Part shown: piece after piece, positions 1-64,000 of the stretch
Layout of the letters: the number at the start of each line of letters is the position of its first letter
How positions within the stretch are numbered: position 1 is the first letter of the stretch
Assembly (NCBI RefSeq): GCF_002240355.1
Contig: NZ_CP016353.1
Span: 1,228,501-1,292,500, forward strand
DNA from: Prauserella marina
Lineage (GTDB): Bacteria > Actinomycetota > Actinomycetes > Mycobacteriales > Pseudonocardiaceae
DNA length: 64,000 nt
Direction: 5' to 3'
The notes under the pieces: generated by a model
Told to the model about the DNA's origin: nothing
The model's input: only the letters and a program-made list of their open reading frames with translations
Databases searched by the model: none
Program-made: the position numbers and the translations under genes

Positions 1-329
1 TCGCCTTCGAGGTCATCGGTGACGAGCAGCTTCGCCGGTTCAAGGCCGATCCCGGCAACAAGGGGGCGGTGTTGCGCCACGGGCTGTGGCGCTATACCCG
101 GCATCCCAACTACTTCGGCGACGCTTGTGTCTGGTGGGGGATCTACCTCATCGCGGCGCAGCACCTTCCCGGCGTCGCGACTGTGCTCTCCCCGGTGCTG
201 ATGACCTGGCTGCTGGCAAGGGGGAGCGGAAAGCCGTTGATGGAACGGCATCTCGCGGCGAGCAAGGGTGGCTACGCCGACTACGTGCGCCGTACCAGCG
301 GCTTTGTGCCGTTGCCGCCGAAGTTCTAG
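1..329 (+). CDS. DUF1295 / steroid 5-alpha-reductase-like membrane protein, C-terminal part (5' end outside window)
   Basis: Only the last ~108 codons are present, reading in frame from base 3. The visible part carries the DUF1295 signature: a GDEQLRRFKAD stretch, then GLWRYTRHPNYFGD and a hydrophobic VWWGIYLIAA helix. The RHPNYxGD motif is the conserved C-terminal hallmark of the isoprenylcysteine-methyltransferase/steroid-reductase-like superfamily, in which the substrate is often unknown. In actinobacteria such genes frequently lie in runs with cyclopropane-fatty-acid synthases and amine oxidases, but the upstream neighbours cannot be seen here. The stop codon overlaps the stop of the convergent methyltransferase gene by 4 bp. 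Family call is firm; function is open. Confidence 0.9.
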   Translation, partial: AFEVIGDEQLRRFKADPGNKGAVLRHGLWRYTRHPNYFGDACVWWGIYLIAAQHLPGVATVLSPVLMTWLLARGSGKPLMERHLAASKGGYADYVRRTSGFVPLPPKF

Positions 330-1192
330 CGCTTCTCCGCGGACACGGCCCGCTCGATCTGGGTCAGCGGAAGCCGTCGGTGGGCGGGTTCGAGGTAGCG
401 GTCGTTGAACTCGGTCGCGCCGAGGTCCTCCGTCTTGTGCCAGCCGTACTCGGTGAGGAAATCGGTAACCGTGTCGGGGGACATCCCGAATCGCCACAGG
501 TGGCTTTTGGTGACGAACTGGCGGTGGGCTTCCCGCGCGTCGTACAGGTTTTGCCCGCTGAGGAAGTCGCTCCGAACGTAGGTGAAGCCCAGCCTGCTGC
601 CCACGGGGGCGGTTCCGAGGAAGTCGAAGGTGCGGCGCACGTCGCGTTCGGTCAGATACTGCGTGACGGCTTCCCACAGGAAGTACGTCGGCCGATCGGC
701 CCGGTAGCCGTAGTCGCCGAGCACCTCGGCGAGGTTCTGCCTCTCGAAGTCGACAGGGACCAGCGTTGTCGTCTTCGGCACGCTACAGAACAACGCGTGC
801 AGGCGCTGGTATTTCTCTGTGATGTTGCGGGGCAGGTCGACCTCGAAAACCGGGATGTCGGCGAGCGCGGGCAGCCGGTAGGCGCGGTCGTCGAGCCCCG
901 CGCCGAGGATGATGACCGTCTCACAACCAGAGGAGACGGCTTCGGTCACCGCGTCGTCGAAGTACCTTTTGCGGCACAGCATGCTGGCCCACAGGCCAGG
1001 GAATTTGTGCTCCGTCGCGCTTCTGATGACCTCGCGCAGTTTCGGCCACCTCGCCACGGCGGCCATCGCTCTCGCCGTGGGTGGGAGGAAATGATGCGCC
1101 AGCTCGTCCTGGACCAGCGGATGCTGCTCGTACTGGTCCATCGCGACGATACTCATCGGCTCTACTGCGGTTTTGGCAGGTCCTGTTGCCAT
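326..1192 (-). CDS. Class I SAM-dependent methyltransferase, TIGR00027 / leucine carboxyl methyltransferase-like family
   Basis: 288 residues, the usual length for the large actinobacterial TIGR00027 family (PF04072-related). Visible markers are a conserved RKRYFDD segment near residue 95, the SAM-binding loop VIILGAGLDDRAYRL near residue 115, an acidic FEVDLP that ends the next strand, and a late FLWEAVTQYL motif. These proteins are predicted O-methyltransferases, and most have no known substrate. The start used is ATG 1192; in-frame ATGs at 1156 and 1141 are possible because no strong Shine-Dalgarno sequence sits in front of any of them. It is convergent with the DUF1295 gene and overlaps it at the stop codons. 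It lies about 2.5 kb from the lanthipeptide locus but is not in its operon. Confidence 0.88.
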   Translation of the reverse strand: MATGPAKTAVEPMSIVAMDQYEQHPLVQDELAHHFLPPTARAMAAVARWPKLREVIRSATEHKFPGLWASMLCRKRYFDDAVTEAVSSGCETVIILGAGLDDRAYRLPALADIPVFEVDLPRNITEKYQRLHALFCSVPKTTTLVPVDFERQNLAEVLGDYGYRADRPTYFLWEAVTQYLTERDVRRTFDFLGTAPVGSRLGFTYVRSDFLSGQNLYDAREAHRQFVTKSHLWRFGMSPDTVTDFLTEYGWHKTEDLGATEFNDRYLEPAHRRLPLTQIERAVSAEKR

Positions 1193-1592
1193 GGTCGAGG
1201 TTCGCTTTCCTGAACGGGGTGAGTCTTAGCAGGCGAAACCGGCACGGTTCAGAGTGACACCCCGAGCCGCGAAAAGAGAGATGGATGCCCTGAGATGACC
1301 AATCCGGCCCAGAAGCGGGTGACGGCGGGCCGTGGAGGCCGGAACGGCAGCGGTGCGCATATGGCGTGGATCCCCGGTCGATGTGGTGGGCAGGGAGCAC
1401 ACTAACGCCGTGTTCGCGCCGCCGCGCACTGGGCCGTCGAAATGCCCGTTTTCGCACGTGATGTGGTCGCTCCTCGCCGGGCTTATGGCGACCGAGACGG
1501 ATTGGCCAAATCCACTGTGGATGCCGTTCGGCCGCCTCTAGACTGACCACGCTCGGCGCGTCGGTCGACGCTGACAGTGACGGAGTGTGCGT
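1193..1592. other. Intergenic region between divergent genes
   Basis: About 400 bases between the divergently transcribed methyltransferase and the DUF4231-like gene. Short open frames occur on both strands, but none has a ribosome-binding site or recognisable protein sequence. It presumably holds the promoters of both genes, but no convincing -35/-10 pair was recognised. Confidence 0.5.
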
Positions 1593-2108
1593 GTGAAGTT
1601 CGAGCCGCCTTTTCCCGACTCCTTGCCCGACACCGGCACGCTCGGCATCATCGGCGCGGCCAACACCTACGCGATCAGGCTGCGAGCCTTCTACAATTCG
1701 CGGGCGGTCTGGCATCGCCGCTTCTACCGGTTCAGCGGGATTCTGGTCATCGCCGCGGGCGCGGGGCTCCCCGTGGTCGCCAACCTCGATTACGGTGGCA
1801 AGGAACTCGTCGTTTCACTCATGGGAACGTTGGTGGCTCTGCTGACCGCGTTGCACGCGTTCTACCGCTGGGACCAGTCGTGGATGCTGTTGCGGCACAC
1901 CGAGATGCGGCTGACCTCGGCCTACTGGGCATGGCGGGCAGCGTTACCCGCCACAGTCAGCGACTCAGGCGCCCCTGATCCCACCACGGTGACGTTGACC
2001 AGGGATTTCTTGCTCGCGCTCTCGCAGATCAGGGACCAGGAAGCGGTCTCGTTCTTCGAGAAACTCAGCTTCCCCACGGCTACGGCCAATCACGTCGACG
2101 TGCGGTAG
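1593..2108 (+). CDS. Small two-helix membrane protein, DUF4231-like
   Basis: About 171 residues. A soluble N-terminal part contains RLRAFYNSRAVWHRRFYRF, followed by two hydrophobic helices (roughly residues 45-65 and 72-92, the second reading VSLMGTLVALLTALHAFY). The C-terminal part is amphipathic and helical and includes WDQSWMLLRHTE and RDFLLALSQIRDQEAVSFFEKL. This arrangement matches the DUF4231 family of small membrane proteins of unknown function, sometimes associated with SLATT-type proteins. GTG 1593 was chosen over GTG 1587 because the GGAG at 1582-1585 gives normal spacing only to 1593. The 3' end overlaps the convergent phosphodiesterase gene by 19 bp. The family assignment is by pattern and moderately sure. 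Confidence 0.72.
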   Translation: MKFEPPFPDSLPDTGTLGIIGAANTYAIRLRAFYNSRAVWHRRFYRFSGILVIAAGAGLPVVANLDYGGKELVVSLMGTLVALLTALHAFYRWDQSWMLLRHTEMRLTSAYWAWRAALPATVSDSGAPDPTTVTLTRDFLLALSQIRDQEAVSFFEKLSFPTATANHVDVR

Positions 2109-2836
2109 TGCCCGGGAAGGTAGCCGGAGAACAGGAAATTGTCGGCGAACCTGCGGGCCAGCAATTCCTCCTCCGGTGAATGAGCGGTGAAGGCGATGAC
2201 CGGAATGCCGCGACCGCGCCAGAACGACACCGCCCTGCTTGGCAGCTCCGCAAGCTCGTAGTTGATGAAGTCGGGCCTGGTTATCGCGTTGCTCAGCATC
2301 ATGCGACCGAGAGTGCCCACCAGCTTTCCCGCCGACTGGAGACTTCCCGATGCTTGACCGACGGGCACATGCGGGGCGAGTTTGCGCAGCCGTCGCACGG
2401 CGATGGGATCGAAGGACTGCACTGCCGTCTGACCCCGGTAACCGCGCAGCCGGTCGGCAACGGCACGTTCCAGCTTCGCGTTGCCCGCTTTCCAGCGGCG
2501 CAGGTCCAGCAGGAGTGGCACGGCGCCATCAACCAGGGACAACACATCGTCGAGGGTTGGCACCGGCAGGTCGGCCGGGCCGATTCGCAGCGCACGCACG
2601 GCGGCGAGGTCGAGGTCGGCCACCGGTGCACTACACGTTCCCGCCACCCGGGAGAAGTCTCTGTCATGTACGACGATTGGCTCGTCGTCGCTGGTGAGCT
2701 GCACGTCGAACTCGAAAGGCGCGCCAAGCTCGATCGCTCGCCGGAACGCGGGCAGAGAGTTCTCCGGGTGTTCGACGGCGTCGTAGCAGCCGCGGTGAGC
2801 AATCGGCGCACTTGTCAGCCAGCAGGGAAGCGGCAC
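2090..2836 (-). CDS. Glycerophosphodiester phosphodiesterase (GDPD family)
   Basis: 248 residues from a GTG preceded by a strong AGGGAGG site at normal spacing; the frame stays open upstream but is not protein-like. GDPD enzymes hydrolyse deacylated phospholipids to glycerol-3-phosphate and an alcohol. The core motifs are visible: IAHRG near residue 14, HPENSLPAFRRAIELG (the ENS/A segment), FEFDVQLTSDDEPIVVHD (metal-binding E/D and the second catalytic His), and a late FTAHSPEEE that replaces the usual WTVN. There is no signal peptide, so it is probably cytoplasmic. The gene is convergent with, and overlaps by 19 bp, the small membrane protein gene. Confidence 0.9.
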   Translation of the reverse strand: MPLPCWLTSAPIAHRGCYDAVEHPENSLPAFRRAIELGAPFEFDVQLTSDDEPIVVHDRDFSRVAGTCSAPVADLDLAAVRALRIGPADLPVPTLDDVLSLVDGAVPLLLDLRRWKAGNAKLERAVADRLRGYRGQTAVQSFDPIAVRRLRKLAPHVPVGQASGSLQSAGKLVGTLGRMMLSNAITRPDFINYELAELPSRAVSFWRGRGIPVIAFTAHSPEEELLARRFADNFLFSGYLPGHYRTST

Positions 2837-3264
2837 GTGTCCTCCCTGGCTCGCCGTGACCGCCGGGGTCGTCGGGACCACGGTGCCCGCAACCCTACCG
2901 CTGTCCGTGCGAACACGGGCAGGATGATCCGGAAATCCACAGTGGACATAAGTCGGCCGTCGGCGTTCCTGGAGGACAGGAAGGTCCTGCCGCGTCCTGG
3001 CGATTCTCACGCCGGGCCGTCCTGCCGGATCCGTCAACCGCGGGCGGCAACCAGCGTCCGGCTCCTGTGACGAGCCCAGCCGTCGCCGAACCCTTGCCTT
3101 CCGTGTGTCTCGGCACGTACCAGCGATACTCGCGGGAAGCTGACGTCTGCCATCGCAATGTCCGATCAGGACAGACGACTACCCCGCTGCCGACAGCGAG
3201 CTCCGGCCAGCGCTCATCTGCTATTCGGGCACATCGGCCGCTTCTCGCCCGTGTGTGGCAGGGG
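2837..3264. other. Intergenic region, no gene recognised
   Basis: About 430 bases between the phosphodiesterase gene and a small possible gene. Open frames here are short or have arginine/proline-rich sequence typical of antisense reading in GC-rich DNA. The only functional signal seen is the ribosome-binding site of the phosphodiesterase gene at its edge. Confidence 0.5.
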
Positions 3265-3501
3265 CTATTGCTCGTGGTCATCTCCGTCTTGCGCGCCCGG
3301 CCGGGCCCTCACCTGCGGCTCATCCGCGCTGGGAGATGTGCGACGCGTCCGGTCGGGGGGAACGCGGGGGCCTGTGTGCAGCAGCGGGTCCCATCCCCGC
3401 TGAGCGGGGATTCTGCTGATCGGGGCGCGCGCCAACTGCCAGCCGGAACCCAGTCGCCGGCGTATCTGCTTCGGCAACGCGTTCAACCTGCTCTTGTCCA
3501 T
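3265..3501 (-). CDS. Possible small hypothetical protein (78 aa)
   Basis: An ATG at 3501 is preceded by a perfect AGGAGG at 5-base spacing, the main reason to list it. The predicted 78-residue product starts MDKSRLNALPKQIRRRLGSG and is basic, with a hydrophilic proline- and arginine-rich tail. No family is recognised. It lies about 145 bases downstream of the terminator that closes the lanthipeptide operon, so it would need its own promoter. The N-terminal third looks protein-like; the rest resembles out-of-frame GC-rich sequence, so the real end or reality of the gene is doubtful. Confidence 0.3.
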   Translation of the reverse strand: MDKSRLNALPKQIRRRLGSGWQLARAPISRIPAQRGWDPLLHTGPRVPPDRTRRTSPSADEPQVRARPGAQDGDDHEQ

Positions 3502-3644
3502 CTGAACCTCCTGCTCGGCCGTGTCGCTACGGCCACCTGAACGGGGTTGACCAGTCACGACGGGACCAAACTCGGAACAGGTCTCGCCTTGCGGACCGCT
3601 ACCGTGCGGCCCGGACCGACAGCACACGGTAGCCATTTACGGCC

Positions 3645-3676
3645 GTGGTGGCCGGATACCGCTATCCGGCCACCAC
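3645..3676 (-). terminator. Perfect hairpin terminator of the lanKC-lanA operon
   Basis: A 14-bp perfect stem (GTGGTGGCCGGATA pairing with TATCCGGCCACCAC) with a 4-base loop, lying 47 bases downstream of the lanthipeptide precursor stop codon. There is no T-run, as is common for actinobacterial terminators. It separates the precursor from the next possible gene. Confidence 0.75.
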
Positions 3677-3723
3677 AGTCAACGCGGCACCCCAATGCAG
3701 GGCCGCGTCGCCTCAAGCCTCGA

Positions 3724-3825
3724 TCAGCACAGCAGGAGGCTCAGGTAGCTGATGATGGTGTGGTACGCCGGATCGGTCGTGGTCTCGTCGGCGTCCATGC
3801 CTTGCAGCTCAAGTACCGATTCCAT
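3724..3825 (-). CDS. lanA: Class III lanthipeptide precursor peptide, 33 aa, with C-terminal SxxSxxxC ring motif
   Basis: Read by hand immediately downstream (59 bases) of the LanKC synthetase gene, with an AAGGGA ribosome-binding site 7 bases before the ATG. The 33-residue peptide begins MESVLELQGMDADETTTDPA and ends YHTIISYLSLLLC. The VLELQ segment matches the conserved leader motif (LLDLQ-type) that class III synthetases recognise. Ser26, Ser29 and Cys33 form an exact S-x-x-S-x-x-x-C motif, the precursor of labionin or lanthionine rings; the SLLLC end resembles SapB. Thr15-17 and Thr23 are further dehydration candidates. Unusually, the ring cysteine is the very last residue, as in lipolanthines, where it is decarboxylated to avionin, but no LanD-type decarboxylase is seen nearby. 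The core/leader boundary is not determinable from sequence. Confidence 0.88.
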   Translation of the reverse strand: MESVLELQGMDADETTTDPAYHTIISYLSLLLC

Positions 3826-3884
3826 GGTGCGTTCCCTTTCTTTCCGTGTTTTCCTTCCACCCGCTCGAAAATGAGCCGGGCGGC

Positions 3885-6521
3885 TCAATGGGGCGATGAC
3901 GCGATCACGCTGTCGTCGCCAACCGTGGGGACAGGAGCGAGGAACGGGAGAACCCCGCTGTGGTCATCGAGTGCCGTGGATATCGAGAGCAGTACGCCCG
4001 CGCTGCCGGTGGCGACATCCATGGACAACCGGAGCAATTTGTTGCCGGGGAAAGCGATGCCGTCATCACCATCGCCGTCTGGCAAAGCAAACGGAATGGC
4101 GTGCCAGGCCAGCCTGGCAAGGTGCGATGCGATGGCGTCCTCGGCTGTGGGGTCATGCCCGTAGCGGCGAGCAGCGGCGAGTGTGGCCAGCAACCCACCA
4201 CGACCGGCCAGCAACCCGCACTGTAACGCGGCCTCGGCCCGACAGGCCCTCAACAGCAGCGGGAGCTGCCGCACGCTCGTCCCATCGTCGGACGTGTGCT
4301 TCGCCAGTTCCATCGCCGCCATGGCGATTCCCGCGCTACCGGTTCCAAGGAACGGCAACGTCCGCTTGACGCCGTCCCTGACCTGCATCGAGCCGTCACG
4401 GGCCGGAACGCATTCCGCGAGGTCGCGGCTTAGCGCGCGTTCGGCATGAACGAGCCATTCGCCGTCTCCAGTGGCCTCGAAGAGTCGGGTGAACAGCAAC
4501 GCGGGCCCCGACCAGCCTTCGACCAGCCCGGCCTTCGCTTTCCGGCCCGGCGGTGCCGCGCTCTCCAGCTCGGCCACCAGCCGTTCGCCGAGCTCGCCCG
4601 ACTCACCTCCACCGTCGCCGAGATACAGCAGAGTCAGTCCGATACCGGCGAGTCCGTTGGCCAGTCCGTGGTCGCGGGTTTTCGCTATGGACCGACGTGC
4701 GTCTGCCAGCAGGGCATTCGCCGTGTCGTGGTCGCCGAAACCATGGAGCACGTATGCGATTCCGGCTGCTCCATCCAGGAACCCGGGTGCGAGCGGGCGG
4801 TTTCTGTCGATCGCGTCCCGTAGCCAGCGGTCGTGTTCCGGGCTCCGGCCGAGCCCCTCGACGGCCAGTGCGTGCAGAACCCCTGCGGCGCCGTGGCCGA
4901 AACCGAGGCCGCCGAGCCGGAACTGCTCGATGTCACCTGGGAAGAGCCGGTCGGGACGTTCCGGCGTCGCGCTCGTCAGTATTGCCTGTGCGATCGACTT
5001 CCTCACAAGATTCCAATCCGGTTCGGGATCGTCGAGCACTGTGACCGGCGCGGTAGTCCGGTGGCCGATCGTGCCCCTGCCGACAGCGCGGCCCTCGCGA
5101 TCGCGGTCGTCCTTCTCCCTGGTGCCGCGGCGCAGCGTTGCCAGAATCGACTCGCCATAGCCATTGGGCAAGGGGAATCTGTCTTCGACGAACCTGACCC
5201 ATTCCGGCAGTTTCGCCGGCGCGAGTTCGAACAGCGCTGAGAGCGGAAGGAAGAGCCACAGGCGCAGTGCCGCGAGCGCGTAGTCGTCCACCTCGAAACC
5301 GGTCCGGTCAGCCGGGGCCCGGAATCCAGGCGCGCCCAGCGTCGGCCGGCGTGCCGGACCGGGAGGACCCGCGAGCTCGAAGTCGATCAAACTCACCGAG
5401 TCGTCGTCCGTGACGAGCACATTGGCCGGGTGAAGATCGTTGAAGACCAACCCTCGGAGGTGGATCTCGCTCACGGTTTCGCCGATTCTGTCGGCGATGC
5501 CGAGTGCTCGCCGCGTGTACGCGGCGACGTCGCTATCACTGGCGCGGTAGTTGGTCAGCGGATAGTTGGCGCCGAGCCATGAATGCAGTGGTACTCCCGG
5601 CCGGTGTTCCATGGCGAGGAAAAGGTGCTCCCATACGGGCGTCAGCTCATACACCGCCGGTACTCCCGGAACGTCGGTGAGGGAGGTCAGTGCCCGGTGT
5701 TCCCTGCGCAGCCTGGCGACCGCGTCAACTTTGTCGCCGTCGAGGCCGGCGTGCGGACGTGCCTCTTTCAGCACCACCTGGTTGCCTTCACGGGCGTGTT
5801 CAGCGAGGTAAACCCCGCCTCCGTTGGAAAAGTGCAGCGGCCGGTTGACGTGGTAGGCGAAGTCGCCGGTGCTCTTGGCGCTTCGTGCGGCGAGATGCGG
5901 GGCGAGAAACTCAGGGAGTTCGACCCAGTCTGGCAACGCGAATACCGGGCCACGGTGATCGGGAACCAGCGTGCCGTCTTCACGCGCGATCCCGAGCACC
6001 CGGGTGCCCCCGCTGTCGATCCAACGTTCGGTGAAACCGCCATACCGAACGTACAGCGGCCCATCGCCATACCTGAGGTCGCTCAGAATGTATGGCCCCG
6101 CTTGGCCGCCGATACGCTGGTCCAGTTCGGTCACCAACGTCTCGAACTCGCGGTCGTCGCGCGGGTAGATCGTGACCAGCTTCCCGCTCGCCTCGCGAGG
6201 GGCGTATTTCGAATTCCGTGCCAACAACACGGCCAGATCCGTCAGATGCTTGAAGGTGACGGCTCGTTCGACCAGGCACTCGTAAACTGTGGTGAGCACT
6301 TGCTCGGCGTTGTCCAGCGTCGCGGAAACGTGAATCTTCCAGCCCTGATAAGGCAACGACGCTCCGAGTGGATGCAGAACCCGCCATGTCCCGTGCTGTC
6401 GCTCCGCCCAGCCCTCTTCGGGAAGCGGGGTGAACCGGGCGAAACGTTCGGCTGCCGAGCCGCGCTGTTCGTCGAAGAACAGCGGGTCCGCCAAACAGAA
6501 CTCCTCGTACCGATGCTCCAC
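3885..6521 (-). CDS. lanKC: Class III lanthionine synthetase LanKC (lyase-kinase-cyclase)
   Basis: 878 residues from GTG 6521, which has AGAGGAGG at 7-base spacing; this is the usual LanKC length. It phosphorylates Ser/Thr of the precursor, eliminates the phosphate and adds Cys to the dehydro residues. The N-terminal lyase-like domain (about 1-200) carries GWKIHVSATLDNAEQVL, typical of LanKC. The kinase domain (about 215-480) has the lysine in VVLKEARPH (K252), NDLHPANVL (D362, N367) and IDFE (D380) in place of DFG. The C-terminal LanC-like cyclase (about 535-878) includes GLGFGHGAAG and a late LQCGLLAGRGGL. The full zinc-ligand set of LanC is not evident, as expected for class III. It is first in an operon with the precursor gene; no transporter or protease is adjacent. 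Confidence 0.93.
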   Translation of the reverse strand: MEHRYEEFCLADPLFFDEQRGSAAERFARFTPLPEEGWAERQHGTWRVLHPLGASLPYQGWKIHVSATLDNAEQVLTTVYECLVERAVTFKHLTDLAVLLARNSKYAPREASGKLVTIYPRDDREFETLVTELDQRIGGQAGPYILSDLRYGDGPLYVRYGGFTERWIDSGGTRVLGIAREDGTLVPDHRGPVFALPDWVELPEFLAPHLAARSAKSTGDFAYHVNRPLHFSNGGGVYLAEHAREGNQVVLKEARPHAGLDGDKVDAVARLRREHRALTSLTDVPGVPAVYELTPVWEHLFLAMEHRPGVPLHSWLGANYPLTNYRASDSDVAAYTRRALGIADRIGETVSEIHLRGLVFNDLHPANVLVTDDDSVSLIDFELAGPPGPARRPTLGAPGFRAPADRTGFEVDDYALAALRLWLFLPLSALFELAPAKLPEWVRFVEDRFPLPNGYGESILATLRRGTREKDDRDREGRAVGRGTIGHRTTAPVTVLDDPEPDWNLVRKSIAQAILTSATPERPDRLFPGDIEQFRLGGLGFGHGAAGVLHALAVEGLGRSPEHDRWLRDAIDRNRPLAPGFLDGAAGIAYVLHGFGDHDTANALLADARRSIAKTRDHGLANGLAGIGLTLLYLGDGGGESGELGERLVAELESAAPPGRKAKAGLVEGWSGPALLFTRLFEATGDGEWLVHAERALSRDLAECVPARDGSMQVRDGVKRTLPFLGTGSAGIAMAAMELAKHTSDDGTSVRQLPLLLRACRAEAALQCGLLAGRGGLLATLAAARRYGHDPTAEDAIASHLARLAWHAIPFALPDGDGDDGIAFPGNKLLRLSMDVATGSAGVLLSISTALDDHSGVLPFLAPVPTVGDDSVIASSPH

Positions 6522-7080
6522 CGCCACGCCTCCTCTGACTGTGCCGCACGGACTGTGCTCGATGTCGTTGGCTGTGGACACCGTGGTGACCAAGACCGTA
6601 AGCAGACATTGCCAAACCGGAGCCCGGCAAACGGGAACTTGTCCATGGCACCTCAACCAGTGACATTTCGCCCGCTGAGTGCGAGCCCGCTGGGTTCGCT
6701 GAGGCGAATGAGCGGTATTGGGATCGGTGGGCTCCCAGATGATGACGCTCAGCGACAGGAGATCGAACGAGTGACGAGATTGCCGACGGTGATCGGACAC
6801 CATTCAGGGGAGGCCGATCGCGATGAATCTGAAGCAGAGTCCACTACGGACTGAACTGTGTTCTTTCCCAGCGCGAGTTCGCCGGGCGTGAACCGGTTCC
6901 CGCTTGCGCGCATGCGAGCGTTGTCCGCGCGTACGCGCGAGTCGAACCGAGGAGTCCGGACCGTGCCGACGGGAATGCGGGTATCGCGGCCACGGCTCAC
7001 CGCCGATGTCCGGCGCAATCTGGGTTACGCCGGCGGCTCGGTTGTTTACCTGTGTGCACATTGGAGCTACGAGCGGAGGG
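6522..7080. other. Intergenic region upstream of lanKC
   Basis: About 560 bases between the lanKC start and the end of the flavoprotein gene, both on the minus strand. Several open frames exist on both strands, including a long upstream extension of the lanKC frame, but none has a convincing ribosome-binding site or recognisable sequence. The lanKC promoter should be here; no clear -35/-10 pair was identified. Confidence 0.5.
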
Positions 7081-7566
7081 TCACCGGTGTACGAGGCGTT
7101 CTGGCTCGCCTGGCCGCCAAATCGTGATGTCGAGACTGTCGTCGCCGGTCACCAAGCTTGAGGCTCCGATGAGATCCGCCGCGTACAGGTGCTCGAACTC
7201 CTGGCCACGAAGATCAAAACCGGTCTCCTCGAACATCGCTTCCGCGAACCGCGCATGTACCTCTTTGTCTTGCACGTCGCGCACGCGGCCCCACAGCTTC
7301 GCGTCACCTTCGTTCGGCTCGGTCTCGACCGTCGCCGTGTGCAAGCAGAAACGCGGGTCGCGACCGAGGTCGTGGAACTTGGTGGTGTTGGGCATACCGA
7401 CGAGCCACAGTTCATCCTCGAAGAAGCGAGGCTCGATGGGGCTGATGCGAGGAAATCCATCGGCTCGAAGGGTTGCCAACATACACAGGTTCTTTGTCGC
7501 GGCGTGGCGACGCGTGAAAACCTCGGCGATCACCGGAGCTGAGATGCTGAACTCTTTCCACGTGGT
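7081..7566 (-). CDS. Pyridoxamine 5'-phosphate oxidase-family (split-barrel) flavin-binding protein
   Basis: About 161 residues from ATG 7566; an ATG 14 codons upstream is possible, and neither has a strong ribosome-binding site. The fold markers are the opening helix with FTRRHAATKNLCMLATLRADGFPRISP, the typical first beta strands of the split barrel, then ELWLVGMPNTTKFHDLGRDPRFCLHT and a GDAKLWGRVRDV strand. Such proteins bind FMN, F420 or heme and carry out unknown redox or binding roles; this one cannot be assigned further. It lies 560 bases upstream of lanKC on the same strand, too far for a tight operon. A role as the missing lanthipeptide decarboxylase is not supported, because that enzyme belongs to a different fold (HFCD). 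Confidence 0.8.
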   Translation of the reverse strand, partial: TTWKEFSISAPVIAEVFTRRHAATKNLCMLATLRADGFPRISPIEPRFFEDELWLVGMPNTTKFHDLGRDPRFCLHTATVETEPNEGDAKLWGRVRDVQDKEVHARFAEAMFEETGFDLRGQEFEHLYAADLIGASSLVTGDDSLDITIWRPGEPERLVHR

Positions 7567-7645
7567 CATCAGCCAAAGGTACGGCAGATTACGGGCATGA
7601 GGGTTCAAGGTGATAGAGCCCCATCGGGCTCACATCACCGGAAAA

Positions 7646-9103
7646 TCAGTTTCCGCGACCGAAACCGCCGTCACCGTCGAACGGGTTCTGCTGTTGTGGG
7701 GTGATTGTGGTCTGCTGTGTGTCTTTCGCGCTTTCGAGAGCCACGTTGACCGTCTCGGTCGAACCATCGGCATGCTTGACCACGACGGGAACCTCTTCGC
7801 CCGGAGTGTGTTTGAGCACCTGCGCCATCAAATCGGCGTACGAGCTGATCAACGTGTCGCCGAGTTTCGTGATGACGTCTCCTTGTCGAATTCCGGCCTT
7901 CTCGGCGGCGCTTCCAGGTTGTACCGAGGCAAGTTGTGCCCCTTCAGCCGTCGAATCTCCCTGGGGGTTCACGCTTCCGCTGACTCCCAGCACCGGCTTG
8001 TTCGCTTCGCCGTTCTGCATCAGTTCGTTGGCGATCCGCTTCGCGGTGTCGATGGGAATTGAGAAGCCGAGGCCATATGCCTGTAGGCCGCCGTTACTGC
8101 TTTGACCAGGCTCAACGGCCGAGTTTACGCCGACGACCTGGCCGTCCAGGTTCACGAGTGGTCCCCCTGAATTACCCGGGTTGATGGGCGCGTCGGTCTG
8201 CAAGCCGTTGTATACGACAAGTTCGCCGTTGTCGTCTCCCGCTGTCACGGTACGACTGAGCGCACTGACAATTCCCGAGGTAACGGTGTTCGAGAGTTCT
8301 TCGGGGCTACCAATGGCCGCCACCTGCTGGCCGACCTTCAGACCGCTGGACTCACCAAGCGTCGCGGGCGTCAACCCGTCGGCGTCGTCCAGCTTGATGA
8401 CGGCGAGGTCGTACGAAGGCGCGGTACCGGTGACAGAAGCGGAGTATTTCTTTCCGTCCGGTGCTGTCACCTGGATCTTGCCGTTTTCCGATGCTCCGGC
8501 CACGACATGATTGTTGGTGAGTACGTAGCCATCCTCAGAGAGGATGATGCCCGTGCCTGTCGCCGTGCCCTGGCCTGTGGGGACCTTGATGTCCACGGTT
8601 GATTTCATCGCCACTTCGGCGGCGTACTCGACCGAACCAGGTTTGGAGCTGACGTTGCTGGCTGATGCCGGCTGGGACGTCAGTACGGGTACGGCGGAGT
8701 CCGTCGACAGGAGCGCGTTGCCGCCCAGCGCGGCGCCACCGCCGACAAGACCGGCGATGATCGCGGTGGCGATGATCGATACCGGTACTCTGCGTTTCGG
8801 TTTGGCGAGCGCCGTCGGAACCGAGCCGGCGAAGCCGGTAGCAGAGTGGGGTGGCTGCTGCTGGGCGGCCAAGCCCCATGCGGGTGTCGCGGCTTCTTGT
8901 GTGGCCTCGGCAACGTCGTCCGTCCGTTGTTGCTGTGCGCTTGGCGAGTCCACGAGGGGTGCGATCGATTCCTGGGGGCTCGGTTTGTGCGCCTTCGGCG
9001 CGCCCGGCTGCCACGACCCCGCATCCCCCTGCTCGGCTGGGGTTTGCTGAGGTCCGGACTGGTCTGGTTGCGGCTGGTGCTGGTGAGGGGAGTTTTCGGT
9101 CAC
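7646..9103 (-). CDS. HtrA/DegP-like membrane-anchored serine protease with PDZ domain
   Basis: 485 residues from a GTG. A long Gln/Pro/Ser-rich cytoplasmic tail (1-100) is followed by basic KPKRR and a single membrane helix (about 106-130), placing the protease domain outside the membrane. The trypsin-like triad is complete: His199 in LTNNHVV, Asp232 in YDLAV and Ser312 in GNSGGP. A PDZ domain follows (about 365-465: GVSGSVNP, PGSAAEKAGIRQGDVITKLG). The C-terminus is Gln-rich. This is the actinobacterial HtrA/PepD architecture, associated with envelope protein quality control and often with two-component or sigma-E type regulation; no such partner is adjacent here. The family call is secure; the substrate is unknown. 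Confidence 0.95.
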   Translation of the reverse strand: MTENSPHQHQPQPDQSGPQQTPAEQGDAGSWQPGAPKAHKPSPQESIAPLVDSPSAQQQRTDDVAEATQEAATPAWGLAAQQQPPHSATGFAGSVPTALAKPKRRVPVSIIATAIIAGLVGGGAALGGNALLSTDSAVPVLTSQPASASNVSSKPGSVEYAAEVAMKSTVDIKVPTGQGTATGTGIILSEDGYVLTNNHVVAGASENGKIQVTAPDGKKYSASVTGTAPSYDLAVIKLDDADGLTPATLGESSGLKVGQQVAAIGSPEELSNTVTSGIVSALSRTVTAGDDNGELVVYNGLQTDAPINPGNSGGPLVNLDGQVVGVNSAVEPGQSSNGGLQAYGLGFSIPIDTAKRIANELMQNGEANKPVLGVSGSVNPQGDSTAEGAQLASVQPGSAAEKAGIRQGDVITKLGDTLISSYADLMAQVLKHTPGEEVPVVVKHADGSTETVNVALESAKDTQQTTITPQQQNPFDGDGGFGRGN

Positions 9104-9279
9104 GAGCCCACGATGCGTCTTGAACCTGAGAAACGGCGCAGAAAGGCCTTAAAAGTTGCGTGGCTCTGTTGGCGATCGTTTCGTGCGGAGTCGGTCAGCC
9201 CGGCGACTGCCGCCGCCGGGCCACGTCTGTTTCGCAGTAACGCGGGATCTTCGGCGGGTTGTCGGCATGGCGAACGGGG

Positions 9280-9318
9280 TGCCTGCCGGGCCAACGTCGG
9301 GGGAAGGCCCGGCAGGCA
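9280..9318 (-). terminator. Hairpin terminator of the beta-propeller lipoprotein gene
   Basis: A 13-bp perfect stem (TGCCTGCCGGGCC / GGCCCGGCAGGCA) with a 13-base loop, 6 bases after the stop codon of the minus-strand lipoprotein gene. There is no T-run. It also insulates the downstream protease gene on the same strand. Confidence 0.7.
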
Positions 9319-9324
9319 GGTCGA

Positions 9325-10509
9325 TCAGCGGATGTTGCTGGTGTGCCCCAGTGAGTAGCGGCCTGGTTGTGGCATATAAGTCAGCCCGTGTGGTCCTGAG
9401 CCGACGGGTATGCGGGCGAGCAGGTTCCCGTTGTCGGTGTCGAGCACGTAGACCTCGTTGTGATGCCGGCCGGACAGCCACAGTTGCTTTCCGTCAGCGG
9501 ACACCGACCCCATGTCAGGGCTGCCGCCACCGGGGATGTGCCATTTGTCGATGGGTTTGTTCGTGCCGGTGTCGAGTATCGTCACGCTGCCTTCGCCGCG
9601 GTTGGTGATGAAGGCACGTTTGGAGTCGCGCGAGAAGTACACGCCATGTGCTCCCTGCCCGGTAGGCACGAAACCGACCTGTTTGGTCGCGTCGCCGTCG
9701 AACAGGTAGATCCCGTTGGCATGCATGTCGGCGACGTAGAAGGTGCTTCCGTCAGGGGACAACCTGCTGTCCTGAGGCATGCCATGCGGCGTTTGATCGA
9801 GTTCGAACGTCCGGACGTGTTTCTTGGCTTCGACGTCGAGGACGATCATCCGGTTGGCGAACTCGCAGGTAACGAGCGCGAGCTTGCCGTCCTTGGTGAA
9901 GTCCATGTGGTTGATGCCCGCACACTCGTCGATGTGAAGCGATTCCTGCTTCCGCCAGGTGTGCGGTTCGTAGAAGTCGAGACGTTTATAGGCTTCGGCT
10001 ACGACAATCGCGGACTTCCCATCCGGGGTGAAGTACAGGTTGTACGGGTCCTGTACGTGAATGAGTTCGCCTGCTTTGCCGGTCTTCGGGTCGATCGGCG
10101 TCAGCGTGCCGCCCGGCACCTCGTCCGCCGTGACATACAGCGTCTTGAAGTCATACGAGGGAACGACGTGTTGCGGCTCCAGACCGCCGGGGATCGTGTC
10201 GATGACTTTGAAGGTCGAGGGATCGATGATCGAGACGGTGTTGCTGACACTGTTGGGCACGTACACGCGGTTGAGTACGCCCTCCATGGCCGGCGAAAAG
10301 TTTCCAGGCCGTGTTGCCGCATATACATCCCGTTCGCTGTCCTCTTCGGCCTTCGCTTCGGGTGGTTGAGCACCTGCCTCCTGCACGGCCGGCTGCTCGA
10401 CCGCGTCGGCAGGCGGGGCATTCTCGACCGAATCCTGACTACCGCAGCCGGTCAGCAGCAGGCTCGTGGCGACAAAAGCGACCGCCACTGAGGTTCCAGT
10501 GATTCGCAT
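9325..10509 (-). CDS. Secreted lipoprotein with YVTN-type beta-propeller
   Basis: 394 residues from ATG 10509. The N-terminus is a lipoprotein signal: a hydrophobic VAVAFVATSLLL segment then LTGC with the modified Cys22, followed by an acidic linker. From about residue 75 on it consists of propeller blades with recurring motifs: RVYVPNSVSNTVSIID, KTLYVTADE, NLYFTPDGKSAIVV, STFYVADMHANGIYLFD, RAFITNRGEGSVTILD and QLWLSGRHHNEVYVLD. This is the YVTN/lactonase-like repeat type, commonly seven-bladed and used for binding or electron-transfer roles at the cell surface. No catalytic residues could be assigned. It stands alone, with its own terminator hairpin. Confidence 0.85.
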   Translation of the reverse strand: MRITGTSVAVAFVATSLLLTGCGSQDSVENAPPADAVEQPAVQEAGAQPPEAKAEEDSERDVYAATRPGNFSPAMEGVLNRVYVPNSVSNTVSIIDPSTFKVIDTIPGGLEPQHVVPSYDFKTLYVTADEVPGGTLTPIDPKTGKAGELIHVQDPYNLYFTPDGKSAIVVAEAYKRLDFYEPHTWRKQESLHIDECAGINHMDFTKDGKLALVTCEFANRMIVLDVEAKKHVRTFELDQTPHGMPQDSRLSPDGSTFYVADMHANGIYLFDGDATKQVGFVPTGQGAHGVYFSRDSKRAFITNRGEGSVTILDTGTNKPIDKWHIPGGGSPDMGSVSADGKQLWLSGRHHNEVYVLDTDNGNLLARIPVGSGPHGLTYMPQPGRYSLGHTSNIR

Positions 10510-10655
10510 GACCAGCGACGTTACAAGTGGAAGGCCGTGGCAACCCGATGAAACCGCTGTGGCAACGGGTGTCACGGTCAACTGCTACCCGGATGGGCGA
10601 CCCCTGACTGAGGCCGTTCTGTCAGTCATTCCGCGAACCTGTCGGCGGACTCACT

Positions 10656-11273
10656 TCACAACCAGCCGCGTTCGCTTGCGGCCTTGGCCGCTTCGGTCCG
10701 GTTACGCGCGCCCAGTTTTGCCATCGCGCTGGAAAGATAGTTGCGCACGGTTCCTTCGGCGAGGTGCAGACGGGCCGCGATCTCGGCATTCGCCGCGCCG
10801 TCGGCGACCTCTCGCAGGAGTTGGCGTTCTCTGTCGGTCAGCGGGTCAGGCCGGCCCCAGGCCGCGACAGCCAGCTCGCTCGCGATTACTTGTTCCCCCG
10901 CGTGAACGCGCCGGAGCGCGACCATAAGTTCGCCGATGGGCGCGTCCTTGAGTACATAGCCGGCGACGCTGGCGTCGAGCGCGCGCCGAAGGTACCCGGC
11001 CCGGGCGAACGTCGTGACGATCAGGATGCGCACGGGGTGCTTCCTCCGAGCCAGTTCCACCGCGACATCAAGGCCGGAGCCGTGCGGCATCTCGATGTCG
11101 GTGACAAGCACATCCGGCTGGTGTTCCTCGACCGCGGCGAGTGTCTCCTCTCCCGTTGCGGTTGCCGCCACCACGGTGACGTCCGGTTGTAGATCCAGTA
11201 AGGACACGAACGCACTGCGTACCATCGCCTGATCTTCGGCAAGTACGACCCGGATCGGCGGATTCGTGCTCAC
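10656..11273 (-). CDS. NarL/FixJ-family response regulator of the ABC-transporter operon
   Basis: 206 residues from GTG 11273. The receiver domain holds the acidic pair E13/D14 in VVLAEDQ, phosphoacceptor Asp59 in VTDIEMP, and a lysine in YVLKDAP. A LuxR-type helix-turn-helix follows (about 145-200: LTDRERQLLREVADG, NAEIAARLHLAEGTVRNYLSSAMAKLG). The start GTG overlaps the stop of the upstream sensor kinase (GTGA overlap), so the pair is translationally coupled. Together with the kinase and ABC genes this is a self-contained sense-and-export unit, presumably regulating its own operon. The effector is unknown. Confidence 0.93.
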   Translation of the reverse strand: MSTNPPIRVVLAEDQAMVRSAFVSLLDLQPDVTVVAATATGEETLAAVEEHQPDVLVTDIEMPHGSGLDVAVELARRKHPVRILIVTTFARAGYLRRALDASVAGYVLKDAPIGELMVALRRVHAGEQVIASELAVAAWGRPDPLTDRERQLLREVADGAANAEIAARLHLAEGTVRNYLSSAMAKLGARNRTEAAKAASERGWL

Positions 11274-12349
11274 GTGGCCACCCTGAGCGGAACGGCGATG
11301 GTCACCGTGGTGCCCGCGTCGACGATTTTCTCCACCCTGCCACCCAGCGCGCTGATCCGTTCTCGCATGCCAGTCAGGCCGTTGCCTTCCGGCGCGGAGC
11401 CGTCGCCGACGCCGTCGTCGGCGATGACGAGACACAGGTCGTCTCCGACGACTCCGACATCGATATGACAGGTCGTTGCCCGCGCGTGCCTTGCCACGTT
11501 GGTGACCGCTTCTCTCAGCGCGAGCGCCAGTTCGTGTTCGGTGGAACCCACGATTGTCAGTGTCGCATCACGTCGAACTCTCGTCGTGATGCCAACCGTG
11601 GCCAGCGTTTCCTGCGCGGACTCCAGTTCGGCGTCGAGTCCCGCGTTTCGCCAGCCGGCAAGAGTCGCCCTGATCTCGGACAGCGCGGTACGGGCGGTGT
11701 CCTCGATGTCGGTGAGCTCGCTTCCGGCCCGGGAGTTGCTCCGGTCGAGTAGTTCATTGGCCAATTGAGCCCGCACGATGATTGCCGTGAGGGAGTGGCC
11801 GAGCAGGTCGTGGAGATCTCTCGCGATGCGTTCGCGTTCCGCGATCGTCGCCAGGTGCTCGACGCGGGCGTTCCGCATTCGCGTCTCGACCTCTGCTCGT
11901 TCGCGTTCTGACCAGCTTATCTGGAGGGAACCGATGACCCACAGGTAAATCAGCGAGGGGATGAGCCCGTAGAGCCGCCATGGCATCGGAACGAACGACA
12001 GCACTGAGGTCAGACTGAGTAAGGCCGAGAGTCCGATGAACCAGCGCAGAGCGCTGCGCCGAGACTCCGAGAATCCAGCGAATGCCGCCGCGTACACGAA
12101 CAAGATCGCCGCACCAGCGTTGAACGGTGTGGTGAGTGCGGCGAGGACCGTAGTCGGTACGGTGCCCGTCCAGCGGGCTCTTGCCGGCCAGCGCCACGAT
12201 GCCACGTACATGGGCAGGAACACAACGACGATGCCCGCGACCAGCGCCCAATCCGCCCCGCCGGAGTCGCGATCGAAGATCGGCCCCCACAGCAGATTGA
12301 CCAGATAGATGAGGTGGATCCATCTGGAGAGCCGGCCTGGAGGTTTCAT
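11270..12349 (-). CDS. DesK/NarX-type sensor histidine kinase
   Basis: 359 residues from ATG 12349, which overlaps the stop of the ABC permease gene (ATGA). About five hydrophobic segments occupy residues 10-140 with no obvious extracellular domain, suggesting a membrane-sensing kinase. The HisKA_3 dimerisation domain carries ERERIARDLHDLLGHSLTAI with phosphoacceptor His180. The ATPase part contains LREAVTNVARHARA (N box) and DDGVGDG plus GLTGMRERISALGG (G boxes). This is the intramembrane-type kinase commonly linked to ABC exporters for envelope-active compounds or natural products. The stimulus is unknown. Confidence 0.92.
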   Translation of the reverse strand: MKPPGRLSRWIHLIYLVNLLWGPIFDRDSGGADWALVAGIVVVFLPMYVASWRWPARARWTGTVPTTVLAALTTPFNAGAAILFVYAAAFAGFSESRRSALRWFIGLSALLSLTSVLSFVPMPWRLYGLIPSLIYLWVIGSLQISWSERERAEVETRMRNARVEHLATIAERERIARDLHDLLGHSLTAIIVRAQLANELLDRSNSRAGSELTDIEDTARTALSEIRATLAGWRNAGLDAELESAQETLATVGITTRVRRDATLTIVGSTEHELALALREAVTNVARHARATTCHIDVGVVGDDLCLVIADDGVGDGSAPEGNGLTGMRERISALGGRVEKIVDAGTTVTIAVPLRVAT

Positions 12350-13083
12350 GGTCGGGCACGACGATAGGACAAAGCTGCCAGCGGAGCTATGACGACGGTC
12401 GCAGCCAGCAGAGCCAGTAGGTGTCCGACCGCTGGAGCCGAGGTCAACTGAGCGAGCGCGAGTTGCGCGAGATGGTAGGTCGGCAGGAACTGGGCGATGT
12501 CGGCGAAGAAGTCCGGCAGAATCTCCAGCGGCATCCACAGGCCCGACAGGATCGCGGCAGGGAACAGGATCGCGTTGAGAATCGCGACGCAGGCGTTGGC
12601 GCTGGTCTGAAAGCCGACAGCGAGGCCGAGCAGCGCGAACGGGATGGCGCCGATGAGCAGCACCGCGTATACCCGTGCGAGGTCGGCGACCGAACCATTC
12701 AGGTTGCCGGTGATTGCCGCCGTCGCGGTCATCGCGATCAGCACGCCCACCGCGTACGGCATCGTGGCGATGACCTTAGCGGCCAGTGTGGCGCTGATCG
12801 GGACGGCGGACACTCGCTTCGCCCGCAGCCATCCCGAGCCGCGGTCGGCCGCGATACCGGTACCCGGATTGAGCAGCACGACCGTCAGCACACCGAATGT
12901 GCCGAACGTCGCGATCATGGCGGTACCTCGCTGGACCGTTGCCGAGGACTGATCGCCGTAGAGGGAAACGAACAAGGCGAAGAAGGCAACGGGCATGACG
13001 ATGGAGAAGAACAGCGCCGTGGGTTCGCGCACGATGCCGCGTAGTTCGTCGGCGATCTCCACGCGGAGTATGCGTGCGTTCAT
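12346..13083 (-). CDS. ABC-2 type transporter permease
   Basis: 245 residues with about six hydrophobic segments: TALFFSIVMPVAFFALFVSL, then segments near 55-72, 100-125, 135-160, 165-185 and 220-238. The ABC-2 signature is visible in FPAAILSGLWMPLEILPDFF. Start ATG 13083 overlaps the stop of the ATPase gene and its own stop overlaps the kinase start, both as ATGA. It pairs with the upstream ATPase to form an exporter of the drug/lipid or DrrAB/NatAB type. The substrate cannot be told from sequence. Confidence 0.92.
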   Translation of the reverse strand: MNARILRVEIADELRGIVREPTALFFSIVMPVAFFALFVSLYGDQSSATVQRGTAMIATFGTFGVLTVVLLNPGTGIAADRGSGWLRAKRVSAVPISATLAAKVIATMPYAVGVLIAMTATAAITGNLNGSVADLARVYAVLLIGAIPFALLGLAVGFQTSANACVAILNAILFPAAILSGLWMPLEILPDFFADIAQFLPTYHLAQLALAQLTSAPAVGHLLALLAATVVIAPLAALSYRRARP

Positions 13084-13991
13084 GCGGCGGCTCCCGTGGT
13101 CTGTCCGATCACGACTTCGACGGCTTCTTCGAGACTGGCACCTTCGACCCGCAGATCGGTGAGTGCGTCGTCGGCGGCGAGTAGTGCTCTCACCAGAGTC
13201 TCTGGCTCCCGGGTGGCCAATGTGACCCGTTGCCCGTCGAGTGTCGCCGACAACGCCCCCGGGAGGCCGCGCAGTACGGCAAGATCCAGCGCGGTGCGCG
13301 CACTGACGGTCCGGTCAGGGAGCTTGGCGATCAGTTCGGCAGGCGGGTCTTTCGCGACAGCCCTGCCGCGATCAAGAACGACGACTTCGTCCGCGACCTC
13401 CGCGGACTCCTCGACGAGATGGGTGGTCACCAGAATGGATGTGCCTCTAGCCCGGCGTTCGGCCAGTGTGCTCCATAGTCGTCGCCGACTCGGGACGTCG
13501 AGACCCCCCGTGGGTTCGTCAAGCACGAGCAAGGCTGGATCGGCGACCAACGCCATCGCGAGCTGAACCCGTTGACGTTGCCCGCCGGACAGCTTGGCCG
13601 CCCTGCGCTTGCCGAGTTCGGTGAGGCCCAGTTCGGCGAGAACGGGTCCGGCCGCGGCACGGCTACGGCCGGCTCGGACAGCGGCTCCCGTGACGAGTTC
13701 CAACACCGTCAGCGTGGTCGGAAATCCCAGGGATTGTTGCACGACGCCGATCTTTCGTCTCGTCGAGGCCTTGGCGGGATCACCACCGCAGAGCCGGACC
13801 CGTGTGTCGGCCTGCGGCCGGAGCAAGCCGATGACGAGATTCACCAACGTCGTCTTTCCCGCCCCGTTCGGGCCGAGGAGGGCGACACATTCTCCGGCCT
13901 GAACGTCGAGGTCGACGCCGGAAAGTGCCCGCTGCTCCCGGTAGCTGTGCCGAGCGTCGCGGACTTCCAATACCGTATTCACCTGATCCAT
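13080..13991 (-). CDS. ABC transporter ATP-binding protein (DrrA/CcmA type)
   Basis: 303 residues from ATG 13991. Walker A GPNGAGKTT near residue 40, Q-loop in VVQQSLGFP, signature LSGGQRQR, Walker B LLVLDEPTGGLD and switch VTTHL are all intact. A C-terminal extension of about 80 residues (TVSARTALDLAVLRGLPGA onward) is typical of DrrA-type exporters. It is the first gene of a four-gene coupled operon: ATPase, permease, histidine kinase, response regulator. In-frame sequence upstream of 13991 is open but not protein-like. Confidence 0.94.
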   Translation of the reverse strand: MDQVNTVLEVRDARHSYREQRALSGVDLDVQAGECVALLGPNGAGKTTLVNLVIGLLRPQADTRVRLCGGDPAKASTRRKIGVVQQSLGFPTTLTVLELVTGAAVRAGRSRAAAGPVLAELGLTELGKRRAAKLSGGQRQRVQLAMALVADPALLVLDEPTGGLDVPSRRRLWSTLAERRARGTSILVTTHLVEESAEVADEVVVLDRGRAVAKDPPAELIAKLPDRTVSARTALDLAVLRGLPGALSATLDGQRVTLATREPETLVRALLAADDALTDLRVEGASLEEAVEVVIGQTTGAAA

Positions 13992-14465
13992 GCTGGCTTG
14001 ACGGAGCCTCTGGATGTAGTGCGGCGATGTCACCGATGCGTGATGACAAATGTCAGCTGCCGCGGGCATCTCGTTCGCGCCATGTGAAAGTTGTGGCGCT
14101 GGTACCGGTGTCGGGAAGCGCGTCCGGTACCAGCGCCGGGACCCGCGACATGGGCGGGCCCTGGCAACCCGGCACAGTGGACTGTCGGCGTCGCCCGTCT
14201 TGGCGGGGCGCGACGAGCGTTGCGCCGGGCGGGTTGTAAGGCCGGACCGGTCGGCCGTCACTGTGTAGTTGTCAATGAGCGCGTCGCTGTTCGTCGCGAG
14301 GTCACGGCTGGTGGCTGGGGTGAATCACGTGAGTGCGGGAAATGCGTGATCTGTGACGGGTGGTGGTTCGCCACGTGGTTCACAGGGTGGCAAAGGAGAA
14401 GCGCCGTTGGCTAGATGTGTTCTAGATGATGTGGCTGAGTGGGTTCTGGTGTCGAGGGGATAATG
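13992..14465. other. Upstream region of the ABC/two-component operon, no gene recognised
   Basis: About 470 bases. Only short, unconvincing open frames are present. The operon's promoter should lie here; a TTGACA hexamer occurs on the minus strand near 14275, without a clear partner. Confidence 0.4.
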
Positions 14466-14543
14466 TCAAGGTGGTGTCATCCGTATTCTGACGAGTGTCG
14501 TCGACATGTGTGCGGTATTGTTTCTTGTGTGCCTTCGGTTCAT
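14466..14543 (-). CDS. Possible small peptide gene (25 aa) with consensus promoter and ribosome-binding site
   Basis: Read directly: ATG 14543 follows AAGGAGG with a 4-base gap and opens a 25-codon frame, MNRRHTRNNTAHMSTTLVRI then RMTPP. The peptide is basic and rich in Arg, Thr and Asn, and resembles no known family. A promoter-like pair lies just upstream. The next gene on this strand is the ABC ATPase about 470 bases further on, so the peptide could be free-standing, a toxin or signalling peptide, or a regulatory leader. The signals are good, but with so short a frame a chance occurrence cannot be excluded. Confidence 0.4.
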   Translation of the reverse strand: MNRRHTRNNTAHMSTTLVRIRMTPP

Positions 14544-14547
14544 GTTT

Positions 14548-14598
14548 CCTCCTTGGAATGTGTGTTCAACTATTACTGAGGGCCGTCTGGCGTGTCAA
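14548..14598 (-). promoter_or_regulatory. Putative sigma-70 promoter and strong RBS for the 25-aa peptide
   Basis: On the minus strand TTGACA (14593-14598) and TAATAG (14570-14575) are separated by exactly 17 bases; AAGGAGG lies at 14548-14554, just before the ATG. The -35 is a perfect consensus; the -10 is only a partial match. Confidence 0.4.
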
Positions 14599-14703
14599 AC
14601 AATTTGGGAAAATGCAGTGAAGTCTCCGTTCGCGACAATCATCGTGGTCGCGATGCTTGAGTGAAGCGGTATTGAACTGGGCCGGAGTGCTGATGGCGAG
14701 GCG

Positions 14704-15375
14704 TTACCTGCCGAGACCCGCGATGAGGTTGACCATCGTGGCGATGACGACCGTGCCGAGCAGATAGGAGAGCAGTGATTGTCTCAGTGCCGTGGCTCGC
14801 ATGGTTTTCGAGGTCAGATCGGTATCCGAGACCTGGAAGGTCATACCGATCGTGAAGGCGAGGTAGGCGAAGTCCGAGTACGTCGGAGCGGCTGACTCGT
14901 TGAAGTCGATTCCACCGACCGGCGCCGTGTAGTACAGGCGCGCGTAGCGCGTTGTGAAGATCGTATGGACGGCGCCCCATGCCAGCACGACACTGCCGAC
15001 GGAGAAAGCGGCTTGGATGTTTTTGCTGCCGTCCGTCAGTAGCAGCATGCAGACCGCGCCGAGGCTCGCGAGCGCGGAAAGTACTACCAGTAGGTCTGTC
15101 CAGGCTCTGCCGGGGTCTTCGCTGACCGCGTGGCGGGCGGTCGAGCCGGAGTCCATCGGGAGGATGATGAACCACGTCCAGAGTAGGAACACGACCGCGC
15201 CGGCCATCCAGCCGACGAGGAGGCCCGCCTGCCAGTTGGTGGCGAAGCCGATGGCCGTCCCTGTCAACGCTCCGACGGCGAGCCCGGTGATCGCCCGCAC
15301 TGCCGCTGTTGGCATGCGGTCGTTTTCTTGTGTGTCCTTTGGCGGGTCAGGCCTGTTGGTTTCTTCGGCTGACAT
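14704..15375 (-). CDS. DUF1345 family membrane protein
   Basis: 223 residues. After a short polar N-terminus (SAEETNRPDPPKDTQENDR) there are about five hydrophobic helices: ITGLAVGALTGTAIGFA, LLVGWMAGAVVFLLWTWFII, LLVVLSALASLGAVCMLLL, FSVGSVVLAWGAVHTIF and LLSYLLGTVVIATMVNLIAGL. The conserved DUF1345 features are RYARLYY and DFNESAAPTYSDFAYLAFTIGMTFQVSDT, which repeat almost unchanged in the family. The function is unknown; the protein sits in the cytoplasmic membrane. It stands alone, with no operon partner. Confidence 0.93.
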   Translation of the reverse strand: MSAEETNRPDPPKDTQENDRMPTAAVRAITGLAVGALTGTAIGFATNWQAGLLVGWMAGAVVFLLWTWFIILPMDSGSTARHAVSEDPGRAWTDLLVVLSALASLGAVCMLLLTDGSKNIQAAFSVGSVVLAWGAVHTIFTTRYARLYYTAPVGGIDFNESAAPTYSDFAYLAFTIGMTFQVSDTDLTSKTMRATALRQSLLSYLLGTVVIATMVNLIAGLGR

Positions 15376-16226
15376 GGGGAGAACCTACCGAAGGGCTGGT
15401 GAATAACGGGGAGACTATGCCCCTGTCGGGCGACCTTGGGTGTCATTGTCGGGGAAATAGGTATAGTGGGTTCCGGTGGTTCTGGGGTGGGCCGTGGGTG
15501 ACTGTGAAGTCGTATCGACGTGGTTGTGAATGTCGTTCGGGCAGTGGCGACAAACGATCCTTGTTTTCAGGGAATCTTGTCCTGCTGGGTTGCTTACTGT
15601 TTATTTGCCTGAGCCGAGGAGTTGGTTTTAGTTGCATTAGCGATCGTGGTTGTGAGATTGCTGAATCTCGTGTATTCGGAAGGTGGTGCTGAATTCAAAG
15701 ATTGAATGATTAGTGTGCGGTTGTCAGAGACGAGGGCGCTGCCGTTGCCGGGCAGTTCGCACGATGGCTCGTACGGGCGGTCTCGTGGTCGCGCTATTGG
15801 TGTGGGTCGTCGATCTCGCGGGAGACGATGGCGGTGTTCGACGCAGTCTGAACTCTGGAGATGCTGCGACGCCGGAGCGCGGTCCGGAGCGCGACGGCGG
15901 AGTGCGGTGGTGGAGCGCCGTGTTTGGTTTGGAGTGCGCCGGATCAGTGGCTGTTTCGGCCCTGGCCGGGGCCTGTGTCCGGTCAGGTCTCTGGTAGGTG
16001 GATACCGGGAACGGCGACGTGACGGGCCGAGTGCCGGATCCTTCACTTGGCTACGTGGCCCGGTTGTGAGTGCCGTCGACCAGGCTCGGCGTGGCTCCGA
16101 CCGGCGGGATGGTCTGACCAGGGCTGCTGCGGCTGGAGTCACCCGGGTGAGGTGTGGCTAGGGCTGCCAGGCGCGGTGTGCCCGGCACCCGGCCGGGTTG
16201 GTGGCTGGAGCCCACCGGGCTCGTGC
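15376..16226. other. Gene-poor stretch
   Basis: About 850 bases with no convincing gene on either strand. The plus strand is conspicuously G-rich and T-rich relative to C (runs such as GGTGGTTCTGGGGTGGGCC), unlike the coding neighbours. Open frames are low-complexity and lack ribosome-binding sites. The promoter of the DUF1345 gene should lie at the left end. Confidence 0.5.
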
Positions 16227-16316
16227 GATGGAAGGCGGGCTGAGTCAGGTGCGTCGGACGGAAGGAGGGCCGCGTCAGGTGCGTTGGACGGAAGGAGGGC
16301 CGAGTCAGGCGCGTGA
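16227..16316. repeat. Three tandem copies of a 30-bp repeat
   Basis: Three contiguous units of about 30 bp (starting GATGGAAGGCGGGCTGAGTC, GACGGAAGGAGGGCCGCGTC, GACGGAAGGAGGGCCGAGTC) differ at a few positions. Read on the plus strand they would encode a 10-residue repeat of the type DGRRAESGAS, but no gene start or known protein supports translation. Because the unit length is a multiple of three, coding cannot be ruled out. Confidence 0.8.
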
Positions 16317-16363
16317 AGAATCGGTGGAGTGATGCGACGGGGGAGCGGCCGGAGAGAGCCGAG

Positions 16364-17059
16364 TCAGGAGGTGGTTTGCGCGGTCGGTGTGTTGCGGGCG
16401 GCCAGGTAGGCGTCGACGGTGTGGAGTTTGTGCTGCCGGGTTGCCCATTCGATCTCCGCTTCGGGTGCGTCCGAACGGATCAGGGTGAGCAACTCGTCGT
16501 GTTCCCGAACCGACGCCTCGGTTCGTGAGGGCATGAAGGTGAAGCTGGAGCGGCGGACGAACGACATGCGCTGCCACTCCTGGCCGAGGAGGTCGAGCAA
16601 GTGCCGGTTGGGGCATGCGCTGCACAGTGTCTGATGGAACTGTTCGTTGAGCTGGGTGAACCGCACAGGGTCGAATTCGCCGGTCAACATGGAACGCATC
16701 GCGTCGTTGAGCTCATCGGCTTCCCGCAGGCGATCGGGAGTGAGTTGTCTGGCGCCGAGGCTGGTTGCCGCGCCTTCGAGGAACGCGAGGGTTTGCATCG
16801 TGTCGGCGTAGTCGCTGGTGTTGATGCCGGCGACCTCGGCGCCGACGTTGCGGGTGAAGGTCACGAGTCCTTCGGCCTCGAGCCTGCGAATGGCTTCGCG
16901 GACCGGCACCGTGCTGACGTGGTGTTCCCGCGCGAGCTGATCGAGCACGAGCCGGTAGCCGGCGACGTAGCGTCCGGCCATGATGTTGTCCCGCAGCTCT
17001 CGATAGACCGCTTCGGATTTCGAGAGCTTCTGTCTCCCTGAGGAGGTGGTCCCCGTCAT
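16364..17059 (-). CDS. GntR-family (FadR/FCD) transcriptional regulator of the homoprotocatechuate operon
   Basis: 231 residues from ATG 17059, with GGAAAGG upstream. The N-terminal winged helix contains LSKSEAVYRELRDNIMAGRY, the recognition helix STVPVREAIRRLEAEGLVTF, and VGAEVAGI. The C-terminal FCD domain (about 90-225) has the helical metal- and ligand-binding set: R/E-rich helices, NEQFHQTLCSACPN and a late HDELL with RQHK. FCD regulators are usually relieved by a pathway acid or intermediate. It lies downstream of, and in the same direction as, the hpaD-hpaE operon but is separated by a strong hairpin. The palindromes in front of that operon are its probable target. Confidence 0.9.
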   Translation of the reverse strand: MTGTTSSGRQKLSKSEAVYRELRDNIMAGRYVAGYRLVLDQLAREHHVSTVPVREAIRRLEAEGLVTFTRNVGAEVAGINTSDYADTMQTLAFLEGAATSLGARQLTPDRLREADELNDAMRSMLTGEFDPVRFTQLNEQFHQTLCSACPNRHLLDLLGQEWQRMSFVRRSSFTFMPSRTEASVREHDELLTLIRSDAPEAEIEWATRQHKLHTVDAYLAARNTPTAQTTS

Positions 17060-17081
17060 ATGAACCTTTCCGGGTGCTCGG

Positions 17082-17120
17082 GCCTCGCGGCGGCGACTAG
17101 CGTAACCGCCGCCGCGAGGC
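17082..17120 (-). terminator. Hairpin terminator at the end of the homoprotocatechuate operon
   Basis: A perfect 13-bp stem (GCCTCGCGGCGGC / GCCGCCGCGAGGC) with a 13-base loop, between the hpaD-like stop codon and the gntR start. An 18-bp perfect palindrome (GGGTCACAGCTGTGACCC, 17124-17141) overlaps the hpaD stop codon just upstream. Confidence 0.75.
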
Positions 17121-17126
17121 GCTGGG

Positions 17127-18185
17127 TCACAGCTGTGACCCGACCTTGAAACCGGTCGCCGTGTCGTCCTTGCGGGTATAGGAGAAGCCGTCGGCGCCGA
17201 TGGTGACGTCCATCTCCTGGGATTGCTCACGTTCTCGTACCGGGACGGGGTTGCCGTCGAGGTCAAGTACGGTCGACGCCTCGGTGTACCAGCTCGGCAC
17301 CACGGGGCTGCCCCACCAGTCCCTGCGCTGGTTGTCGTGCACGTCCCAGGTCACCAGCGGATTGTCGGGGTCACCTGTGTAGTAGTCCTGCGTGTAGATC
17401 TCCACCCTGTGCCCGTCCGGGTCGCGCAGGTACAGATAGAAGGCATTGGAGACACCATGCCTCCCGGGGCCGCGCTCGATGGAGTCCGAACGACGAAGCG
17501 CTCCGAGCTTGTCGCAGATGTAGAGGATGTTGTGCTTTTCGTGGGTCGCGAACGCGACGTGGTGCATTGCCGGTCCCGCACCGCCGGTGAGCGCCGTGTC
17601 GTGCACGGTGTCCTTGCGGGCCAGCCATGCCGCGTAGGTGACGCCCTCGCTGTCCCTGATGTCCTCGGTTCGCCGGAACCCGAGACCTTCCAGGTACCGG
17701 GCACCGGTGTCGACATCGGGGTAGACCTGGTTGAAGTGGTCGAGGCGGACGATCGCACCGGCACCATGGTGCTCGTAGTTCCACGTCAGCCGTTCCACGT
17801 GCTCGGTGTCGAAGAAGAACTCGTAGGGGAAGCCAAGCGGGTCCAGTACCCTGACGACCTCGCCGATTCCCTTGCGGAAACCGGCCTCGGTACGGCGGAC
17901 CTCGCAGCCGAGCTCGCGATAGTAGGTCTCCGCCTTCGCGAGGTCGGCCTCGCCGCGCACCCGGAACCCGAACGCGGCTACCGCGGGCTGGGATCCTTGG
18001 CGCAACACGAGATTGTGGTGAATGAACTCTTCCAGTGAACGCAGGTGGATCTCGGTTTCGGTCTCCTCGGTCACCACAAGACCGAGAATGTCCACATAGA
18101 ACTCGCGAGAGGCGGCGATATCGGTCACCACCAGTTCCATGTAGGCGCAGCGGACGATGTCGGGGACGGGGGCGGAGCTGCTCAC
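17127..18185 (-). CDS. hpaD: Homoprotocatechuate (3,4-dihydroxyphenylacetate) 2,3-dioxygenase
   Basis: 352 residues from GTG 18185, chosen because AAAGGAG lies 7 bases upstream. It is an extradiol ring-cleavage enzyme of the vicinal oxygen chelate type, converting homoprotocatechuate to 5-carboxymethyl-2-hydroxymuconate semialdehyde. Metal ligands are His150 (LDHFNQV), His209 (MHHVAFAT) and Glu262 (VEIYTQDYY); their spacing (59 and 53 residues) equals that of the well-studied Brevibacterium HPCD and Arthrobacter MndD enzymes. Whether Fe or Mn is used cannot be told. It is the last gene of the operon, after the dehydrogenase, lyase and FAH-RraA genes. Confidence 0.92.
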   Translation of the reverse strand: MSSSAPVPDIVRCAYMELVVTDIAASREFYVDILGLVVTEETETEIHLRSLEEFIHHNLVLRQGSQPAVAAFGFRVRGEADLAKAETYYRELGCEVRRTEAGFRKGIGEVVRVLDPLGFPYEFFFDTEHVERLTWNYEHHGAGAIVRLDHFNQVYPDVDTGARYLEGLGFRRTEDIRDSEGVTYAAWLARKDTVHDTALTGGAGPAMHHVAFATHEKHNILYICDKLGALRRSDSIERGPGRHGVSNAFYLYLRDPDGHRVEIYTQDYYTGDPDNPLVTWDVHDNQRRDWWGSPVVPSWYTEASTVLDLDGNPVPVREREQSQEMDVTIGADGFSYTRKDDTATGFKVGSQL

Positions 18186-18208
18186 ACTGGATCTCCTTTG
18201 GTCGCGGC

Positions 18209-19774
18209 TCAACGGCCTGCGCGCTTTCCGGAAAAGAACGGGTCGTCGTCGTTGTAGCCTCCCGCGCCGAACCGGGCGGTGTGCACGTCACCGAGCGCGA
18301 CGTGCACGGCCTGCTCCTCGGTGTAGAAGTCGAGCGACCGATAGCCGCCTTCGTGGCCGAGCCCGGATGCCTTGACTCCGCCGAACGGGGACCGCAGGTC
18401 GCGGACGTTGTGCGAATTGATCCACACCATCCCAGCCTCGATCCGGCCAGCGACGAGATGCGCTCGTCTGAGGTCGTTGGTCCACACGTAGGCGGCAAGC
18501 CCGTAGGCGACGTCGTTGGCGAGTTCCACGGCCTCGGCCTCGGTGTCGAAAGGGGTGATGGCGACGACGGGGCCGAAGATCTCCTCCTGGAAGATCCTCG
18601 CGGTACGAGGAACGTCGGCGAACACCGTCGGAGCGAGATAGTTGCCGTGCGGGAGGTGGTCCGGTTTCCCGCCGCCGGCCACGAGCCGGGCCTCGGCCTT
18701 GCCCGCTTCCACGTAGCCGAGCACGCGTTCGTAGTGCTCGGGATGGACCAGTGCGCCGACCTCGGTCGCGGGATCGGCGGGATCGCCGACCTTGATGGCA
18801 CGAGCCCGCTCGGCGTAGCGGGCGACGAATTCGTCGTAGACGGCGCGTTCGACGAGGATGCGGGACGAGGCGGTGCAGCGTTCCCCGTTCAGCGAGAACA
18901 CGCCGAACAGTGTCGAGTCGAGCGCCGCTTCGAGATCGGCGTCGGCGAAGATCACCGCCGGTGACTTGCCGCCGAGTTCCATGGAAAGCGCTTTGAGGTG
19001 ACCGGACGCGTTGCGCGCGATGAGTTTGCCCGTCGTGGTCTCGCCGGTGAAGGAAAGGAGCTGGACATCGGGATGTTTGACGAGGGCGTCACCAGCGACC
19101 TCCCCGATGCCGTTGACCATGTTGAACACCCCATCGGGGACACCGGCTTCGGCGAAGATCGCAGGCCACAGCGACGCGCTGAGTGGGGTGAACTCCGCGG
19201 GTTTGAGCACGACGGTGCAGCCCGAGGCCAGCGCGGGAGCCAGTTTCCACGATTCGAGCATGAACGGCGTGTTCCACGGGGTGATGAGTCCCGCGACGCC
19301 GACCGGTTTGCGGTTGACGTAGTTGAGTTGCATGCCGGGGACTTTGTACGCCTCGTCGGTTTGGGCGACGACGAGGTCGGCGAAGAACCGGAAGTTCTCC
19401 GCGGCTCGTCTCGCCTGCCCCCTGGCCTGAGTGATGGGAAGCCCGGTGTCGAAGGATTCCATTGTGGCCAGTTCGTCGTCGCGGGCTTCGATGGCGTCGG
19501 CGACCCTGTTCAGGATCCTGGCCCGTTCTCTGTTCTTCATCCGTGGCCACGGACCGCTGTCGAAGGCGGTTCGGGCAGCGGCGACGGCGGCGTCGATGTC
19601 GGCTTTTCCGCCGGCGGCCGCCGAGAGGTAGCCGGTGTTGGTGGTCGGTTCGATGACCTCGAAGCTCGCCCCGTCGACGGAATCGGTCAGCTGTCCGCCG
19701 ATGTAGTGCCGGATTCTGCTGGGAAGCGTTTCGGGCCGGGGCCCGGTGGTCGCCTTGTCGGCCGTGGTGCTCAT
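18209..19774 (-). CDS. hpaE: 5-carboxymethyl-2-hydroxymuconate semialdehyde dehydrogenase (HpaE-like)
   Basis: 521 residues from ATG 19774, whose codon overlaps the stop of the upstream lyase gene (ATGA). It is an NAD(P)-dependent aldehyde dehydrogenase with catalytic Cys300 in FSLNGERCTASS, general base Glu266 in MELGGKSP and oxyanion Asn167 in TPWNTP. The SFTGET NAD loop and EEIFGPVV are intact. The sequence and the position beside the extradiol dioxygenase identify it as the semialdehyde dehydrogenase of the homoprotocatechuate pathway. It oxidises the ring-fission aldehyde to the dicarboxylate used by the decarboxylase encoded upstream. Confidence 0.92.
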   Translation of the reverse strand: MSTTADKATTGPRPETLPSRIRHYIGGQLTDSVDGASFEVIEPTTNTGYLSAAAGGKADIDAAVAAARTAFDSGPWPRMKNRERARILNRVADAIEARDDELATMESFDTGLPITQARGQARRAAENFRFFADLVVAQTDEAYKVPGMQLNYVNRKPVGVAGLITPWNTPFMLESWKLAPALASGCTVVLKPAEFTPLSASLWPAIFAEAGVPDGVFNMVNGIGEVAGDALVKHPDVQLLSFTGETTTGKLIARNASGHLKALSMELGGKSPAVIFADADLEAALDSTLFGVFSLNGERCTASSRILVERAVYDEFVARYAERARAIKVGDPADPATEVGALVHPEHYERVLGYVEAGKAEARLVAGGGKPDHLPHGNYLAPTVFADVPRTARIFQEEIFGPVVAITPFDTEAEAVELANDVAYGLAAYVWTNDLRRAHLVAGRIEAGMVWINSHNVRDLRSPFGGVKASGLGHEGGYRSLDFYTEEQAVHVALGDVHTARFGAGGYNDDDPFFSGKRAGR

Positions 19775-20709
19775 GCTGGGTTCCCCTCGTCGACGGGTGT
19801 CAGGTACCGCTCGGCCCGCGCGGCAAGTTCGCAGACGCGCTGCTGTCCCTTCTCGCTCAACGGAAGCAGCGGCGGCCTGACGAACCCTGAGGAGATGAGT
19901 CCGCGCTGGGCCATCAGCCACTTCGCAGGAGCCGGGTTGGTCTCGGCGAAGAGGAGGTCGACGAGCGGGTGAACACCGTAGTGGAGTTCTCGCGCGGTGT
20001 CCCAGTCACCCGCGACGGCCGCGTCGTAGGTGCGCGCGACGGTGGCCGGTGCGATGTTCGACAGCGCCGAGATGAAGCCGACCCCGCCGAGCGCGATCAG
20101 CGGCAGGCACAGCAGCTCGATCCCAGACCACATGAGCAAGTCCTTGCCGCACAGGTGCATGACGCGGGAGAAGTGCTCGAAGTCCTTTGTGGTTTCCTTG
20201 ATGCCGACGATGTTGTCGTGGTCGCGGTACAGCCTCGCGAACGTGTCCGGCGCGATTTCGACGGCCGTGCGCACGGGCACGTTGTAGGCCACGATCGGCA
20301 GGCTGGGAAACTCGCGGGCCACCGTGGAGTACCAGGAATACAGCGCTTCCTGAGTGGGCCGGGTGTAGTACGGCGTGATGATGAGCACGGCGTCGGCGCC
20401 CGCTTCGCCCGCCACGGAGGTGAGCTCCAGCGTCTCGTCGAGTTTCGCCGATCCCGTACCGGGCAGGAACGGCACCGTGTCGGAGACTTCCGAGGCAACG
20501 GTACGGATCGCTTCCGCGCGTTCGGCGACCGACTGTGACGACGGTTCACCCGTCGAGCCGCCGATGGAGATGCCGCGCGATCCGTTGGCGAGCTGCCAGC
20601 GCACCATCGCGCGAAGGCCGTCGTGATCGACGTCGCCATCGTCCGAGAACGGGGTGAACAGTGGTGCGATGGCACCCCGGATCTGCGCCGGGTCGGAGCG
20701 GTACCTCAT
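19771..20709 (-). CDS. Dihydrodipicolinate synthase/N-acetylneuraminate lyase family protein in the homoprotocatechuate operon
   Basis: 312 residues forming a class I aldolase TIM barrel. Schiff-base Lys171 lies in GIKETTKD, Tyr143 in AYNVP, and the substrate carboxylate loop is GGSTGEP (50-56). It is not likely to be lysine-pathway DapA, because it sits inside the catabolic operon, coupled by ATGA to hpaE. DapA-family proteins recur in actinobacterial 4-hydroxyphenylacetate clusters, where their reaction is not settled. An obvious possibility is the retro-aldol cleavage of the last pathway intermediate to pyruvate and succinic semialdehyde, since no HpaI-type aldolase is seen in the window. 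Confidence 0.85.
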   Translation of the reverse strand: MRYRSDPAQIRGAIAPLFTPFSDDGDVDHDGLRAMVRWQLANGSRGISIGGSTGEPSSQSVAERAEAIRTVASEVSDTVPFLPGTGSAKLDETLELTSVAGEAGADAVLIITPYYTRPTQEALYSWYSTVAREFPSLPIVAYNVPVRTAVEIAPDTFARLYRDHDNIVGIKETTKDFEHFSRVMHLCGKDLLMWSGIELLCLPLIALGGVGFISALSNIAPATVARTYDAAVAGDWDTARELHYGVHPLVDLLFAETNPAPAKWLMAQRGLISSGFVRPPLLPLSEKGQQRVCELAARAERYLTPVDEGNPA

Positions 20710-20749
20710 GGTGTCCTTTCCTGAATGGTCATGATTGTCGGCCCGTACC

Positions 20750-22201
20750 TCAGCGCCGCTCGGCGCGCCACTGTTCGAATGCGGCTTTCCAGCGCGGCCC
20801 CATCGGGTAGAGGCCCTCGACCGATTCGCCGTCGGCGACGCGTTCGGCGATGAAGGTCTCCTCCTGCTCCTGGATTTCCGCCGCGGTGAGGACTTCGGCC
20901 ACGAGCGAAGGCGGGATCACGATGGCTCCGTCGTCGTCGGCGACGATGATGTCGCCAGGGCACACGGTCGCCCCTCCGCACGAGATGGTGGTGTCGGTTT
21001 CCCACGGAACGTGCCTTCGGCCGAGCACGGCGGGGTGGGTGCCCGCGCAGTACACGGGAAGGCCGAGTTCGCCGACCGGGCCCGCGTCGCGCACGGCACC
21101 GTCGGTGACGATGCCCGCCGCGCCGCGCACTTTGGCTCGCAACGCGAGGATGTCGCCGAGGGTGCCCGCGCTGGGGTCCTGCCTTGCCTCCATCACCAGT
21201 ACCTCACCCGCGCCGACGGATTCGATGGCCTGCTTCTGAGCGTTGAAGCCGCCACCGTGCTCGGCGAACAAATCCTTGCGATAAGGCACGTAGCGCAGGG
21301 TCCGTGCCGTGCCGACGATCGTGCTGCCGGGAACCAGCGGGCGGACCCCTTCGATGGAGACGTGGTCGAATCCGCGCTTGCGGAGTTGTACCGACAGTGT
21401 CGCGACCGCGACGCCGTGGAGTCGTTCCCGTATCGCCTCGGTGAGCACCGGTCGCGCGCTCGCGACCGGGGTTCCCCATGCGTCGGCGCGTTGTGATTCG
21501 TCCACTGTGGGCGGATGTCCCCAGCCGGGAAGCGGAGGACCTTCGGTGACGGTCGTGCTGAGCTTGCCCGAGGTCGTGGTGGGATCGTCGAGGCTGAACA
21601 CCTCGACGTCGATGCGCGCCCCCGGCTGGGCGACGGAGGAACCGGCCGGCGTTCCGGTGAGGATGACGTCGCCCGGCTCCAGCGTCATCACCCTGGAGAG
21701 GTCGGCGATCAGCAGAGCGAACGGAAAGAGCAGGCCCGCGCTCGTGTCGTTCTGGACCAGCGCGCCGTCGAGCCAGGTCCGGATGCCGATGCGATCGGGA
21801 CGCAGGTGCTCGGCTGGAATCAGGTCAGGGCCGAGCGGGGTGTAGCCGTCGCCGCCCTTGGAGCGTACGTTCGACCCTTTGTCGGCGTAGCGCAGATCGT
21901 GCAGTCCGAGATCGTTGCTCGCGGTGACCCAGCCGACGTGCTCCCACGCCGTTTCCGGGGCAACCCGCAAGGCAGGCTTGCCGATGACGAGCGCGATCTC
22001 GCCTTCGAAGCCGAGCAGTTCGGTGCCTTCCGGCCGGGCCACGGTGCCTGACCCGGTCACCGAGGAGCTGGTCTTGAGGAAATACGAGGGCTGGGAAGGG
22101 GTTCGGCCGCGTTGTTCCGCGCGGGAGCGGTAGCTCAGGTGGACGGCGATCACCTTGCCTGGCCGATGTCCGAGGGCCGCTGTCACCGCGTCGCTCGTCA
22201 C
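20750..22201 (-). CDS. Fusion of fumarylacetoacetate-hydrolase-family (HpaG-like) and RraA/HMG-aldolase-like domains
   Basis: 483 residues from GTG 22201, with GAGGAG 7 bases upstream. The N-terminal half (about 1-225) is a FAH-fold enzyme: GFEGEIALVIGKPA supplies metal ligands Glu66 and Glu68, NDLGLHDLRYADKG follows, and DVILTGTPAG closes it. HpaG-type FAH proteins decarboxylate and isomerise the C8 dicarboxylate. The C-terminal half (about 245-483) is RraA-like: VIVTD-type GIVTDGAVRDAG with Arg371/Asp372 is the metal- and substrate-binding motif of HMG/CHA aldolases and oxaloacetate decarboxylases. One polypeptide could thus carry two late steps. It is the first gene of the operon, under the palindromic operator region. 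Confidence 0.9.
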   Translation of the reverse strand: MTSDAVTAALGHRPGKVIAVHLSYRSRAEQRGRTPSQPSYFLKTSSSVTGSGTVARPEGTELLGFEGEIALVIGKPALRVAPETAWEHVGWVTASNDLGLHDLRYADKGSNVRSKGGDGYTPLGPDLIPAEHLRPDRIGIRTWLDGALVQNDTSAGLLFPFALLIADLSRVMTLEPGDVILTGTPAGSSVAQPGARIDVEVFSLDDPTTTSGKLSTTVTEGPPLPGWGHPPTVDESQRADAWGTPVASARPVLTEAIRERLHGVAVATLSVQLRKRGFDHVSIEGVRPLVPGSTIVGTARTLRYVPYRKDLFAEHGGGFNAQKQAIESVGAGEVLVMEARQDPSAGTLGDILALRAKVRGAAGIVTDGAVRDAGPVGELGLPVYCAGTHPAVLGRRHVPWETDTTISCGGATVCPGDIIVADDDGAIVIPPSLVAEVLTAAEIQEQEETFIAERVADGESVEGLYPMGPRWKAAFEQWRAERR

Positions 22202-22221
22202 TGGAGATCTCCTCGCGCCAA

Positions 22222-22244
22222 ATCGTGCATGATGTCGTATACGA
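22222..22244. promoter_or_regulatory. Tandem palindromic operator upstream of the homoprotocatechuate operon
   Basis: TCGTATACGA (22235-22244) is a perfect 10-bp palindrome and fits the TnGTATACnA pattern of FadR-type GntR operators. Twelve bases away (one helical turn) ATCGTGCATGAT (22222-22233) is a 10/12 match to its own complement. They lie 20-45 bases before the GTG of the FAH-RraA gene, in the region divergent to the IclR gene. The likely binder is the GntR regulator at 16364-17059. Confidence 0.6.
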
Positions 22245-22473
22245 TTTTGAGCATGGCTGTGGAGCGATGTCGCTGTCAAGAGGGCCCGAGGTTTCCTCCC
22301 GCTTTCTCGCTGCCAGCGACGCCGCGATCACAGCGCAGAGCGATCAAGCCGGAAAACGTGGCTCTCACTGGGTTTTCGCTCACGCTTTGCCCGATCCACG
22401 GTCGCCGACCAGGTAGCGTTCGCGCGACACCTGGGGGCACGCGCGACCGCAATGAAGGAAAGGCTGCTTCGCA

Positions 22474-23286
22474 ATGGCGCGGAACATGGCAGGTGACACG
22501 GTCCTTTCACGAGTGGCCAGAGTGCTCAACGCTTTCGAACACGACCGGAGGGTGCTCACGGTCGCCCAGCTCGCGCGCAGGGCGGAATTGCCGGTGCCCA
22601 CCACACATCGCCTCGTCGGCCAGTTGCTCGACGTCGGATTCCTGGAACGCGACGGGAAACACGGCATCAAGGTCGGGATGAGACTGTGGCAGATCGCGAT
22701 CAACGCGCCGGGAGCACGTGAATTGCGTGAGGCGGCGATGCCGTTTCTCGAAGACGTGCACGCGGCGACTCAGCAGCACACGTTTCTCGACGTCCGCGAG
22801 GGCACCGAAGTGCTGATCATCGAGCGGCTGAAAGCTCACAACGCGTTCGGTCGCATTCTGCTCACCCCGGGTATGCGCGTGAGTTCGAACGCCGTGGCAG
22901 GCAGCCTGATCCTGCTCGCCCACGCCCCGAGGGACGTGCAGGAAGCCGCGTTGTCGGCTCCGTTGCGGAAGTACAACAGCAGGACTCCGGTGAAACCGGC
23001 GCAACTCCGGGATCTGTGGGCATCGGCGAGGCGCAACGGCTACATCGTCTGTGACGGCTATGTGGACCCCGACGCTCTGAGCATCGCCGTTCCCGTTCCC
23101 GGCCCCGACAACACCGTGGTCGCCGCGCTCGGCGTCATCGTGCCGAGTCAGCACGCGCAGCCGATGAACCACCTTCCCGTGCTGTTCGCCGCCGCCCGCG
23201 GCATCAGCCGGGAACTGAGCAGGACCCCGCCACCAGGACCCACGAGGATGCTCAGCTACCTGGTCGAAGCCACTCCGGAGAACTGA
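22474..23286 (+). CDS. IclR-family transcriptional regulator
   Basis: 270 residues from ATG 22474 (ATG 22486 is an alternative). The N-terminal winged helix-turn-helix reads LSRVARVLNAFEHDRRVLTVAQLARRAELPVPTTHRLVGQLLDVGFL. The C-terminal effector domain (about 85-255) contains LDVREGTEVLIIERL, SSNAVAGSLILLAHAP and DPDALSIAVPVPGPDNTVVAALGV, typical of IclR ligand domains that bind small carboxylic or aromatic acids. It is divergent from the homoprotocatechuate operon and codirectional with the transporter/Rieske operon, so either or both may be controlled. A palindrome immediately after its stop codon is a candidate operator. Confidence 0.92.
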   Translation: MARNMAGDTVLSRVARVLNAFEHDRRVLTVAQLARRAELPVPTTHRLVGQLLDVGFLERDGKHGIKVGMRLWQIAINAPGARELREAAMPFLEDVHAATQQHTFLDVREGTEVLIIERLKAHNAFGRILLTPGMRVSSNAVAGSLILLAHAPRDVQEAALSAPLRKYNSRTPVKPAQLRDLWASARRNGYIVCDGYVDPDALSIAVPVPGPDNTVVAALGVIVPSQHAQPMNHLPVLFAAARGISRELSRTPPPGPTRMLSYLVEATPEN

Positions 23287-23293
23287 CCGCCGC

Positions 23294-23310
23294 TTCTCAT
23301 TCAATGAGAA
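23294..23310. promoter_or_regulatory. 17-bp palindrome, candidate IclR operator
   Basis: TTCTCATT-C-AATGAGAA is a perfect inverted repeat with a single central base. It begins 8 bases after the iclR stop codon and lies about 135 bases before the first transporter gene, where an operator for the transporter/oxygenase operon would be expected. Confidence 0.55.
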
Positions 23311-23444
23311 TCGGTCTTGGTTCGCCATCAGCGCGACGGCGATAGTGCGCGAGTGCCGCGGTTCGGCGCAGCATCTCCCACCCGATCTTGTCCGCATCCT
23401 GGACCGGCCTGAATCAACGGCGTGTCACGCCAGAGAGGATGCTC

Positions 23445-24314
23445 ATGAGCAGTGCCAGTACGGCGGAACAGGCGGCACCGCCAGGCTCGCCGCCCGACCT
23501 GCGGGGCTCCGCGCCGCGCAGAGAACGATCCGCGAGGCGTCGCGGTGGTGCCTTGTGGCTCGGCGCTCTCGGTTTCGTACTTTTCTTCGCTGCGATCGAG
23601 GTTCTCTCCCGGACATCGGGCCTTTCCGAACAGACCTTGCCGAGAGCCACGACGATCCTCTCGCGCATGGTGACTCTGTTCGCCGACGGTGATTTCCTCA
23701 GCGCCGTGGGCATCACCGTCGTGGGCGCCCTGCTCGGGCTCGCCATCGCGATCGCGCTCGCCGTCCCTTGTGGAGTGTTGCTCGGCAGTTCGAAATGGGC
23801 GCTCACCGTGACCAGTCCGTTGATCGAGCTCTTGCGCCCCATTCCCGCGGTCGCGGTGATCCCACCGGCCTTGCTCCTGTTCGGAACCGGCATGACGATG
23901 AAGCTGTTCCTCGTCGCCTACGCCGCCTTCTGGATCGTTCTCTACAACACCATCTACGCGGTCCGCGACGTCGATCCGGTGACAAAGGACAGTGCTCGTT
24001 CCTACGGGTTCTCCCGCAACCAGGTGCTGTTCAAGGTGAGCCTTCCCAGCGCGGCACCGGCCATCTACACCGGAGTCCGGATCGCCTGTACGGCGGCGTT
24101 GCTTGTCGCCATCGGCGTCGAGCTGATCGGCGGCGGTGTCGCGGGGGTCGGCGAATGGCTCGTCGAAGCGCAGGAAGCGGTGACCCGCAAGGCCGACGTC
24201 TACGCAGGCGCGTTCTTCACCGGCCTGATCGGACTCGCGTTCAATCTGCTGCTCAACATCGGGGAGCGGCGGGCGTTCTCGTGGAGCATCGCCGGCCGGA
24301 AGGAGGCGTCGTGA
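23445..24314 (+). CDS. SsuC/TauC-type ABC transporter permease (first of two)
   Basis: 289 residues from ATG 23445, chosen for AGAGAGG at 6-base spacing; in-frame ATG 23439 is too close to it. After a polar, basic N-terminus there are about six membrane helices: GALWLGALGFVLFFAAIEV, the ITVVGALLGLAIAIALAVP pair, ALLLFGTG and others. The binding-protein-dependent permease loop, KDSARSYGFSRNQVLFKVSLPSA with an EAA-like motif, contacts the ATPase. The SsuC/TauC/NitT family imports sulfonates, taurine, nitrate, thiamine precursors and aromatic acids. It is the first gene of an operon continuing with a second permease, binding protein, ATPase, oxygenase and reductase. Confidence 0.9.
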   Translation: MSSASTAEQAAPPGSPPDLRGSAPRRERSARRRGGALWLGALGFVLFFAAIEVLSRTSGLSEQTLPRATTILSRMVTLFADGDFLSAVGITVVGALLGLAIAIALAVPCGVLLGSSKWALTVTSPLIELLRPIPAVAVIPPALLLFGTGMTMKLFLVAYAAFWIVLYNTIYAVRDVDPVTKDSARSYGFSRNQVLFKVSLPSAAPAIYTGVRIACTAALLVAIGVELIGGGVAGVGEWLVEAQEAVTRKADVYAGAFFTGLIGLAFNLLLNIGERRAFSWSIAGRKEAS

Positions 24315-25132
24315 CCATAACGACGAGCAAACTCGGCGCTCGCGCACGCACGGCTGGTCTCAGCGTCGTGGTGCTGTTCGTGGCGGCGTTGCTGTGGGAG
24401 GCGGGCGCGCGAGCGCTGTCCTCGATCTTCGTGCCACCTCTTTCCGAGGTTCTTGTCCACATCGGAGACGAATGGTTCGGCGGCCCCGCCTACCAGCTCT
24501 TCCTCAGTGACAGCCTGATCGGCACCGTGTGGCCCAGCATCGTGAGGGTCGTTCCTTCCTTCGTGATCGGGGCTCTCGCCGCCGTCGTTCTCGGTGTCGC
24601 CATCGGACTGCTGCGGCCACTGCGAGACACCCTGTACCCGCTCATCCACTTCCTGCGCTCGATCCCCTCGGCCGCGAAGGTACCGCTTTTCGTCGTCCTG
24701 CTCGGCATCGGCGACGCGATGAAGATGTCGGTCATCGCGGTCGCGGTGGCCTTCCCCGTGCTCATCAACACCGTCGAGGGCGTTCGGTCCGTCGAACCCG
24801 CACTGCTCGACATGTGCAAGGTCCACCGGGTGCCCGCGCGCAAGAGAGTGTTCGGCATCGTGCTGCCCAGCGCGTCCCCGCACATCTTCGCGGGGCTGCG
24901 CATCGGAAGCGCGGTCGCGCTGATCGTGATGATCGTGGTCGAGATGCTCGCGGCCAGCGACGGCATCGGCTACTTCGTCCTCTACGCCCAGCGGCAGTTC
25001 CGGTTCCTCGACATGTGGGCTGGACTGCTACTGCTCGCGGTGTTCGGCTACCTGCTCAACCTCGGACTCAACCTGCTGGAACGGCGGGTACTCGGCTGGC
25101 ATGCCAAGGCCCGCGCCGGGACCGGCCACTGA
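24311..25132 (+). CDS. SsuC/TauC-type ABC transporter permease (second of two)
   Basis: 273 residues. GTG 24311 overlaps the stop of the first permease (GTGA) and is preceded by AAGGAGG. It has six predicted membrane helices, and the cytoplasmic EAA-type loop LLDMCKVHRVPARKRVFGIVLPSASPHI is the ATPase-contact motif. Its pairing with the preceding permease implies a heterodimeric channel, whereas SsuC/TauC transporters generally use a homodimer. The opening sequence TTSKLGARARTAGLSVVV has no cleavable signal. It works with the lipoprotein and ATPase that follow. Confidence 0.9.
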   Translation: MTITTSKLGARARTAGLSVVVLFVAALLWEAGARALSSIFVPPLSEVLVHIGDEWFGGPAYQLFLSDSLIGTVWPSIVRVVPSFVIGALAAVVLGVAIGLLRPLRDTLYPLIHFLRSIPSAAKVPLFVVLLGIGDAMKMSVIAVAVAFPVLINTVEGVRSVEPALLDMCKVHRVPARKRVFGIVLPSASPHIFAGLRIGSAVALIVMIVVEMLAASDGIGYFVLYAQRQFRFLDMWAGLLLLAVFGYLLNLGLNLLERRVLGWHAKARAGTGH

Positions 25133-25176
25133 AACCTCCCACCCTTCCCGAACGACTGCAATCAAAGGAGATTCGC

Positions 25177-26163
25177 ATGGGTTACCGACGTCGTGCGACG
25201 GCGATCGTCGCACTGCTGCTCGGCGCTGCCGGACTCGCCGGTTGTGGCGGATCCACGCCCTCGGCGGACGAGGGAGCCTCATTCGTGTACGGCACGGTCA
25301 GCACCGGAATCGTGTCCCGCGAGGTCATGGCGGCCGACAAACTCGGCTACCTCGACGAGGCCGGTGTCGATCTGAGCGTCAAGAAGCTCCAGTCCGACAC
25401 CATGTTGACGCCGCTCATGGCCAACGGCGAGACCTCGATCGGCTACCTCACCTACGTGACGACGGTGACCGCGCTGCGCTCGGGTATCCCGTTGCGCATG
25501 GTCAGCGGCATCCAGGAACTGGAGCCCGACATCCAGACGGTCTGGGTGCCCAAGGATTCGCCCGTCACCTCGATCGCGGACTTCAAGGGCAAGACCATCG
25601 GTGTCTCAGCGGTCGGCGGATACGGCAACGTCCTTTTCGGAGAGGCGCTGGCCACCGAGGGGCTCACACTGGAGGACGTCACCCTCACCGAGGTGTCGTT
25701 CAGCGACATGGCCTCGGCGCTGGAACGCGGCGACATCGACCTCGGCTGGCTGCCCGCGCCGTTCGCGGCGGCGCAGCGCGCCAACCCGGACACCCCGTTG
25801 CGCCAGGTCGTCGACTTCAACGACATTCCAGCCCTCACCGGACTGCCCCAGGGCGGCGTCGTCGCCACGGCCGAGTTCTACGAGCAGAACCCGGAAACCA
25901 TCGGCAAATTCAGGGAACAGGAAAAGCGCGCGGCCGACTACCTTCGCGAGAATCCCGACTACGACAGGGAACTGCAGAAGGAACTCGCGGGCTACGAGCC
26001 TTCGGTCACCTCCGAACTTCCGCTACAGGGCTACGCGGGCTCGTTCTCGGCTGACGACCTCGAACGGCTCCTCACGCTGATGACCAAGTACGGGCTGCTC
26101 GAAGAGGGCGACGAGGTCGACCTCGGCGCCTTCGTCGGAGACCTCGGGAACGCGGAGGACTGA
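25177..26163 (+). CDS. Substrate-binding lipoprotein of the SsuABC/NitT-type importer
   Basis: 328 residues from ATG 25177, with AAAGGAG 6 bases upstream. The lipoprotein signal is clear: YRRRA, a hydrophobic core and LAGC with Cys23. The mature part is a type II periplasmic-binding fold: FVYGTVSTGIVSREVMAADKLGYLDEAGVDL at the start, SIADFKGKTIGVSAVGGYGNVL at the hinge region and DIDLGWLPAPFAAAQ. This matches the NMT1/ABC nitrate-taurine-aromatic sulfonate family (PF09084/PF13379-like). The ligand is not predictable; the context suggests an aromatic acid. Confidence 0.9.
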   Translation: MGYRRRATAIVALLLGAAGLAGCGGSTPSADEGASFVYGTVSTGIVSREVMAADKLGYLDEAGVDLSVKKLQSDTMLTPLMANGETSIGYLTYVTTVTALRSGIPLRMVSGIQELEPDIQTVWVPKDSPVTSIADFKGKTIGVSAVGGYGNVLFGEALATEGLTLEDVTLTEVSFSDMASALERGDIDLGWLPAPFAAAQRANPDTPLRQVVDFNDIPALTGLPQGGVVATAEFYEQNPETIGKFREQEKRAADYLRENPDYDRELQKELAGYEPSVTSELPLQGYAGSFSADDLERLLTLMTKYGLLEEGDEVDLGAFVGDLGNAED

Positions 26164-26166
26164 GCC

Positions 26167-26967
26167 GTGGCCCCATTGATGAGCGTGCAGGGTCTCGGCG
26201 TCACCTACGGTTCGGGCCCCTCGGCGGTGCGCGCGATCGACGAGCTGAGCTTCGACGTGCGAGGCGGTGAGTTCCTCACCGTCGTCGGACCTTCCGGCTG
26301 CGGGAAGACGACGTTGCTGCGATGTGTCGCGGGCCTGATGGCGCCGACCAACGGGGCGGTGCTCTTCGAGGGCGCCGCCGTGGCGGGTCCCCCCGCCGGG
26401 CTCGCCATGGTGTTCCAGGACTACAGCAGGTCGCTCATGCCGTGGCGCACCGTGCACGACAACGTGACCTTCCCGCTGTCCAACGCGGGAACCGCCAAGG
26501 CGGAGCGCGACCGGCTTGCCGAGGAGTCGCTGAGAGCCGTCGGCGTCGACCATTTCGCCGACAAGCACCCGTGGCAGCTTTCTGGGGGAATGCAGCAGCG
26601 GGTCGCGATCGCGAGGGCGCTTGCCTACCGGCCCAAGCTGCTGCTGATGGACGAACCCTTCGCGGCCGTCGACGCACAGACGAGGGCCGACCTCGAAGAC
26701 CTCGTCCTCAAGGTCAAGCGCGAGTTCGAGGTGACGATCATGTTCGTCACCCACGACATCGACGAATCGGTCTATCTCGGCGACCGTGTCGTGGTGTTGT
26801 CCAAGCCGCCGACGCATGTCGACCGCATCGTCGACGTCGACCTCGGCGACGACCGCGACCAGGTGACGACCAAGGAAACACCCGAGTTCGCGCATCTGCG
26901 GGCCGACGTGTTCCGCGCGATCAAGGAATTGGGCGCGACCTCGGCACCAGCGCTGAACGGCAACTAG
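26167..26967 (+). CDS. SsuB/TauB-type ABC transporter ATP-binding protein
   Basis: 266 residues from GTG 26167, only 3 bases after the binding-protein stop. Walker A GPSGCGKTT, Q-loop VFQDYSRSLMPWRTV, signature LSGGMQQRVAIARAL, Walker B LLLMDEPFAAVDAQTR and switch VTHDIDESVYLGDRV are intact. The SLMPW Q-loop and the DEPFAAVD form are characteristic of the SsuB/TauB/NrtD subfamily. It energises the two permeases encoded upstream. Confidence 0.95.
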   Translation: MAPLMSVQGLGVTYGSGPSAVRAIDELSFDVRGGEFLTVVGPSGCGKTTLLRCVAGLMAPTNGAVLFEGAAVAGPPAGLAMVFQDYSRSLMPWRTVHDNVTFPLSNAGTAKAERDRLAEESLRAVGVDHFADKHPWQLSGGMQQRVAIARALAYRPKLLLMDEPFAAVDAQTRADLEDLVLKVKREFEVTIMFVTHDIDESVYLGDRVVVLSKPPTHVDRIVDVDLGDDRDQVTTKETPEFAHLRADVFRAIKELGATSAPALNGN

Positions 26968-26984
26968 AAAGTAAGGAGAGCACG

Positions 26985-28187
26985 GTGGACGTTGGAACCG
27001 CGTACGGGCGCCCGCAGGGCAGCACGTTGCCGGAACTGTCCAAGGTCGGTCCCGGCACCCCCTACGGCGAGGTGCTGCGCCGGTACTGGCAACCCGTCGC
27101 GCTCACCAGTGACGCGACGACGACGCCGAAGCGGCTGAAGATCCTCGGCGAGGACCTGATTCTGTTCAGGACGAAGTCGGGCAGGGCAGGTCTGCTCGCT
27201 CCCGACTGCGCGCACAGGGGAGCGTCGCTGTACTACGGCGGGGTCGAGGACGACGGCATTCGCTGCTGTTACCACGGCTGGCTGTTCGACCCGGAGGGAC
27301 GCTGCCTTGAGCAGCCGTGCGAGCCGGACAACGGACGGCACAGGGACCGGGTCAGGCAACCCTGGTATCCGGTGAGGGAGTATCACGGGCTGCTCTTCGC
27401 CTATCTGGGACCGCCCGACCGGAAACCGGCCTTCCCCGTGTACGACGTGCTCGACGACGACAGCTTCGGCACGATCATCGCCGACGACAACAGTTTCGGC
27501 GGTGGCGGACCGGCCGAGCTGGACTTCAATTGGCTCTACCACTGGGAGAACGTGCTCGACCCGTTCCACGTCCCGATCCTGCACGCCCGCTTCAGCGGAA
27601 CCCAGTTCGTGCCGGCCATGGCGATCCTGCCCGAATGCAAGTTCGAGTACACGCAGGTCGGCGTCAGGGTGCGCTCGTTCCGCCAGCTCACCGAGCGCGA
27701 ACAGCTCGACAGGGTCACCGAGGTCGTCTTCCCCAACATCCGGCTCGTGGCGAGCCCCAAACTCACCGCGGCGGGACCCGCCAGGTTCGTCGGCTGGGTC
27801 GTTCCCTTCGACGACACCAACTGCAAGGTGTTCACCCTCGCGAGGGTCGATCATCCCGACGCCCTGACCGAGGAGCGCAGCAGGGTCGGCGGCAAGCTGT
27901 GGCACGAGCTCGGCGAGGCGGAACACAGGAGATACCCGGGTGACTACGAGGCGCAGAAGTCGCAGGGTGATGTGGCGAGCCGCTCGCGGGAGTTCCTCAC
28001 GACGACCGACCAGGGCGTCACGATGCTGCGCAGGATGATGGCCAAGCAGGCGAAACTCGTCGCGGAAGGCGGTGATCCCGCCGGCGTTGTGCTCCACCCC
28101 GATTCCGGGGACACCGTGTCGTTCCGCATCGAGGCAGGCAACTACATCAGCGTGCGGGACGAGCCTGCCAACGCCCCGGCTCGCTGA
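26985..28187 (+). CDS. Rieske non-heme iron oxygenase, VanA/phthalate-dioxygenase-like oxygenase component
   Basis: 400 residues from GTG 26985, with AAGGAG 6 bases upstream. The Rieske cluster ligands are Cys75-x-His77 (CAHRG) and Cys94-x2-His97 (CCYHGW). The catalytic domain has the mononuclear iron motif in NVLDPFHVPILH, with His195 and His200. The electron-bridging Asp is probably Asp192. The protein is of the single-subunit, alpha-only type with large C-terminal domain, as in vanillate O-demethylase and phthalate dioxygenase. The reductase is encoded next, 13 bases after the stop. With the transporter in front and homoprotocatechuate genes nearby, O-demethylation or hydroxylation of a phenylacetate-type acid is likely but unproven. 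Confidence 0.88.
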   Translation: MDVGTAYGRPQGSTLPELSKVGPGTPYGEVLRRYWQPVALTSDATTTPKRLKILGEDLILFRTKSGRAGLLAPDCAHRGASLYYGGVEDDGIRCCYHGWLFDPEGRCLEQPCEPDNGRHRDRVRQPWYPVREYHGLLFAYLGPPDRKPAFPVYDVLDDDSFGTIIADDNSFGGGGPAELDFNWLYHWENVLDPFHVPILHARFSGTQFVPAMAILPECKFEYTQVGVRVRSFRQLTEREQLDRVTEVVFPNIRLVASPKLTAAGPARFVGWVVPFDDTNCKVFTLARVDHPDALTEERSRVGGKLWHELGEAEHRRYPGDYEAQKSQGDVASRSREFLTTTDQGVTMLRRMMAKQAKLVAEGGDPAGVVLHPDSGDTVSFRIEAGNYISVRDEPANAPAR

Positions 28188-28200
28188 CGAGGAGGACGAC

Positions 28201-29187
28201 GTGACCGCCGGAATCGCGGCAGAACCTCGCCGCGCCGATCTCCAGCACGAGCAGCGACAGGTCAGGGTGACCGCCATGACCTGGCAGGCCGAAGGGGTGC
28301 TTTCGCTGGTTCTCGCCGATCCCGATGGCGGTGAGCTGCGGCCGTGGGAGCCGGGTGCCCACATCGACCTGCTGCTCGGCAACGGCCTCGAACGGCAGTA
28401 CTCGTTGTGCGGCGACCCGGCGGACACGACCACCTGGACGGTCGCGGTGCTCGCCGAACCGGCCAGCAGAGGCGGATCGGCGTGGATCCACCGGACGTTG
28501 CGGCCAGGCGACGTCCTCACGGCCCGTGGACCGAGGAACAACTTCCCACTCGCCGACGCTTCGCGGTACCTGTTCATCGCGGGAGGCATCGGGATCACGC
28601 CGATCCTGCCGATGGTGCACGCCGTCGCCAGGACCGGCGGTGCCCCATGGCGATTGTTGTACGGCGGCCGCAGGCGGGATTCGATGGCGTTTCTCCCCGC
28701 GATCGAACGGTTCGGGGACAACGCTCTCGTGCGCCCGGAGGACGAGACGGGGCTGCTCGACCTCGCCGCCGCGCTCGACTGGGCCGAGCCGGGAGGGGTT
28801 GTCTACTGTTGTGGGCCCGAAGCGCTGATCACGGCTGTCGAGGCGGCGTGCCGGGCGCGCGGGATCGCGCTGCGGGTCGAACGGTTCGCCGCGAAGGCGC
28901 TGGACTCTTCGGCTGAGCCCGGTGCGTTCCAGGTCGACTGCCGCAGGTCGGGCGTCACCATCGAGGTCGGCAGTGACCAGTCCATTGTGGATGCCGTAGA
29001 GGCCGCTGGGCTCGGGCCGCGATACTCCTGCCTCGACGGGGTCTGCGGCACCTGCGAGACGGCGGTGCTGGAAGGCGAACCCGAGCACCGGGACTCCATC
29101 CTCAGCCAGGACGAACGGGATGCCGGTGACACGATGATGATCTGCGTGTCCCGCAGCCGCTCCGGCCGGCTGGTACTCGATCTGTGA
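28201..29187 (+). CDS. VanB/PDR-type oxygenase reductase (flavin, NAD(P)H, 2Fe-2S ferredoxin)
   Basis: 328 residues from GTG 28201, preceded by GAGGAGG. It passes electrons from NAD(P)H to the adjacent Rieske oxygenase. Domain order is the phthalate-dioxygenase-reductase type: flavin-binding barrel with RQYSL (65-69), nucleotide-binding domain with LFIAGGIGITPILPMV (124-139) and VVYCCGPE (200-207), then a C-terminal plant-type ferredoxin with Cys277, Cys282, Cys285 and Cys315. All cluster cysteines are present. The gene follows the oxygenase by 13 bases, so the two form a VanAB-like two-component enzyme. Confidence 0.92.
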   Translation: MTAGIAAEPRRADLQHEQRQVRVTAMTWQAEGVLSLVLADPDGGELRPWEPGAHIDLLLGNGLERQYSLCGDPADTTTWTVAVLAEPASRGGSAWIHRTLRPGDVLTARGPRNNFPLADASRYLFIAGGIGITPILPMVHAVARTGGAPWRLLYGGRRRDSMAFLPAIERFGDNALVRPEDETGLLDLAAALDWAEPGGVVYCCGPEALITAVEAACRARGIALRVERFAAKALDSSAEPGAFQVDCRRSGVTIEVGSDQSIVDAVEAAGLGPRYSCLDGVCGTCETAVLEGEPEHRDSILSQDERDAGDTMMICVSRSRSGRLVLDL

Positions 29188-29663
29188 AGGCGGACATGAC
29201 AACCTCGGCAACCGAACCCCGGCCGCTGGCCATGCTAGACATCGACGGCGTGCTGGTGCTGGAGAATCCCGTCGTTCCGGTGGAGACGCACACCGTGAGC
29301 GCCTACCGGCGCTGGGCGAGGGAGGTGCGGATCCCGGTCGGAGCGGCGGAGTCGGTGCGTGAGCTCGCACGGCGGTTCGACATCGTGTGGACGACGGCCT
29401 GGTCGCACAACGCGCACATCGCCCTCGCCCCCGCGCTCGGCCTGCCTGAGGAGCCGTGGCCGTTTCTCGCCGTCCAGTTCAACAAGCTGCCCGCGATCAG
29501 GGCGTATGCCGGGGGACGGCCGTGGGTGTGGATCGACGACAGCATTCACGACCTCGGTGAGATTCCGGCTCCCGCCGACGGCCTCCTCGTGCCGGTCGAC
29601 GGCAGCAGGGGAATCACCGAGATCGATCCCGCCGAACTGCTGGAGAAGCTGAGCCGGTTGTGA
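29184..29663 (+). CDS. Small HAD-like hydrolase domain protein
   Basis: 159 residues if GTG 29184 is used, which overlaps the stop of the reductase gene; ATG 29196 is an alternative with AAGG upstream. The HAD motif I is MLDIDGVLVL (nucleophile and general-acid Asp), motif II is probably WTTAWS, and the C-terminal acidic pair is WIDDS. This short form matches the HAD domain named for Swiss-army-knife RNA-repair proteins, mostly found as stand-alone proteins in actinobacteria with no known substrate. Position suggests co-transcription with the oxygenase operon, but a role in it is not apparent. Confidence 0.82.
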   Translation: MKADMTTSATEPRPLAMLDIDGVLVLENPVVPVETHTVSAYRRWAREVRIPVGAAESVRELARRFDIVWTTAWSHNAHIALAPALGLPEEPWPFLAVQFNKLPAIRAYAGGRPWVWIDDSIHDLGEIPAPADGLLVPVDGSRGITEIDPAELLEKLSRL

Positions 29664-29779
29664 GCGGCGCGTGGCCCACGTCCACAGGGGGGCCAGGACG
29701 AGTGAGCGGAGTGACGTGCTGTAAAAAGTAGCAGGATTGAGCACTGACAACAGGGTTCACTCCGTACTCAGATGATCAA

Positions 29780-30055
29780 GTGCCAGCGCGTCGACCTCCC
29801 GATCCCCGACTCAGTGCACTCGGCCGCGCGCTGAAACGCGTGAGGACCGAGCGTGGACTGACCCTCGACGAACTCGCCGCCCGAAGCGGTGTCTCGCGCA
29901 GGGTGCTTTCGTATGCCGAGGGCGGCCTCATCAATCCGGGGATACTGAGCTTCGTGGCCATCGTGCGCGCGCTCGGCATCGACTCCGCCGAACTTCTCCA
30001 GCCCATGATGGACGAGATGGAGAAACAGGCAGTTCAAGAGCAGGCCCCGGGCTAA
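29780..30055 (+). CDS. Small XRE/Cro-type helix-turn-helix protein
   Basis: 91 residues from GTG 29780. Nearly the whole protein is a single HTH_3 domain: LGRALKRVRTERGLTLDELAARSGVSRRVLSYAEGGLINPGILSFVAIVRALGI. There is no DUF5753 or other ligand domain. A short Glu/Gln-rich tail follows. It could be a small repressor; no target is evident, although an inverted-repeat promoter lies about 530 bases downstream. Confidence 0.85.
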   Translation: MPARRPPDPRLSALGRALKRVRTERGLTLDELAARSGVSRRVLSYAEGGLINPGILSFVAIVRALGIDSAELLQPMMDEMEKQAVQEQAPG

Positions 30056-30583
30056 CACCCTCCATTGTGGCTGGCATCCGGTGCCGGTCGCGCCGAGAAT
30101 GCGTGCGCATCGGTCCGGAGAATCGTTCTATCTCTCGGAGAACGTCCAGCTCACCTGATTTCGAGCCGGGTGGAGCGAAGTGCGCGGCATATGTCTCGGT
30201 GTATTTACCTGTTCGTCCTCGAATTGAATATTTTCGGTGGGGTGCGTTTGTGTTCGAAGAGGAAACCCGGTTTTTCCGTGGGTGTCGCCGACCGGGGCGA
30301 GGGGGCTGGTGCGCGGTGCCGGAGGCCGCCGAACGATTTCGCGCTGTGTTCATGGGGTTTGCGGACAGTTAGCGTAACGATCAGCTACTTGGGCGGGATG
30401 TCCGATCTTCGACAGAGCCACTCCCTGCTTCGTTCCCCGGACATCCGTCCGATAGTGCCGGTCGCTTGACGACGCCGGGTGAGGTGGTGGCAGACTTGCC
30501 CTTGGATCAGGGGCCCCATCTGGTTGCGGAAAGTGATGTGGCTGCTGCTCTCACCCCGGAAGGGGGTAACAATGTCCGTGGTC
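30056..30583. other. Intergenic region between XRE and DUF397 control region
   Basis: About 530 bases without a recognisable gene. It is less GC-rich than its surroundings around 30170-30260 (for example TTGAATATTTTCGGTGGGG). Open frames on both strands are short and lack ribosome-binding sites. Confidence 0.5.
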
Positions 30584-30651
30584 TTGCGTTTTAGTTGACT
30601 CTCCTGCTCGGAGTCCTATACTCCGTGCTTGTTACATCAACTAAAACGCAA
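30584..30651 (+). promoter_or_regulatory. Promoter nested inside a 15-bp perfect inverted repeat, upstream of DUF397 gene
   Basis: TTGCGTTTTAGTTGA (30584-30598) and TCAACTAAAACGCAA (30637-30651) are perfect complements 38 bases apart. The promoter elements TTGACT (30595-30600) and TATACT (30617-30622), 16 bases apart, begin at the inner edge of the left arm. A second, inner palindrome CGGAGT-ccTAT-ACTCCG (30609-30625) overlaps the -10 element. A protein bound to both outer arms would enclose the whole core promoter. Confidence 0.75.
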
Positions 30652-30778
30652 ACTTTCACATTTATGTTGTGGTCCTATCGGTCCCACGCGTCGCTTACCC
30701 ACGTGCTTCTTGCCTCTTGCGACGCCCTATGACCTGACCAGACGTGGATATGAGAACGTTTGAGAACGGAGTCCTTGG

Positions 30779-30982
30779 ATGGTTGACGATCTCTCCCGTG
30801 CGAGCTGGCGCAAAAGCACCTACAGCGGCGGCGGCAACGACTGCGTGGAGGTCGCATTCCTCAATGAGGGAATGGCTGTGCGTGACTCGAAGAACCCGAA
30901 GGCCGGTGCGCTGCGGCTTCCCGAATCGGAGTGGAAGCTGCTGATGGCCGCCGCTCGCTCGGGAAGTCTCGATCTGCGCTAG
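30779..30982 (+). CDS. DUF397 family protein
   Basis: 67 residues from ATG 30779, with GGAG 7 bases upstream. The family pattern is complete: WRKSTYSGGGNDCVEVAFLN at the start, AVRDSKNP in the middle and LRLPESEWKLLMAAARSG at the end. DUF397 proteins are small actinobacterial regulators, usually encoded next to a DUF5753 XRE repressor, with which they form antitoxin-like or Scr1-type switch pairs affecting antibiotic production and development. Here no such partner is adjacent; the nearest HTH gene is the short XRE at 29780. It is transcribed from the inverted-repeat promoter above and ended by strong hairpins. Confidence 0.92.
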   Translation: MVDDLSRASWRKSTYSGGGNDCVEVAFLNEGMAVRDSKNPKAGALRLPESEWKLLMAAARSGSLDLR

Positions 30983-31091
30983 CGAACCTGCCCACGGCGC
31001 GGGCACGACCAGGTGCCCGGACGCGTCGCCGGGCGTGACGACGGCACCGGACCTGGACCCTGATCCGTAGCCCCTCCACGACGAGTCCCAC

Positions 31092-31165
31092 GGTGCGCCG
31101 GTGTCGGCCCGGCACCGGCGCACCGGGCGAGCAGAGCCCCGCGCCAAGCAGGTGCGGGGCTTTTT
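31092..31165 (+). terminator. Two consecutive hairpins, the second a classical intrinsic terminator
   Basis: First hairpin: 12-bp perfect stem GGTGCGCCGGTG / CACCGGCGCACC (31092-31124, 9-base loop). Second: GCCCCGC / GCGGGGC (31136-31160) followed directly by TTTTT, a true intrinsic terminator, rare in such GC-rich DNA. They lie 110-180 bases after the DUF397 stop. Confidence 0.8.
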
Positions 31166-31272
31166 GACTGCCCCCTCAAGGCTCCGTGGCGGCGTGGCGG
31201 CGAAGAAAGCCACACGTAAGCGCTGTTGGTGATCCTCGGACCGCGAAAGCGCGTTCAGGAGGGATCCCCCGC

Positions 31273-31956
31273 ATGGCTGGGAACAACAACCGGGTTCGGT
31301 ACGTCGTGTTCGGTTCCGGCGAATCGTGGTGCATCCGGCACCCCGCCCTCGCCGCGGCGGCGGCCCGGTGCAGACGGTTTGCCGAGGCGGTGCAAGCGGT
31401 AGCGCCCGTAGAGGACGGAAGACAGGCGCGGCGGAGAGCGGGAACGCGCCCGTGGCCACTGACTCTCATCGCCGACACCGACGATACCGACCCCGCGAGC
31501 TTCTACCACTACGGCGACCGGCTTGCCGCCACCGTCCCGTGCATCGAAGCGGCCATCGAGGCGGTCGAGGCCGACATCGACCGGCTGAGGGAACCCGGTG
31601 CGTTCGCGCGGTTCGCTCGTGAACTCGACCAGGCGCGCGCTGATCTGTGCCAACTCCAGTGGGTACTCGATCAGACACGGCGGTTCGTCGCGGGGCTGGA
31701 CCTCATCGGCGACCGGCTCGACGAGCTGGGCTTCGCCGCGGCCCGCCGGTACGTCGAGGTCGCCGAGTCCGCCGAACAAGCCGTCACGACCATCCACACC
31801 ATGCCACGGCACACCCCGCCGTGGCACGCGGCGGCTTGCGCGCTCGGCGAGGCGATCGCGGCCTTCGATCGCGTCGCGGCGACCGTCGACGACGAGCTGG
31901 CCGACATCGAGGCCGCGACCGACCGGCTCGTGGCGGCCCCGGTGCTGCCCGCCTGA
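31273..31956 (+). CDS. Hypothetical protein, mostly helical
   Basis: 227 residues from ATG 31273, with AGGAGGG upstream; the open frame extends further upstream but without protein-like sequence. No family is recognised. After a short N-terminus (NNNRVRYVVFGSGESWCIRH) the protein is dominated by Ala/Glu/Arg-rich amphipathic helices with hydrophobic periodicity: CIEAAIEAVEADIDRLREP, FARELDQARADLCQLQWVLD and VAATVDDELADIEAATDRL. This suggests a helical bundle or coiled coil. No signal peptide or membrane segment. Codon use is typical of its neighbours, so it is a likely real gene with unknown function. Confidence 0.7.
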   Translation: MAGNNNRVRYVVFGSGESWCIRHPALAAAAARCRRFAEAVQAVAPVEDGRQARRRAGTRPWPLTLIADTDDTDPASFYHYGDRLAATVPCIEAAIEAVEADIDRLREPGAFARFARELDQARADLCQLQWVLDQTRRFVAGLDLIGDRLDELGFAAARRYVEVAESAEQAVTTIHTMPRHTPPWHAAACALGEAIAAFDRVAATVDDELADIEAATDRLVAAPVLPA

Positions 31957-32084
31957 CTTGCGGTGCGCTTACTTCCGGTGCCGGCGTGCCCCCGGAATGT
32001 CCACTGTGGATACGAACGGGATGAATCGGCAATCGTCGGCTATTGCGGACGTGTACTGACCGCTTTGGCGGGGACGCTGGGGTC

Positions 32085-32537
32085 ATGACGAACAAGAGCG
32101 AGCACGACAAGACGGTGCACCCGCAGGCGACAGCAGGGCTTTCGGCCTACCTCGGATACCGCGACGCACCGGCGGCCATCGACTGGCTCGGTTCGGTGGC
32201 CGGGTTCGAGACGACCACGAGATTCCCCGACGCTTCCGGCGGGGTCGCCCACTCCGAACTACGGATCGGCGAGACGGCGATCGTGGTCTTCAGTGACCGG
32301 TCCGGCTACCAACGCGCGCCACGCAAGGGCGACACGTGCGGTCTCGGGCTCTACGTCATTCTCGCCGACCAGGCGGCCGTCGAGAACGTGTACGGGCGCG
32401 CGATGGCAGCCGGTGCCACCGCGGTGTGGGAGCCAGAAGGCAACGAATGGGGCAACTTCCGTTGCCGCGTCGAGGATCCGGAGGGGTTCGAATGGACCTT
32501 CGGCACCTATCGGCCCGGCCTTCCGCAAGGGTGGTGA
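32085..32537 (+). CDS. VOC (glyoxalase/bleomycin-resistance) family protein
   Basis: 150 residues from ATG 32085. The beta-alpha-beta-beta-beta modules of the VOC fold are seen as LSAYLGYRDAPAAIDWLGSVAGFETTTRF, VAHSELRIGETAIVVFSD, then GLGLYVILADQAAVENVYGRAMAAGATAVWEP and FRCRVEDPEGFEWTFGTY. The pattern DPEGFEWTFGT is typical of the PhnB-like/YciA group. Substrate and metal use are unknown. Confidence 0.88.
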   Translation: MTNKSEHDKTVHPQATAGLSAYLGYRDAPAAIDWLGSVAGFETTTRFPDASGGVAHSELRIGETAIVVFSDRSGYQRAPRKGDTCGLGLYVILADQAAVENVYGRAMAAGATAVWEPEGNEWGNFRCRVEDPEGFEWTFGTYRPGLPQGW

Positions 32538-32653
32538 CGACGGCTCCGCGACCTCGGAACATCGCGAACCGGCAACCGGCAGGCCGCACCTCGTCCCACC
32601 GGTACTACGCTGTGCTGGCCACCACACCCGGTTTTCCGATCAGCGAGGTCGAG

Positions 32654-33514
32654 ATGGCGGACGCAGCGTCGAAGTCGCCGAGCCAAGTCCCCGCTGGGCT
32701 GGATCCGCTCGACCCGGCCAGGCCGAGCATCGCCCGCGTCTACGACGGTTTCCTCGGGGGCAAGAACTACTACGAGGTCGACCGGCAGGTCATGGTCAAG
32801 ATCAACCAGGTCGTGCCGGAGGCCGTGCACATCGCGAGGGGCAACAGGGGATTCCTCAACAGGGCCTGCCGGTTCCTCGCCGACCAGGCCGGGATCGACC
32901 AGTACCTCGATTGCGGTTCCGGGCTGCCCACCGCCGAGAACACCCACCAGATCGTCCAGCGAGCGAACAAGCAGGCTCGGGTGGTCTACGTCGACAACGA
33001 CCCCGTCGTTCTCGCGCACGGACGCGCGCTGCTTGAGGAGAACGACAACGTGCACATGGTGGCCGCCGACATCTTCAGACCGGCCGACGTGCTGAACAAC
33101 GAGGTCGTGCGCAGGCATCTCGATTTCTCACAACCCATGGTGTTGCTCCAGGTCGGCACCCTGCATCACCTCGAAGGCGACGGCGGTCCCGAGGTGATGA
33201 GGGAATACGTCGACGCGTTGCCTTCCGGGTCCTACGTCGTGTTCTCCCACTTCCTCGACCCCGAGGTACCCGAGTTGACGGCGATCGCCAAACGGATCGA
33301 GGACATTCTCGTGCACGGACCGATGGGCGCGGGCCGGTTCCGGACCCGCGCCGAGATCGCAGGGATGCTGGAAGGGCTTGAACTGGTCAAGCCCAACGCG
33401 GTGTCGGAGCCGGGGCTCGTGGTGTGTGACGAATGGTGGCCGGATGGCCCCAAACTGGCACCGGTCAGCGAGGCGGCCCGGTGCATCGCCGGAGCCGTCG
33501 GGCGCAAACCCTGA
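32654..33514 (+). CDS. DUF574-type SAM-dependent methyltransferase
   Basis: 286 residues from ATG 32654, with GAGG upstream. The family (PF04672) is abundant in actinobacteria and recognised here by RPSIARVYDGFLGGKNYYEVDRQ near the N-terminus, the SAM loop YLDCGSGLPTAENTHQ, VVYVDNDPVVLAHGRALL and a late LVVCDEWWPDG. The acceptor substrate is unknown. A second, diverged member starts at 63294 near the end of the window. There is no clear operon partner; the VOC gene ends 116 bases upstream. Confidence 0.92.
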   Translation: MADAASKSPSQVPAGLDPLDPARPSIARVYDGFLGGKNYYEVDRQVMVKINQVVPEAVHIARGNRGFLNRACRFLADQAGIDQYLDCGSGLPTAENTHQIVQRANKQARVVYVDNDPVVLAHGRALLEENDNVHMVAADIFRPADVLNNEVVRRHLDFSQPMVLLQVGTLHHLEGDGGPEVMREYVDALPSGSYVVFSHFLDPEVPELTAIAKRIEDILVHGPMGAGRFRTRAEIAGMLEGLELVKPNAVSEPGLVVCDEWWPDGPKLAPVSEAARCIAGAVGRKP

Positions 33515-33549
33515 CGAGGACTTGTGCTCGCGGGGACGAATCGCGTTCG

Positions 33550-34080
33550 TCACCGCGTTCGCGGTAGTTCCACGGTCCCCGCCGCGTGCAACGGATCCCG
33601 GAGAAACCGCGGCAGCGACATGCCGATGCCGTAGGTGTTGAGCCTGCGTACCGGCGTGATGCGAATGAAGCCGCCATCCGGTTTGTCGAGTTCGCCGTGG
33701 CTGGTGATCGAGGAGAGTTTGCCGGACTCGACGAGCCGCAGCAGCCCCGGATCGTCCTGGCCGAGCAGGTCGGCGACGCCTTGGAACTGGATCGCGGCCG
33801 GTGGCCCTACCGGCAGCCTCCTTACCGGAATGTTCACCGCGACATGCGGATTCGCGGCGATGTTGCGGGCCTTTCTGCTCGTGAGCGTCGTGTTCAGGTA
33901 CAGGATCTGCGGGTTTGCCTCGTCGCGGGCCACCGCTTGGTAGAGCATCCCGGCGGCGTGAGCATGCCCCGCTCGCGAGGTCGTGGCCAGCGTGCAGAAC
34001 GAACGCCGGGCGACGAGACGCTCGACGAGTTCGAGCGAAGGCCGGTGCAGTGGCGGTGTTTCGGTCAGGTTCGTTGTCAT
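33550..34080 (-). CDS. PPOX-class (pyridoxamine 5'-phosphate oxidase-like) flavin/F420-binding protein
   Basis: 176 residues from ATG 34080. The split-barrel fold is indicated by VARRSFCTLATTSRAGHAHAAGMLYQ, ILYLNTTLTSRKARNIAANPHVAVNIPV and AIQFQGVADLL. The SRKARNIAANPHVAV segment is the usual phosphate-contact loop of flavin or F420-binding members. It is convergent with the DUF574 methyltransferase and divergent from the GNAT gene. Unlike the PPOX gene at 7081, there is no sign of a relation to biosynthetic genes. Reaction unknown. Confidence 0.85.
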   Translation of the reverse strand: MTTNLTETPPLHRPSLELVERLVARRSFCTLATTSRAGHAHAAGMLYQAVARDEANPQILYLNTTLTSRKARNIAANPHVAVNIPVRRLPVGPPAAIQFQGVADLLGQDDPGLLRLVESGKLSSITSHGELDKPDGGFIRITPVRRLNTYGIGMSLPRFLRDPLHAAGTVELPRTR

Positions 34081-34198
34081 GTCCTCAGCTCACCGGAGTC
34101 CGCCCCCGGTCGCCATGGTCGATCGGCTCGACCGCATACGGGATGCGCTCATGACAACGGCCATGTTGTCGTCGTGGCAATGCGCGTAACGTCGGTGT

Positions 34199-34747
34199 AT
34201 GGACCTGCCACTGACTACGGAGCGGCTCGTCGTGCGGGACTGGTCGCTCGATGACGCCGAGGCCGCGCACCGGATCTACGGCGTCACCGAGGTCACTCAC
34301 TGGCTGACTCCGGCCATGGACAGGGTCAGTGACGTCGGTGCCATGCGTTCGGTGTTGCAGGCCTGGATCGAGGCGCAGCCGAACCTGCCCCCGCCAAGGG
34401 GCAGGTGGGCGGTGCAACGTACCGAGGACGGAGCCGTGATCGGCGGGCTCGCCATCCGGTTGCTGCCGCCCTACGAGGAAGACCTCGAACTGAGCTGGCA
34501 GCTGCATCCCAGCGCGTGGGGCAACGGTTACGCGACCGAGGCAGGCAGGGCGCTCAGCGAATGGGCGTTCACCCAGGACACCGACGAGTTGTTCGCGGTC
34601 GCCCGGCCGAGCAACGTGCGCGCGATCGCCACCGCGAAGCGGCTCGGCATGTCGTGGGTCGGGGAGACGACCAAGTACTACGACCTGCGGTTGCAGGTCT
34701 ACCGCATCAGGCACAGCGATCTCGGGGATCCCGAGCAGGCAGGCTGA
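34199..34747 (+). CDS. GNAT-family N-acetyltransferase (RimJ/RimL type)
   Basis: 182 residues from ATG 34199. It opens with the RimJ/RimL form LPLTTERLVVRDWSLDDAEAAHRIYG, continues with GGLAIRLLPPYEEDLELSWQLHPSAWGNGYATEAGRALSEW (the acetyl-CoA binding Q/R-x-x-G-x-G/A equivalent is WGNGYAT) and ends with AVARPSNVRAIATAKRLGM. These features mark N-terminal or small-molecule amine acetyltransferases. Acceptor unknown. Confidence 0.92.
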   Translation: MDLPLTTERLVVRDWSLDDAEAAHRIYGVTEVTHWLTPAMDRVSDVGAMRSVLQAWIEAQPNLPPPRGRWAVQRTEDGAVIGGLAIRLLPPYEEDLELSWQLHPSAWGNGYATEAGRALSEWAFTQDTDELFAVARPSNVRAIATAKRLGMSWVGETTKYYDLRLQVYRIRHSDLGDPEQAG

Positions 34748-34776
34748 CCTCTCCGTGCCGGTGGCGCCCGGGTAGT

Positions 34777-34795
34777 CGGTTTGTATTGCAAACCG
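34777..34795. promoter_or_regulatory. Inverted repeat, candidate operator of the winged-helix regulator
   Basis: CGGTTTG-TATTG-CAAACCG (34777-34795), 47 bases before the membrane-protein gene. The TTTGTATTGCAAA core resembles operators of the small actinobacterial winged-helix regulators encoded next to membrane proteins, so autoregulation by the regulator at 35454 is plausible. Confidence 0.5.
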
Positions 34796-34842
34796 GTTGG
34801 CGAGTGTTCTACCGTTGACTCCGGCCGAACACGGGAACCGAG

Positions 34843-35457
34843 GTGGTGGCGGTGGACGCGGCGGGGCAGAAGGGCACCTGGAACGTCACGGCCGTCGCAC
34901 GGTTGCGTTATGTCACGGCGCATTTCGAGTCGCTGCAAGGACTTGTGCTGGTTCCCGTCATCTCCTGGATGGCGCTCGCGATGGCATGGGCCGCGAATTG
35001 GGTTCCCGGGTGGTTGGTGCTCGCCGCGGCGCCGGGTGCTTTGCTCGGCTCCTCCGCGGCGGTCCGCCATTACCGGCGCCACTACGGCCAGGTGAGGCCA
35101 CGAACCTCCCGGGGGCATGGCGCTGTCTCCTTGCTGCCCATCGTGGTGCTGACCGTCGCGGCGGCCACGGGAACCATCTCCGAGGGCTGGCCGGTCAGCC
35201 TGCCCGGCATCGTGCTGGGCGCGGGAGTCATCGGCTGCGCGTGGTTCCGGCGTCCGCTCGCGCCCGCCCTCGTCCCGGTCGGCGTGCTCGGCGTGCTGCT
35301 CAGTGTTCTGCCGCTCGCCGGTGCGGGACGGCCGCACCTGCTTGGCCAGACGGAACACTGGATCTTCGCGCTGCTCGTCGGCGCCGCCGTCGTTCAGGTC
35401 TACGGTCACGTTGTGCTCAGTAGGGCGTTCGCCGGAAGGCAGGCGCTACGAGGATGA
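34843..35457 (+). CDS. Membrane protein coupled to a winged-helix regulator
   Basis: About 204 residues; GTG starts at 34843, 34846 or 34852 are all possible. Hydrophobic segments occur at LVLVPVISWMALAMAWAANWV, WLVLAAAPGALLGSSAAV, LLPIVVLTVAAATGTI, IVLGAGVIGCAWF, ALVPVGVLGVLLSVLPLAGA and WIFALLVGAAVVQVYGHVVL, giving about six helices. No family was recognised beyond the frequent association of such proteins with a small winged-helix regulator gene. Its stop overlaps the regulator start (ATGA), so the two are co-translated. It may act as a sensor or transporter; not decidable. Confidence 0.82.
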   Translation: MVAVDAAGQKGTWNVTAVARLRYVTAHFESLQGLVLVPVISWMALAMAWAANWVPGWLVLAAAPGALLGSSAAVRHYRRHYGQVRPRTSRGHGAVSLLPIVVLTVAAATGTISEGWPVSLPGIVLGAGVIGCAWFRRPLAPALVPVGVLGVLLSVLPLAGAGRPHLLGQTEHWIFALLVGAAVVQVYGHVVLSRAFAGRQALRG

Positions 35458-35837
35458 CCACGTCGTCCCAGAGCGCCGCCTCCGAAGGGGTGGAAGGGCA
35501 GGACGCGCCGTTCGAGGCCATCGCGGCACTCGACAAGCTCATCCATGAGCCCGCGCGCCTCGCGATCACCACCGCGCTGTCGGCGTGCGAGGAGACGGAT
35601 TTCCTCTTCCTGTTGCGGCTCACCGGACTGTCCAAGGGCAACCTGTCGGCGCATCTGAGCAAGCTCGAAGCGGCGGGGGTCGTCGCCATCAGCAAGCAGT
35701 TCGCGGGTAAGCGTCCCGAGACCTGGATCAAGCTCACCGGCCATGGCAGGCGGGTCGTGGCCGCGCACTGGGAACGGCTCGACGAGGTCAGGCGGCGGGC
35801 GTCGGCGTGGTCGCGAGGTGGCCGGCGACGGTCCTGA
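35454..35837 (+). CDS. Small winged-helix transcriptional regulator (ArsR/MarR-like)
   Basis: 127 residues from ATG 35454, which overlaps the membrane-protein stop. The DNA-binding domain is LDKLIHEPARLAITTALSACEETDFLFLLRLTGLSKGNLSAHLSKLEAAGVVAISKQFAGKRPETWIKLT, a typical winged helix with recognition helix SKGNLSAHLSKLE. The C-terminal helix GRRVVAAHWERLDEVRRRA is probably for dimerisation. The matching inverted repeat upstream of the operon is a candidate operator. Confidence 0.9.
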   Translation: MTTSSQSAASEGVEGQDAPFEAIAALDKLIHEPARLAITTALSACEETDFLFLLRLTGLSKGNLSAHLSKLEAAGVVAISKQFAGKRPETWIKLTGHGRRVVAAHWERLDEVRRRASAWSRGGRRRS

Positions 35838-36317
35838 ACGGCCGTCGAAAATGCCTCCCCCGTTTGTGTCGTTGGTTGCTTCACGTGATCAGTGGGTTGT
35901 GTCGAATGTGTCGTCGGCGATCTTCTGTTAAGGCGATCGGATGAGGGAAGCGATACTTTCTGTATTTCCATCGCTTTTGTTCAGTTGTTGTTGCCGTTCT
36001 TGAGTGACCCGTCGTCACGGTTCTACTCTTGCCTTTCCGGTGCGGGGATCAGAGGTGGTCCTGTCCGAGAGCGAGGTGGTTTGACCTGGCTGTTGACGCG
36101 AACACGAGCACTCACAGGATGTGAACATGTGTCACGTTTTGTGTGTCGAAAAACGGACACTTCCGGGCATTAATCCTCACCAATCGGGGGTATACGCGTG
36201 TCCCGGCTGGTGTGAAGCCGCCTCGACTGGGTATTGACAGGTCAGGAGTTTTTCCCCGGGTTCCGGCTTTTGCCCGCGAGGATCCAATTCGGACACAGTG
36301 AGGAGTGCACCGGCACA
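35838..36317. other. Intergenic region upstream of murT
   Basis: About 480 bases, less GC-rich than the surrounding genes (for example GATACTTTCTGTATTTCC near 35950 and GTCACGTTTTGTGTGTCG near 36130). No gene is recognised. It should contain the murT-gatD promoter; a TTGACA occurs at 36235-36240 without a convincing -10. Confidence 0.5.
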
Positions 36318-37607
36318 ATGGCGAACCACCGCATCGCACGCCGCAATACCGTCAGCGTGCCCGGGGTCGCCGTGCCGGCGCCCCGGGCACTGCCGTTACG
36401 CACTCGCGCCGCGCTCGCCGCCGGCAAGCTCGCCGCCGGAGCCTCCCGTCGTACCGGGCGCGGTACCGGCGCCGTCATCGGCGGCCGTACCGCACTCAAA
36501 CTCGATCCGGGCGCCCTGGCGAGACTCGGGCAGGACCGCACGGTCCTGCTGGTCACCGGAACCAACGGCAAGACGACCACCTCGCTGATGCTCACCCGCA
36601 TCCTGTCCGTGCTCGGCTCCGTCGCCGCCAACTCGACCGGCGCCAACATGCCCGACGGCCTGCTCGCCGCCCTCACCGAACGCCCCGACGCTCCGTATGC
36701 CGTTCTCGAAGTCGACGAGAACTACGTTCCTTGGGTCGCCGACCGGGTCAGGCCGGCCGGCATCGTGCTGCTCAACCTCAGCCGCGATCAGCTCGACCGC
36801 GTCGGCGAGGTCAGGTCGACCGAACGCGATCTGCGGGCCGCCGTCGCGCGGCTCACCGACACCTTCGTCGTGGCCAACTGCGACGACGCGCTGGTCACCT
36901 CGGCCGCCATCGAAGCAGCCGACCCGCTGTGGGTCGCAGCGGGCACCACCTGGCGGGACGACTCGACGGCGTGCGCGCGCTGCGGCCAAGCCGTGCAGCG
37001 GGACGAGGAGAGCTGGGGCTGCGTCTGCGGGCTGGCTCGCCCGCGTCCCGCGTGGGCGCTGCGGGGACAGACGCTGGTCACGCCGGAGGGAACCGAACTG
37101 CCCCTCGACCTCCAGTTGCCGGGAAGGGCCAACGCCGCGAACGCCGCCATCGCCGTCGCGGCCGCCGCCCGGCTCGGCGTGCAACCCGAACTCGCGACCG
37201 CGCAGCTCAGGGCGATCACCGACGTCGCGGGCAGGTACCGGCAGGCCGACGTCGCCGGACATCAGGTGCGCCTGCTGCTCGCGAAGAACCCCGCGGGGTG
37301 GGGGGAGACACTGCCGCTCGTCGAGGGCGCCCGTTCGGTGGTCATCGCCGTCAACAGCAGGGAAGCCGACGGTCGCGACATGTCCTGGCTGTGGGATGTG
37401 CCGTTCGAACGGCTGCGGGGGCACACCGTCGTCGCCTCAGGGGAAAGGGCGACCGATCTCGCCGTGCGGCTGTGCTACGGCGACGTTCCGCACCGGGTGG
37501 AACCCGACCCGCTCAAGGCCGTCGCCGAACTCGAACCAGGACCGGTCGACCTCATCGCCAACTACACCGCGTTCCGCACCTTGACCGTGAGGCTCAACCA
37601 TGGGTGA
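36318..37607 (+). CDS. murT: MurT, Mur-ligase-like subunit of lipid II isoglutaminyl synthase
   Basis: 429 residues from ATG 36318. With GatD it amidates the alpha-carboxylate of D-glutamate in lipid II. The Mur ligase central domain has the ATP loop VTGTNGKTTTSLML near residue 80, an ANMPDGLLAAL segment and VLEVDENYVPWV. An inserted four-cysteine zinc ribbon, CARCGQ... CVCG near residues 218-236, is characteristic of MurT. The C-terminal DUF1727 domain includes GRYRQADVAGHQVRLLLAKNPAGW and ANYTAFR. The 3' end overlaps gatD by 8 bp. The nearest SD-like GAGGAG lies rather far upstream, so the exact start is somewhat uncertain. Confidence 0.93.
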   Translation: MANHRIARRNTVSVPGVAVPAPRALPLRTRAALAAGKLAAGASRRTGRGTGAVIGGRTALKLDPGALARLGQDRTVLLVTGTNGKTTTSLMLTRILSVLGSVAANSTGANMPDGLLAALTERPDAPYAVLEVDENYVPWVADRVRPAGIVLLNLSRDQLDRVGEVRSTERDLRAAVARLTDTFVVANCDDALVTSAAIEAADPLWVAAGTTWRDDSTACARCGQAVQRDEESWGCVCGLARPRPAWALRGQTLVTPEGTELPLDLQLPGRANAANAAIAVAAAARLGVQPELATAQLRAITDVAGRYRQADVAGHQVRLLLAKNPAGWGETLPLVEGARSVVIAVNSREADGRDMSWLWDVPFERLRGHTVVASGERATDLAVRLCYGDVPHRVEPDPLKAVAELEPGPVDLIANYTAFRTLTVRLNHG

Positions 37608-38331
37608 CGAATCAACCATCCGGCTCGGTCTCGTACTGCCCGACGTCCTCGGCACCTACAGCGACTCGGGAAACGCGACCGTGCTGGCGAAAAGGCTGGA
37701 ATGGCGCGGGATTTCCGCCAAGATCGTGCCGATCCCATTCTCGGGAGACGTGCCCTCTTCGCTCGACATCTACCTCATCGGTGGTGGCGAGGACGACGCG
37801 CAATCGCTTGCCGCTGCCCGGTTGCGCGCGAACCCCGGTGTGCAGAAGGCCGCGGAACAAGGAGCCGTCGTACTCGCCGTGTGCGCGGGCTTCCAGGTGC
37901 TCGGCACCTCGTTCACGACATCCGACGGCGTCGAGCACGCCGGACTGGGGCTGCTCGACGTCTCGACGGTCCCCGGAAGGCGCCGCGCCGTCGGTGAGGT
38001 CGTCGTCAAGGTCGACGACGGCTACGGCGGCGAGCCGCTCAGCGGGTTCGAGAACCATCTCGGTTCGACCACCGTCGGCTCGACCGGCGCACCGCTCGGC
38101 AAGGTGACACGGGGCATCGGCAACGGCGACGGCAGCGAGGGCGCCGTGTCCGGACACGTGCTCGCCACGTACCTGCACGGGCCGGTGCTCGCGCGCAACC
38201 CCGCGCTCGCGGACCTGCTGCTCGAATGGGCCATGGGCTCGCGGCTTCCCGCGCTGAACGTGGACGAGGTCACCGAACTGCGAAGGCAACGCCTCGCCGG
38301 CAACCGATTCGGCAGGCGCCGCGGCGCCTGA
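37600..38331 (+). CDS. gatD: GatD, glutamine amidotransferase subunit of lipid II isoglutaminyl synthase
   Basis: 243 residues. It is a class I (CobB/CobQ-like) glutaminase that supplies ammonia to MurT. Catalytic Cys95 lies in LAVCAGFQVLG and His193 in TYLHGPVL; the IYLIGGGEDD and GFENHLG segments are typical. It overlaps murT by 8 bp, so it is translationally coupled. A perfect hairpin follows 9 bases after the stop. Confidence 0.95.
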   Translation: MGDESTIRLGLVLPDVLGTYSDSGNATVLAKRLEWRGISAKIVPIPFSGDVPSSLDIYLIGGGEDDAQSLAAARLRANPGVQKAAEQGAVVLAVCAGFQVLGTSFTTSDGVEHAGLGLLDVSTVPGRRRAVGEVVVKVDDGYGGEPLSGFENHLGSTTVGSTGAPLGKVTRGIGNGDGSEGAVSGHVLATYLHGPVLARNPALADLLLEWAMGSRLPALNVDEVTELRRQRLAGNRFGRRRGA

Positions 38332-38340
38332 GAACAGGAG

Positions 38341-38377
38341 AAAGCCCCGGCACGACACGAGTTCGTGCCGGGGCTTT
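38341..38377 (+). terminator. Perfect hairpin terminator after gatD
   Basis: A 15-bp stem AAAGCCCCGGCACGA / TCGTGCCGGGGCTTT with a 7-base loop; the right arm ends in TTTCTC. It terminates murT-gatD. Confidence 0.85.
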
Positions 38378-38508
38378 CTCGCGTTCAGGACAGCGCCGCC
38401 GCCCTGAACGAGTGGAAGCACTCACCCGACGGACAGCTCCGCGCTGAACCGGGAGCCGATCCGGCAGACAGTAGGTAGGGCGGTCGACCGGAAGGGGAGT
38501 CCGAGGCC

Positions 38509-39948
38509 ATGAACGTGCCCAACGTGCCGGTCACCGGCGAACGCTCCGAACGCCGCCCGCTGGGGCGCGTCGTCTTCATCGCGGGCGCGGCGGCGGTCGG
38601 TGGCTTCCTTTTCGGCTACGACAGCTCCAACATCAACGGCGCCGTACTCGGCATCGAACACCACTTCGACGTCGGCGGAGGAGCAACGGGGCTCACCGTG
38701 TCCAGCGCGCTCATCGGCTCGGCCGCGGGTGCCTGGTTCGGCGGGCTGCTTTCCGACCGCATCGGCAGGATCCGGTCGATGCAGCTCGCCGCCGTGCTGT
38801 TCCTGGTCAGCGCCATCGGTGCCATGTTCGCGTTCAGCGTGTGGGACCTCGGCGGCTGGCGCGCGGTCGGCGGCGTCGCGATCGGGATCGCCTCGGTGCT
38901 CGGGCCCGCCTACATCGCCGAGGTCGCGCCTCCCGAATACCGCGGGAGGCTCGGCTCGATGCAGCAGCTCGCCATCGTGCTTGGTATCGGTGTCTCCGCG
39001 CTCGTCAACTGGTGCATCAAGGCGCTCGCTCCGCTGGGACCGGACGGCAGCCACAACCTCAACGGGTCGCTCGGAGGGCTGGAAGCGTGGCAGTGGATGC
39101 TCGGCGCGGCGGCCGTTCCCGCGGTGATCTACTTCGTCCTCGCCTCGATCATCCCGGAGTCGCCGCACTACCTGGTTTCCGTCGGCAGGAGAGAGCAGGC
39201 CCGCGACGTCCTGATCTCCGTCGAGGGCGGTGACGAAGCCGAGGCCGACGCCAAGATCGATGGCATTCTGCGCAGCCAGAAGACCGAGGCGAGGCCGAAG
39301 GTGCGCGACCTGGCCGGTGGCAGGTTCGGCCTGCTGCCCATCGTGTGGGCAGGAATCGGGCTCGCGGCGTTTCAGCAGCTCGTGGGCATCAACGTGATCT
39401 TCTACTACTCGGACACGCTGTGGCATTCGGTCGGCCAGAACACCGACTCGCTGCTGATCTCCATGGTGAGCCCGGTCATCAACCTCGCAGGAACGTTCGT
39501 GGCGATCATGTTCATCGACCGGCTCGGCCGCAAGCCGCTGCTGCTGACCGGCTCGATCGGGATGGTGCTCGGGCTGGGGGTCGCGGCGGTGGCTTTCGGC
39601 AACGCGGTCAGCGTCGGCGGCGCGATCACCTTGCCCGGCGTGTGGGGTCCGGTCGCGCTCGTGTTCGCCAACCTGTTCGTACTGTCGTTCGCGTTGTCGT
39701 GGGGCGTGATCCTGTGGGTCATGCTCGGCGAGATGTTCCCGCTGCGGATCCGCGGTGCGGCACTCGCCGTCGGCACGGCCACCAACTGGGTCGCCAACTG
39801 GCTCGTCACCGTCAGCTTCCCCAGCATGTCCGAATGGAACCTTTCGGCAACTTATTGGGTTTATGCCGCTTTCGCGGCGTTGTCGATACCGTTCGTACTG
39901 CGGTTCATCAAGGAGACGAAGGGGACGGCGCTGGAGAACGTGAGTTGA
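38509..39948 (+). CDS. Sugar porter (MFS) family transporter
   Basis: 479 residues, 12 predicted membrane helices. Sugar-porter signatures are all visible: GGFLFGYDSSNINGAVLG in helix 1, SDRIGRIRS in the helix 2-3 loop, PPEYRGRLGSMQQLAI, PESPHYLVSVGRREQA before the central loop, FQQLVGINVIFYYSDTLW in helix 7, DRLGRKPLLLTG and a final LRFIKETKGTALENV. It imports a monosaccharide or polyol by proton symport. A GntR regulator gene follows 200 bases downstream on the same strand and may control it. Confidence 0.94.
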   Translation: MNVPNVPVTGERSERRPLGRVVFIAGAAAVGGFLFGYDSSNINGAVLGIEHHFDVGGGATGLTVSSALIGSAAGAWFGGLLSDRIGRIRSMQLAAVLFLVSAIGAMFAFSVWDLGGWRAVGGVAIGIASVLGPAYIAEVAPPEYRGRLGSMQQLAIVLGIGVSALVNWCIKALAPLGPDGSHNLNGSLGGLEAWQWMLGAAAVPAVIYFVLASIIPESPHYLVSVGRREQARDVLISVEGGDEAEADAKIDGILRSQKTEARPKVRDLAGGRFGLLPIVWAGIGLAAFQQLVGINVIFYYSDTLWHSVGQNTDSLLISMVSPVINLAGTFVAIMFIDRLGRKPLLLTGSIGMVLGLGVAAVAFGNAVSVGGAITLPGVWGPVALVFANLFVLSFALSWGVILWVMLGEMFPLRIRGAALAVGTATNWVANWLVTVSFPSMSEWNLSATYWVYAAFAALSIPFVLRFIKETKGTALENVS

Positions 39949-40070
39949 GGGCCACCGGTGCGGATCTCGCGTGCCCGGGTGCGGATCTCGTCGTCCTGGG
40001 CCGGGGACTCGCCGGGTCCTCACTGGCCCCCAGGGCTCTGACCTCGGCATATTCGCGAGGAGGTGGGGTT

Positions 40071-40154
40071 ATGATGGGTGACCGCGATAAGTCGACAAGT
40101 CGCGAAACGTCCTCTCCCTGTTCTCCCCGGAAGTGCGAAACGGACCGCCGATGA
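40071..40154 (+). CDS. Short upstream peptide (27 aa) overlapping the GntR start
   Basis: ATG 40071 (ATG 40074 also possible) follows GAGGAGG at 7-base spacing and encodes MMGDRDKSTSRETSSPCSPR then KCETDRR. Its TGA overlaps the ATG of the regulator gene (ATGA), whereas the regulator itself has no ribosome-binding site of its own. This is strong evidence for translation, with the regulator made by coupled re-initiation. The peptide has no recognised family. Confidence 0.6.
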   Translation: MMGDRDKSTSRETSSPCSPRKCETDRR

Positions 40155-40858
40155 CCACGTCACTGGAGCGCGCCTCGCGGCGCGGCAGTGCGACCGACAA
40201 CGCCTATCAGCACATCAAGCACCTCATCCTCGTCAACGAACTGGCGCCTGGCGCCGAACTGAGGGAGGCCGCGCTCACCGAATCGACGGGGTTCGGCCGC
40301 TCGCCCGTCCGCGAGGCGCTGCGCAGGCTCGTGCAGGAGGGTTTCGTCGAGGTGCGGCCAAGGCAGGGCTACCGGGTTTCCTTCGTCACGATCGACGGGG
40401 TCAGGGACCTGTTCGAACTGCGGCTGCTGCTCGAACCCGCCGCGGTGGAACTGGCCGCGCTGCGCGCGCCGTACGACGAGCTGACCGAACTCGGGACGCT
40501 GGCGCGGACGACCTACAGCCCCGGCCAGGCCGGAGGCTACGAGACGTTCCTCAAGGCCGGCAGGGATTTCCACGTCCGTATCGCGAAGGCCACGGGAAAC
40601 GAACGGCTGGCAAGCACACTCGAAGTACTACTCGACGAGATGCAGCGGTTGTTCTTCCTCAGCCTCGGCGATCCGGCCAGCGCCTCGGACATGACCCGCG
40701 AGCACAGGGCCCTCTACGACGCGTTGCTGGCAAGAGACGTGCCAAGGGCCCGCCAGGTCGTCGTCGACCAGATCGAGGCAGGCAGGGACAGGGTGCTGGA
40801 CCGGCTGGCGGCGGCGGGGCGGCCCGAAGCTCCACGCCCATCCGGATCCGGGGATTGA
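40151..40858 (+). CDS. GntR-family (FCD) transcriptional regulator
   Basis: 235 residues from ATG 40151. The winged helix contains NAYQHIKHLILVNELAPGAELREAALTESTGFGRSPVREALRRLVQEGFVEVRPRQGYRV. The FCD domain follows: FELRLLLEPAAVELAAL, FLKAGRDFHVRIAKATGNERL and a late EHRALYDALLARD. The start is supported by the overlapping upstream peptide. It probably responds to a sugar acid or other organic acid. The neighbouring sugar porter is a likely target, by position only. Confidence 0.9.
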   Translation: MTTSLERASRRGSATDNAYQHIKHLILVNELAPGAELREAALTESTGFGRSPVREALRRLVQEGFVEVRPRQGYRVSFVTIDGVRDLFELRLLLEPAAVELAALRAPYDELTELGTLARTTYSPGQAGGYETFLKAGRDFHVRIAKATGNERLASTLEVLLDEMQRLFFLSLGDPASASDMTREHRALYDALLARDVPRARQVVVDQIEAGRDRVLDRLAAAGRPEAPRPSGSGD

Positions 40859-40996
40859 TCCGCCGTCGCGGTAACCGCCGGTGCCGACGAAACCCACGAA
40901 CGTGTCGTGTTCCGCCACGCGCAACCTCCCAGCTCACCGGCTCAACTCGGATACTCTGTGCGTCGTCTTTTGCTCACTCACAGTAAGGGTTTTGTC

Positions 40997-41401
40997 GTGC
41001 GGAAGTCTCTGGGTGTCAGGGTTGTCGTTGCCTTCGCCGGCCTGTTCGCCGCCCTCGTGCTGGCGGCTCCCGCCTCGGGAGCCACCGAAACCGCGGCCAC
41101 GGAAACCGGAGCCGCTCCCGCGCTCGTGCGCGCGACGCAGAACAACGACTGCAAGCTCAACGTCCGGGCCGGTGCGGATACCGGCTCCCCGATCCTGCAC
41201 ACGCTGACCTGCGACAACTACACGACCTGCGTGCAGGCCGACGAGCAGAGCCAGCCGTGTGGTCCCTACGTCGTCGGCGGCGACTACAGCTGCGTCGGCG
41301 CCGACAACAAGCAGGTCTACGACAACAAGTGGGCCGAGGTGTCCTGGCGGTCACCCGAGCCCGCCTACGTCGCCGTCTCCTGCGCGTTCTTCCGCGAGTA
41401 G
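40997..41401 (+). CDS. Secreted SH3b-like small cysteine-rich protein
   Basis: 134 residues from GTG 40997, with AAGGG 8 bases upstream. A Sec signal peptide is clear: RKSLGVRVV, then a hydrophobic AFAGLFAALVLAAP and the likely cleavage after ASGA. The mature part has an Ala/Thr-rich linker, then CKLNVRAGADTGSPILHTLTC resembling a bacterial SH3 (SH3b) wall-binding domain, with two more cysteine pairs (CVQADEQSQPC, CVGAD to VSCAFFRE), so disulfides are likely. Function unknown; possibly binds the cell wall. Confidence 0.8.
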   Translation: MRKSLGVRVVVAFAGLFAALVLAAPASGATETAATETGAAPALVRATQNNDCKLNVRAGADTGSPILHTLTCDNYTTCVQADEQSQPCGPYVVGGDYSCVGADNKQVYDNKWAEVSWRSPEPAYVAVSCAFFRE

Positions 41402-41420
41402 TCACGAGTCAGTGGAGCGA

Positions 41421-41471
41421 AAGCTCCCGCCGAAGCAGCGTCAACCCCGATCGCTGTTTCGGCGGGAGCTT
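41421..41471 (+). terminator. Long hairpin terminator after the SH3b-like gene
   Basis: A 14-bp perfect outer stem AAGCTCCCGCCGAA / TTCGGCGGGAGCTT with an inner CAGCG / CGCTG extension, 20 bases after the stop codon. It ends in CTTGTC without a T-run. Confidence 0.7.
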
Positions 41472-41799
41472 GTCGCGTTCTGGGGGCGGGCCGGATCGGC
41501 CGGTGACCGAGGCGCGCCGGTGCGGCGAAAAGCGTGTGCGGTCGCGTGAGGATGTCCACTCTCGACAGTGCGAAGTGTCCGCGAGCCGATGGCCGAACCT
41601 TCGGTACGGGGCGCCAAGCGTTGGCCGCGAACGAGCGCTTGGCGCTGTCCGGGTCGGACATTCCCACCTCTTCCCGGCAAGACCGGTGTCGTGTACCGCG
41701 TTTGGTGAAGTTGATCTTAGTTCCCTGTCGAACCTAGAAGTCTTCTCGGTATCCGTCAACCGAGATCCGGTCCGGCAGTCGTCGTGTCTCGAACTGTCG
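41472..41799. other. Intergenic region, no gene recognised
   Basis: About 330 bases between convergent genes. Open frames are short and lack ribosome-binding sites. Nothing functional beyond the terminator at its left edge is seen. Confidence 0.5.
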
Positions 41800-42015
41800 C
41801 TAATGGCCGATGTCGCAGAAATCCTCGGCTTCGAGCAAGCTGCCCTCCACCGCGATCCTGGCTCGCTCCTCGGTCAGGCACTGCCGATACGCGTCTTCCT
41901 TGCTCTCCTGCGAGTTGATGATCATGATGCCGATCGCGCACATCACCGCGATGATGGCGCACACCATGGCAACCGCCTGCCGGGCGGGGCTGATCTCGTT
42001 TCGGCTGCCGTTCAT
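41800..42015 (-). CDS. Small membrane protein (71 aa)
   Basis: 71 residues from ATG 42015, with GAGGGGGAGC directly upstream. A single hydrophobic helix, QAVAMVCAIIAVMCAIGIMI (about 13-32), is followed by a charged tail NSQESKEDAYRQCLTEERAR ending in FCDIGH. No family is recognised. With good ribosome-binding signals and normal codon use it is probably a real gene for a single-pass membrane protein. Confidence 0.65.
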   Translation of the reverse strand: MNGSRNEISPARQAVAMVCAIIAVMCAIGIMIINSQESKEDAYRQCLTEERARIAVEGSLLEAEDFCDIGH

Positions 42016-42098
42016 CGCTCCCCCTCGAAGTCTCCGTTGATCGCCGCGGAGCATGCCCGCCGCCACTTACATCCCGCTTGCGTCGAGCTGGCACGACC

Positions 42099-42217
42099 AG
42101 GTCGTGTCTGACAAGGCCCGAGTACGACCCGGTACGAGGGCCTTCCAGTCCTGCACAGTCTTGCGAGGAACCACGCTGATCCCCGCTCGCACGGCAGAGG
42201 ATCATCAGACACGACCT
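42099..42217. repeat. 119-bp element bounded by 13-bp perfect inverted repeats (MITE-like)
   Basis: AGGTCGTGTCTGA (42099-42111) and TCAGACACGACCT (42205-42217) are exact complements 93 bases apart. The interior has no gene. The layout resembles a small non-autonomous mobile element or a structured regulatory region; no clear target-site duplication was found. Confidence 0.5.
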
Positions 42218-42260
42218 ACACTCGGACGCGTTGTGGCCGCCCGTCGTTCCGGAGGTGTCC

Positions 42261-43088
42261 ATGGGACCGCGTCCCGCTTACCAGGCTTCAGAGGGAAGTG
42301 CGCTCGCCGTCGATCGCGGCTTCTACGACCGGCTGGCGGAAAGCGAAGACCGGAGGGAGAACGTCGAACGGTTCGTGGTGCCCATCCGGTCCGGCAGGGC
42401 GTGGGAGGTCGAGGCGGGCCAGATTTGCCGGATCAGTACTCCCGAGGGAGCGCAGGTCGGCGACTTCAACGTCTGGAACCGGCACAATCCGCGCGAACGA
42501 CTGTGGGCGGCGAGGACGCGGCAGCTACAGGCCGCGCACGTGACTCGCCACGACCGGCTGTGGTCGACCTTGCCCTACCTGCGTCCGTTGCTGACCATCG
42601 TCAACGACACGCTGGAGTCCTACGGGGTCGATTCCGACGGAGGCAGGGTGCACGACCTGCTCGGAACCCGTTGCGATCCCTACGTCAACCGGATGCTCAC
42701 CGGTGAGGACGCCGACGTGCACTGCCATTCGAACCTGGTGCGCGCCGTGCTGCCCTACGGGCTGACCGAGTTCGACGTCCACGACGTGCTCAACATCTTC
42801 CAGTGCACCGGGCTGACCGAGGACGATCGCTACTTCATGCAACCGTCTCCGGCGAAACCGGGTGACTTCTTCGAGTTCTTCGCCGAGCAGGACCTGCTGT
42901 GTGCCCTGTCGACCTGTCCGGGAGGCGACCTCTCCATCCCGTTGTGGGGTCCGGATGCCCGCGATCCCATCGAGGTCTGCCGTCCGCTGGCCGTCGAGGT
43001 GTTCCAACCGGACGCGGACCTCACGGCCGACTGGAAACCGCCGGCGGTCGCGGCCTACGGCGGTCTGCACGGGCTCGTGAAGTCCTAG
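42261..43088 (+). CDS. DUF1989 / urea carboxylase-associated family protein
   Basis: 275 residues from ATG 42261, with GGAGG 5 bases upstream. The family is shown by VPIRSGRAWEVEAGQICRIS, VGDFNVWNRHNPRERLWAARTRQLQ, LLTIVNDTLESYGVD, HDLLGTRCDPYVNRM, HCHSNLVRAVLPYGL and DVLNIFQCTGLTED. DUF1989 proteins are found in urea carboxylase and guanidine-related clusters but also alone; their reaction is unclear. Here none of the urea carboxylase genes is present. The 3' end overlaps the convergent MBL-rhodanese gene by 4 bp. Confidence 0.9.
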   Translation: MGPRPAYQASEGSALAVDRGFYDRLAESEDRRENVERFVVPIRSGRAWEVEAGQICRISTPEGAQVGDFNVWNRHNPRERLWAARTRQLQAAHVTRHDRLWSTLPYLRPLLTIVNDTLESYGVDSDGGRVHDLLGTRCDPYVNRMLTGEDADVHCHSNLVRAVLPYGLTEFDVHDVLNIFQCTGLTEDDRYFMQPSPAKPGDFFEFFAEQDLLCALSTCPGGDLSIPLWGPDARDPIEVCRPLAVEVFQPDADLTADWKPPAVAAYGGLHGLVKS

Positions 43089-44425
43089 AGGCCGACGGGG
43101 GCGGCGGCCGCGTACTCGTCGTCGACGGCGACGACCCGGTGGCCGGTGGCGTCGAGCAGCGACGCCGCGATCGCGGCCCGGTAACCCGACTTGCAGTGAA
43201 CCCAGATCTCGCCCGCGGGTACCTCGCCGATGCGGTCGAGCAGTTCATGCAGCGGGATGTGCACGGCACCGTCGATGTGCCCCTCGTCCCACTCCTGACC
43301 CCTGCGGACGTCGAGCACCGTGACCCTGCGGTGATGGCGCACCTCGGCCAGTTCCGCGAATCCCGCGGTGGGGTAGGAGCGGAGCGCGTGACCTCCGGCG
43401 AGCGTCTCGATGTCGCCCGTCGCCGCGGCCGCGAGCCGGTCGACGCCGATCCGCACCAGTTCGCGCTGTGCGTGCGCGACCTGTTCCGGCGACTCGCCGA
43501 GCAGGGTCAGCGGTGCTCCCCACGGCAACAGCCAGCCGAGATAGGTGGCGAGCCCGCCGTCGATGCCGAAGTTCAGCGTGCCAGCGACGTGGCCAGCCGC
43601 GAACGCCGTGCGGTTGCGCAGATCCACGACCCACTCGCCCGCTTCGATCCGGTGCCGCAACTCGGCGGGATCGGCCTGCCGTGGCGGGCTGAGATCGGGT
43701 GCCTCCGGGCCCGCGGCGTTGGCCGGTGCCATGTGCGCGTAGTACGCGGGATACACGTCGAGCCCGGCCAGCAGTGAGTCCACATAGGACTTCTCGGATT
43801 CGGTGAGTGCCGGGTTGATCCGCTTTTCCCTGCCGATCGTGGATTCGTCACCGGACGTGGGGGTGGCGGAGCAGAAGCTGCCGAACCCGTGTGTCGGATA
43901 CACGCGGGTTTCGTCGGGCAGTTCGGTCGCCAGCTTGCGGGCCGACGAGTACTGCGCGTGTACCAGTTCGCCGGTGTGCGCCGGCCCAAGCAGATCGGGA
44001 CGTCCCGTCGAGCCGTACAACAGTGAGCCGCCGGTGAACACGGCCGGTACGTGGCCGGAGGAGCGCAGCACGTAGGAGAGGTGGGTGAACGTGTGACCCG
44101 GCGTGGCCATGGCCTGCACTCGCATGGTGGTGCCGACCTCGATGACGTCGCCGTCCGTGATCGGTTCGCGCTCGAACGACACCTCGTCGGCCGCGTTGAC
44201 GTGATAGGCCGCGCCAGTGAGGCGCGCGAGCGCGAGGCCGCCGGTGACGTAGTCGTTGTGAATGTGGGTCTCGAAGACGTGCAGCAGCCGCACACCCTCG
44301 CTTTCCAGCAGTGCCAGCATCCTGTCGATGTCGCGTTGCGGGTCGACCGCGAAGGCGACCTCGCCGTCGTGTACGAGGTAACTGCGGTCGCCGAGTGATG
44401 GCGTGTCGATGGGCAGAATCTCCAT
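43085..44425 (-). CDS. Persulfide dioxygenase-like MBL-fold protein fused to two rhodanese domains
   Basis: 446 residues from ATG 44425; an in-frame GTG at 44437 is possible. The N-terminal metallo-beta-lactamase domain (about 1-240) carries ETHIHNDYVTGG (His54, His56, Asp58) and ATPGHTFTHLSY, the iron-binding pattern of ETHE1-type persulfide dioxygenases. Two rhodanese domains follow: the first (VVDLRNRTAFAAGHVAGTLNF) has no catalytic cysteine, the second has an active loop HCKSGYRAA. This CstB/PRF-like arrangement oxidises persulfides and transfers sulfur to sulfite in sulfide detoxification. No CsoR/CstR-type regulator or sulfide quinone reductase is adjacent. Confidence 0.9.
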   Translation of the reverse strand: MEILPIDTPSLGDRSYLVHDGEVAFAVDPQRDIDRMLALLESEGVRLLHVFETHIHNDYVTGGLALARLTGAAYHVNAADEVSFEREPITDGDVIEVGTTMRVQAMATPGHTFTHLSYVLRSSGHVPAVFTGGSLLYGSTGRPDLLGPAHTGELVHAQYSSARKLATELPDETRVYPTHGFGSFCSATPTSGDESTIGREKRINPALTESEKSYVDSLLAGLDVYPAYYAHMAPANAAGPEAPDLSPPRQADPAELRHRIEAGEWVVDLRNRTAFAAGHVAGTLNFGIDGGLATYLGWLLPWGAPLTLLGESPEQVAHAQRELVRIGVDRLAAAATGDIETLAGGHALRSYPTAGFAELAEVRHHRRVTVLDVRRGQEWDEGHIDGAVHIPLHELLDRIGEVPAGEIWVHCKSGYRAAIAASLLDATGHRVVAVDDEYAAAAPVGL

Positions 44426-44662
44426 CGGAACGGTCACTTCCTTCCTTATCGCGGCCCCTGTCGCGACTGTACCCTCGGGGGTATCCGGCGAGAGGGAACG
44501 CGAATAGCGCCCTTGGCCAGCACCATGGTTTCGTGACAGTGAGTGTGCGAGTCGTCGCGCGCGGGAGCGCTCGAACGCGAAGCCCCGGCCCTTGTCATTG
44601 TCCAGGCTGCGGGCTGCTGGGCCAAGCCCCGGAAGTATGGGTCTATGGTTTGGACCACTTGC

Positions 44663-44703
44663 GAGTCGGGGCATGTCGACGCGTGATCGACATGCCCCGA
44701 CTC
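44663..44703 (-). terminator. Perfect 17-bp hairpin terminator
   Basis: GAGTCGGGGCATGTCGA / TCGACATGCCCCGACTC with a 7-base loop, 17 bases downstream of the methyltransferase stop codon. Strong stem, no T-run. Confidence 0.8.
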
Positions 44704-44720
44704 GGCCTCGTCGCGGATGC

Positions 44721-45446
44721 TTATCGCGGCTTGCGGGCCACGCAGAGAACAGACTGCCCGAACGGAACCTTGACGACCTTTTCGATGGCCCTCGTCACCG
44801 GGACGACGAAGCGGTCGTAGATCGCGACGAGCTTGCGGTTGGGCGCGCCTGCTCCGCCCTTGCGCACGGCGGCCCACCACGCGAAGGCACCGAGGAAGTT
44901 GACCGGCCGGGCAACCTCCACCGTGAGCCCTGCCTTCTCGGCCGCGGCCCGCACGGTGGCGGGGGTGTACCTGCGATAGTGCCCGACCTTGCGATCGAAC
45001 TCGCCGTAAAGCTGCTGGTATCCCGGCACGAACAGGATGATGTCCCCACCGGGGGTGACCGATGCGGCGAGGCAGCGCAGCGCTTCGACGTCGTCCTCGA
45101 TGTGTTCCAGGACGTTGATCGCGACCAGGCTCTCGACGGGTTCCTCAAGCGTCGTCTGCCCGTCGATGTCGAACTGCTGTACCTCGATTTCCTCGCGGTC
45201 GGCGAAGCGGGCCTTCATCTGCCTGACCGCTTCGGGATCGACGTCGGTGACGACGTACCTTTCGAAACCGGTGAAACCGTCGGCGAACTCGCCGAGTCCC
45301 GCGCCGACCTCAAGTACCGTGCGCCCGCAGTGCGCGCGGATGAGTTCGCGCTGATAGTTCAGGTATCGGGGCTTGCCGTGATCACTTTCCAATGTGCGGC
45401 CGGTGGCCGCGTTGAACGCACCCTGGCCCTGCTCGCTGTCGGTCAC
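44721..45446 (-). CDS. Class I SAM-dependent methyltransferase
   Basis: 241 residues from GTG 45446, with GGAGG 4 bases upstream. SAM-binding motifs: TVLEVGAGLGEFADGF (motif I), VVTDVDPEAV (acidic end of strand 2), LVAINVLEHIEDD (post-II) and PGGDIILFVPGYQQLYGEFDRKVGHYRRY. The last segment and GHYRRYTPATV are seen in the UbiE/Coq5-like and glycan or lipid methyltransferases of actinobacteria. The C-terminal part contains GAFAWWAAVRK and hydrophobic helices that may touch the membrane. Substrate unknown. Confidence 0.88.
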   Translation of the reverse strand: MTDSEQGQGAFNAATGRTLESDHGKPRYLNYQRELIRAHCGRTVLEVGAGLGEFADGFTGFERYVVTDVDPEAVRQMKARFADREEIEVQQFDIDGQTTLEEPVESLVAINVLEHIEDDVEALRCLAASVTPGGDIILFVPGYQQLYGEFDRKVGHYRRYTPATVRAAAEKAGLTVEVARPVNFLGAFAWWAAVRKGGAGAPNRKLVAIYDRFVVPVTRAIEKVVKVPFGQSVLCVARKPR

Positions 45447-45650
45447 GCAGCCTCCAAGTCGTAGCGGATCCGCCGGGACGCGGGCAGGACACTGCCGAAA
45501 CCGGGGGGACATCAGCAGAACCAGGCCCGGAGAGCGGGTCGATTCGCATTCTGTTGTCGCTTATGCGCGATAGGGCCGCGAGCGTACTGGATCTGGCACG
45601 AGTAAACCAAGGTGGGCCACGAAACCATGGTGCGCTGGCACAATCGCATC

Positions 45651-46382
45651 ATGCGGAAACCGGAAGCGGGGCGAGAACGGCAATCGGTCTTGGTTCTCGT
45701 GCACAGTCCCCTGGTCGGCCCCTCGGCGTGGGAGCCGACCGCGGCGATCTTGCGGGAGAGCGGACATCCCGTCGTCGTCGCTTCGCTTGCGACCGGAACG
45801 GATGGCCCTGGCCCCAGTTGTCCGCGCCTCGCGGGGCTTGTCGCCACCGCCGTCGCGGAATCCGGTGTCGCCGGGCCGGTTGTGCTCGTGGGACACAGCG
45901 GAGCGGGGCCGCTCCTGCCCGCGATCGCCGAGGGCCTTCCACTGCCCGTCGCCGCGATCGTGTTCGTCGATGCTCAACTCCCGCATCCCGGCCGGTCCTG
46001 GCTCGCGGCGGCACCGGCGGAGATCGCTGATCAGCTTCGCGACCTGGCCGTCGGCGGGATGCTTCCTCCGTGGAATCAATGGTTTCCGCCGGAAGCCATC
46101 GCCGCGCTGCTGCCGGAACCCGAGCAGCGCGAGCGGTTCATCGCCGAACTGCCGAGGTTGCCGCTGTCGTACTTCGAGGAAACCGCGCGGGTGACCAGTG
46201 GCCCGGACGTGCCGTGCGCCTACGTGCGGCTGAGCGCGGCCTACGACCGGCAGGCCACCATATGCGCTGACCGTGGCGACCCCGTCGTGCGCGCCGACTC
46301 CGATCACCTCGCCCCTTACACCGATCCCGGGACGGTCTCGGCCGCGCTCCGCGAAGCCGTGTCACTGCTCGGGCTCGGCTGA
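45651..46382 (+). CDS. Alpha/beta hydrolase
   Basis: About 243 residues from ATG 45651; GTG 45612 would add 13. The fold begins with SVLVLVHSPLVGPSAWEPTAAILRESGHPVVVASL, has the nucleophile elbow LVGHSGAG (Ser) and a late DSDHLAPYTDP with the catalytic His. VDAQLPHPG and the lid region SWLAAAPAEIADQLRDL resemble actinobacterial proteins of the AB hydrolase/thioesterase-like group. No operon partner; natural substrate unknown. Confidence 0.85.
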   Translation: MRKPEAGRERQSVLVLVHSPLVGPSAWEPTAAILRESGHPVVVASLATGTDGPGPSCPRLAGLVATAVAESGVAGPVVLVGHSGAGPLLPAIAEGLPLPVAAIVFVDAQLPHPGRSWLAAAPAEIADQLRDLAVGGMLPPWNQWFPPEAIAALLPEPEQRERFIAELPRLPLSYFEETARVTSGPDVPCAYVRLSAAYDRQATICADRGDPVVRADSDHLAPYTDPGTVSAALREAVSLLGLG

Positions 46383-46430
46383 TTGCCCGCGCCGGACCAT
46401 CACCATGATCCGGCCGAAAAGAAGAAAAAG

Positions 46431-46541
46431 GGCTGATACGCATGGTCGCCTCTCGGCGAATGGCGCGACGCGGTTCCAGCCGAACGGTATTCCGCGAAGG
46501 CTAACTGGGATGAGGCCCGGGGGACTCAATGCGTATCAGCC
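46431..46541. repeat. 111-bp region bounded by 13-bp perfect inverted repeats
   Basis: GGCTGATACGCAT (46431-46443) and ATGCGTATCAGCC (46529-46541) are exact complements 85 bases apart. No gene lies inside. It could be a structured RNA, a terminator-like element between convergent genes, or a mobile-element remnant. Confidence 0.5.
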
Positions 46542-46550
46542 GACCATTCC

Positions 46551-46608
46551 AACACCGGAAACAGCTCCGGTGTTCCCTTGCCGTCGTGAGGTGACTCACG
46601 ACGGCAAG
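46551..46608 (-). terminator. Two hairpins closing the whiB gene
   Basis: CTTGCCGTCGTGAG / CTCACGACGGCAAG, a 14-bp stem with a 4-base loop (46577-46608), lies 8 bases after the whiB stop. A second 9-bp stem AACACCGGA / TCCGGTGTT (46551-46574) follows. No long T-run. Confidence 0.75.
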
Positions 46609-46616
46609 CGTGAGGG

Positions 46617-46883
46617 TCACGCCGCGTGCGGCTGCCCCTTCGTTTTTCCACGAGCGCGCACGAGATCGCGGCGCTCCACCTCTGTCGTGCCGCCGAAGAT
46701 CCCGTAGTCCAGTCCCGTGTCGATCGCGTACTCAAGGCACTCGGAACGCACGGGACACCGGGCGCAGACAGCCTTCGCCCGCTCGCTCTGCCGCGCGCCG
46801 GGCCCCATCGCCGACACCGGGAAGAACAGCTCTGGATCCTCGTCGCGACAGGCGGCCTCATGTCGCCAGTCTTCCTTTTCCAT
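46617..46883 (-). CDS. WhiB-family iron-sulfur transcription factor
   Basis: 88 residues, with GGAGGG before ATG 46883. The four cluster cysteines are Cys12 (EAACRDED), Cys40, Cys43 and Cys49 (CARCPVRSECLEYA). The turn GIFGGTT corresponds to the conserved G[IVL]WGG motif, and the basic tail ERRDLVRARGKTKGQ contacts DNA. The short length and the FFPV segment after Cys12 resemble the WhiB1/WhmE-type group. WhiB proteins act with the primary sigma factor in development, redox and antibiotic response. No target is visible in the window. Confidence 0.95.
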   Translation of the reverse strand: MEKEDWRHEAACRDEDPELFFPVSAMGPGARQSERAKAVCARCPVRSECLEYAIDTGLDYGIFGGTTEVERRDLVRARGKTKGQPHAA

Positions 46884-47123
46884 GACGTACCGCCCTCCTT
46901 TCCGGCGGGGATTCGCTCGCCCACGTGACGGCCGCTACGAAATTTCGCGGCCACCTTTGATCATCGGTTACCGGGCAAGCGATTATTCAACGCGCATCCC
47001 GTGCGCGTGTATTCCGGCAGTGAGGCCCGCCACCTCGCGCGGCCGGGTACCTCGTCCGTGGCACGCGGAAACCGCGGTCGCGGCCGTTGTCATTTCGCGC
47101 GGGCCGGGCACATACTGGAACAC

Positions 47124-48164
47124 GTGTCCACAGTGTCCATAACGGACTGGATCCTGCATGTCGACCTCGACCAGTTCATCGCGGCCGTCGAGGTCGCGAG
47201 GCACCCCGAACTGAGGGGAAAACCGGTGATCGTCGGCGGCAAAGGCGACCCGAGCCAGCGTGCCGTCGTCGCCACGGCTTCCTACGAGGCGCGCGAAAGC
47301 GGAGTCCACTCGGGTATGCCCCTGCGCACGGCAGCCAAACGCTGTCCTGATGCCGTCTTCCTCGCCTCCGATCCGCCCGCGTACGAAGCCGTGTCCGAGC
47401 GGGTCATGGCAACCCTGCGTGAGTTCGACGCCGTCGTCGAGGTGATGGGCTGGGACGAGGCTTTTCTGGGCGTGACCACCGACGATCCGGAAGCGTTCGC
47501 CGAGGACGTCCAGCGGGTCGTCGCCGAGGAGACGGGCCTGTCCTGTTCGGTGGGGATCGGCGACAACAAGATGCGGGCCAAGGTCGCGACGGGATTCGGG
47601 AAACCGGCAGGCCGTTACCGGCTCACCAGGCAGAACTGGATGTCGGTGATGGCCGAGCGCGGGCCCGACGCGCTGTGGGGCATCGGAAGCAAGACCACCC
47701 ACAAGCTGGCGGACATGGGGATTACCACCGTCGCCGCGCTCGCCGCGGCCGATCCGAACGAGCTCGCCGCGCGGTTCGGGCCGACGATGGGGCCCTACTT
47801 CCGCGCGCTCGCGCACGGCGCGGGTGACAGGGAGGTCACGGCCACTCCTTACGTTCCGCGCTCGCGAAGCAGGGAGACGACCTTCCAGCGCAACATCGCC
47901 GACCCCGCCGAGATCGCCGGACAGATCGCCGCGCTGGCAGGCAGGGTCGCCGAAGACGTCGTCGCGGAGGGGCGGCCCGCGGTCAGGGTCGGCGTCAAGG
48001 TGCGGTTCGCGCCGTTCGTGACCCAGACGAAGAGCATTACGCTGGAGGGGCCGACGAGCGAGGCGGTGGTGATCGAACGAGCCGCGCTGAGCGTCCTGGA
48101 ACGCTTCGAACTCGATCGTCCGGTGCGGTTGCTGGGTGTCAAAGCGGAGTTCGACCCGAGCTGA
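47124..48164 (+). CDS. dinB: Y-family DNA polymerase IV, DinB2-type
   Basis: 346 residues from GTG 47124 (GTG 47133 possible); the same length as mycobacterial DinB2. Motifs: WILHVDLDQFIAAVE (catalytic Asp14), VVATASYEARESGVHSGMPLRTAAKRCP, VMGWDEAFLGV, LSCSVGIGDNKMRAKVATGFGKPAG, GIGSKTTHKLADMGI and a little-finger domain ending RPVRLLGVKAEFD. The C-terminus lacks a visible beta-clamp-binding QLxLF motif, as in DinB2 rather than DinB1. The residue at the steric-gate position is Ile19 instead of Phe/Tyr, so reduced discrimination against ribonucleotides is expected. It may function in damage tolerance or repair. Confidence 0.93.
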   Translation: MSTVSITDWILHVDLDQFIAAVEVARHPELRGKPVIVGGKGDPSQRAVVATASYEARESGVHSGMPLRTAAKRCPDAVFLASDPPAYEAVSERVMATLREFDAVVEVMGWDEAFLGVTTDDPEAFAEDVQRVVAEETGLSCSVGIGDNKMRAKVATGFGKPAGRYRLTRQNWMSVMAERGPDALWGIGSKTTHKLADMGITTVAALAAADPNELAARFGPTMGPYFRALAHGAGDREVTATPYVPRSRSRETTFQRNIADPAEIAGQIAALAGRVAEDVVAEGRPAVRVGVKVRFAPFVTQTKSITLEGPTSEAVVIERAALSVLERFELDRPVRLLGVKAEFDPS

Positions 48165-48348
48165 AGTGATGGGGGTCACACGGTGTCAAGGGTGTGACGA
48201 CGCGGACGGCGAAGCTCTCGGCGGCAATGTCGGAGCGGGCGGATACCCTGCACTACGGTGGTGCGCTGGTCGGGTGGCAGACCGAGCGCGCCGGCGCACC
48301 TCTGACGGCACGAATCGGTGTTATCGAGATCTGGGAGAGAGCAACCCT

Positions 48349-50406
48349 GTGACTGCTTCTGCTGAGACCCTCTACGGGGCGGACGACCTGACCCACCTCG
48401 AGGGTCTCGAAGCGGTGCGCAAGCGGCCAGGCATGTACATCGGGTCCACGGACAGTCGCGGCGTCAACCACCTCTTCACCGAGATCGTCGACAACTCGAC
48501 CGACGAGGGTGTCGCGGGCCACGCGACCAAGGTCGTGGTCACCCTGCACGCCGACGGCAGCGTCGAAGTCGAGGACGACGGAAGGGGCATTCCCACCGGG
48601 GTACACGCCAAGTCGGGATTGTCCGGAGTCGAACTCGTGCTCACCAGGTTGCACGCGGGCGGCAAGTTCGGCGGCTCGGGATACAAGGCGTCCGGGGGCC
48701 TGCACGGTGTCGGCGCCTCGGCGGTCAACGCGCTCTCGTTGCGGCTCGACGTCACCGTCAAGCACGCGGGCAAGGTGCACGAGATGTCGTTCGCCCGTGG
48801 TGTGCCAGGCACGTTCGACGGCCAGGGGCCGAAAGCGAAGTTCACGCGCCAGTCGGGACTTCGCCTCATCCGCAAGATGAAGCGGGGGGAGTCCACCGGA
48901 ACCACCATCCGGTACTGGTACGACGCGAGGTATTTCGAGACGGGGGCCGCGCTCGACGTCGACGTGGTGAGGCAGAAGCTGCGCAACACGGCCTTTCTCG
49001 TCCCTGGCGTCAACTACGTGCTGCGCACCGCCACCGACGGCGCCATCAACGAGGAGACCTTCCATCACCCGAGCGGTTTGACCGACATGGTCGAATTCCT
49101 CGCTCCCGCCGGCGATCGCGCCGTGAGCGAGACCCTCGTCATCACGGGGGAGGGTAGCTACAAGGAGAACGCCGCCGACGAGAACGGCGTCATGAAGTCC
49201 AATGTGGAGCGACGGGCCGAGGTCGAGATCGCGCTGCGCTGGGGTACCGGCTACGAGCGCACCGTCGAGTTCTTCACCAACACCATTCGCAACGTGCACG
49301 GCGGAACCCACCGCAGGGGGTTCGACCGCGCGATGGTGAAAGCCGTCCAGGAAGCCATCTCCAAGACCAGGGGACTGCTCAAGCCCAAGGAGGACATGCC
49401 GACCGTCGACGACGTCCAGGAAGGCATGACGGCCGTCATCCACGTGCGCATTCCCGAGCCGCAGTTCACCTCGCAGACCAAGGACGAACTGTCGACGGCC
49501 GGGATCACGAAGGTCATCCAGGGCATCGTCGACAAACACATCAAGGCGTGGACCGAAAACCGCAAGACGAAGGCGGAAGTCAAGACCGTCCTGCAGAAGA
49601 TCGTCGACGCCTCGCGCGTCCGGCTCGCGCAGAAGCAGCAGAAGGACGCGGCACGGAGGAAGACCGCGCTCGAAGGCGCCGCGATGCCGCCGAAGCTGGT
49701 CGACTGCCGCACCACCGGCGTCTCCCGCAGCGAACTGTTCCTCGTAGAGGGCGACAGCGCGCTCGGATCGGCGAGGATGGCGAGGGTCTCCGAGTACCAG
49801 GCGTTGCTTCCGCTGCGGGGCAAGATCCTCAACGTGCAGAAGGCAGGGCTCGGCGACGCGCTGAAGAACGCCGAGATCTCCTCCATCGTGCAGGTGCTCG
49901 GCGCGGGAACAGGCCGTACCTTCGACATGTCGACCATGCGCTATGGCAGGGTCATCCTGATGGCCGACGCCGACGTCGACGGCTCGCACATCCGCACGCT
50001 GCTCATCACGCTGTTCGCCCGCTACATGCGTCCCGTGATCGAAGGCGGGAGGCTGTACGCGGCCATGCCGCCGCTGCACAAGATCACCACGAAGGGCCGC
50101 AACCCGGAAACCCATTACACGTTCAGCGAACGGGAAATGGAAACCAAGGTCGCGGCACTGCACAAGGCAGGCAAGAACGTGGTCACTCCCGTGCCCCGGT
50201 TCAAGGGACTCGGTGAGATGGACGCCGACGAACTGTGGGACACCACCATGAACCCCGCCACCCGCTCGGTCCGCCGCATCACCCTCGACGACGCCGAGGC
50301 GGCCGAGGCCGCGCTCGAACTCCTCATGGGCGAGAAGGTCGAGCCGCGCCGCAAATGGCTGGTCTCCTCCGCCGCCAGGGTGGACCAGGCCGCGATCGAC
50401 ATCTAG
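48349..50406 (+). CDS. parE: Type II topoisomerase subunit B, ParE/GyrB-like (topoisomerase IV)
   Basis: 685 residues from GTG 48349, with GGGAGAGAG upstream. The GHKL ATPase has [23 protein letters not shown], the Mg-binding [10 protein letters not shown] and [29 protein letters not shown]. The transducer domain follows, then the TOPRIM domain with [34 protein letters not shown] and [13 protein letters not shown]. The [18 protein letters not shown] form differs from the EGDSAGGSAKSGRD of gyrase, supporting ParE. In Streptomyces-like actinobacteria ParE/ParC decatenates chromosomes. The parC gene starts 13 bases downstream. Confidence 0.93.
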
Positions 50407-50419
50407 GAGTCACACGACA

Positions 50420-52903
50420 ATGGCACGCCGCAAAGGCACCATGACGCGGGTCGACCCTTCCGCCTTCGACAAGGCGGGAGCCCACGTCTACGACAACCCG
50501 GTCAAGACGGAGATCGAGGACTCCTACCTGGAGTACGCGTACTCGGTCATCCACTCGCGCGCGCTGCCCGACGCCCGCGACGGGCTCAAGCCCGTCCACC
50601 GCCGGATCTTGTTCTCCATGAACGAGAACGGGTACCGGCCCAGCCACGCCTACGTGAAGTCGTCTCGCGTCGTCGGCGACGTGATGGGCAAGTACCACCC
50701 GCACGGCGACAGCGCCATCTACGAGGCGATGGTGCGGCTGGCGCAGGACTTCTCGATGAACGTGCCGCTCATCGACGGGCACGGCAACTTCGGTTCCCCC
50801 GACGACGGGCCAGCCGCCTCCCGGTACACCGAGGCACGCATGTCGCCGGAAGCGATGCTGCTCGTCGGCGAACTCGGCGAGGAGACCGTCGGCTTCCGGC
50901 CCAACTACGACGGTTCTCTCCAGGAACCGTCCGTGCTCCCAGCGGCGTTCCCGAACCTGCTCGTCAACGGTACGTCCGGCATCGCGGTCGGTATGGCGAC
51001 CAACATGATCCCGCACAACATAGGCGAGGTCATCGCGGCCGCGCGCTGGCTCATCAACCACCCCGGCGCCACGCTCGACAAGCTCATGGAGTTCGTGCCC
51101 GGCCCCGACCTGCCGACCGGTGGCCTGCTGCTCGGGCTCGACGAGGTCCGCAAGGCTTACGAGACCGGGCGCGGCATCGTGCGGATGAGGGCCAAGGTGC
51201 AGACCGGGCCCATCGAGGGCAGCAGGCGGCAGGGCATCACCGTCACCGAACTGCCCTACGGCGTCGGGCCGGAAAAAGTCATCGAGCGCATCACCGACGA
51301 GGTCGGCAAATCCAAGCGGCTCACCGGGATCGCCGACGTGAAGGACCTCACCGACAGGGAAAACGGCACCAGGCTCGTCATCGAGTGCAAGGTCGGCGTC
51401 AACCCGCAAGCACTGCTGGCCGACCTCTACCGGCTCACCCCGCTGGAACAGTCCTTCGGCATCAACAATCTCGTCCTCGTCGAAGGCCAGCCGCGGACGC
51501 TCGGGCTCAAGCAACTACTCGAAGTGTTCCTCGCCCACCGCTACGAGGTCGTCACCCGCAGGACCAAATACCGCAAACGCAAGCGTGAGGAACGACTGCA
51601 CCTCGTCGAGGGCCTGCTCAAGGCGCTGCTCGACATCGACAAGGTCATCAGGCTGATCAGGCAGAGCGAGAACGCGCAGGCGGCCAAAGACGGGCTGATG
51701 AAGCGCTTCAAGCTCTCCGAGATCCAGGCGACCTACATTCTCGACACGCCACTGCGCAGGCTCACCAAGTACGACAAGATCGAACTTGAGGACGAGCAGG
51801 ACCGGCTGCGTGAGGAGATCGCGGAGCTGGCGAAGATCCTCGACGACGAGTCGGTGCTGAAGAAGGTCGTCTCCCAGGAACTGGCCAAGGTCGCCAAGGA
51901 GTTCTCGACGGAACGCAGGACCGGGCTGATCGACGGCGACCTCAAGGAAGTGCTCGCAGCTTCCAAGTCGGCGGGCCCGCTGGAGGTCGCCGACGATCCG
52001 TGCCAGGTGATCCTTTCGGCGACCGGCCTCGTCGCTCGTACCGCGGCCGAATCCGAAGAGGTCGGCGAGGGCAGGCGGCGCAACGGGAGGGTCAAACACG
52101 ACGCGGTCTCCGCGGTCGTGCACACGACGGCCCGAGGTCAGGTACTGCTCGTCACCAACACCGGGCGAGCGTTCAAAGTGGACGTACTGCCGCTGCCGGT
52201 CCTACCGGAGCAAGCGGGCACGGTGTCCCTGCGCGGCGGCATGGCGGCTCGCGAACTGGTTCCGCTCGGCAAGGGCGAACGAGTCGTGGGCATCGCACCG
52301 CTCGGCGAACAAGCCGCGGGGGCGACCGGACTGGCCATCGGCACCAAACGGGGTGTGGTCAAGGTGTGCTCGCCGGAATGGCCGGTGCGCTCCGACGAGT
52401 TCGACGTCATCAGCCTCAAGGACGGCGACGAGATCGTGGGCGCGACCTGGCTCACCGATGGCGAGGAAACGCTTGCCTTCCTGTCCTCGCAGGCGGCCCT
52501 GCTGCGCTTCGCGGCCTCGCTCATCAGGCCGCAGGGCCTCAAGGGCGGTGGCATGGCCGGCATCAACCTCAGCGGAGACGCCGAGGTGGTGTTCTTCGGC
52601 GCGATTCGTACCGACGACGAGGAACACGGCGAGCCGATGGTCGTCACGGCGACCGGCACCAGTGTGAAGGTCACCCCCTTCGCCGAGTACCCGGCAAAGG
52701 GCAGGGCGACCGCGGGTGTGCGGGCACACCGGTTCCTCAAGGGCGAGAACAGCGTCACCGTCGCTTGGATCGGTCCACGTCCGGCGGGCGCGGGCAAGAA
52801 CGGCGACGCCGTCGAACTACCCGAGCCCGACCCGCGCAGGGACGGCTCCGGGGCGGCGCATCCAGGACCCGACGTCGTCGGTCACCTCATCGAACGCGGT
52901 TGA
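50420..52903 (+). CDS. parC: Type II topoisomerase subunit A, ParC/GyrA-like (topoisomerase IV)
   Basis: 827 residues, in operon with parE. The breakage-reunion domain begins [31 protein letters not shown], has the quinolone-region helix [22 protein letters not shown] (Ser98 is the usual resistance position) and active-site Tyr136 in [12 protein letters not shown]. The coiled-coil and exit gate follow (about 370-500). The C-terminal pinwheel domain (about 520-800) contains blade repeats such as [38 protein letters not shown] and a late [28 protein letters not shown]; the GyrA box QRRGGKG was not found, consistent with ParC. Confidence 0.93.
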
Positions 52904-52908
52904 GCGCG

Positions 52909-52937
52909 GGTGCGGGGACCTCGCCGGTCCCCGCACC
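52909..52937. terminator. Hairpin terminator between parC and the convergent pseudouridine synthase gene
   Basis: GGTGCGGGGACC / GGTCCCCGCACC, a 12-bp perfect stem with a 5-base loop, just after the parC stop. It can serve both convergent genes. Confidence 0.8.
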
Positions 52938-52945
52938 GCGGCGCA

Positions 52946-53848
52946 TCACCAGGCCCTGAGGGTGGCCGCGCTGTCGAACCTGCGCGGCTCGCCGCTCAGC
53001 GGATCGGTGAATTCGAGTGTCTTGGCCAGTAACTGCAACGGCCTGCTGAAATCGTCCAGCGCGGTCTCGGTCAGCACCGGGTAGAACGTGTCGTGCACGA
53101 TCGGAACCCCGAGCGAGGACATGTGCAGGCGCAGCTGGTGGGTACGGCCGGTTGTCGGCAGCAGCCGATACCTGCCGAGTCCTTCCCTGTGCTCGACCAG
53201 TTCGACGTGCGTCTCGGCATTCGGCTCGCCGGGTACTTCCCGCGCGGTCATGATGCCGCGCTCTTTGACGATGCGGCTGCGAACAACCGTGGGCAGCTTC
53301 AGTTCGGGCCGGTGAGGTGCCACCGCCTCGTACACCTTGCGCACGACCCGGTCGCGAAAGAGCGTTTGGTAGGCCCCGCGCAGTTCTCTGCGGGTCACGA
53401 ACATGACGAGCCCCGCCGTGACGCGGTCGAGGCGGTGAGCCGGTGACAGTTCGGGAAGTTCCAGGTCGCGACGCAGCCGCACCAGCGCGGTTTCCAGTAC
53501 GTGCTTGCCTCGCGGGATGGTGGCGAGGAAATGCGGTTTATCCACGACCACGAGGTTGTCGTCCCTGTGCACGATGCCGATCTCGAAGGGGACGGGAACC
53601 TCGTCGGGAAGGTCCCGGTGGAACCAGACGAACGTGTTGGGGACGAACGGCGTCTCCATGGTGATCGGCCCTTCGAGGCCGACGATGCGTTCTTCCCGCA
53701 CCATCGTGTCGATGTACTGGGGTTCCAGCCGGGGCAACCGGTCGACCAGATGGTCCCGCACCGTTGCCCAGTTCCCTTCCGAGGGCAGCCTGATCCGAGC
53801 GGCGTCGAGACCGTGCCGCTGCGGCAGTGGTGACGCGGGACGTTTCAT
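52946..53848 (-). CDS. RluA-family 23S rRNA/tRNA pseudouridine synthase
   Basis: 300 residues from ATG 53848. The family core is IGIVHRDDNLVVVDKPHFLATIPRG, the catalytic AHRLDRVTAGLVMFV with Asp141 in HRLDRVTAG, and RYRLLPTTGRTHQLRLHMSSLGVPIVHDTFYP. Catalysis isomerises uridine in structured RNA. The N-terminal segment includes WATVRDHLVDRLPRLEPQYIDTMVREERI, resembling the domain seen in the RluC/D-like actinobacterial members. Target RNA is unknown. It lies convergent to parC across a shared hairpin. Confidence 0.92.
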   Translation of the reverse strand: MKRPASPLPQRHGLDAARIRLPSEGNWATVRDHLVDRLPRLEPQYIDTMVREERIVGLEGPITMETPFVPNTFVWFHRDLPDEVPVPFEIGIVHRDDNLVVVDKPHFLATIPRGKHVLETALVRLRRDLELPELSPAHRLDRVTAGLVMFVTRRELRGAYQTLFRDRVVRKVYEAVAPHRPELKLPTVVRSRIVKERGIMTAREVPGEPNAETHVELVEHREGLGRYRLLPTTGRTHQLRLHMSSLGVPIVHDTFYPVLTETALDDFSRPLQLLAKTLEFTDPLSGEPRRFDSAATLRAW

Positions 53849-53927
53849 CCTCTTCACTGTAGCCGTCTGGCCGTTGCGGCCGTTTTCGGTAGCCGCAGGG
53901 CGACGCTGAAGAGCAGGCCGGTCGCGC

Positions 53928-54929
53928 TCAGTGCGGATTTCCGCGCGCCATCCACCGGTACTGCGCGGCGACCTCGGCGGGGCTTGCCACTTTGTCGAGG
54001 AACATGAGGCCGTCGAAACGGCATTCGCACGGATTGCGTTCGAGTGTGTTCTGCGGGAAGCTGCCGCCGATCTTGATGCCTCTCGGGTCGGTCGCCGACG
54101 TCCGATGTGGACCTGGCGTGCCGCCGACCTCCCATGGATCATCGGTTTCGGTGTAGAAACCGGGTACCGGTTTCCCGTTGCGGTACAGCGCCATCGTTCC
54201 CTTGTCGAAGTCGAAGGTGGCCGCGAGGAAGACCCACTCATCCTTGGGGAGCAGGCGCTGCCAGTCCTGGCTCGCCGCGAACGTCTGCGACCGGCCGTCG
54301 TCGAGCCGCCTTCCCAGCGCCACCAGCCGCAACTCACCGTCCACATTGATGAGTTCGAGCAGTGCCCTGACCCCGTGGCCGTCCGAGTTTCCGGCCAGAA
54401 TGCCCGCGAGCCCGACGGCGTTGAAGTAGTCGCCGGGGTCGGGCGTGGTCGAATCCGGTTTCGGATGGTCGCCGGTCATCTTGAACCAGCCCATCACCGT
54501 TGTCGACGTGGTGGCGTTGAATGCGTTCAGCGTCGGTACGCCGCCGGGGGAGTACACCCCGGCCTTCCAATCGTCGTTGCCCGCGACGCTCTCGTCGATC
54601 TGCTTGGTTTGCAGCGCCTTTCGCGCTCCGGGGTAAGCGTTGTCGGCGACCCGCATCGCCGCCGCGCCGTTGATCAATTCGAGGTCGGTACCCGATCGGC
54701 CCAGATCCCGTTCCAGCCCGGGGTTTCCCGCGACCGGGTGATCGAAGTCGTAGTAGGAGACGAGATGCGGCGCGAGCGTGGGAAAGACGGCAGGTTTGCC
54801 GGGAGACGCGTGCGCGACCGGTACCGCGAGGCTCGCGCCGACGAGGACCGCCGCGAGCGCGGCGCCCGTCCTCACCACCTTGCTCGCGCGCCGTGTCCTT
54901 TTCCCACCCAGCTTTCCGGGCAGCGACAT
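53928..54929 (-). CDS. Secreted LamG/concanavalin-like carbohydrate-binding domain protein
   Basis: 333 residues from ATG 54929, with GTGAGGTGAG upstream. A long signal peptide is present: basic KRTRRASKVVRT, hydrophobic GAALAAVLVGASLAVPV, cleavage at AHA/S near residue 42. The mature part is a single LamG/concanavalin-like jelly roll: HLVSYYDFDHP, TTVMGWFKMTGDHPKP, LLELINVDGELRLVAL, DEWVFLAATFDFDKGTMALYRNGKPV, CECRFDGLMFLDKVASPAEV. No catalytic signature is visible. A perfect LacI/cre-type operator stands just upstream of the ribosome-binding site, suggesting repression relieved by a sugar. Confidence 0.85.
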   Translation of the reverse strand: MSLPGKLGGKRTRRASKVVRTGAALAAVLVGASLAVPVAHASPGKPAVFPTLAPHLVSYYDFDHPVAGNPGLERDLGRSGTDLELINGAAAMRVADNAYPGARKALQTKQIDESVAGNDDWKAGVYSPGGVPTLNAFNATTSTTVMGWFKMTGDHPKPDSTTPDPGDYFNAVGLAGILAGNSDGHGVRALLELINVDGELRLVALGRRLDDGRSQTFAASQDWQRLLPKDEWVFLAATFDFDKGTMALYRNGKPVPGFYTETDDPWEVGGTPGPHRTSATDPRGIKIGGSFPQNTLERNPCECRFDGLMFLDKVASPAEVAAQYRWMARGNPH

Positions 54930-54957
54930 CTGCTCACCTCACGGGATCGACGTGTTG

Positions 54958-54971
54958 TGAAAGCGCTTTCA
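54958..54971. promoter_or_regulatory. LacI-family/cre-type operator
   Basis: TGAAAGCGCTTTCA is a perfect 14-bp palindrome, identical to the classical LacI-family/CcpA operator core, 28 bases before the start of the secreted LamG-like gene. Confidence 0.8.
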
Positions 54972-55022
54972 GTTCTCGAAAGCAGAAGCCTACCCAGGAT
55001 TTCTTGTGCGGTCCAGAGGTGA

Positions 55023-55697
55023 TCAGTGCGATCGTTCGCCGCCGCGTGGCTTCACCAGCCCGGATTCGAACGCGAACACGACGAGTTGAGCGCGGTCGCG
55101 CGCGTGCAGCTTGACCATGGCCCTGCTGACATGGGTCTTGGCCGTCAGCGGGCTGATCACCATGTGCCCGGCGATCTCCGCGTTGGAAAGTCCCCTCGCC
55201 ACCAGCGCGACGACCTCGCGTTCCCTGTTGGTCAGTTCGGCGAGGTGCGTGCTCACACCAGCCGAGGGAGGCGCCGCGACGAACTCGCTGATCAGCGTGC
55301 GCGTGATGGAAGGAGCCAGCAGGGCGTCACCCCGCGCGGCGACCCGCACGGAGTGCACGAGGTCCGCCGGCTCGATGTCCTTGACGAGGAAACCCGTCGC
55401 GCCTGCCCGAAGCGCGTTGAACACGTACTCGTCGAAACCGTAATTGGTCAGCATGACGACATGCACTCCGGCGAGTTCGGGATCGGCCGCTATCCTCCTC
55501 GTTGCCTCGATCCCGTCGGCGACCGGCATCTGGATGTCGATCAACGCGACGTCGGGGCGGTGCGCGGCGGCCGCGGCCGCGCCTTCCTCGCCGTCAGCGG
55601 CCTCGGCGACGACCTCGATGTCGTCCTCCGCGTCGAGCAATGCGCGGAAACCGCCCCTGATCAGCGCCTGGTCGTCGACGAGGAGCACCCGGATCAT
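55023..55697 (-). CDS. NarL-family response regulator
   Basis: 224 residues from ATG 55697. Receiver domain with VLLVDDQALIRGGFRALL, phosphoacceptor Asp54 in ALIDIQMP and conserved lysine in FLVKDIEPADL. The LuxR-type HTH is LTNREREVVALVARGLSNAEIAGHMVISPLTAKTHVSRAMVKLHARDRAQLVVFA. ATG overlaps the kinase stop (ATGA), so it forms a cognate pair with the following sensor gene. Target genes unknown; the pair is not linked to a transporter, unlike the system at 10.7-14 kb. Confidence 0.94.
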   Translation of the reverse strand: MIRVLLVDDQALIRGGFRALLDAEDDIEVVAEAADGEEGAAAAAAHRPDVALIDIQMPVADGIEATRRIAADPELAGVHVVMLTNYGFDEYVFNALRAGATGFLVKDIEPADLVHSVRVAARGDALLAPSITRTLISEFVAAPPSAGVSTHLAELTNREREVVALVARGLSNAEIAGHMVISPLTAKTHVSRAMVKLHARDRAQLVVFAFESGLVKPRGGERSH

Positions 55698-56860
55698 GCG
55701 GTGACCACCGTCGGGAGGGTGGCCTCGACCCTGAACCCACCGTGCTCCCTTGGCGCCGCGTGCAGCGTGCCGCCGAGAGCGTTGACCCGTTCCCGCATTC
55801 CGATCAGTCCGACCCCGCCGGGCGATGTGGTTGTCGCGGCGTTTGCCTCTCCCTCGCTGCCGTCGTCCTCGACGCGTACCGTCACCTCGCCTTCAAGGTA
55901 ACCAATGTGGACGGTCGCCGACGCACCGGCCGCGTGCCTGCTGACATTGGTGAGCGCTTCCTGCACGATCCGGTAGGCCGCCCTGTCGACCTCGGCCGGC
56001 AGCGGCCGTCGTTTCCCCTCGACCGTCACCGTCGCGGAGACCCCGGCTTTGCCGACCAGTTCGGCGAGTCTTGCCAGGCCGGTGTCCTGGTGCCGCTCGG
56101 TCCGGTCCGCGCGCAACACCTCCAGTGTCGCTCGCAGCTCTCTTCCCGCCTCCCTGCTCGCGTCCTGAACGGCGACAAGCGCCTCGGGTACCTCGATTCC
56201 CCGCTTGCGGGCGAGGTGCACGGCCACTCCGGCCTGAACGGTGATGATGGAGATCTGATGGGTCAGCGAATCGTGCAGCTCTCTCGCGATGCGCAGCCGT
56301 TCCTCGCTTGCCCTGTGCAGCGCCGCTTCCTCCCTGGTTCGCTCGGCCTCGGCCGCCCGCTGCTCCACCTGGCGCAGGTAGGCCCTGCGGTGCCGGGTCA
56401 CTTCACCGAGTACCAGCACGGCGAAGAACCAGCCGACGGGCAATAACGCGTCCTGGATGGCCTGCGTCGCCGAGAGCCCGTCGTCGAGTTCGGCGAGGTT
56501 CTGCGCGAAGGCGAACACGATGAGGGGTGCGACGACGGCGATACCCAGCACCCGGTGCCCCAGGCTCACCACCGTGTACACGGCGATGAGCGCGGGAGCC
56601 GCGGCGATCGGGCCGGGATCGGCCTGGAGCGTGTAGACGAGGTTCGCGACGAGACTGATCGCGAGCACGGCTCTCGGTGCCCTCGTCCTCGCGACGAGAG
56701 CGAGGGAACTGATCACGAGCAGGACGTAGTCGAGCGCGCCGGGCCTTGCCTGCCCGGTCAGCGCGTCCACGAGCACCAGGACCGTCACGCTCGCGGCGAG
56801 TGCGGCATCGAACGGGCGGGATCGCCACCTGTGCGCGGCCCCCGTATCAGCGGCTCCCAT
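55694..56860 (-). CDS. DesK/LiaS-type sensor histidine kinase
   Basis: 388 residues. Five hydrophobic segments between residues 15 and 155 form the membrane part, followed by a coiled-coil linker (HRRAYLRQVEQRAAEAERTREEA). HisKA_3 carries ERLRIARELHDSLTHQISII with phosphoacceptor His196; the ATPase has YRIVQEALTNVSRHAAGA, VEDDGSEGEANAA and GVGLIGMRERVNALGG. It is coupled to the response regulator. Signal unknown. Confidence 0.93.
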   Translation of the reverse strand: MGAADTGAAHRWRSRPFDAALAASVTVLVLVDALTGQARPGALDYVLLVISSLALVARTRAPRAVLAISLVANLVYTLQADPGPIAAAPALIAVYTVVSLGHRVLGIAVVAPLIVFAFAQNLAELDDGLSATQAIQDALLPVGWFFAVLVLGEVTRHRRAYLRQVEQRAAEAERTREEAALHRASEERLRIARELHDSLTHQISIITVQAGVAVHLARKRGIEVPEALVAVQDASREAGRELRATLEVLRADRTERHQDTGLARLAELVGKAGVSATVTVEGKRRPLPAEVDRAAYRIVQEALTNVSRHAAGASATVHIGYLEGEVTVRVEDDGSEGEANAATTTSPGGVGLIGMRERVNALGGTLHAAPREHGGFRVEATLPTVVTA

Positions 56861-56899
56861 GAGGGCAGCCTAAACCGGAATCCCCTCATTCTCGTTCGG

Positions 56900-56921
56900 T
56901 CCGGGGAGTACTTCCCCCGGA
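56900..56921 (-). terminator. Short hairpin after the SorC-like gene
   Basis: TCCGGGG-AGTACTTC-CCCCGGA, 7-bp stem, lying 11 bases downstream of the regulator stop and before the kinase gene. Confidence 0.5.
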
Positions 56922-56931
56922 GTAGACGACG

Positions 56932-57906
56932 TCAGCCGCGTGCGGCGGCCAGTTCGAGTGCCCTCCGTGCCGCGTCGGCGTCGGTGATGAACGTCGACAC
57001 CATGCCTGAACGCAGTACGGCGTCGATCGCCTCGGCCTTCGGCGTGGTGTAGCCCAGCGCGATGACCTCAGGTACCTGACGCAGTTCCTCGTGACTGATG
57101 GCCAGTACGTGGTGCGCGAGCCCGGTGGAGAGCGCGTTTCCCTCCGCGTCGAACAGCCGCGCCGCGACCTCGGCCTTGGCGCCGCGCTTGGTGATCGAGT
57201 CCCTTTCGGACGGGCTGAGCGAGTCGTAGACGGTCGATTCGTTCTCTTGCCACGCCCCGATGCTCACGACGGCCTTGGTGATGTTCCGGAACTGACCGAA
57301 GGTTTCGGCGATGCCCGGCTGCCTCCGCAGCGTCTCCGTCGTGCGCCGGTCGGGGAGGACCAGCGGCGCGAAGATCGGGTAGGCGTCTCCTCCGGAGACC
57401 CGCGCCAGCCCGCTCACCGTCTCCACGGACCGGTCCCGCATGTCCATGCCTGCCTGCACGCCGCACAACTGCACGACCGCGCAGCGGGGGAGGGACGTGA
57501 TCTGTTCGGTCATCACGTTCACTGACCTCGCCCACGACAACCCGATCACGTCGTCCTTCGTGGCCAGTTCGCTCAGCACACTGGCCGCGAGCGCGCCGAT
57601 GCGCCGTCGCAGCTCGGGCCTTCCCTCTGGTTGACTCGCTCGTTCGAGCACGAACGCATGTCGCAGGCCATACGCGGCCGCAAGCTCGCCCGACAACCCG
57701 GGATCGATGGGAAACGGCAGATCGAAGGTCACCTTGACGATGCCGATTTCCCTTGCCCAGTCGAGTATCCGGGCCACCTTGAACCTGCTGATCGAGTAGT
57801 CCTTCGCGATGTCGAGCTTCGAGTGCCCTCGCACGTAGAACCGATGGGCGATCGTGGCCGCCTGAACCGAATCAGTAAGGCTCACCGTGCGACTCCGTCT
57901 GCTCAT
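56932..57906 (-). CDS. SorC-family (DeoR/SorC type) transcriptional regulator of the polyol operon
   Basis: 324 residues from ATG 57906, whose codon lies within a palindromic operator. The N-terminal HTH reads AATIAHRFYVRGHSKLDIAKDYSISRFKVARILDWAREIGIVKVTF, typical of SorC/DeoR regulators with sigma-70 region 4-like recognition. The C-terminal SorC sugar-binding domain (about 60-320) contains VIGLSWARSVNVMTEQI, VVQLCGVQ, VSIGAWQENESTVYDSL and a late VIALGYTTPKAEAIDAVLRSGMVSTFITD. Such proteins bind phosphorylated sugars or polyols. It is divergent from the dehydrogenase/ABC operon, and the repeated palindrome in the intergenic region is its probable site. Confidence 0.93.
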   Translation of the reverse strand: MSRRSRTVSLTDSVQAATIAHRFYVRGHSKLDIAKDYSISRFKVARILDWAREIGIVKVTFDLPFPIDPGLSGELAAAYGLRHAFVLERASQPEGRPELRRRIGALAASVLSELATKDDVIGLSWARSVNVMTEQITSLPRCAVVQLCGVQAGMDMRDRSVETVSGLARVSGGDAYPIFAPLVLPDRRTTETLRRQPGIAETFGQFRNITKAVVSIGAWQENESTVYDSLSPSERDSITKRGAKAEVAARLFDAEGNALSTGLAHHVLAISHEELRQVPEVIALGYTTPKAEAIDAVLRSGMVSTFITDADAARRALELAAARG

Positions 57907-57913
57907 ATGAGCA
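57900..57913. promoter_or_regulatory. SorC operator, copy 1
   Basis: TGCTCATATGAGCA, a perfect 14-bp palindrome, covers the start codon of the sorC-like gene. The 12-bp core GCTCATATGAGC is repeated at 58005-58016. Confidence 0.7.
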
Positions 57914-58004
57914 CTATAGCTGGAAATCTGAGCGAAAGGTTGACGTAACACCAGCGTTTATCCTTCAATGCCTGCACATGTCGTTGTAGCGATGAATGAA
58001 CGAC

Positions 58005-58016
58005 GCTCATATGAGC
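58005..58016. promoter_or_regulatory. SorC operator, copy 2
   Basis: GCTCATATGAGC, identical core to copy 1; its centre is 104 bases away, about ten helical turns. It lies 17 bases before the dehydrogenase ATG, positioned to block that operon. Confidence 0.7.
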
Positions 58017-58033
58017 GGTGAAGGGTGGGTGGC

Positions 58034-59053
58034 ATGCGCGCCGCGATCGTCGACCAGCCGGGGACCATCAGGGTGGGTGATGTACCCGACCCCAAGCCCG
58101 CCGAACGGCAGGTCGTCGTCAAGGTCGGCGCGTGCGGCATCTGCGGAACCGACCTGCACATCGCCGACGGGCATTTCCCGCCGACCCCGTATCCGATCGT
58201 CCCTGGGCACGAGTTCGCCGGTGAGATCGTCGAACTCGGGCCTGGTGTGCCCGGTGACTGGCGGATCGGTGACCGGGTCGCCGTCGACCCTTCACTGTTC
58301 TGCGGCTACTGCACTCCGTGCAGGTCAGGTCACGGCAACCTGTGCGCCAACTGGGGCGCCACCGGGGACACCGTCGACGGAGCCTTCGCCGAATACGTCG
58401 CCGTCCCTTCGGCCAACTGCTACCGCATGCCCGAAGGCATGACCTGGCAGCAAGGTGCGCTCGTCGAGCCCGTCTCCTGCGCGGTGCACGGTGTCAGGAG
58501 GGTCGGCGTAGAGGCCGGTGAACGGTTCCTGGTGATGGGGGCGGGAACGATGGGCCTCATCATGCAGCAGTTGCTGCAACGGGCTGGTGCCTCGGTGACC
58601 GTCGTCGACCGCAACACCGCGAGACTGGCCAGGGCCACCGAACTCGGTGCCGTCGCCGTCGCCGGCGACGCCGCCGACCTGGCCGACGAGAAGTTCGACG
58701 CCGCGGCCGACTGCACCGGCGCCGTCCCCGCCATCGAGGCGGCCTTCGACGCGTTGCGCAGAGGGGGAAGGCTGTTGGTCTTCGGCGTCGCGCCCGAAGA
58801 GGCGCGAGTGGCGCTCTCACCGTTTCGGATCTACAACGACGAGATCACCGTCGTCGGCTCGATGGCGGTACTCAACAGTTTCGGCACCGCGCTCGACCTC
58901 GTCGCGGCAGGCGCCGTCGACACGGACGCGTTGCTCACCGACACGCTTTCGCTCGAACGTTATCCCGACGCACTGGCGTTGATGCGCAGTGGCGCCGGAC
59001 TCAAGGTCCAAGTGATCCCGGGAGGCGGCAACGATGCCCACACCGCTCGGTAG
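58034..59053 (+). CDS. Zinc-dependent polyol (sorbitol/arabitol-type) dehydrogenase, MDR family
   Basis: 339 residues from ATG 58034, chosen over GTG 58025 because AAGGGT fits its spacing. Catalytic zinc ligands Cys37 (GICGTDLH), His59 and Glu60 (PGHEFAGE) are present, and all four structural zinc cysteines are visible (Cys90, Cys93, Cys96, Cys104). The nucleotide fold starts FLVMGAGTMGLIMQQLL with TVVDRN for NAD(H) preference. It oxidises a polyol to a ketose; the adjacent SorC regulator and MtlE/SmoE-like transporter argue for a hexitol or pentitol. Its 3' end overlaps the binding-protein gene by 20 bp. Confidence 0.93.
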   Translation: MRAAIVDQPGTIRVGDVPDPKPAERQVVVKVGACGICGTDLHIADGHFPPTPYPIVPGHEFAGEIVELGPGVPGDWRIGDRVAVDPSLFCGYCTPCRSGHGNLCANWGATGDTVDGAFAEYVAVPSANCYRMPEGMTWQQGALVEPVSCAVHGVRRVGVEAGERFLVMGAGTMGLIMQQLLQRAGASVTVVDRNTARLARATELGAVAVAGDAADLADEKFDAAADCTGAVPAIEAAFDALRRGGRLLVFGVAPEEARVALSPFRIYNDEITVVGSMAVLNSFGTALDLVAAGAVDTDALLTDTLSLERYPDALALMRSGAGLKVQVIPGGGNDAHTAR

Positions 59054-60401
59054 GCGGCGCAGGAAACCACTCATCGCGGTACTGCTGTCCACTCTGCTGC
59101 TGTTCGTCACCGGCTGCGCGGGTGCCGGTGCCATCGGTGCGGGCGGGCAGACGCTCGTCATCGCCATCGTGGCCAACCCGCAGATGAACGACGCCATCGC
59201 GCTGTCCGACCGGTTCGAGCGCGAGCATCCAGGCGTGAACCTCAAGTTCGTCTCGCTGCCGGAAAACCAGGCGCGCGCCAAGATCACCGCCTCGACCGCG
59301 ACCGAGGGCGGCGAGTTCGACGTGGTGATGATCAGCAACTACGAGACTCCACAGTGGGCGGCGAACGGCTGGCTGGAGAACTTGCAGCCCTACATCGACC
59401 GCAGCGAGGGTTACGACGGCGACGACTTCATCCCGAGCATTCGCGAATCGCTGTCCTACCAGGACTCGATGTACGCGGTGCCGTTCTACGGGGAATCCTC
59501 GTTCCTCGCCTACCGCGAGGACCTCTTCCAGCAGGCGGGGCTGACCATGCCCGAGCGCCCGACCTGGCAGCAGATCGCCGACTTCGCGGCGAAGCTCGAC
59601 GACAAGGCCAACGGCATCGCCGGGATCTGCCTTCGGGGCAAGCCAGGGTGGGGCGAAAGCCTCGCGCCGTTCACCACCGTCGTGAACACCTTCGGCGGCC
59701 GGTGGTTCGACGAGAACTGGAACGCCCAGCTCACCTCGCCCGAGTTCACCGAAGCCGCGAACTTCTACGTCAACCTGGTGAGGGAGCACGGCGAGGTCGG
59801 CGCGTCCAGCGCGGGATTCTCCGAATGCGGCAACAGGTATGGCCAGGGGCAGGCCGCCATGTGGTACGACGCGACGGTCATGGCCGGTACCAACGAGGAC
59901 CCGGCCAGCAGCAAGGTCGTCGGCAAGTCCGGCTACGTCGCCGCACCCGTGTCCACAACGGACGCGAGCGGCTGGCTCTACACCTGGTCGCTCGCGATGC
60001 CCAAGGTGACCGAGCACAAGCAGGCGGCGTGGGAGTTCATGCGCTGGATGACCGACAAACAGTTCGTCCAGCTCGTCGGTGAGGAGTTCGGCTGGAACAG
60101 GGTTCCGCCGGGTTGCAGGCAGTCGACGTACGAGATTCCCGAGTACGCCGAAGCGGCGAGGGCATACGCGCAACCGACACTTGACGGTATTCGCGACGCA
60201 CGCCAGGAAAAAGTCATGGCGGAACCGGTGCCCTATCCCGGCATCCAGTTCGTCGGCATCCCCGAGTTCCAGGACCTCGGGACCAGGGTGAGCCAGCAGC
60301 TCTCCGCGGCCATCGCGGGGCAGAAGTCGGTCGAAGAGGCACTCCAGCAGTCACAGGAGTACGCCGAGACGGTCGGCAAGGCATACCAGGAGACCCGATG
60401 A
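59034..60401 (+). CDS. Polyol ABC transporter substrate-binding lipoprotein (SmoE/MtlE-like)
   Basis: 455 residues. Lipoprotein signal: GRRRRKPL, hydrophobic LIAVLLSTLLLF and VTGC with Cys28. It is a family 1 sugar-binding protein: DRFEREHPGVNLKFVSLPENQARAKI, GEFDVVMISNYETPQWAANGWLENL, MYAVPFYGESSFLAYREDLFQQAGL, NTFGGRWFDENW and AWEFMRWMTDKQFVQ match the sorbitol/mannitol group. It overlaps the dehydrogenase gene by 20 bp and the permease gene by ATGA. Likely ligand: a hexitol. Confidence 0.92.
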   Translation: MPTPLGRRRRKPLIAVLLSTLLLFVTGCAGAGAIGAGGQTLVIAIVANPQMNDAIALSDRFEREHPGVNLKFVSLPENQARAKITASTATEGGEFDVVMISNYETPQWAANGWLENLQPYIDRSEGYDGDDFIPSIRESLSYQDSMYAVPFYGESSFLAYREDLFQQAGLTMPERPTWQQIADFAAKLDDKANGIAGICLRGKPGWGESLAPFTTVVNTFGGRWFDENWNAQLTSPEFTEAANFYVNLVREHGEVGASSAGFSECGNRYGQGQAAMWYDATVMAGTNEDPASSKVVGKSGYVAAPVSTTDASGWLYTWSLAMPKVTEHKQAAWEFMRWMTDKQFVQLVGEEFGWNRVPPGCRQSTYEIPEYAEAARAYAQPTLDGIRDARQEKVMAEPVPYPGIQFVGIPEFQDLGTRVSQQLSAAIAGQKSVEEALQQSQEYAETVGKAYQETR

Positions 60402-61330
60402 CGACGACGGCGGCGGCTCCTCCCTCGGCAAGCGAAACCGCGCAACGACCGCAGGGCCGCAAGGGCGGTAGCCCGTGGAAGCGCAGAGCCCCTCTGCTGC
60501 CCGCGCTGCTCTTCGTCATCGCCGTGACGCAGATTCCGTTTCTTGTCACGGTTTTCTACTCGTTCCAGTCCTGGAACCTGGTGCGTCCCGGGTCGCAACA
60601 CTTCGTCGGGTTCCAGAACTACATCGACGTGTTCGCCGACAGCCAGTTCCGCGGAGCGATGCTCAACACCGTCGTACTCACGGTGGTGTGCGTGTTCGTC
60701 TCGATGCTGCTCGGTCTCGGGCTCGCGTTGCTGCTCGACCGGAAGTTCACCGGCAGGGGTGTGGTGCGCACGCTGATCATCACCCCGTTCCTGATCCTTC
60801 CGGCCGCGGGCGCGCTGCTGTGGAAGACGACCATGTTCGACCCGGTGTACGGGCTGCTCAACTTCGTATTCGGCGGTGAGACCGACTGGTTGTCGGAGTT
60901 CCCGCTCGCCTCGGTGATGACCCAGGTCATCTGGCAATGGACCCCGTTCATGACGCTGCTCATCCTCGCCGGGCTGCAAGCGCAGTCGAAGGAAGTACTC
61001 GAAGCCGCGCAGGTCGACGGCGCGGGCAGGGGAAGAACCTTCCTCTACATCACGTTGCCACAGCTCAGCCGCTACCTGCAGCTGGCCGCGCTGCTTGGCG
61101 CGATCTACATCGTCAACTCGTTCGACGCCATCTACCTGATGACCCAAGGTGGGCCAGGTACGGCGAGCACCAACCTGCCGTTCTACATCTATCAGCGAGC
61201 CTTCGAGGGCTTCGATGTCGGTCAGTCCTCCGCGATGGGCGTCATCGTCGTCGTACTCACCCTCATCGTCGCGACCTTCGCGCTGCGCCTGATGTTCCGG
61301 ACCTTCGATGTGAGCGGAGGCGTGAAATGA
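60398..61330 (+). CDS. Polyol ABC transporter permease, SmoF/MtlF-like
   Basis: 310 residues, ATGA overlap with the binding-protein gene. Six membrane helices; the EAA-type loop VLEAAQVDGAGRGRTFLYITLPQLSRYL contacts the ATPase, and GGPGTASTNLPFYIYQRAFEGFDVGQSSAMGV is typical of MalF-like sugar permeases. It forms a heterodimer with the next permease. No ATPase gene is present in the operon, so a shared MsiK-type ATPase encoded elsewhere is expected. Confidence 0.93.
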   Translation: MTTTAAAPPSASETAQRPQGRKGGSPWKRRAPLLPALLFVIAVTQIPFLVTVFYSFQSWNLVRPGSQHFVGFQNYIDVFADSQFRGAMLNTVVLTVVCVFVSMLLGLGLALLLDRKFTGRGVVRTLIITPFLILPAAGALLWKTTMFDPVYGLLNFVFGGETDWLSEFPLASVMTQVIWQWTPFMTLLILAGLQAQSKEVLEAAQVDGAGRGRTFLYITLPQLSRYLQLAALLGAIYIVNSFDAIYLMTQGGPGTASTNLPFYIYQRAFEGFDVGQSSAMGVIVVVLTLIVATFALRLMFRTFDVSGGVK

Positions 61331-62136
61331 GACTCGGCCGGATATCGCTGACCGCGTTCACCTGGCTGGTCGCGATCCTGTTCGTCTTCCCGCTGATCTG
61401 GATGGTGCTGACGGCGTTCAAACAGGAAGCCGATGCCTACACCGACCCGCCGAGACTGTTCTTCACCCCGACCCTCGACCAGTTCGCGGGAGTGTTCGAG
61501 CGCGGGTTTCTGCCCTACCTCGCGAACTCGGGGTTCGTGACGGTCGTGTCCACCCTCGCCGTGCTGGTGCTGGGCATCCCCGCCGCGTATGCGCTGTCCC
61601 TCGCGCCCGTGAAGGGGACGAAAAACGCGCTGGGCTTCTTCCTGTCCACGAAGATGCTGCCGATCGTCGCCGCGATCATCCCGCTCTACGTGATATCGCA
61701 GAACGTGCAGCTGCTCGACAACGTGTGGGCGTTGATCATCCTCTACACGGCGATGAACCTTCCGCTGGCCGTGTGGATGATGCGCTCGTTCTTCTTGGAG
61801 GTACCCAAGGAGATGATCGAAGCCGCAAGGGTCGACGGCGCCACCCTGCCGACGCTGCTTTCCCGGATCGTGCTACCCGTCGTGGCACCCGGGATCGCCG
61901 CGACCGCCCTGATCTGCGTGATCTTCTCCTGGACGGAGTTCTTCTACGCGATCAACCTCACGGCGGCACGTGCCGGAACGGTGCCGGTGTTCCTTTCCGG
62001 ATTCATCACCAGCGAGGGACTGTACTGGGCACAACTCTCCGCTGCCGCTCTGCTGGCGTCGCTGCCGGTGATGATCGTGGGCTGGATCGCGCAGAACCAC
62101 CTCGTCCGCGGCCTCTCCATGGGCGCGGTGAAGTAA
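61327..62136 (+). CDS. Polyol ABC transporter permease, SmoG/MtlG-like
   Basis: 269 residues from ATG 61327, overlapping the preceding stop (ATGA). MalG-type permease with six helices: FTWLVAILFVFPLIWMVLTAFK, LANSGFVTVVSTLAVLVLGIPAAYAL, ALGFFLSTKMLPIVAAIIPLY, and others. The EAA loop is PKEMIEAARVDGATLPTLLSRIVLPVVAPG. It completes the heterodimeric channel. An overlapping hairpin pair follows the stop before purC. Confidence 0.93.
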   Translation: MRLGRISLTAFTWLVAILFVFPLIWMVLTAFKQEADAYTDPPRLFFTPTLDQFAGVFERGFLPYLANSGFVTVVSTLAVLVLGIPAAYALSLAPVKGTKNALGFFLSTKMLPIVAAIIPLYVISQNVQLLDNVWALIILYTAMNLPLAVWMMRSFFLEVPKEMIEAARVDGATLPTLLSRIVLPVVAPGIAATALICVIFSWTEFFYAINLTAARAGTVPVFLSGFITSEGLYWAQLSAAALLASLPVMIVGWIAQNHLVRGLSMGAVK

Positions 62137-62146
62137 CGGTGGCCCG

Positions 62147-62196
62147 GTGCCGAAAGCGCGGACCCGCTCGCGCCTTCGGCACCCGTCCGCGCTTTC
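62147..62196. terminator. Overlapping alternative hairpins between convergent genes
   Basis: GTGCCGAA / TTCGGCAC (62147-62182) and GAAAGCGCGGAC / GTCCGCGCTTTC (62152-62196) share bases, so only one can form at a time. They lie between the permease and purC stop codons, reaching into the purC stop, and can serve as a bidirectional terminator. Confidence 0.65.
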
Positions 62197-63043
62197 AGCG
62201 TGTGGGGGACCAGTCCGTTCCGGTGAGGCGCTCGTAGACCTCCCGGTAGCGCTCTCTCGTCGCGGTGACGATATTCGCGGGGATCTCGGGGCCAGGCGGG
62301 GTCTTGTCCCAGCCGGTACTGGTCGCCCAGTCCCTCACGAACTGCTTGTCGAACGAGTGCTGCGGCCTGCCCGGCTCCCATTCGCCGGCAGGCCAGAACC
62401 GCGACGAGTCCGAGGTGAGTACCTCGTCGCCCAAGGTCAGCGTTCCGTCGGCCGCGATTCCGAACTCCAGCTTGGTGTCGGCGACGATGATGCCCTTCGT
62501 CGCCGCGTGTTCGGCCCCGCGACGGTAGATCTCGATCGTCAGCTCCCGCAGCCGTTCGGCGAGCTCGCGCCCGACCTGCGCGACGACGTCGTCGAAGGTG
62601 ATGAACTCGTCGTGCCCCACGTCCGCCTTCGTGGTGGGCGTGAAGATGGGCTCGGGAAGTCGGTCGCCCTCCACGAGGCCGTCCGGTAGCGCGACTCCGG
62701 ATACCGTTCCCTGCTTCTGGTACTCACGCAGGCCGAGGCCCGTCAGGTAGCCGCGGGCGATGCACTCGACCTTGACCATCTCCAATGGACGGCACCGAAT
62801 CGCTCTGCCCGCGAACTCGTCCGGAACGTCGGTGGCCGACAGGACGTGATTCGGTACGACGTCACGGAAGAGCTCGAACCACCACAGCGAGAGCCGGGTC
62901 AGCAAGGCACCCTTGTCGGGAATCGGTGTCGGCAACGTCACGTCATAGACCGAAACCCGGTCTGACGCGACGAGGAGAATGTCGTCGCCGTCCTGGTAGA
63001 GATCCCGGACTTTGCCAGCGTGGATGTGCTTCACGACCGCCAT
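62195..63043 (-). CDS. purC: Phosphoribosylaminoimidazole-succinocarboxamide (SAICAR) synthase
   Basis: 282 residues from ATG 63043. It catalyses the ATP-dependent joining of CAIR and aspartate in purine synthesis. Motifs are HAGKVRDLYQDGDDILLVASDRVSVYDV at the N-terminus, ECIARGYLTGLGLREYQKQGTVSG, EPIFTPTTKADVGHDEFI, IIVADTKLEFGIAADGTLTLGDEVLTSDSSRFWPA and FDKQFVRDW, all characteristic of PurC. The sequence upstream of 63043 is in frame but not conserved-looking. No other purine gene is visible in the window. Confidence 0.97.
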   Translation of the reverse strand: MAVVKHIHAGKVRDLYQDGDDILLVASDRVSVYDVTLPTPIPDKGALLTRLSLWWFELFRDVVPNHVLSATDVPDEFAGRAIRCRPLEMVKVECIARGYLTGLGLREYQKQGTVSGVALPDGLVEGDRLPEPIFTPTTKADVGHDEFITFDDVVAQVGRELAERLRELTIEIYRRGAEHAATKGIIVADTKLEFGIAADGTLTLGDEVLTSDSSRFWPAGEWEPGRPQHSFDKQFVRDWATSTGWDKTPPGPEIPANIVTATRERYREVYERLTGTDWSPTR

Positions 63044-63293
63044 CGTACGGGCGCTCGGTGGCGGTTCGGCCTGACCCTGAGGAGCGAACAACTCACTCGA
63101 ACGAGTGGCCTCAAGCTCGTTCGTGCAAGCGGAAGCGGCGACGACCTGGGCCGAAACAGGCAGCGTCCGGCCAGGTGGGCAACGTCGACCTCCTGCCGTC
63201 CCGTCCCGCCATTCGCAGTAGAATCAGGTGCCCTGTGCGGCGGAAGATCGCTAGGATGAGCAACGGGTCAGGACCCGAGGAGGCGTACTCAGA

Positions 63294-64000
63294 GTGGCAC
63301 TCCCCATCCACACCGCTCAGCAAGAAGGCTCAACCCAGCCCAACATTGCGCGGATCACCGATTACTGGCTGGATGGTGCCCATCACGACGACGCCGACCA
63401 GCGGGTGGCCGACAACATCTCGGTCTGCGCGCCGTACATGCCCTACCTCGTCCGTTCGCAGCGGGCGCTGCTGGGCAGAATGGTGCGGCACCTTCTCGGT
63501 GAGGGCATCACCCAGTTCCTCGATCTCGGCTCCGGTATTCCCACCCGTGACCACGTGCACGAGGTCGTGCAATCCGTCGACCCCTCCGGCAAGGTCGTGT
63601 ACGTCGACATCGACCCCCATGTCGTCGCCGTCGGACGCGATGTGCTGGCAGGTAACGACAACGCCACCATCGTTCAGGCCGACTTCCGTGACCACGACGC
63701 GGTCTTCGCCACGCCCGAGGTCGCGAGGTTGATCGATCCGGAGCAGCCGCTCGCGATCCTGATGATCGAGGCTTTCGTCCACATCTCCGACGAGGACGGA
63801 CCCGCAGGGATCGTGTCGGGCTACCGCGATCGTGTGAGCACTGGCAGTTACCTGGCAATCTCGCATTGTAGTGAGAATGAGGATCTGCTCGCGGCTTATC
63901 AGATGTTCGAGCGCATGGCGCTCGGTGCGCCGCCGATCGTGAATCTACGCTCACGTGAGGAGCTGACGAGTTACTTCGCCCGGCTCGATCTCATCGAGCC
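63294..64000 (+). CDS. DUF574-type SAM-dependent methyltransferase (3' end outside window)
   Basis: At least 235 codons from GTG 63294; the AGGAGG at 63278-63283 is its likely ribosome-binding site, though the 10-base gap is long. The family pattern is clear: TQPNIARITDYWLDGAHHDDADQRVAD, the SAM loop FLDLGSGIPTRDHVHEVVQ, VVYVDIDPHVVAVGRDVLAG and LAILMIEAFVHISDEDGPAGIV. It is a paralogue of the gene at 32654. The C-terminus runs off the window. Substrate unknown. Confidence 0.9.
   Translation, partial: MALPIHTAQQEGSTQPNIARITDYWLDGAHHDDADQRVADNISVCAPYMPYLVRSQRALLGRMVRHLLGEGITQFLDLGSGIPTRDHVHEVVQSVDPSGKVVYVDIDPHVVAVGRDVLAGNDNATIVQADFRDHDAVFATPEVARLIDPEQPLAILMIEAFVHISDEDGPAGIVSGYRDRVSTGSYLAISHCSENEDLLAAYQMFERMALGAPPIVNLRSREELTSYFARLDLIE

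What the first reader, a model, noticed from the sequence alone, without database searches (positions are those of the whole stretch)
3724..3825. Unannotatable-size class III lanthipeptide precursor with a C-terminal cysteine
Seen: a 33-codon frame 59 bases after lanKC, with RBS, LanKC-type leader motif VLELQ, an exact S-x-x-S-x-x-x-C motif (Ser26, Ser29, Cys33) and SLLLC end as in SapB. Established: class III LanKC enzymes make labionin or lanthionine from this motif. Odd: the cysteine is the final residue, as in lipolanthines where a decarboxylase makes avionin, yet no HFCD decarboxylase, fatty-acid or PKS genes are near. The product may be a very short, single-ring peptide with a free carboxylate, or need an enzyme from elsewhere in the genome.
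Basis: partly seen in the sequence, partly recalled or inferred. Interest (0 to 1): 0.85.

Follow-up and report, generated by a model that had tools for sequence, protein, structure and literature searches.

The report
Single-ring SapB-like peptide gene, exporterless
An actinomycete carries a real 33-residue gene for a one-ring version of a known kind of ring-containing bacterial peptide (the kind that helps such bacteria raise aerial threads), next to the enzyme that should build the ring but without the usual export pumps; it looks like an unusual reduced form of a known system, not an unknown one.

Summary
Window 3724-3825 (-) encodes MESVLELQGMDADETTTDPAYHTIISYLSLLLC, 59 bases after an intact class III lanthionine synthetase (LanKC1). 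It passes the curated cut-offs of NF033212 (SapB/AmfS) and PF19402 (RamS) but lacks their C-terminal part: one ring motif instead of two. The avionin/decarboxylase reading is not supported: the genome's only two PF02441 genes lie about 3 Mb away, and peptides with the same SYLSLLLC core continue past the Cys in two other genomes. The nearest LanKC relatives (at most 61% identical) have two-ring precursors in the same place, and an exporter pair in 15 of 18 loci fetched far enough; the window has no such exporter. The same genome holds a second locus, syntenic with a canonical one, that kept exporters, lost its precursor and shows decay. Single-ring SLLLC-type precursors recur in several enzyme lineages, some with and some without exporters; SYLSLLLC recurs in three genomes of another family on a different LanKC branch. 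Most likely: a minimal class III lanthipeptide with one labionin (or lanthionine plus Dha) ring and a free C-terminal carboxylate. New variant of a known kind; chemistry, export and function untested.

The parts
3724..3825 (-). lanA: 33-aa class III lanthipeptide precursor MESVLELQGMDADETTTDPAYHTIISYLSLLLC plus stop
   Evidence: NF033212 and PF19402 over cut-off; 0 of 60 shuffles
3802..3816 (-). leader recognition motif VLELQ (residues 4-8)
   Evidence: translation; L5, L7, Q8 invariant in 12 LanAs chosen by me
3727..3750 (-). ring-forming octapeptide SYLSLLLC (Ser26, Ser29, Cys33), Cys is the last residue
   Evidence: translation; same octapeptide in G919, G820, G1083
3826..3840 (-). ribosome-binding-like stretch GAAAGGGAACGCACC before the lanA ATG
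   Evidence: sequence; resembles relatives
3885..6527 (-). lanKC1: class III lanthionine synthetase, 880 aa from a likely GTG start (frame open to an ATG at 6803)
   Evidence: NF038151 968.7 bits, cut-off 575; RamC_N, Pkinase, LANC_like; checked lyase and kinase residues kept
3645..3676. perfect 14-bp inverted repeat 47 bases after the lanA stop, perhaps the end of the transcript (no T run; not listed by the terminator scan)
   Evidence: 71-nt fold z -3.58

Best explanation
A stand-alone lanKC-lanA pair that makes a one-ring SapB/AmfS-family class III lanthipeptide. LanKC1 binds the VLELQ leader helix, phosphorylates and eliminates Ser26 and Ser29 to Dha, and the thiol of Cys33 adds to Dha29; the enolate then closes on Dha26 (labionin) or is protonated (lanthionine plus Dha). 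The C-terminal carboxylate stays free. The leader is cut by unlinked housekeeping peptidases. The precursor is a reduced descendant of a two-ring SapB/erythreapeptin-like precursor; which ring was lost cannot be told. Shown here: gene, homology, intact enzyme residues, no decarboxylase or SapB-type exporter nearby, nested position among two-ring relatives. Inferred: ring chemistry, leader removal, export route, and a surfactant/morphogen-like role from the hydrophobic core.
For: LanA passes two curated models but matches only their first 31-33 positions. LanKC1 is full length with the residues equivalent to ThurKC K65, H67, K94, K108, K117, D152, R163 and kinase K/D/N/DFE kept (roles from passages of PMC10604976). 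LanKC1 nests among two-ring loci (13-row set, SH-aLRT 96; LanAs). 15 of 18 family loci fetched with about 4 kb downstream (L057-L074) carry SapB-type exporters; the window has none at E 1e-8 in 15 kb left of it nor in its first 30 kb, apart from two weak overlapping ABC-domain hits about 20 kb from lanKC1. Single-Cys LanAs recur: 28 of 154 candidates. SYLSLLLC followed directly by a stop also in G919, and with a tail in G820 and G1083.
Against: No expression, mass or structure data. The locus is seen in one genome only: its three held genus-mates have no LanKC. LanKC1 sits on a long branch (0.69-0.76), so relaxed constraint is possible. The cyclase positions aligned with ThurKC F770/D771 are L/A here, but they vary among the 59 relatives too. 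No promoter-like site was found in 3200-7200 (sigma-70 pattern only). I read of no structure with a free-acid labionin at the very C-terminus.
Confidence: 0.72

Rival explanations
1. Decaying remnant: the locus is a degenerating SapB-type cluster that has already lost its exporters and half of its precursor, and makes nothing useful.
For: Exporters absent; long LanKC1 branch; three genus-mates have no LanKC; the second LanKC locus of the same genome looks decaying.
Against: LanKC1 is an intact 880-codon frame with the checked lyase and kinase residues, unlike LanKC2 (K94 to R); leader, RBS and ring motif are all kept; single-ring SLLLC precursors recur in other lineages, and the octapeptide recurs exactly in another family.
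Confidence: 0.15
2. Lipolanthine/avionin-like product: the terminal Cys is oxidatively decarboxylated by an unlinked HFCD enzyme.
For: The Cys is the last residue, as in microvionin (PMC9415263, passages). A cyclopropane-fatty-acid-synthase-type gene lies about 6 kb away.
Against: Only two PF02441 genes in a 99.96% complete genome, about 3 Mb off: one is coaBC-like by sequence, the other a small flavoprotein-like stretch 8 kb from it; no PKS or fatty-acid synthase among the 19 flanking proteins or the neighbours; homologues with the same core carry residues after the Cys. A LanKC with a PF02441 gene next door does occur in the family (G069), so the search can see such a case.
Confidence: 0.05
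3. Split cluster: the window LanA is exported (and perhaps modified) by the LanKC2-exporter locus 5.3 Mb away along the contig.
For: That locus has lanKC2 and both exporter genes but no lanA; only one LanA is recognisable in the genome; the AU test does not reject LanKC1 and LanKC2 as sisters (p 0.31). G018 likewise has an exporterless pair (L113) and a canonical locus with exporters (L221).
Against: The first exporter has an in-frame stop and a lost Walker A lysine; LanKC2 carries K94R and is 56% identical to its syntenic counterpart while most flanking proteins are 70-93%. G016 and G020 have an exporterless pair as their only LanKC locus at E 1e-60; exporter genes elsewhere in those genomes were not searched.
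Confidence: 0.08

Closest known systems
SapB/AmfS-family class III lanthipeptides (RamS/RamC; NF033212, PF19402)
   Same: LanKC enzyme, LxLQ leader, S-x-x-S-x-x-x-C ring motif with SLLLC (SapB sequence recalled), lanA beside lanKC
   Different: one ring instead of two; Cys terminal; no RamA/RamB-type exporter pair at the locus
Erythreapeptin-like two-ring precursors of Pseudonocardiaceae (name recalled; sequences)
   Same: nearest LanKC relatives (up to 61%), same gene order lanKC-lanA, similar RBS and leader
   Different: core SNLSLLASC..STISLLTCH with two rings, usually followed by two ABC exporters
Noursin (PMC10206099, abstract and passages read)
   Same: class III peptide with one Cys and one labionin, LELQ leader
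   Different: extra His-Dhb cross-link, core ends in Val after the Cys, cluster has a peptidase and a transporter
Lipolanthines such as microvionin (PMC9415263 passages; lipid tail recalled)
   Same: terminal Cys, S-x-x-S-x-x-x-C type core (recalled)
   Different: decarboxylase, avionin and a lipid tail; no such genes found here
26-28-aa single-Cys class III precursors (GSTVSNNC type) seen in this survey
   Same: single ring motif, mostly terminal Cys
   Different: SxxSxxC spacing, one to four copies, separate LanKC clade

Membership tests
Class III lanthipeptide (LanKC-made) | lyase-kinase-cyclase LanKC next to the precursor | tested here: met
   NF038151 968.7 bits against cut-off 575; RamC_N, Pkinase, LANC_like
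Class III lanthipeptide (LanKC-made) | LxLQ leader and S-x-x-S-x-x-x-C core | tested here: met
Class III lanthipeptide (LanKC-made) | labionin or lanthionine in the product | not testable with these tools
   needs mass spectrometry
SapB/AmfS family | precursor over NF033212 / PF19402 cut-off | tested here: met
   27.6 vs 25; 27.2 vs 24.3
SapB/AmfS family | two ring motifs | tested here: not met
   one Cys only; no second-ring remnant in the 60 bases after the stop (421 of 500 shuffles score as well)
SapB/AmfS family | exporter pair at the locus | tested here: not met
   contrast 15 of 18 family loci L057-L074
Lipolanthine | HFCD decarboxylase | tested here: not met
   two PF02441 genes only, about 3 Mb away
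Lipolanthine | PKS/FAS and acyl-joining genes nearby | tested here: not met
   no PKS or fatty-acid synthase among the flanking proteins scanned; not every frame was scanned; one CMAS-type gene about 6 kb away
Lipolanthine | terminal Cys | tested here: met
Noursin-like (LanKC-Hbt) | His-to-Dhb cross-link and that LanKC subgroup | not tested
   no comparison with NorKC was made

The most novel reading that the evidence does not exclude
There is a kind of stand-alone 'mini' class III lanthipeptide with a single SxxSLLLC ring at or near the C-terminus, often without an exporter, reached independently in several actinomycete lineages (down to the identical octapeptide SYLSLLLC on separate LanKC branches). 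In this genome it has outlived the ancestral two-ring SapB-type cluster, and it may act inside the cell or at its own membrane rather than as a secreted morphogen.
Probability: 0.2. Interest if true: 0.65.

Novelty: new variant of a known kind. Interest (0 to 1): 0.45.

Why it matters
If LanKC1 makes a single terminal labionin on an octapeptide motif, this is among the smallest natural substrates for a class III synthetase and a clean test case for what decides labionin against lanthionine. The loss of one ring, in several lineages together with the exporters, questions whether two rings and secretion are needed for the SapB-type role.

Tried and rejected
Decarboxylase route: PF02441 search of the own genome and of ten relatives; rejected. 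Second-ring remnant downstream of the stop: none. Which ring was lost: DNA of the window ring compared with ring 1 and ring 2 of 67 two-ring genes gave means of 65% and 63%; ring 1 better in 43, equal in 8, worse in 16; undecided. The idea that the stop replaced a Cys codon of ring 1, suggested by the alignment, therefore stays a guess. Kinship of the SYLSLLLC loci: AU test rejects one clade of LanKC1 with the G820, G919 (both copies) and G1083 enzymes (p 6e-6; quick tree, G1083 row 471 aa). LanKC1 and LanKC2 as sisters: neither shown nor rejected (p 0.31); LanKC1's place shifts between trees. A strictly exporterless reading of the one-ring form: not borne out, since the G387, G197 and G200 one-ring loci do have exporters. 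Empty-site comparison in genus-mates failed: the neighbouring gene used as anchor is in 1 of 4 genomes, the own one. Promoter scan of 3200-7200 found nothing, and its terminator list (3 found, 2.4 expected) does not include the hairpin at 3645-3676. First literature listing on decarboxylases was mostly unrelated. A pattern was mistyped and listed no LanA; repeated correctly. A class III review was not held. No fold was predicted: the enzyme's family is plain from sequence.

Full report
1. The observation. Window 3724-3825 on the minus strand reads MESVLELQGMDADETTTDPAYHTIISYLSLLLC and a stop. It starts 59 bases after the end of a lanKC frame at 3885. The frame passes the curated cut-offs of NF033212 (27.6 bits against 25) and PF19402 RamS (27.2 against 24.3), in each case covering only the first 31-33 of 42-44 model positions. 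Searched over the whole genome it is over the NF033212 cut-off (E 2.9e-5; the only other of the four matches that is listed has 16.3 bits), and it is the best match to a model of nine two-ring relatives (E 0.0019; the next has E 1.8). The simple pattern occurs once in the window and in 0 of 60 shuffles. So the gene is real by sequence, and 'unannotatable' is too strong.

2. The enzyme. LanKC1 (880 aa from a likely GTG) scores 968.7 bits with NF038151 against a cut-off of 575. Residues aligned with ThurKC K65, H67, K94, K108, K117, D152, R163 and the kinase K, D, N and DFE residues are kept (roles from passages of PMC10604976; the mapping was by motif and spacing, not from a ThurKC sequence; R191 was not mapped). 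The cyclase positions that align with ThurKC F770 and D771 are Leu and Ala; they vary in the 59 relatives aligned too, so I draw nothing from that.

3. Relatives. The window is G000:C1:1228501-1292500 of a 6.99 Mb genome. None of the three other held genomes of its genus has a LanKC. In the family, 217 of 390 genomes have a match at E 1e-60 or better; the best LanKC identity is 61%. The family is taken as Pseudonocardiaceae because a named Amycolatopsis arida record (L001) gives the same LanKC identity and LanA as a same-family genome (G389, L032). All 30 of the closest loci looked at (L001, L026-L054), and 16 of 18 (L057-L074; no LanA seen in L064 and L074), have a lanA just after lanKC with the same kind of leader but two rings, typically SNLSLLASC..STISLLTCH. 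15 of those 18 (L057-L074, about 4 kb downstream) have SapB-type ABC exporters there. The window has none at E 1e-8 in the 15 kb to its left or in its first 30 kb, apart from two weak, overlapping ABC-domain matches about 20 kb from lanKC1. An ABC-2 transporter with a two-component pair lies at 10656-14261; a role is possible but not indicated.

4. How unusual is it? I examined 187 LanKC places, the window not counted (five duplicate loci dropped beforehand; 39 of the 187 are downstream pieces only; one locus with two LanKCs counts once; a few places are from outside the family). By my leader-and-ring pattern 154 have a LanA candidate and 33 do not; some of the 33 are failures of the pattern or script, e.g. 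L110, whose LanA was seen. Of 154 first candidates, 28 have a single Cys after residue 12 and 38 end in Cys. None of the 154 has all three of one Cys, SxxSxxxC, and Cys last. Close neighbours exist: G012 ..SGLSLLLCD, G387 ..SGLSLLLC with one more Cys outside the ring motif, G296 ..SRVSLLLCD, four loci ..STLSLLICW. A wider search (24 of 394 class genomes, own included, with a match at E 0.001) found G919 with MSYILDLQSMETPVAESADQAYSVSYLSLLLC, which meets all three, and G820 with SYLSLLLC followed by FTGAVEADA. A search of 341 genomes of that other family (22 with a match at E 0.01, those two included) added G1083..AISYLSLLLCFTGVHSDS.

5. Exporters and one-ring loci. No SapB-type exporter was found around the one-ring loci of G012, G296, G192 and G189 (about 7-11 kb each side, L208, L210-L212), in the 19.9 kb around the G820 and G919 loci, or within 1.5 kb at G1083. 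Against a strict link, the one-ring loci of G387, G197 and G200 do have the exporter pair (L209, L216, L214), and some two-ring loci lack it (L059/L113, L110, L118, L219).

6. Evolution. LanKC1 nests among two-ring loci in the trees, though its exact neighbour changes: L114 (SH-aLRT 94), a six-row set with the own LanKC2 (95), the exporterless G012/G016/G020 group (81/77), or outside ten two-ring-type rows (90). The LanKCs of the SYLSLLLC loci in the other family lie in a different part of the tree, and one clade with LanKC1 is rejected (AU p 6e-6). So the short one-ring form arose more than once, or the precursor moved between enzymes. Which ring was lost is undecided.

7. A second locus in the same genome. 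LanKC2 lies at C1:6512074-6514566, minus strand. Its surroundings match, gene by gene, the canonical two-ring locus of G328: most flanking proteins 70-93% identical (one small one 54%), LanKC2 56%, exporters about 48-53%. The exporter frame begins about 30 bases after lanKC2 and no lanA lies between. The first exporter has an in-frame stop and a changed Walker A, the second is open. LanKC2 has R at the K94 position. I read this as the ancestral cluster in decay, while the window pair is a separate, still intact unit.

8. Mechanism. From established class III chemistry (passages of PMC10604976 and PMC7268733): leader-dependent phosphorylation and elimination of Ser26 and Ser29, addition of the Cys33 thiol to Dha29, then either ring closure on Dha26 (labionin) or protonation (lanthionine and Dha). 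PMC7268733 states that Sx2Sx3C can give lanthionine or labionin. Nothing here decides between them. Protease genes are absent from most characterised class III clusters (PMC8960859 passages); four PF01433 (M1) genes are present in this genome, none tested for this role. The last 14 residues are strongly hydrophobic (mean Kyte-Doolittle 1.46), which suits a surface-active, SapB-like role; PMC13380574 (abstract and passages) reports that hydrophobic residues are critical for a related morphogen and mentions an intracellular role as a possibility. Export is the weak point: an unlinked transporter, the second locus' exporter, or no export at all remain open.

9. Novelty. A single-Cys class III peptide is known (noursin, PMC10206099), and two-ring SapB/AmfS peptides are a large group. 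I found no description of a one-ring SapB-type peptide with a terminal Cys and no exporter in the listings and passages seen (searches; open-licence library only; no paper read whole, no supplementary files), which is weak evidence. I file it as a new variant of a known kind.

Noticed in passing
window 3265-3501 (-): 78-aa frame with a strong RBS-like stretch (AGGAGGTTCAG-ATG) after the hairpin that follows lanA; no Pfam or NCBIfam match.
   Followed up: partly
window 10656-14261 (-): LuxR-type response regulator, histidine kinase, ABC-2 permease and ABC ATPase in a row, about 4 kb upstream of lanKC1; could serve export or immunity, unproven.
   Followed up: partly
L105, L106, L107, L108, L111, L136, L139, L141, L146, L147, L155, L159, L179: 26-28-aa class III precursors with one ring motif, mostly GSTVSNNC-like with terminal Cys, in one to four copies after lanKC; below the 30-aa floor used by the 2020 lanthipeptide mining paper PMC7268733 (passage).
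   Followed up: partly
L056 (G000:C1:6503000-6522000): SapB-type locus in apparent decay: lanKC2 with exporters but without lanA; first exporter frame interrupted.
   Followed up: yes
L165 (G069:C1:5768710-5772022): LanKC with a PF02441 flavoprotein gene next to it: candidate lipolanthine-type cluster; its precursor did not fit my pattern.
   Followed up: no
L166, L171: At least four different class III precursor frames after one lanKC.
   Followed up: no
L064, L074, L121, L128-L132, L134, L135: LanKC loci without a LanA by my pattern; either unusual precursors or losses.
   Followed up: no
L242 / L207 (G335:C53): LanKC beside homologues of the second locus' neighbours, with no LanA by my pattern and no exporter in the 2.3 kb downstream: perhaps another decaying copy.
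   Followed up: partly
L109 (G069:C1, locus 6983-7111): Orphan one-ring LanA-like frame MDFVLALQELDVEQEQAADVIGAGSTLSLLVCDDGSILGERE with no LanKC in the 14 kb fetched.
   Followed up: no
L292 (G919:C1:3131000-3150900): Two lanKC-lanA pairs in tandem, one one-ring (SYLSLLLC), one two-ring, no SapB-type exporter.
   Followed up: partly
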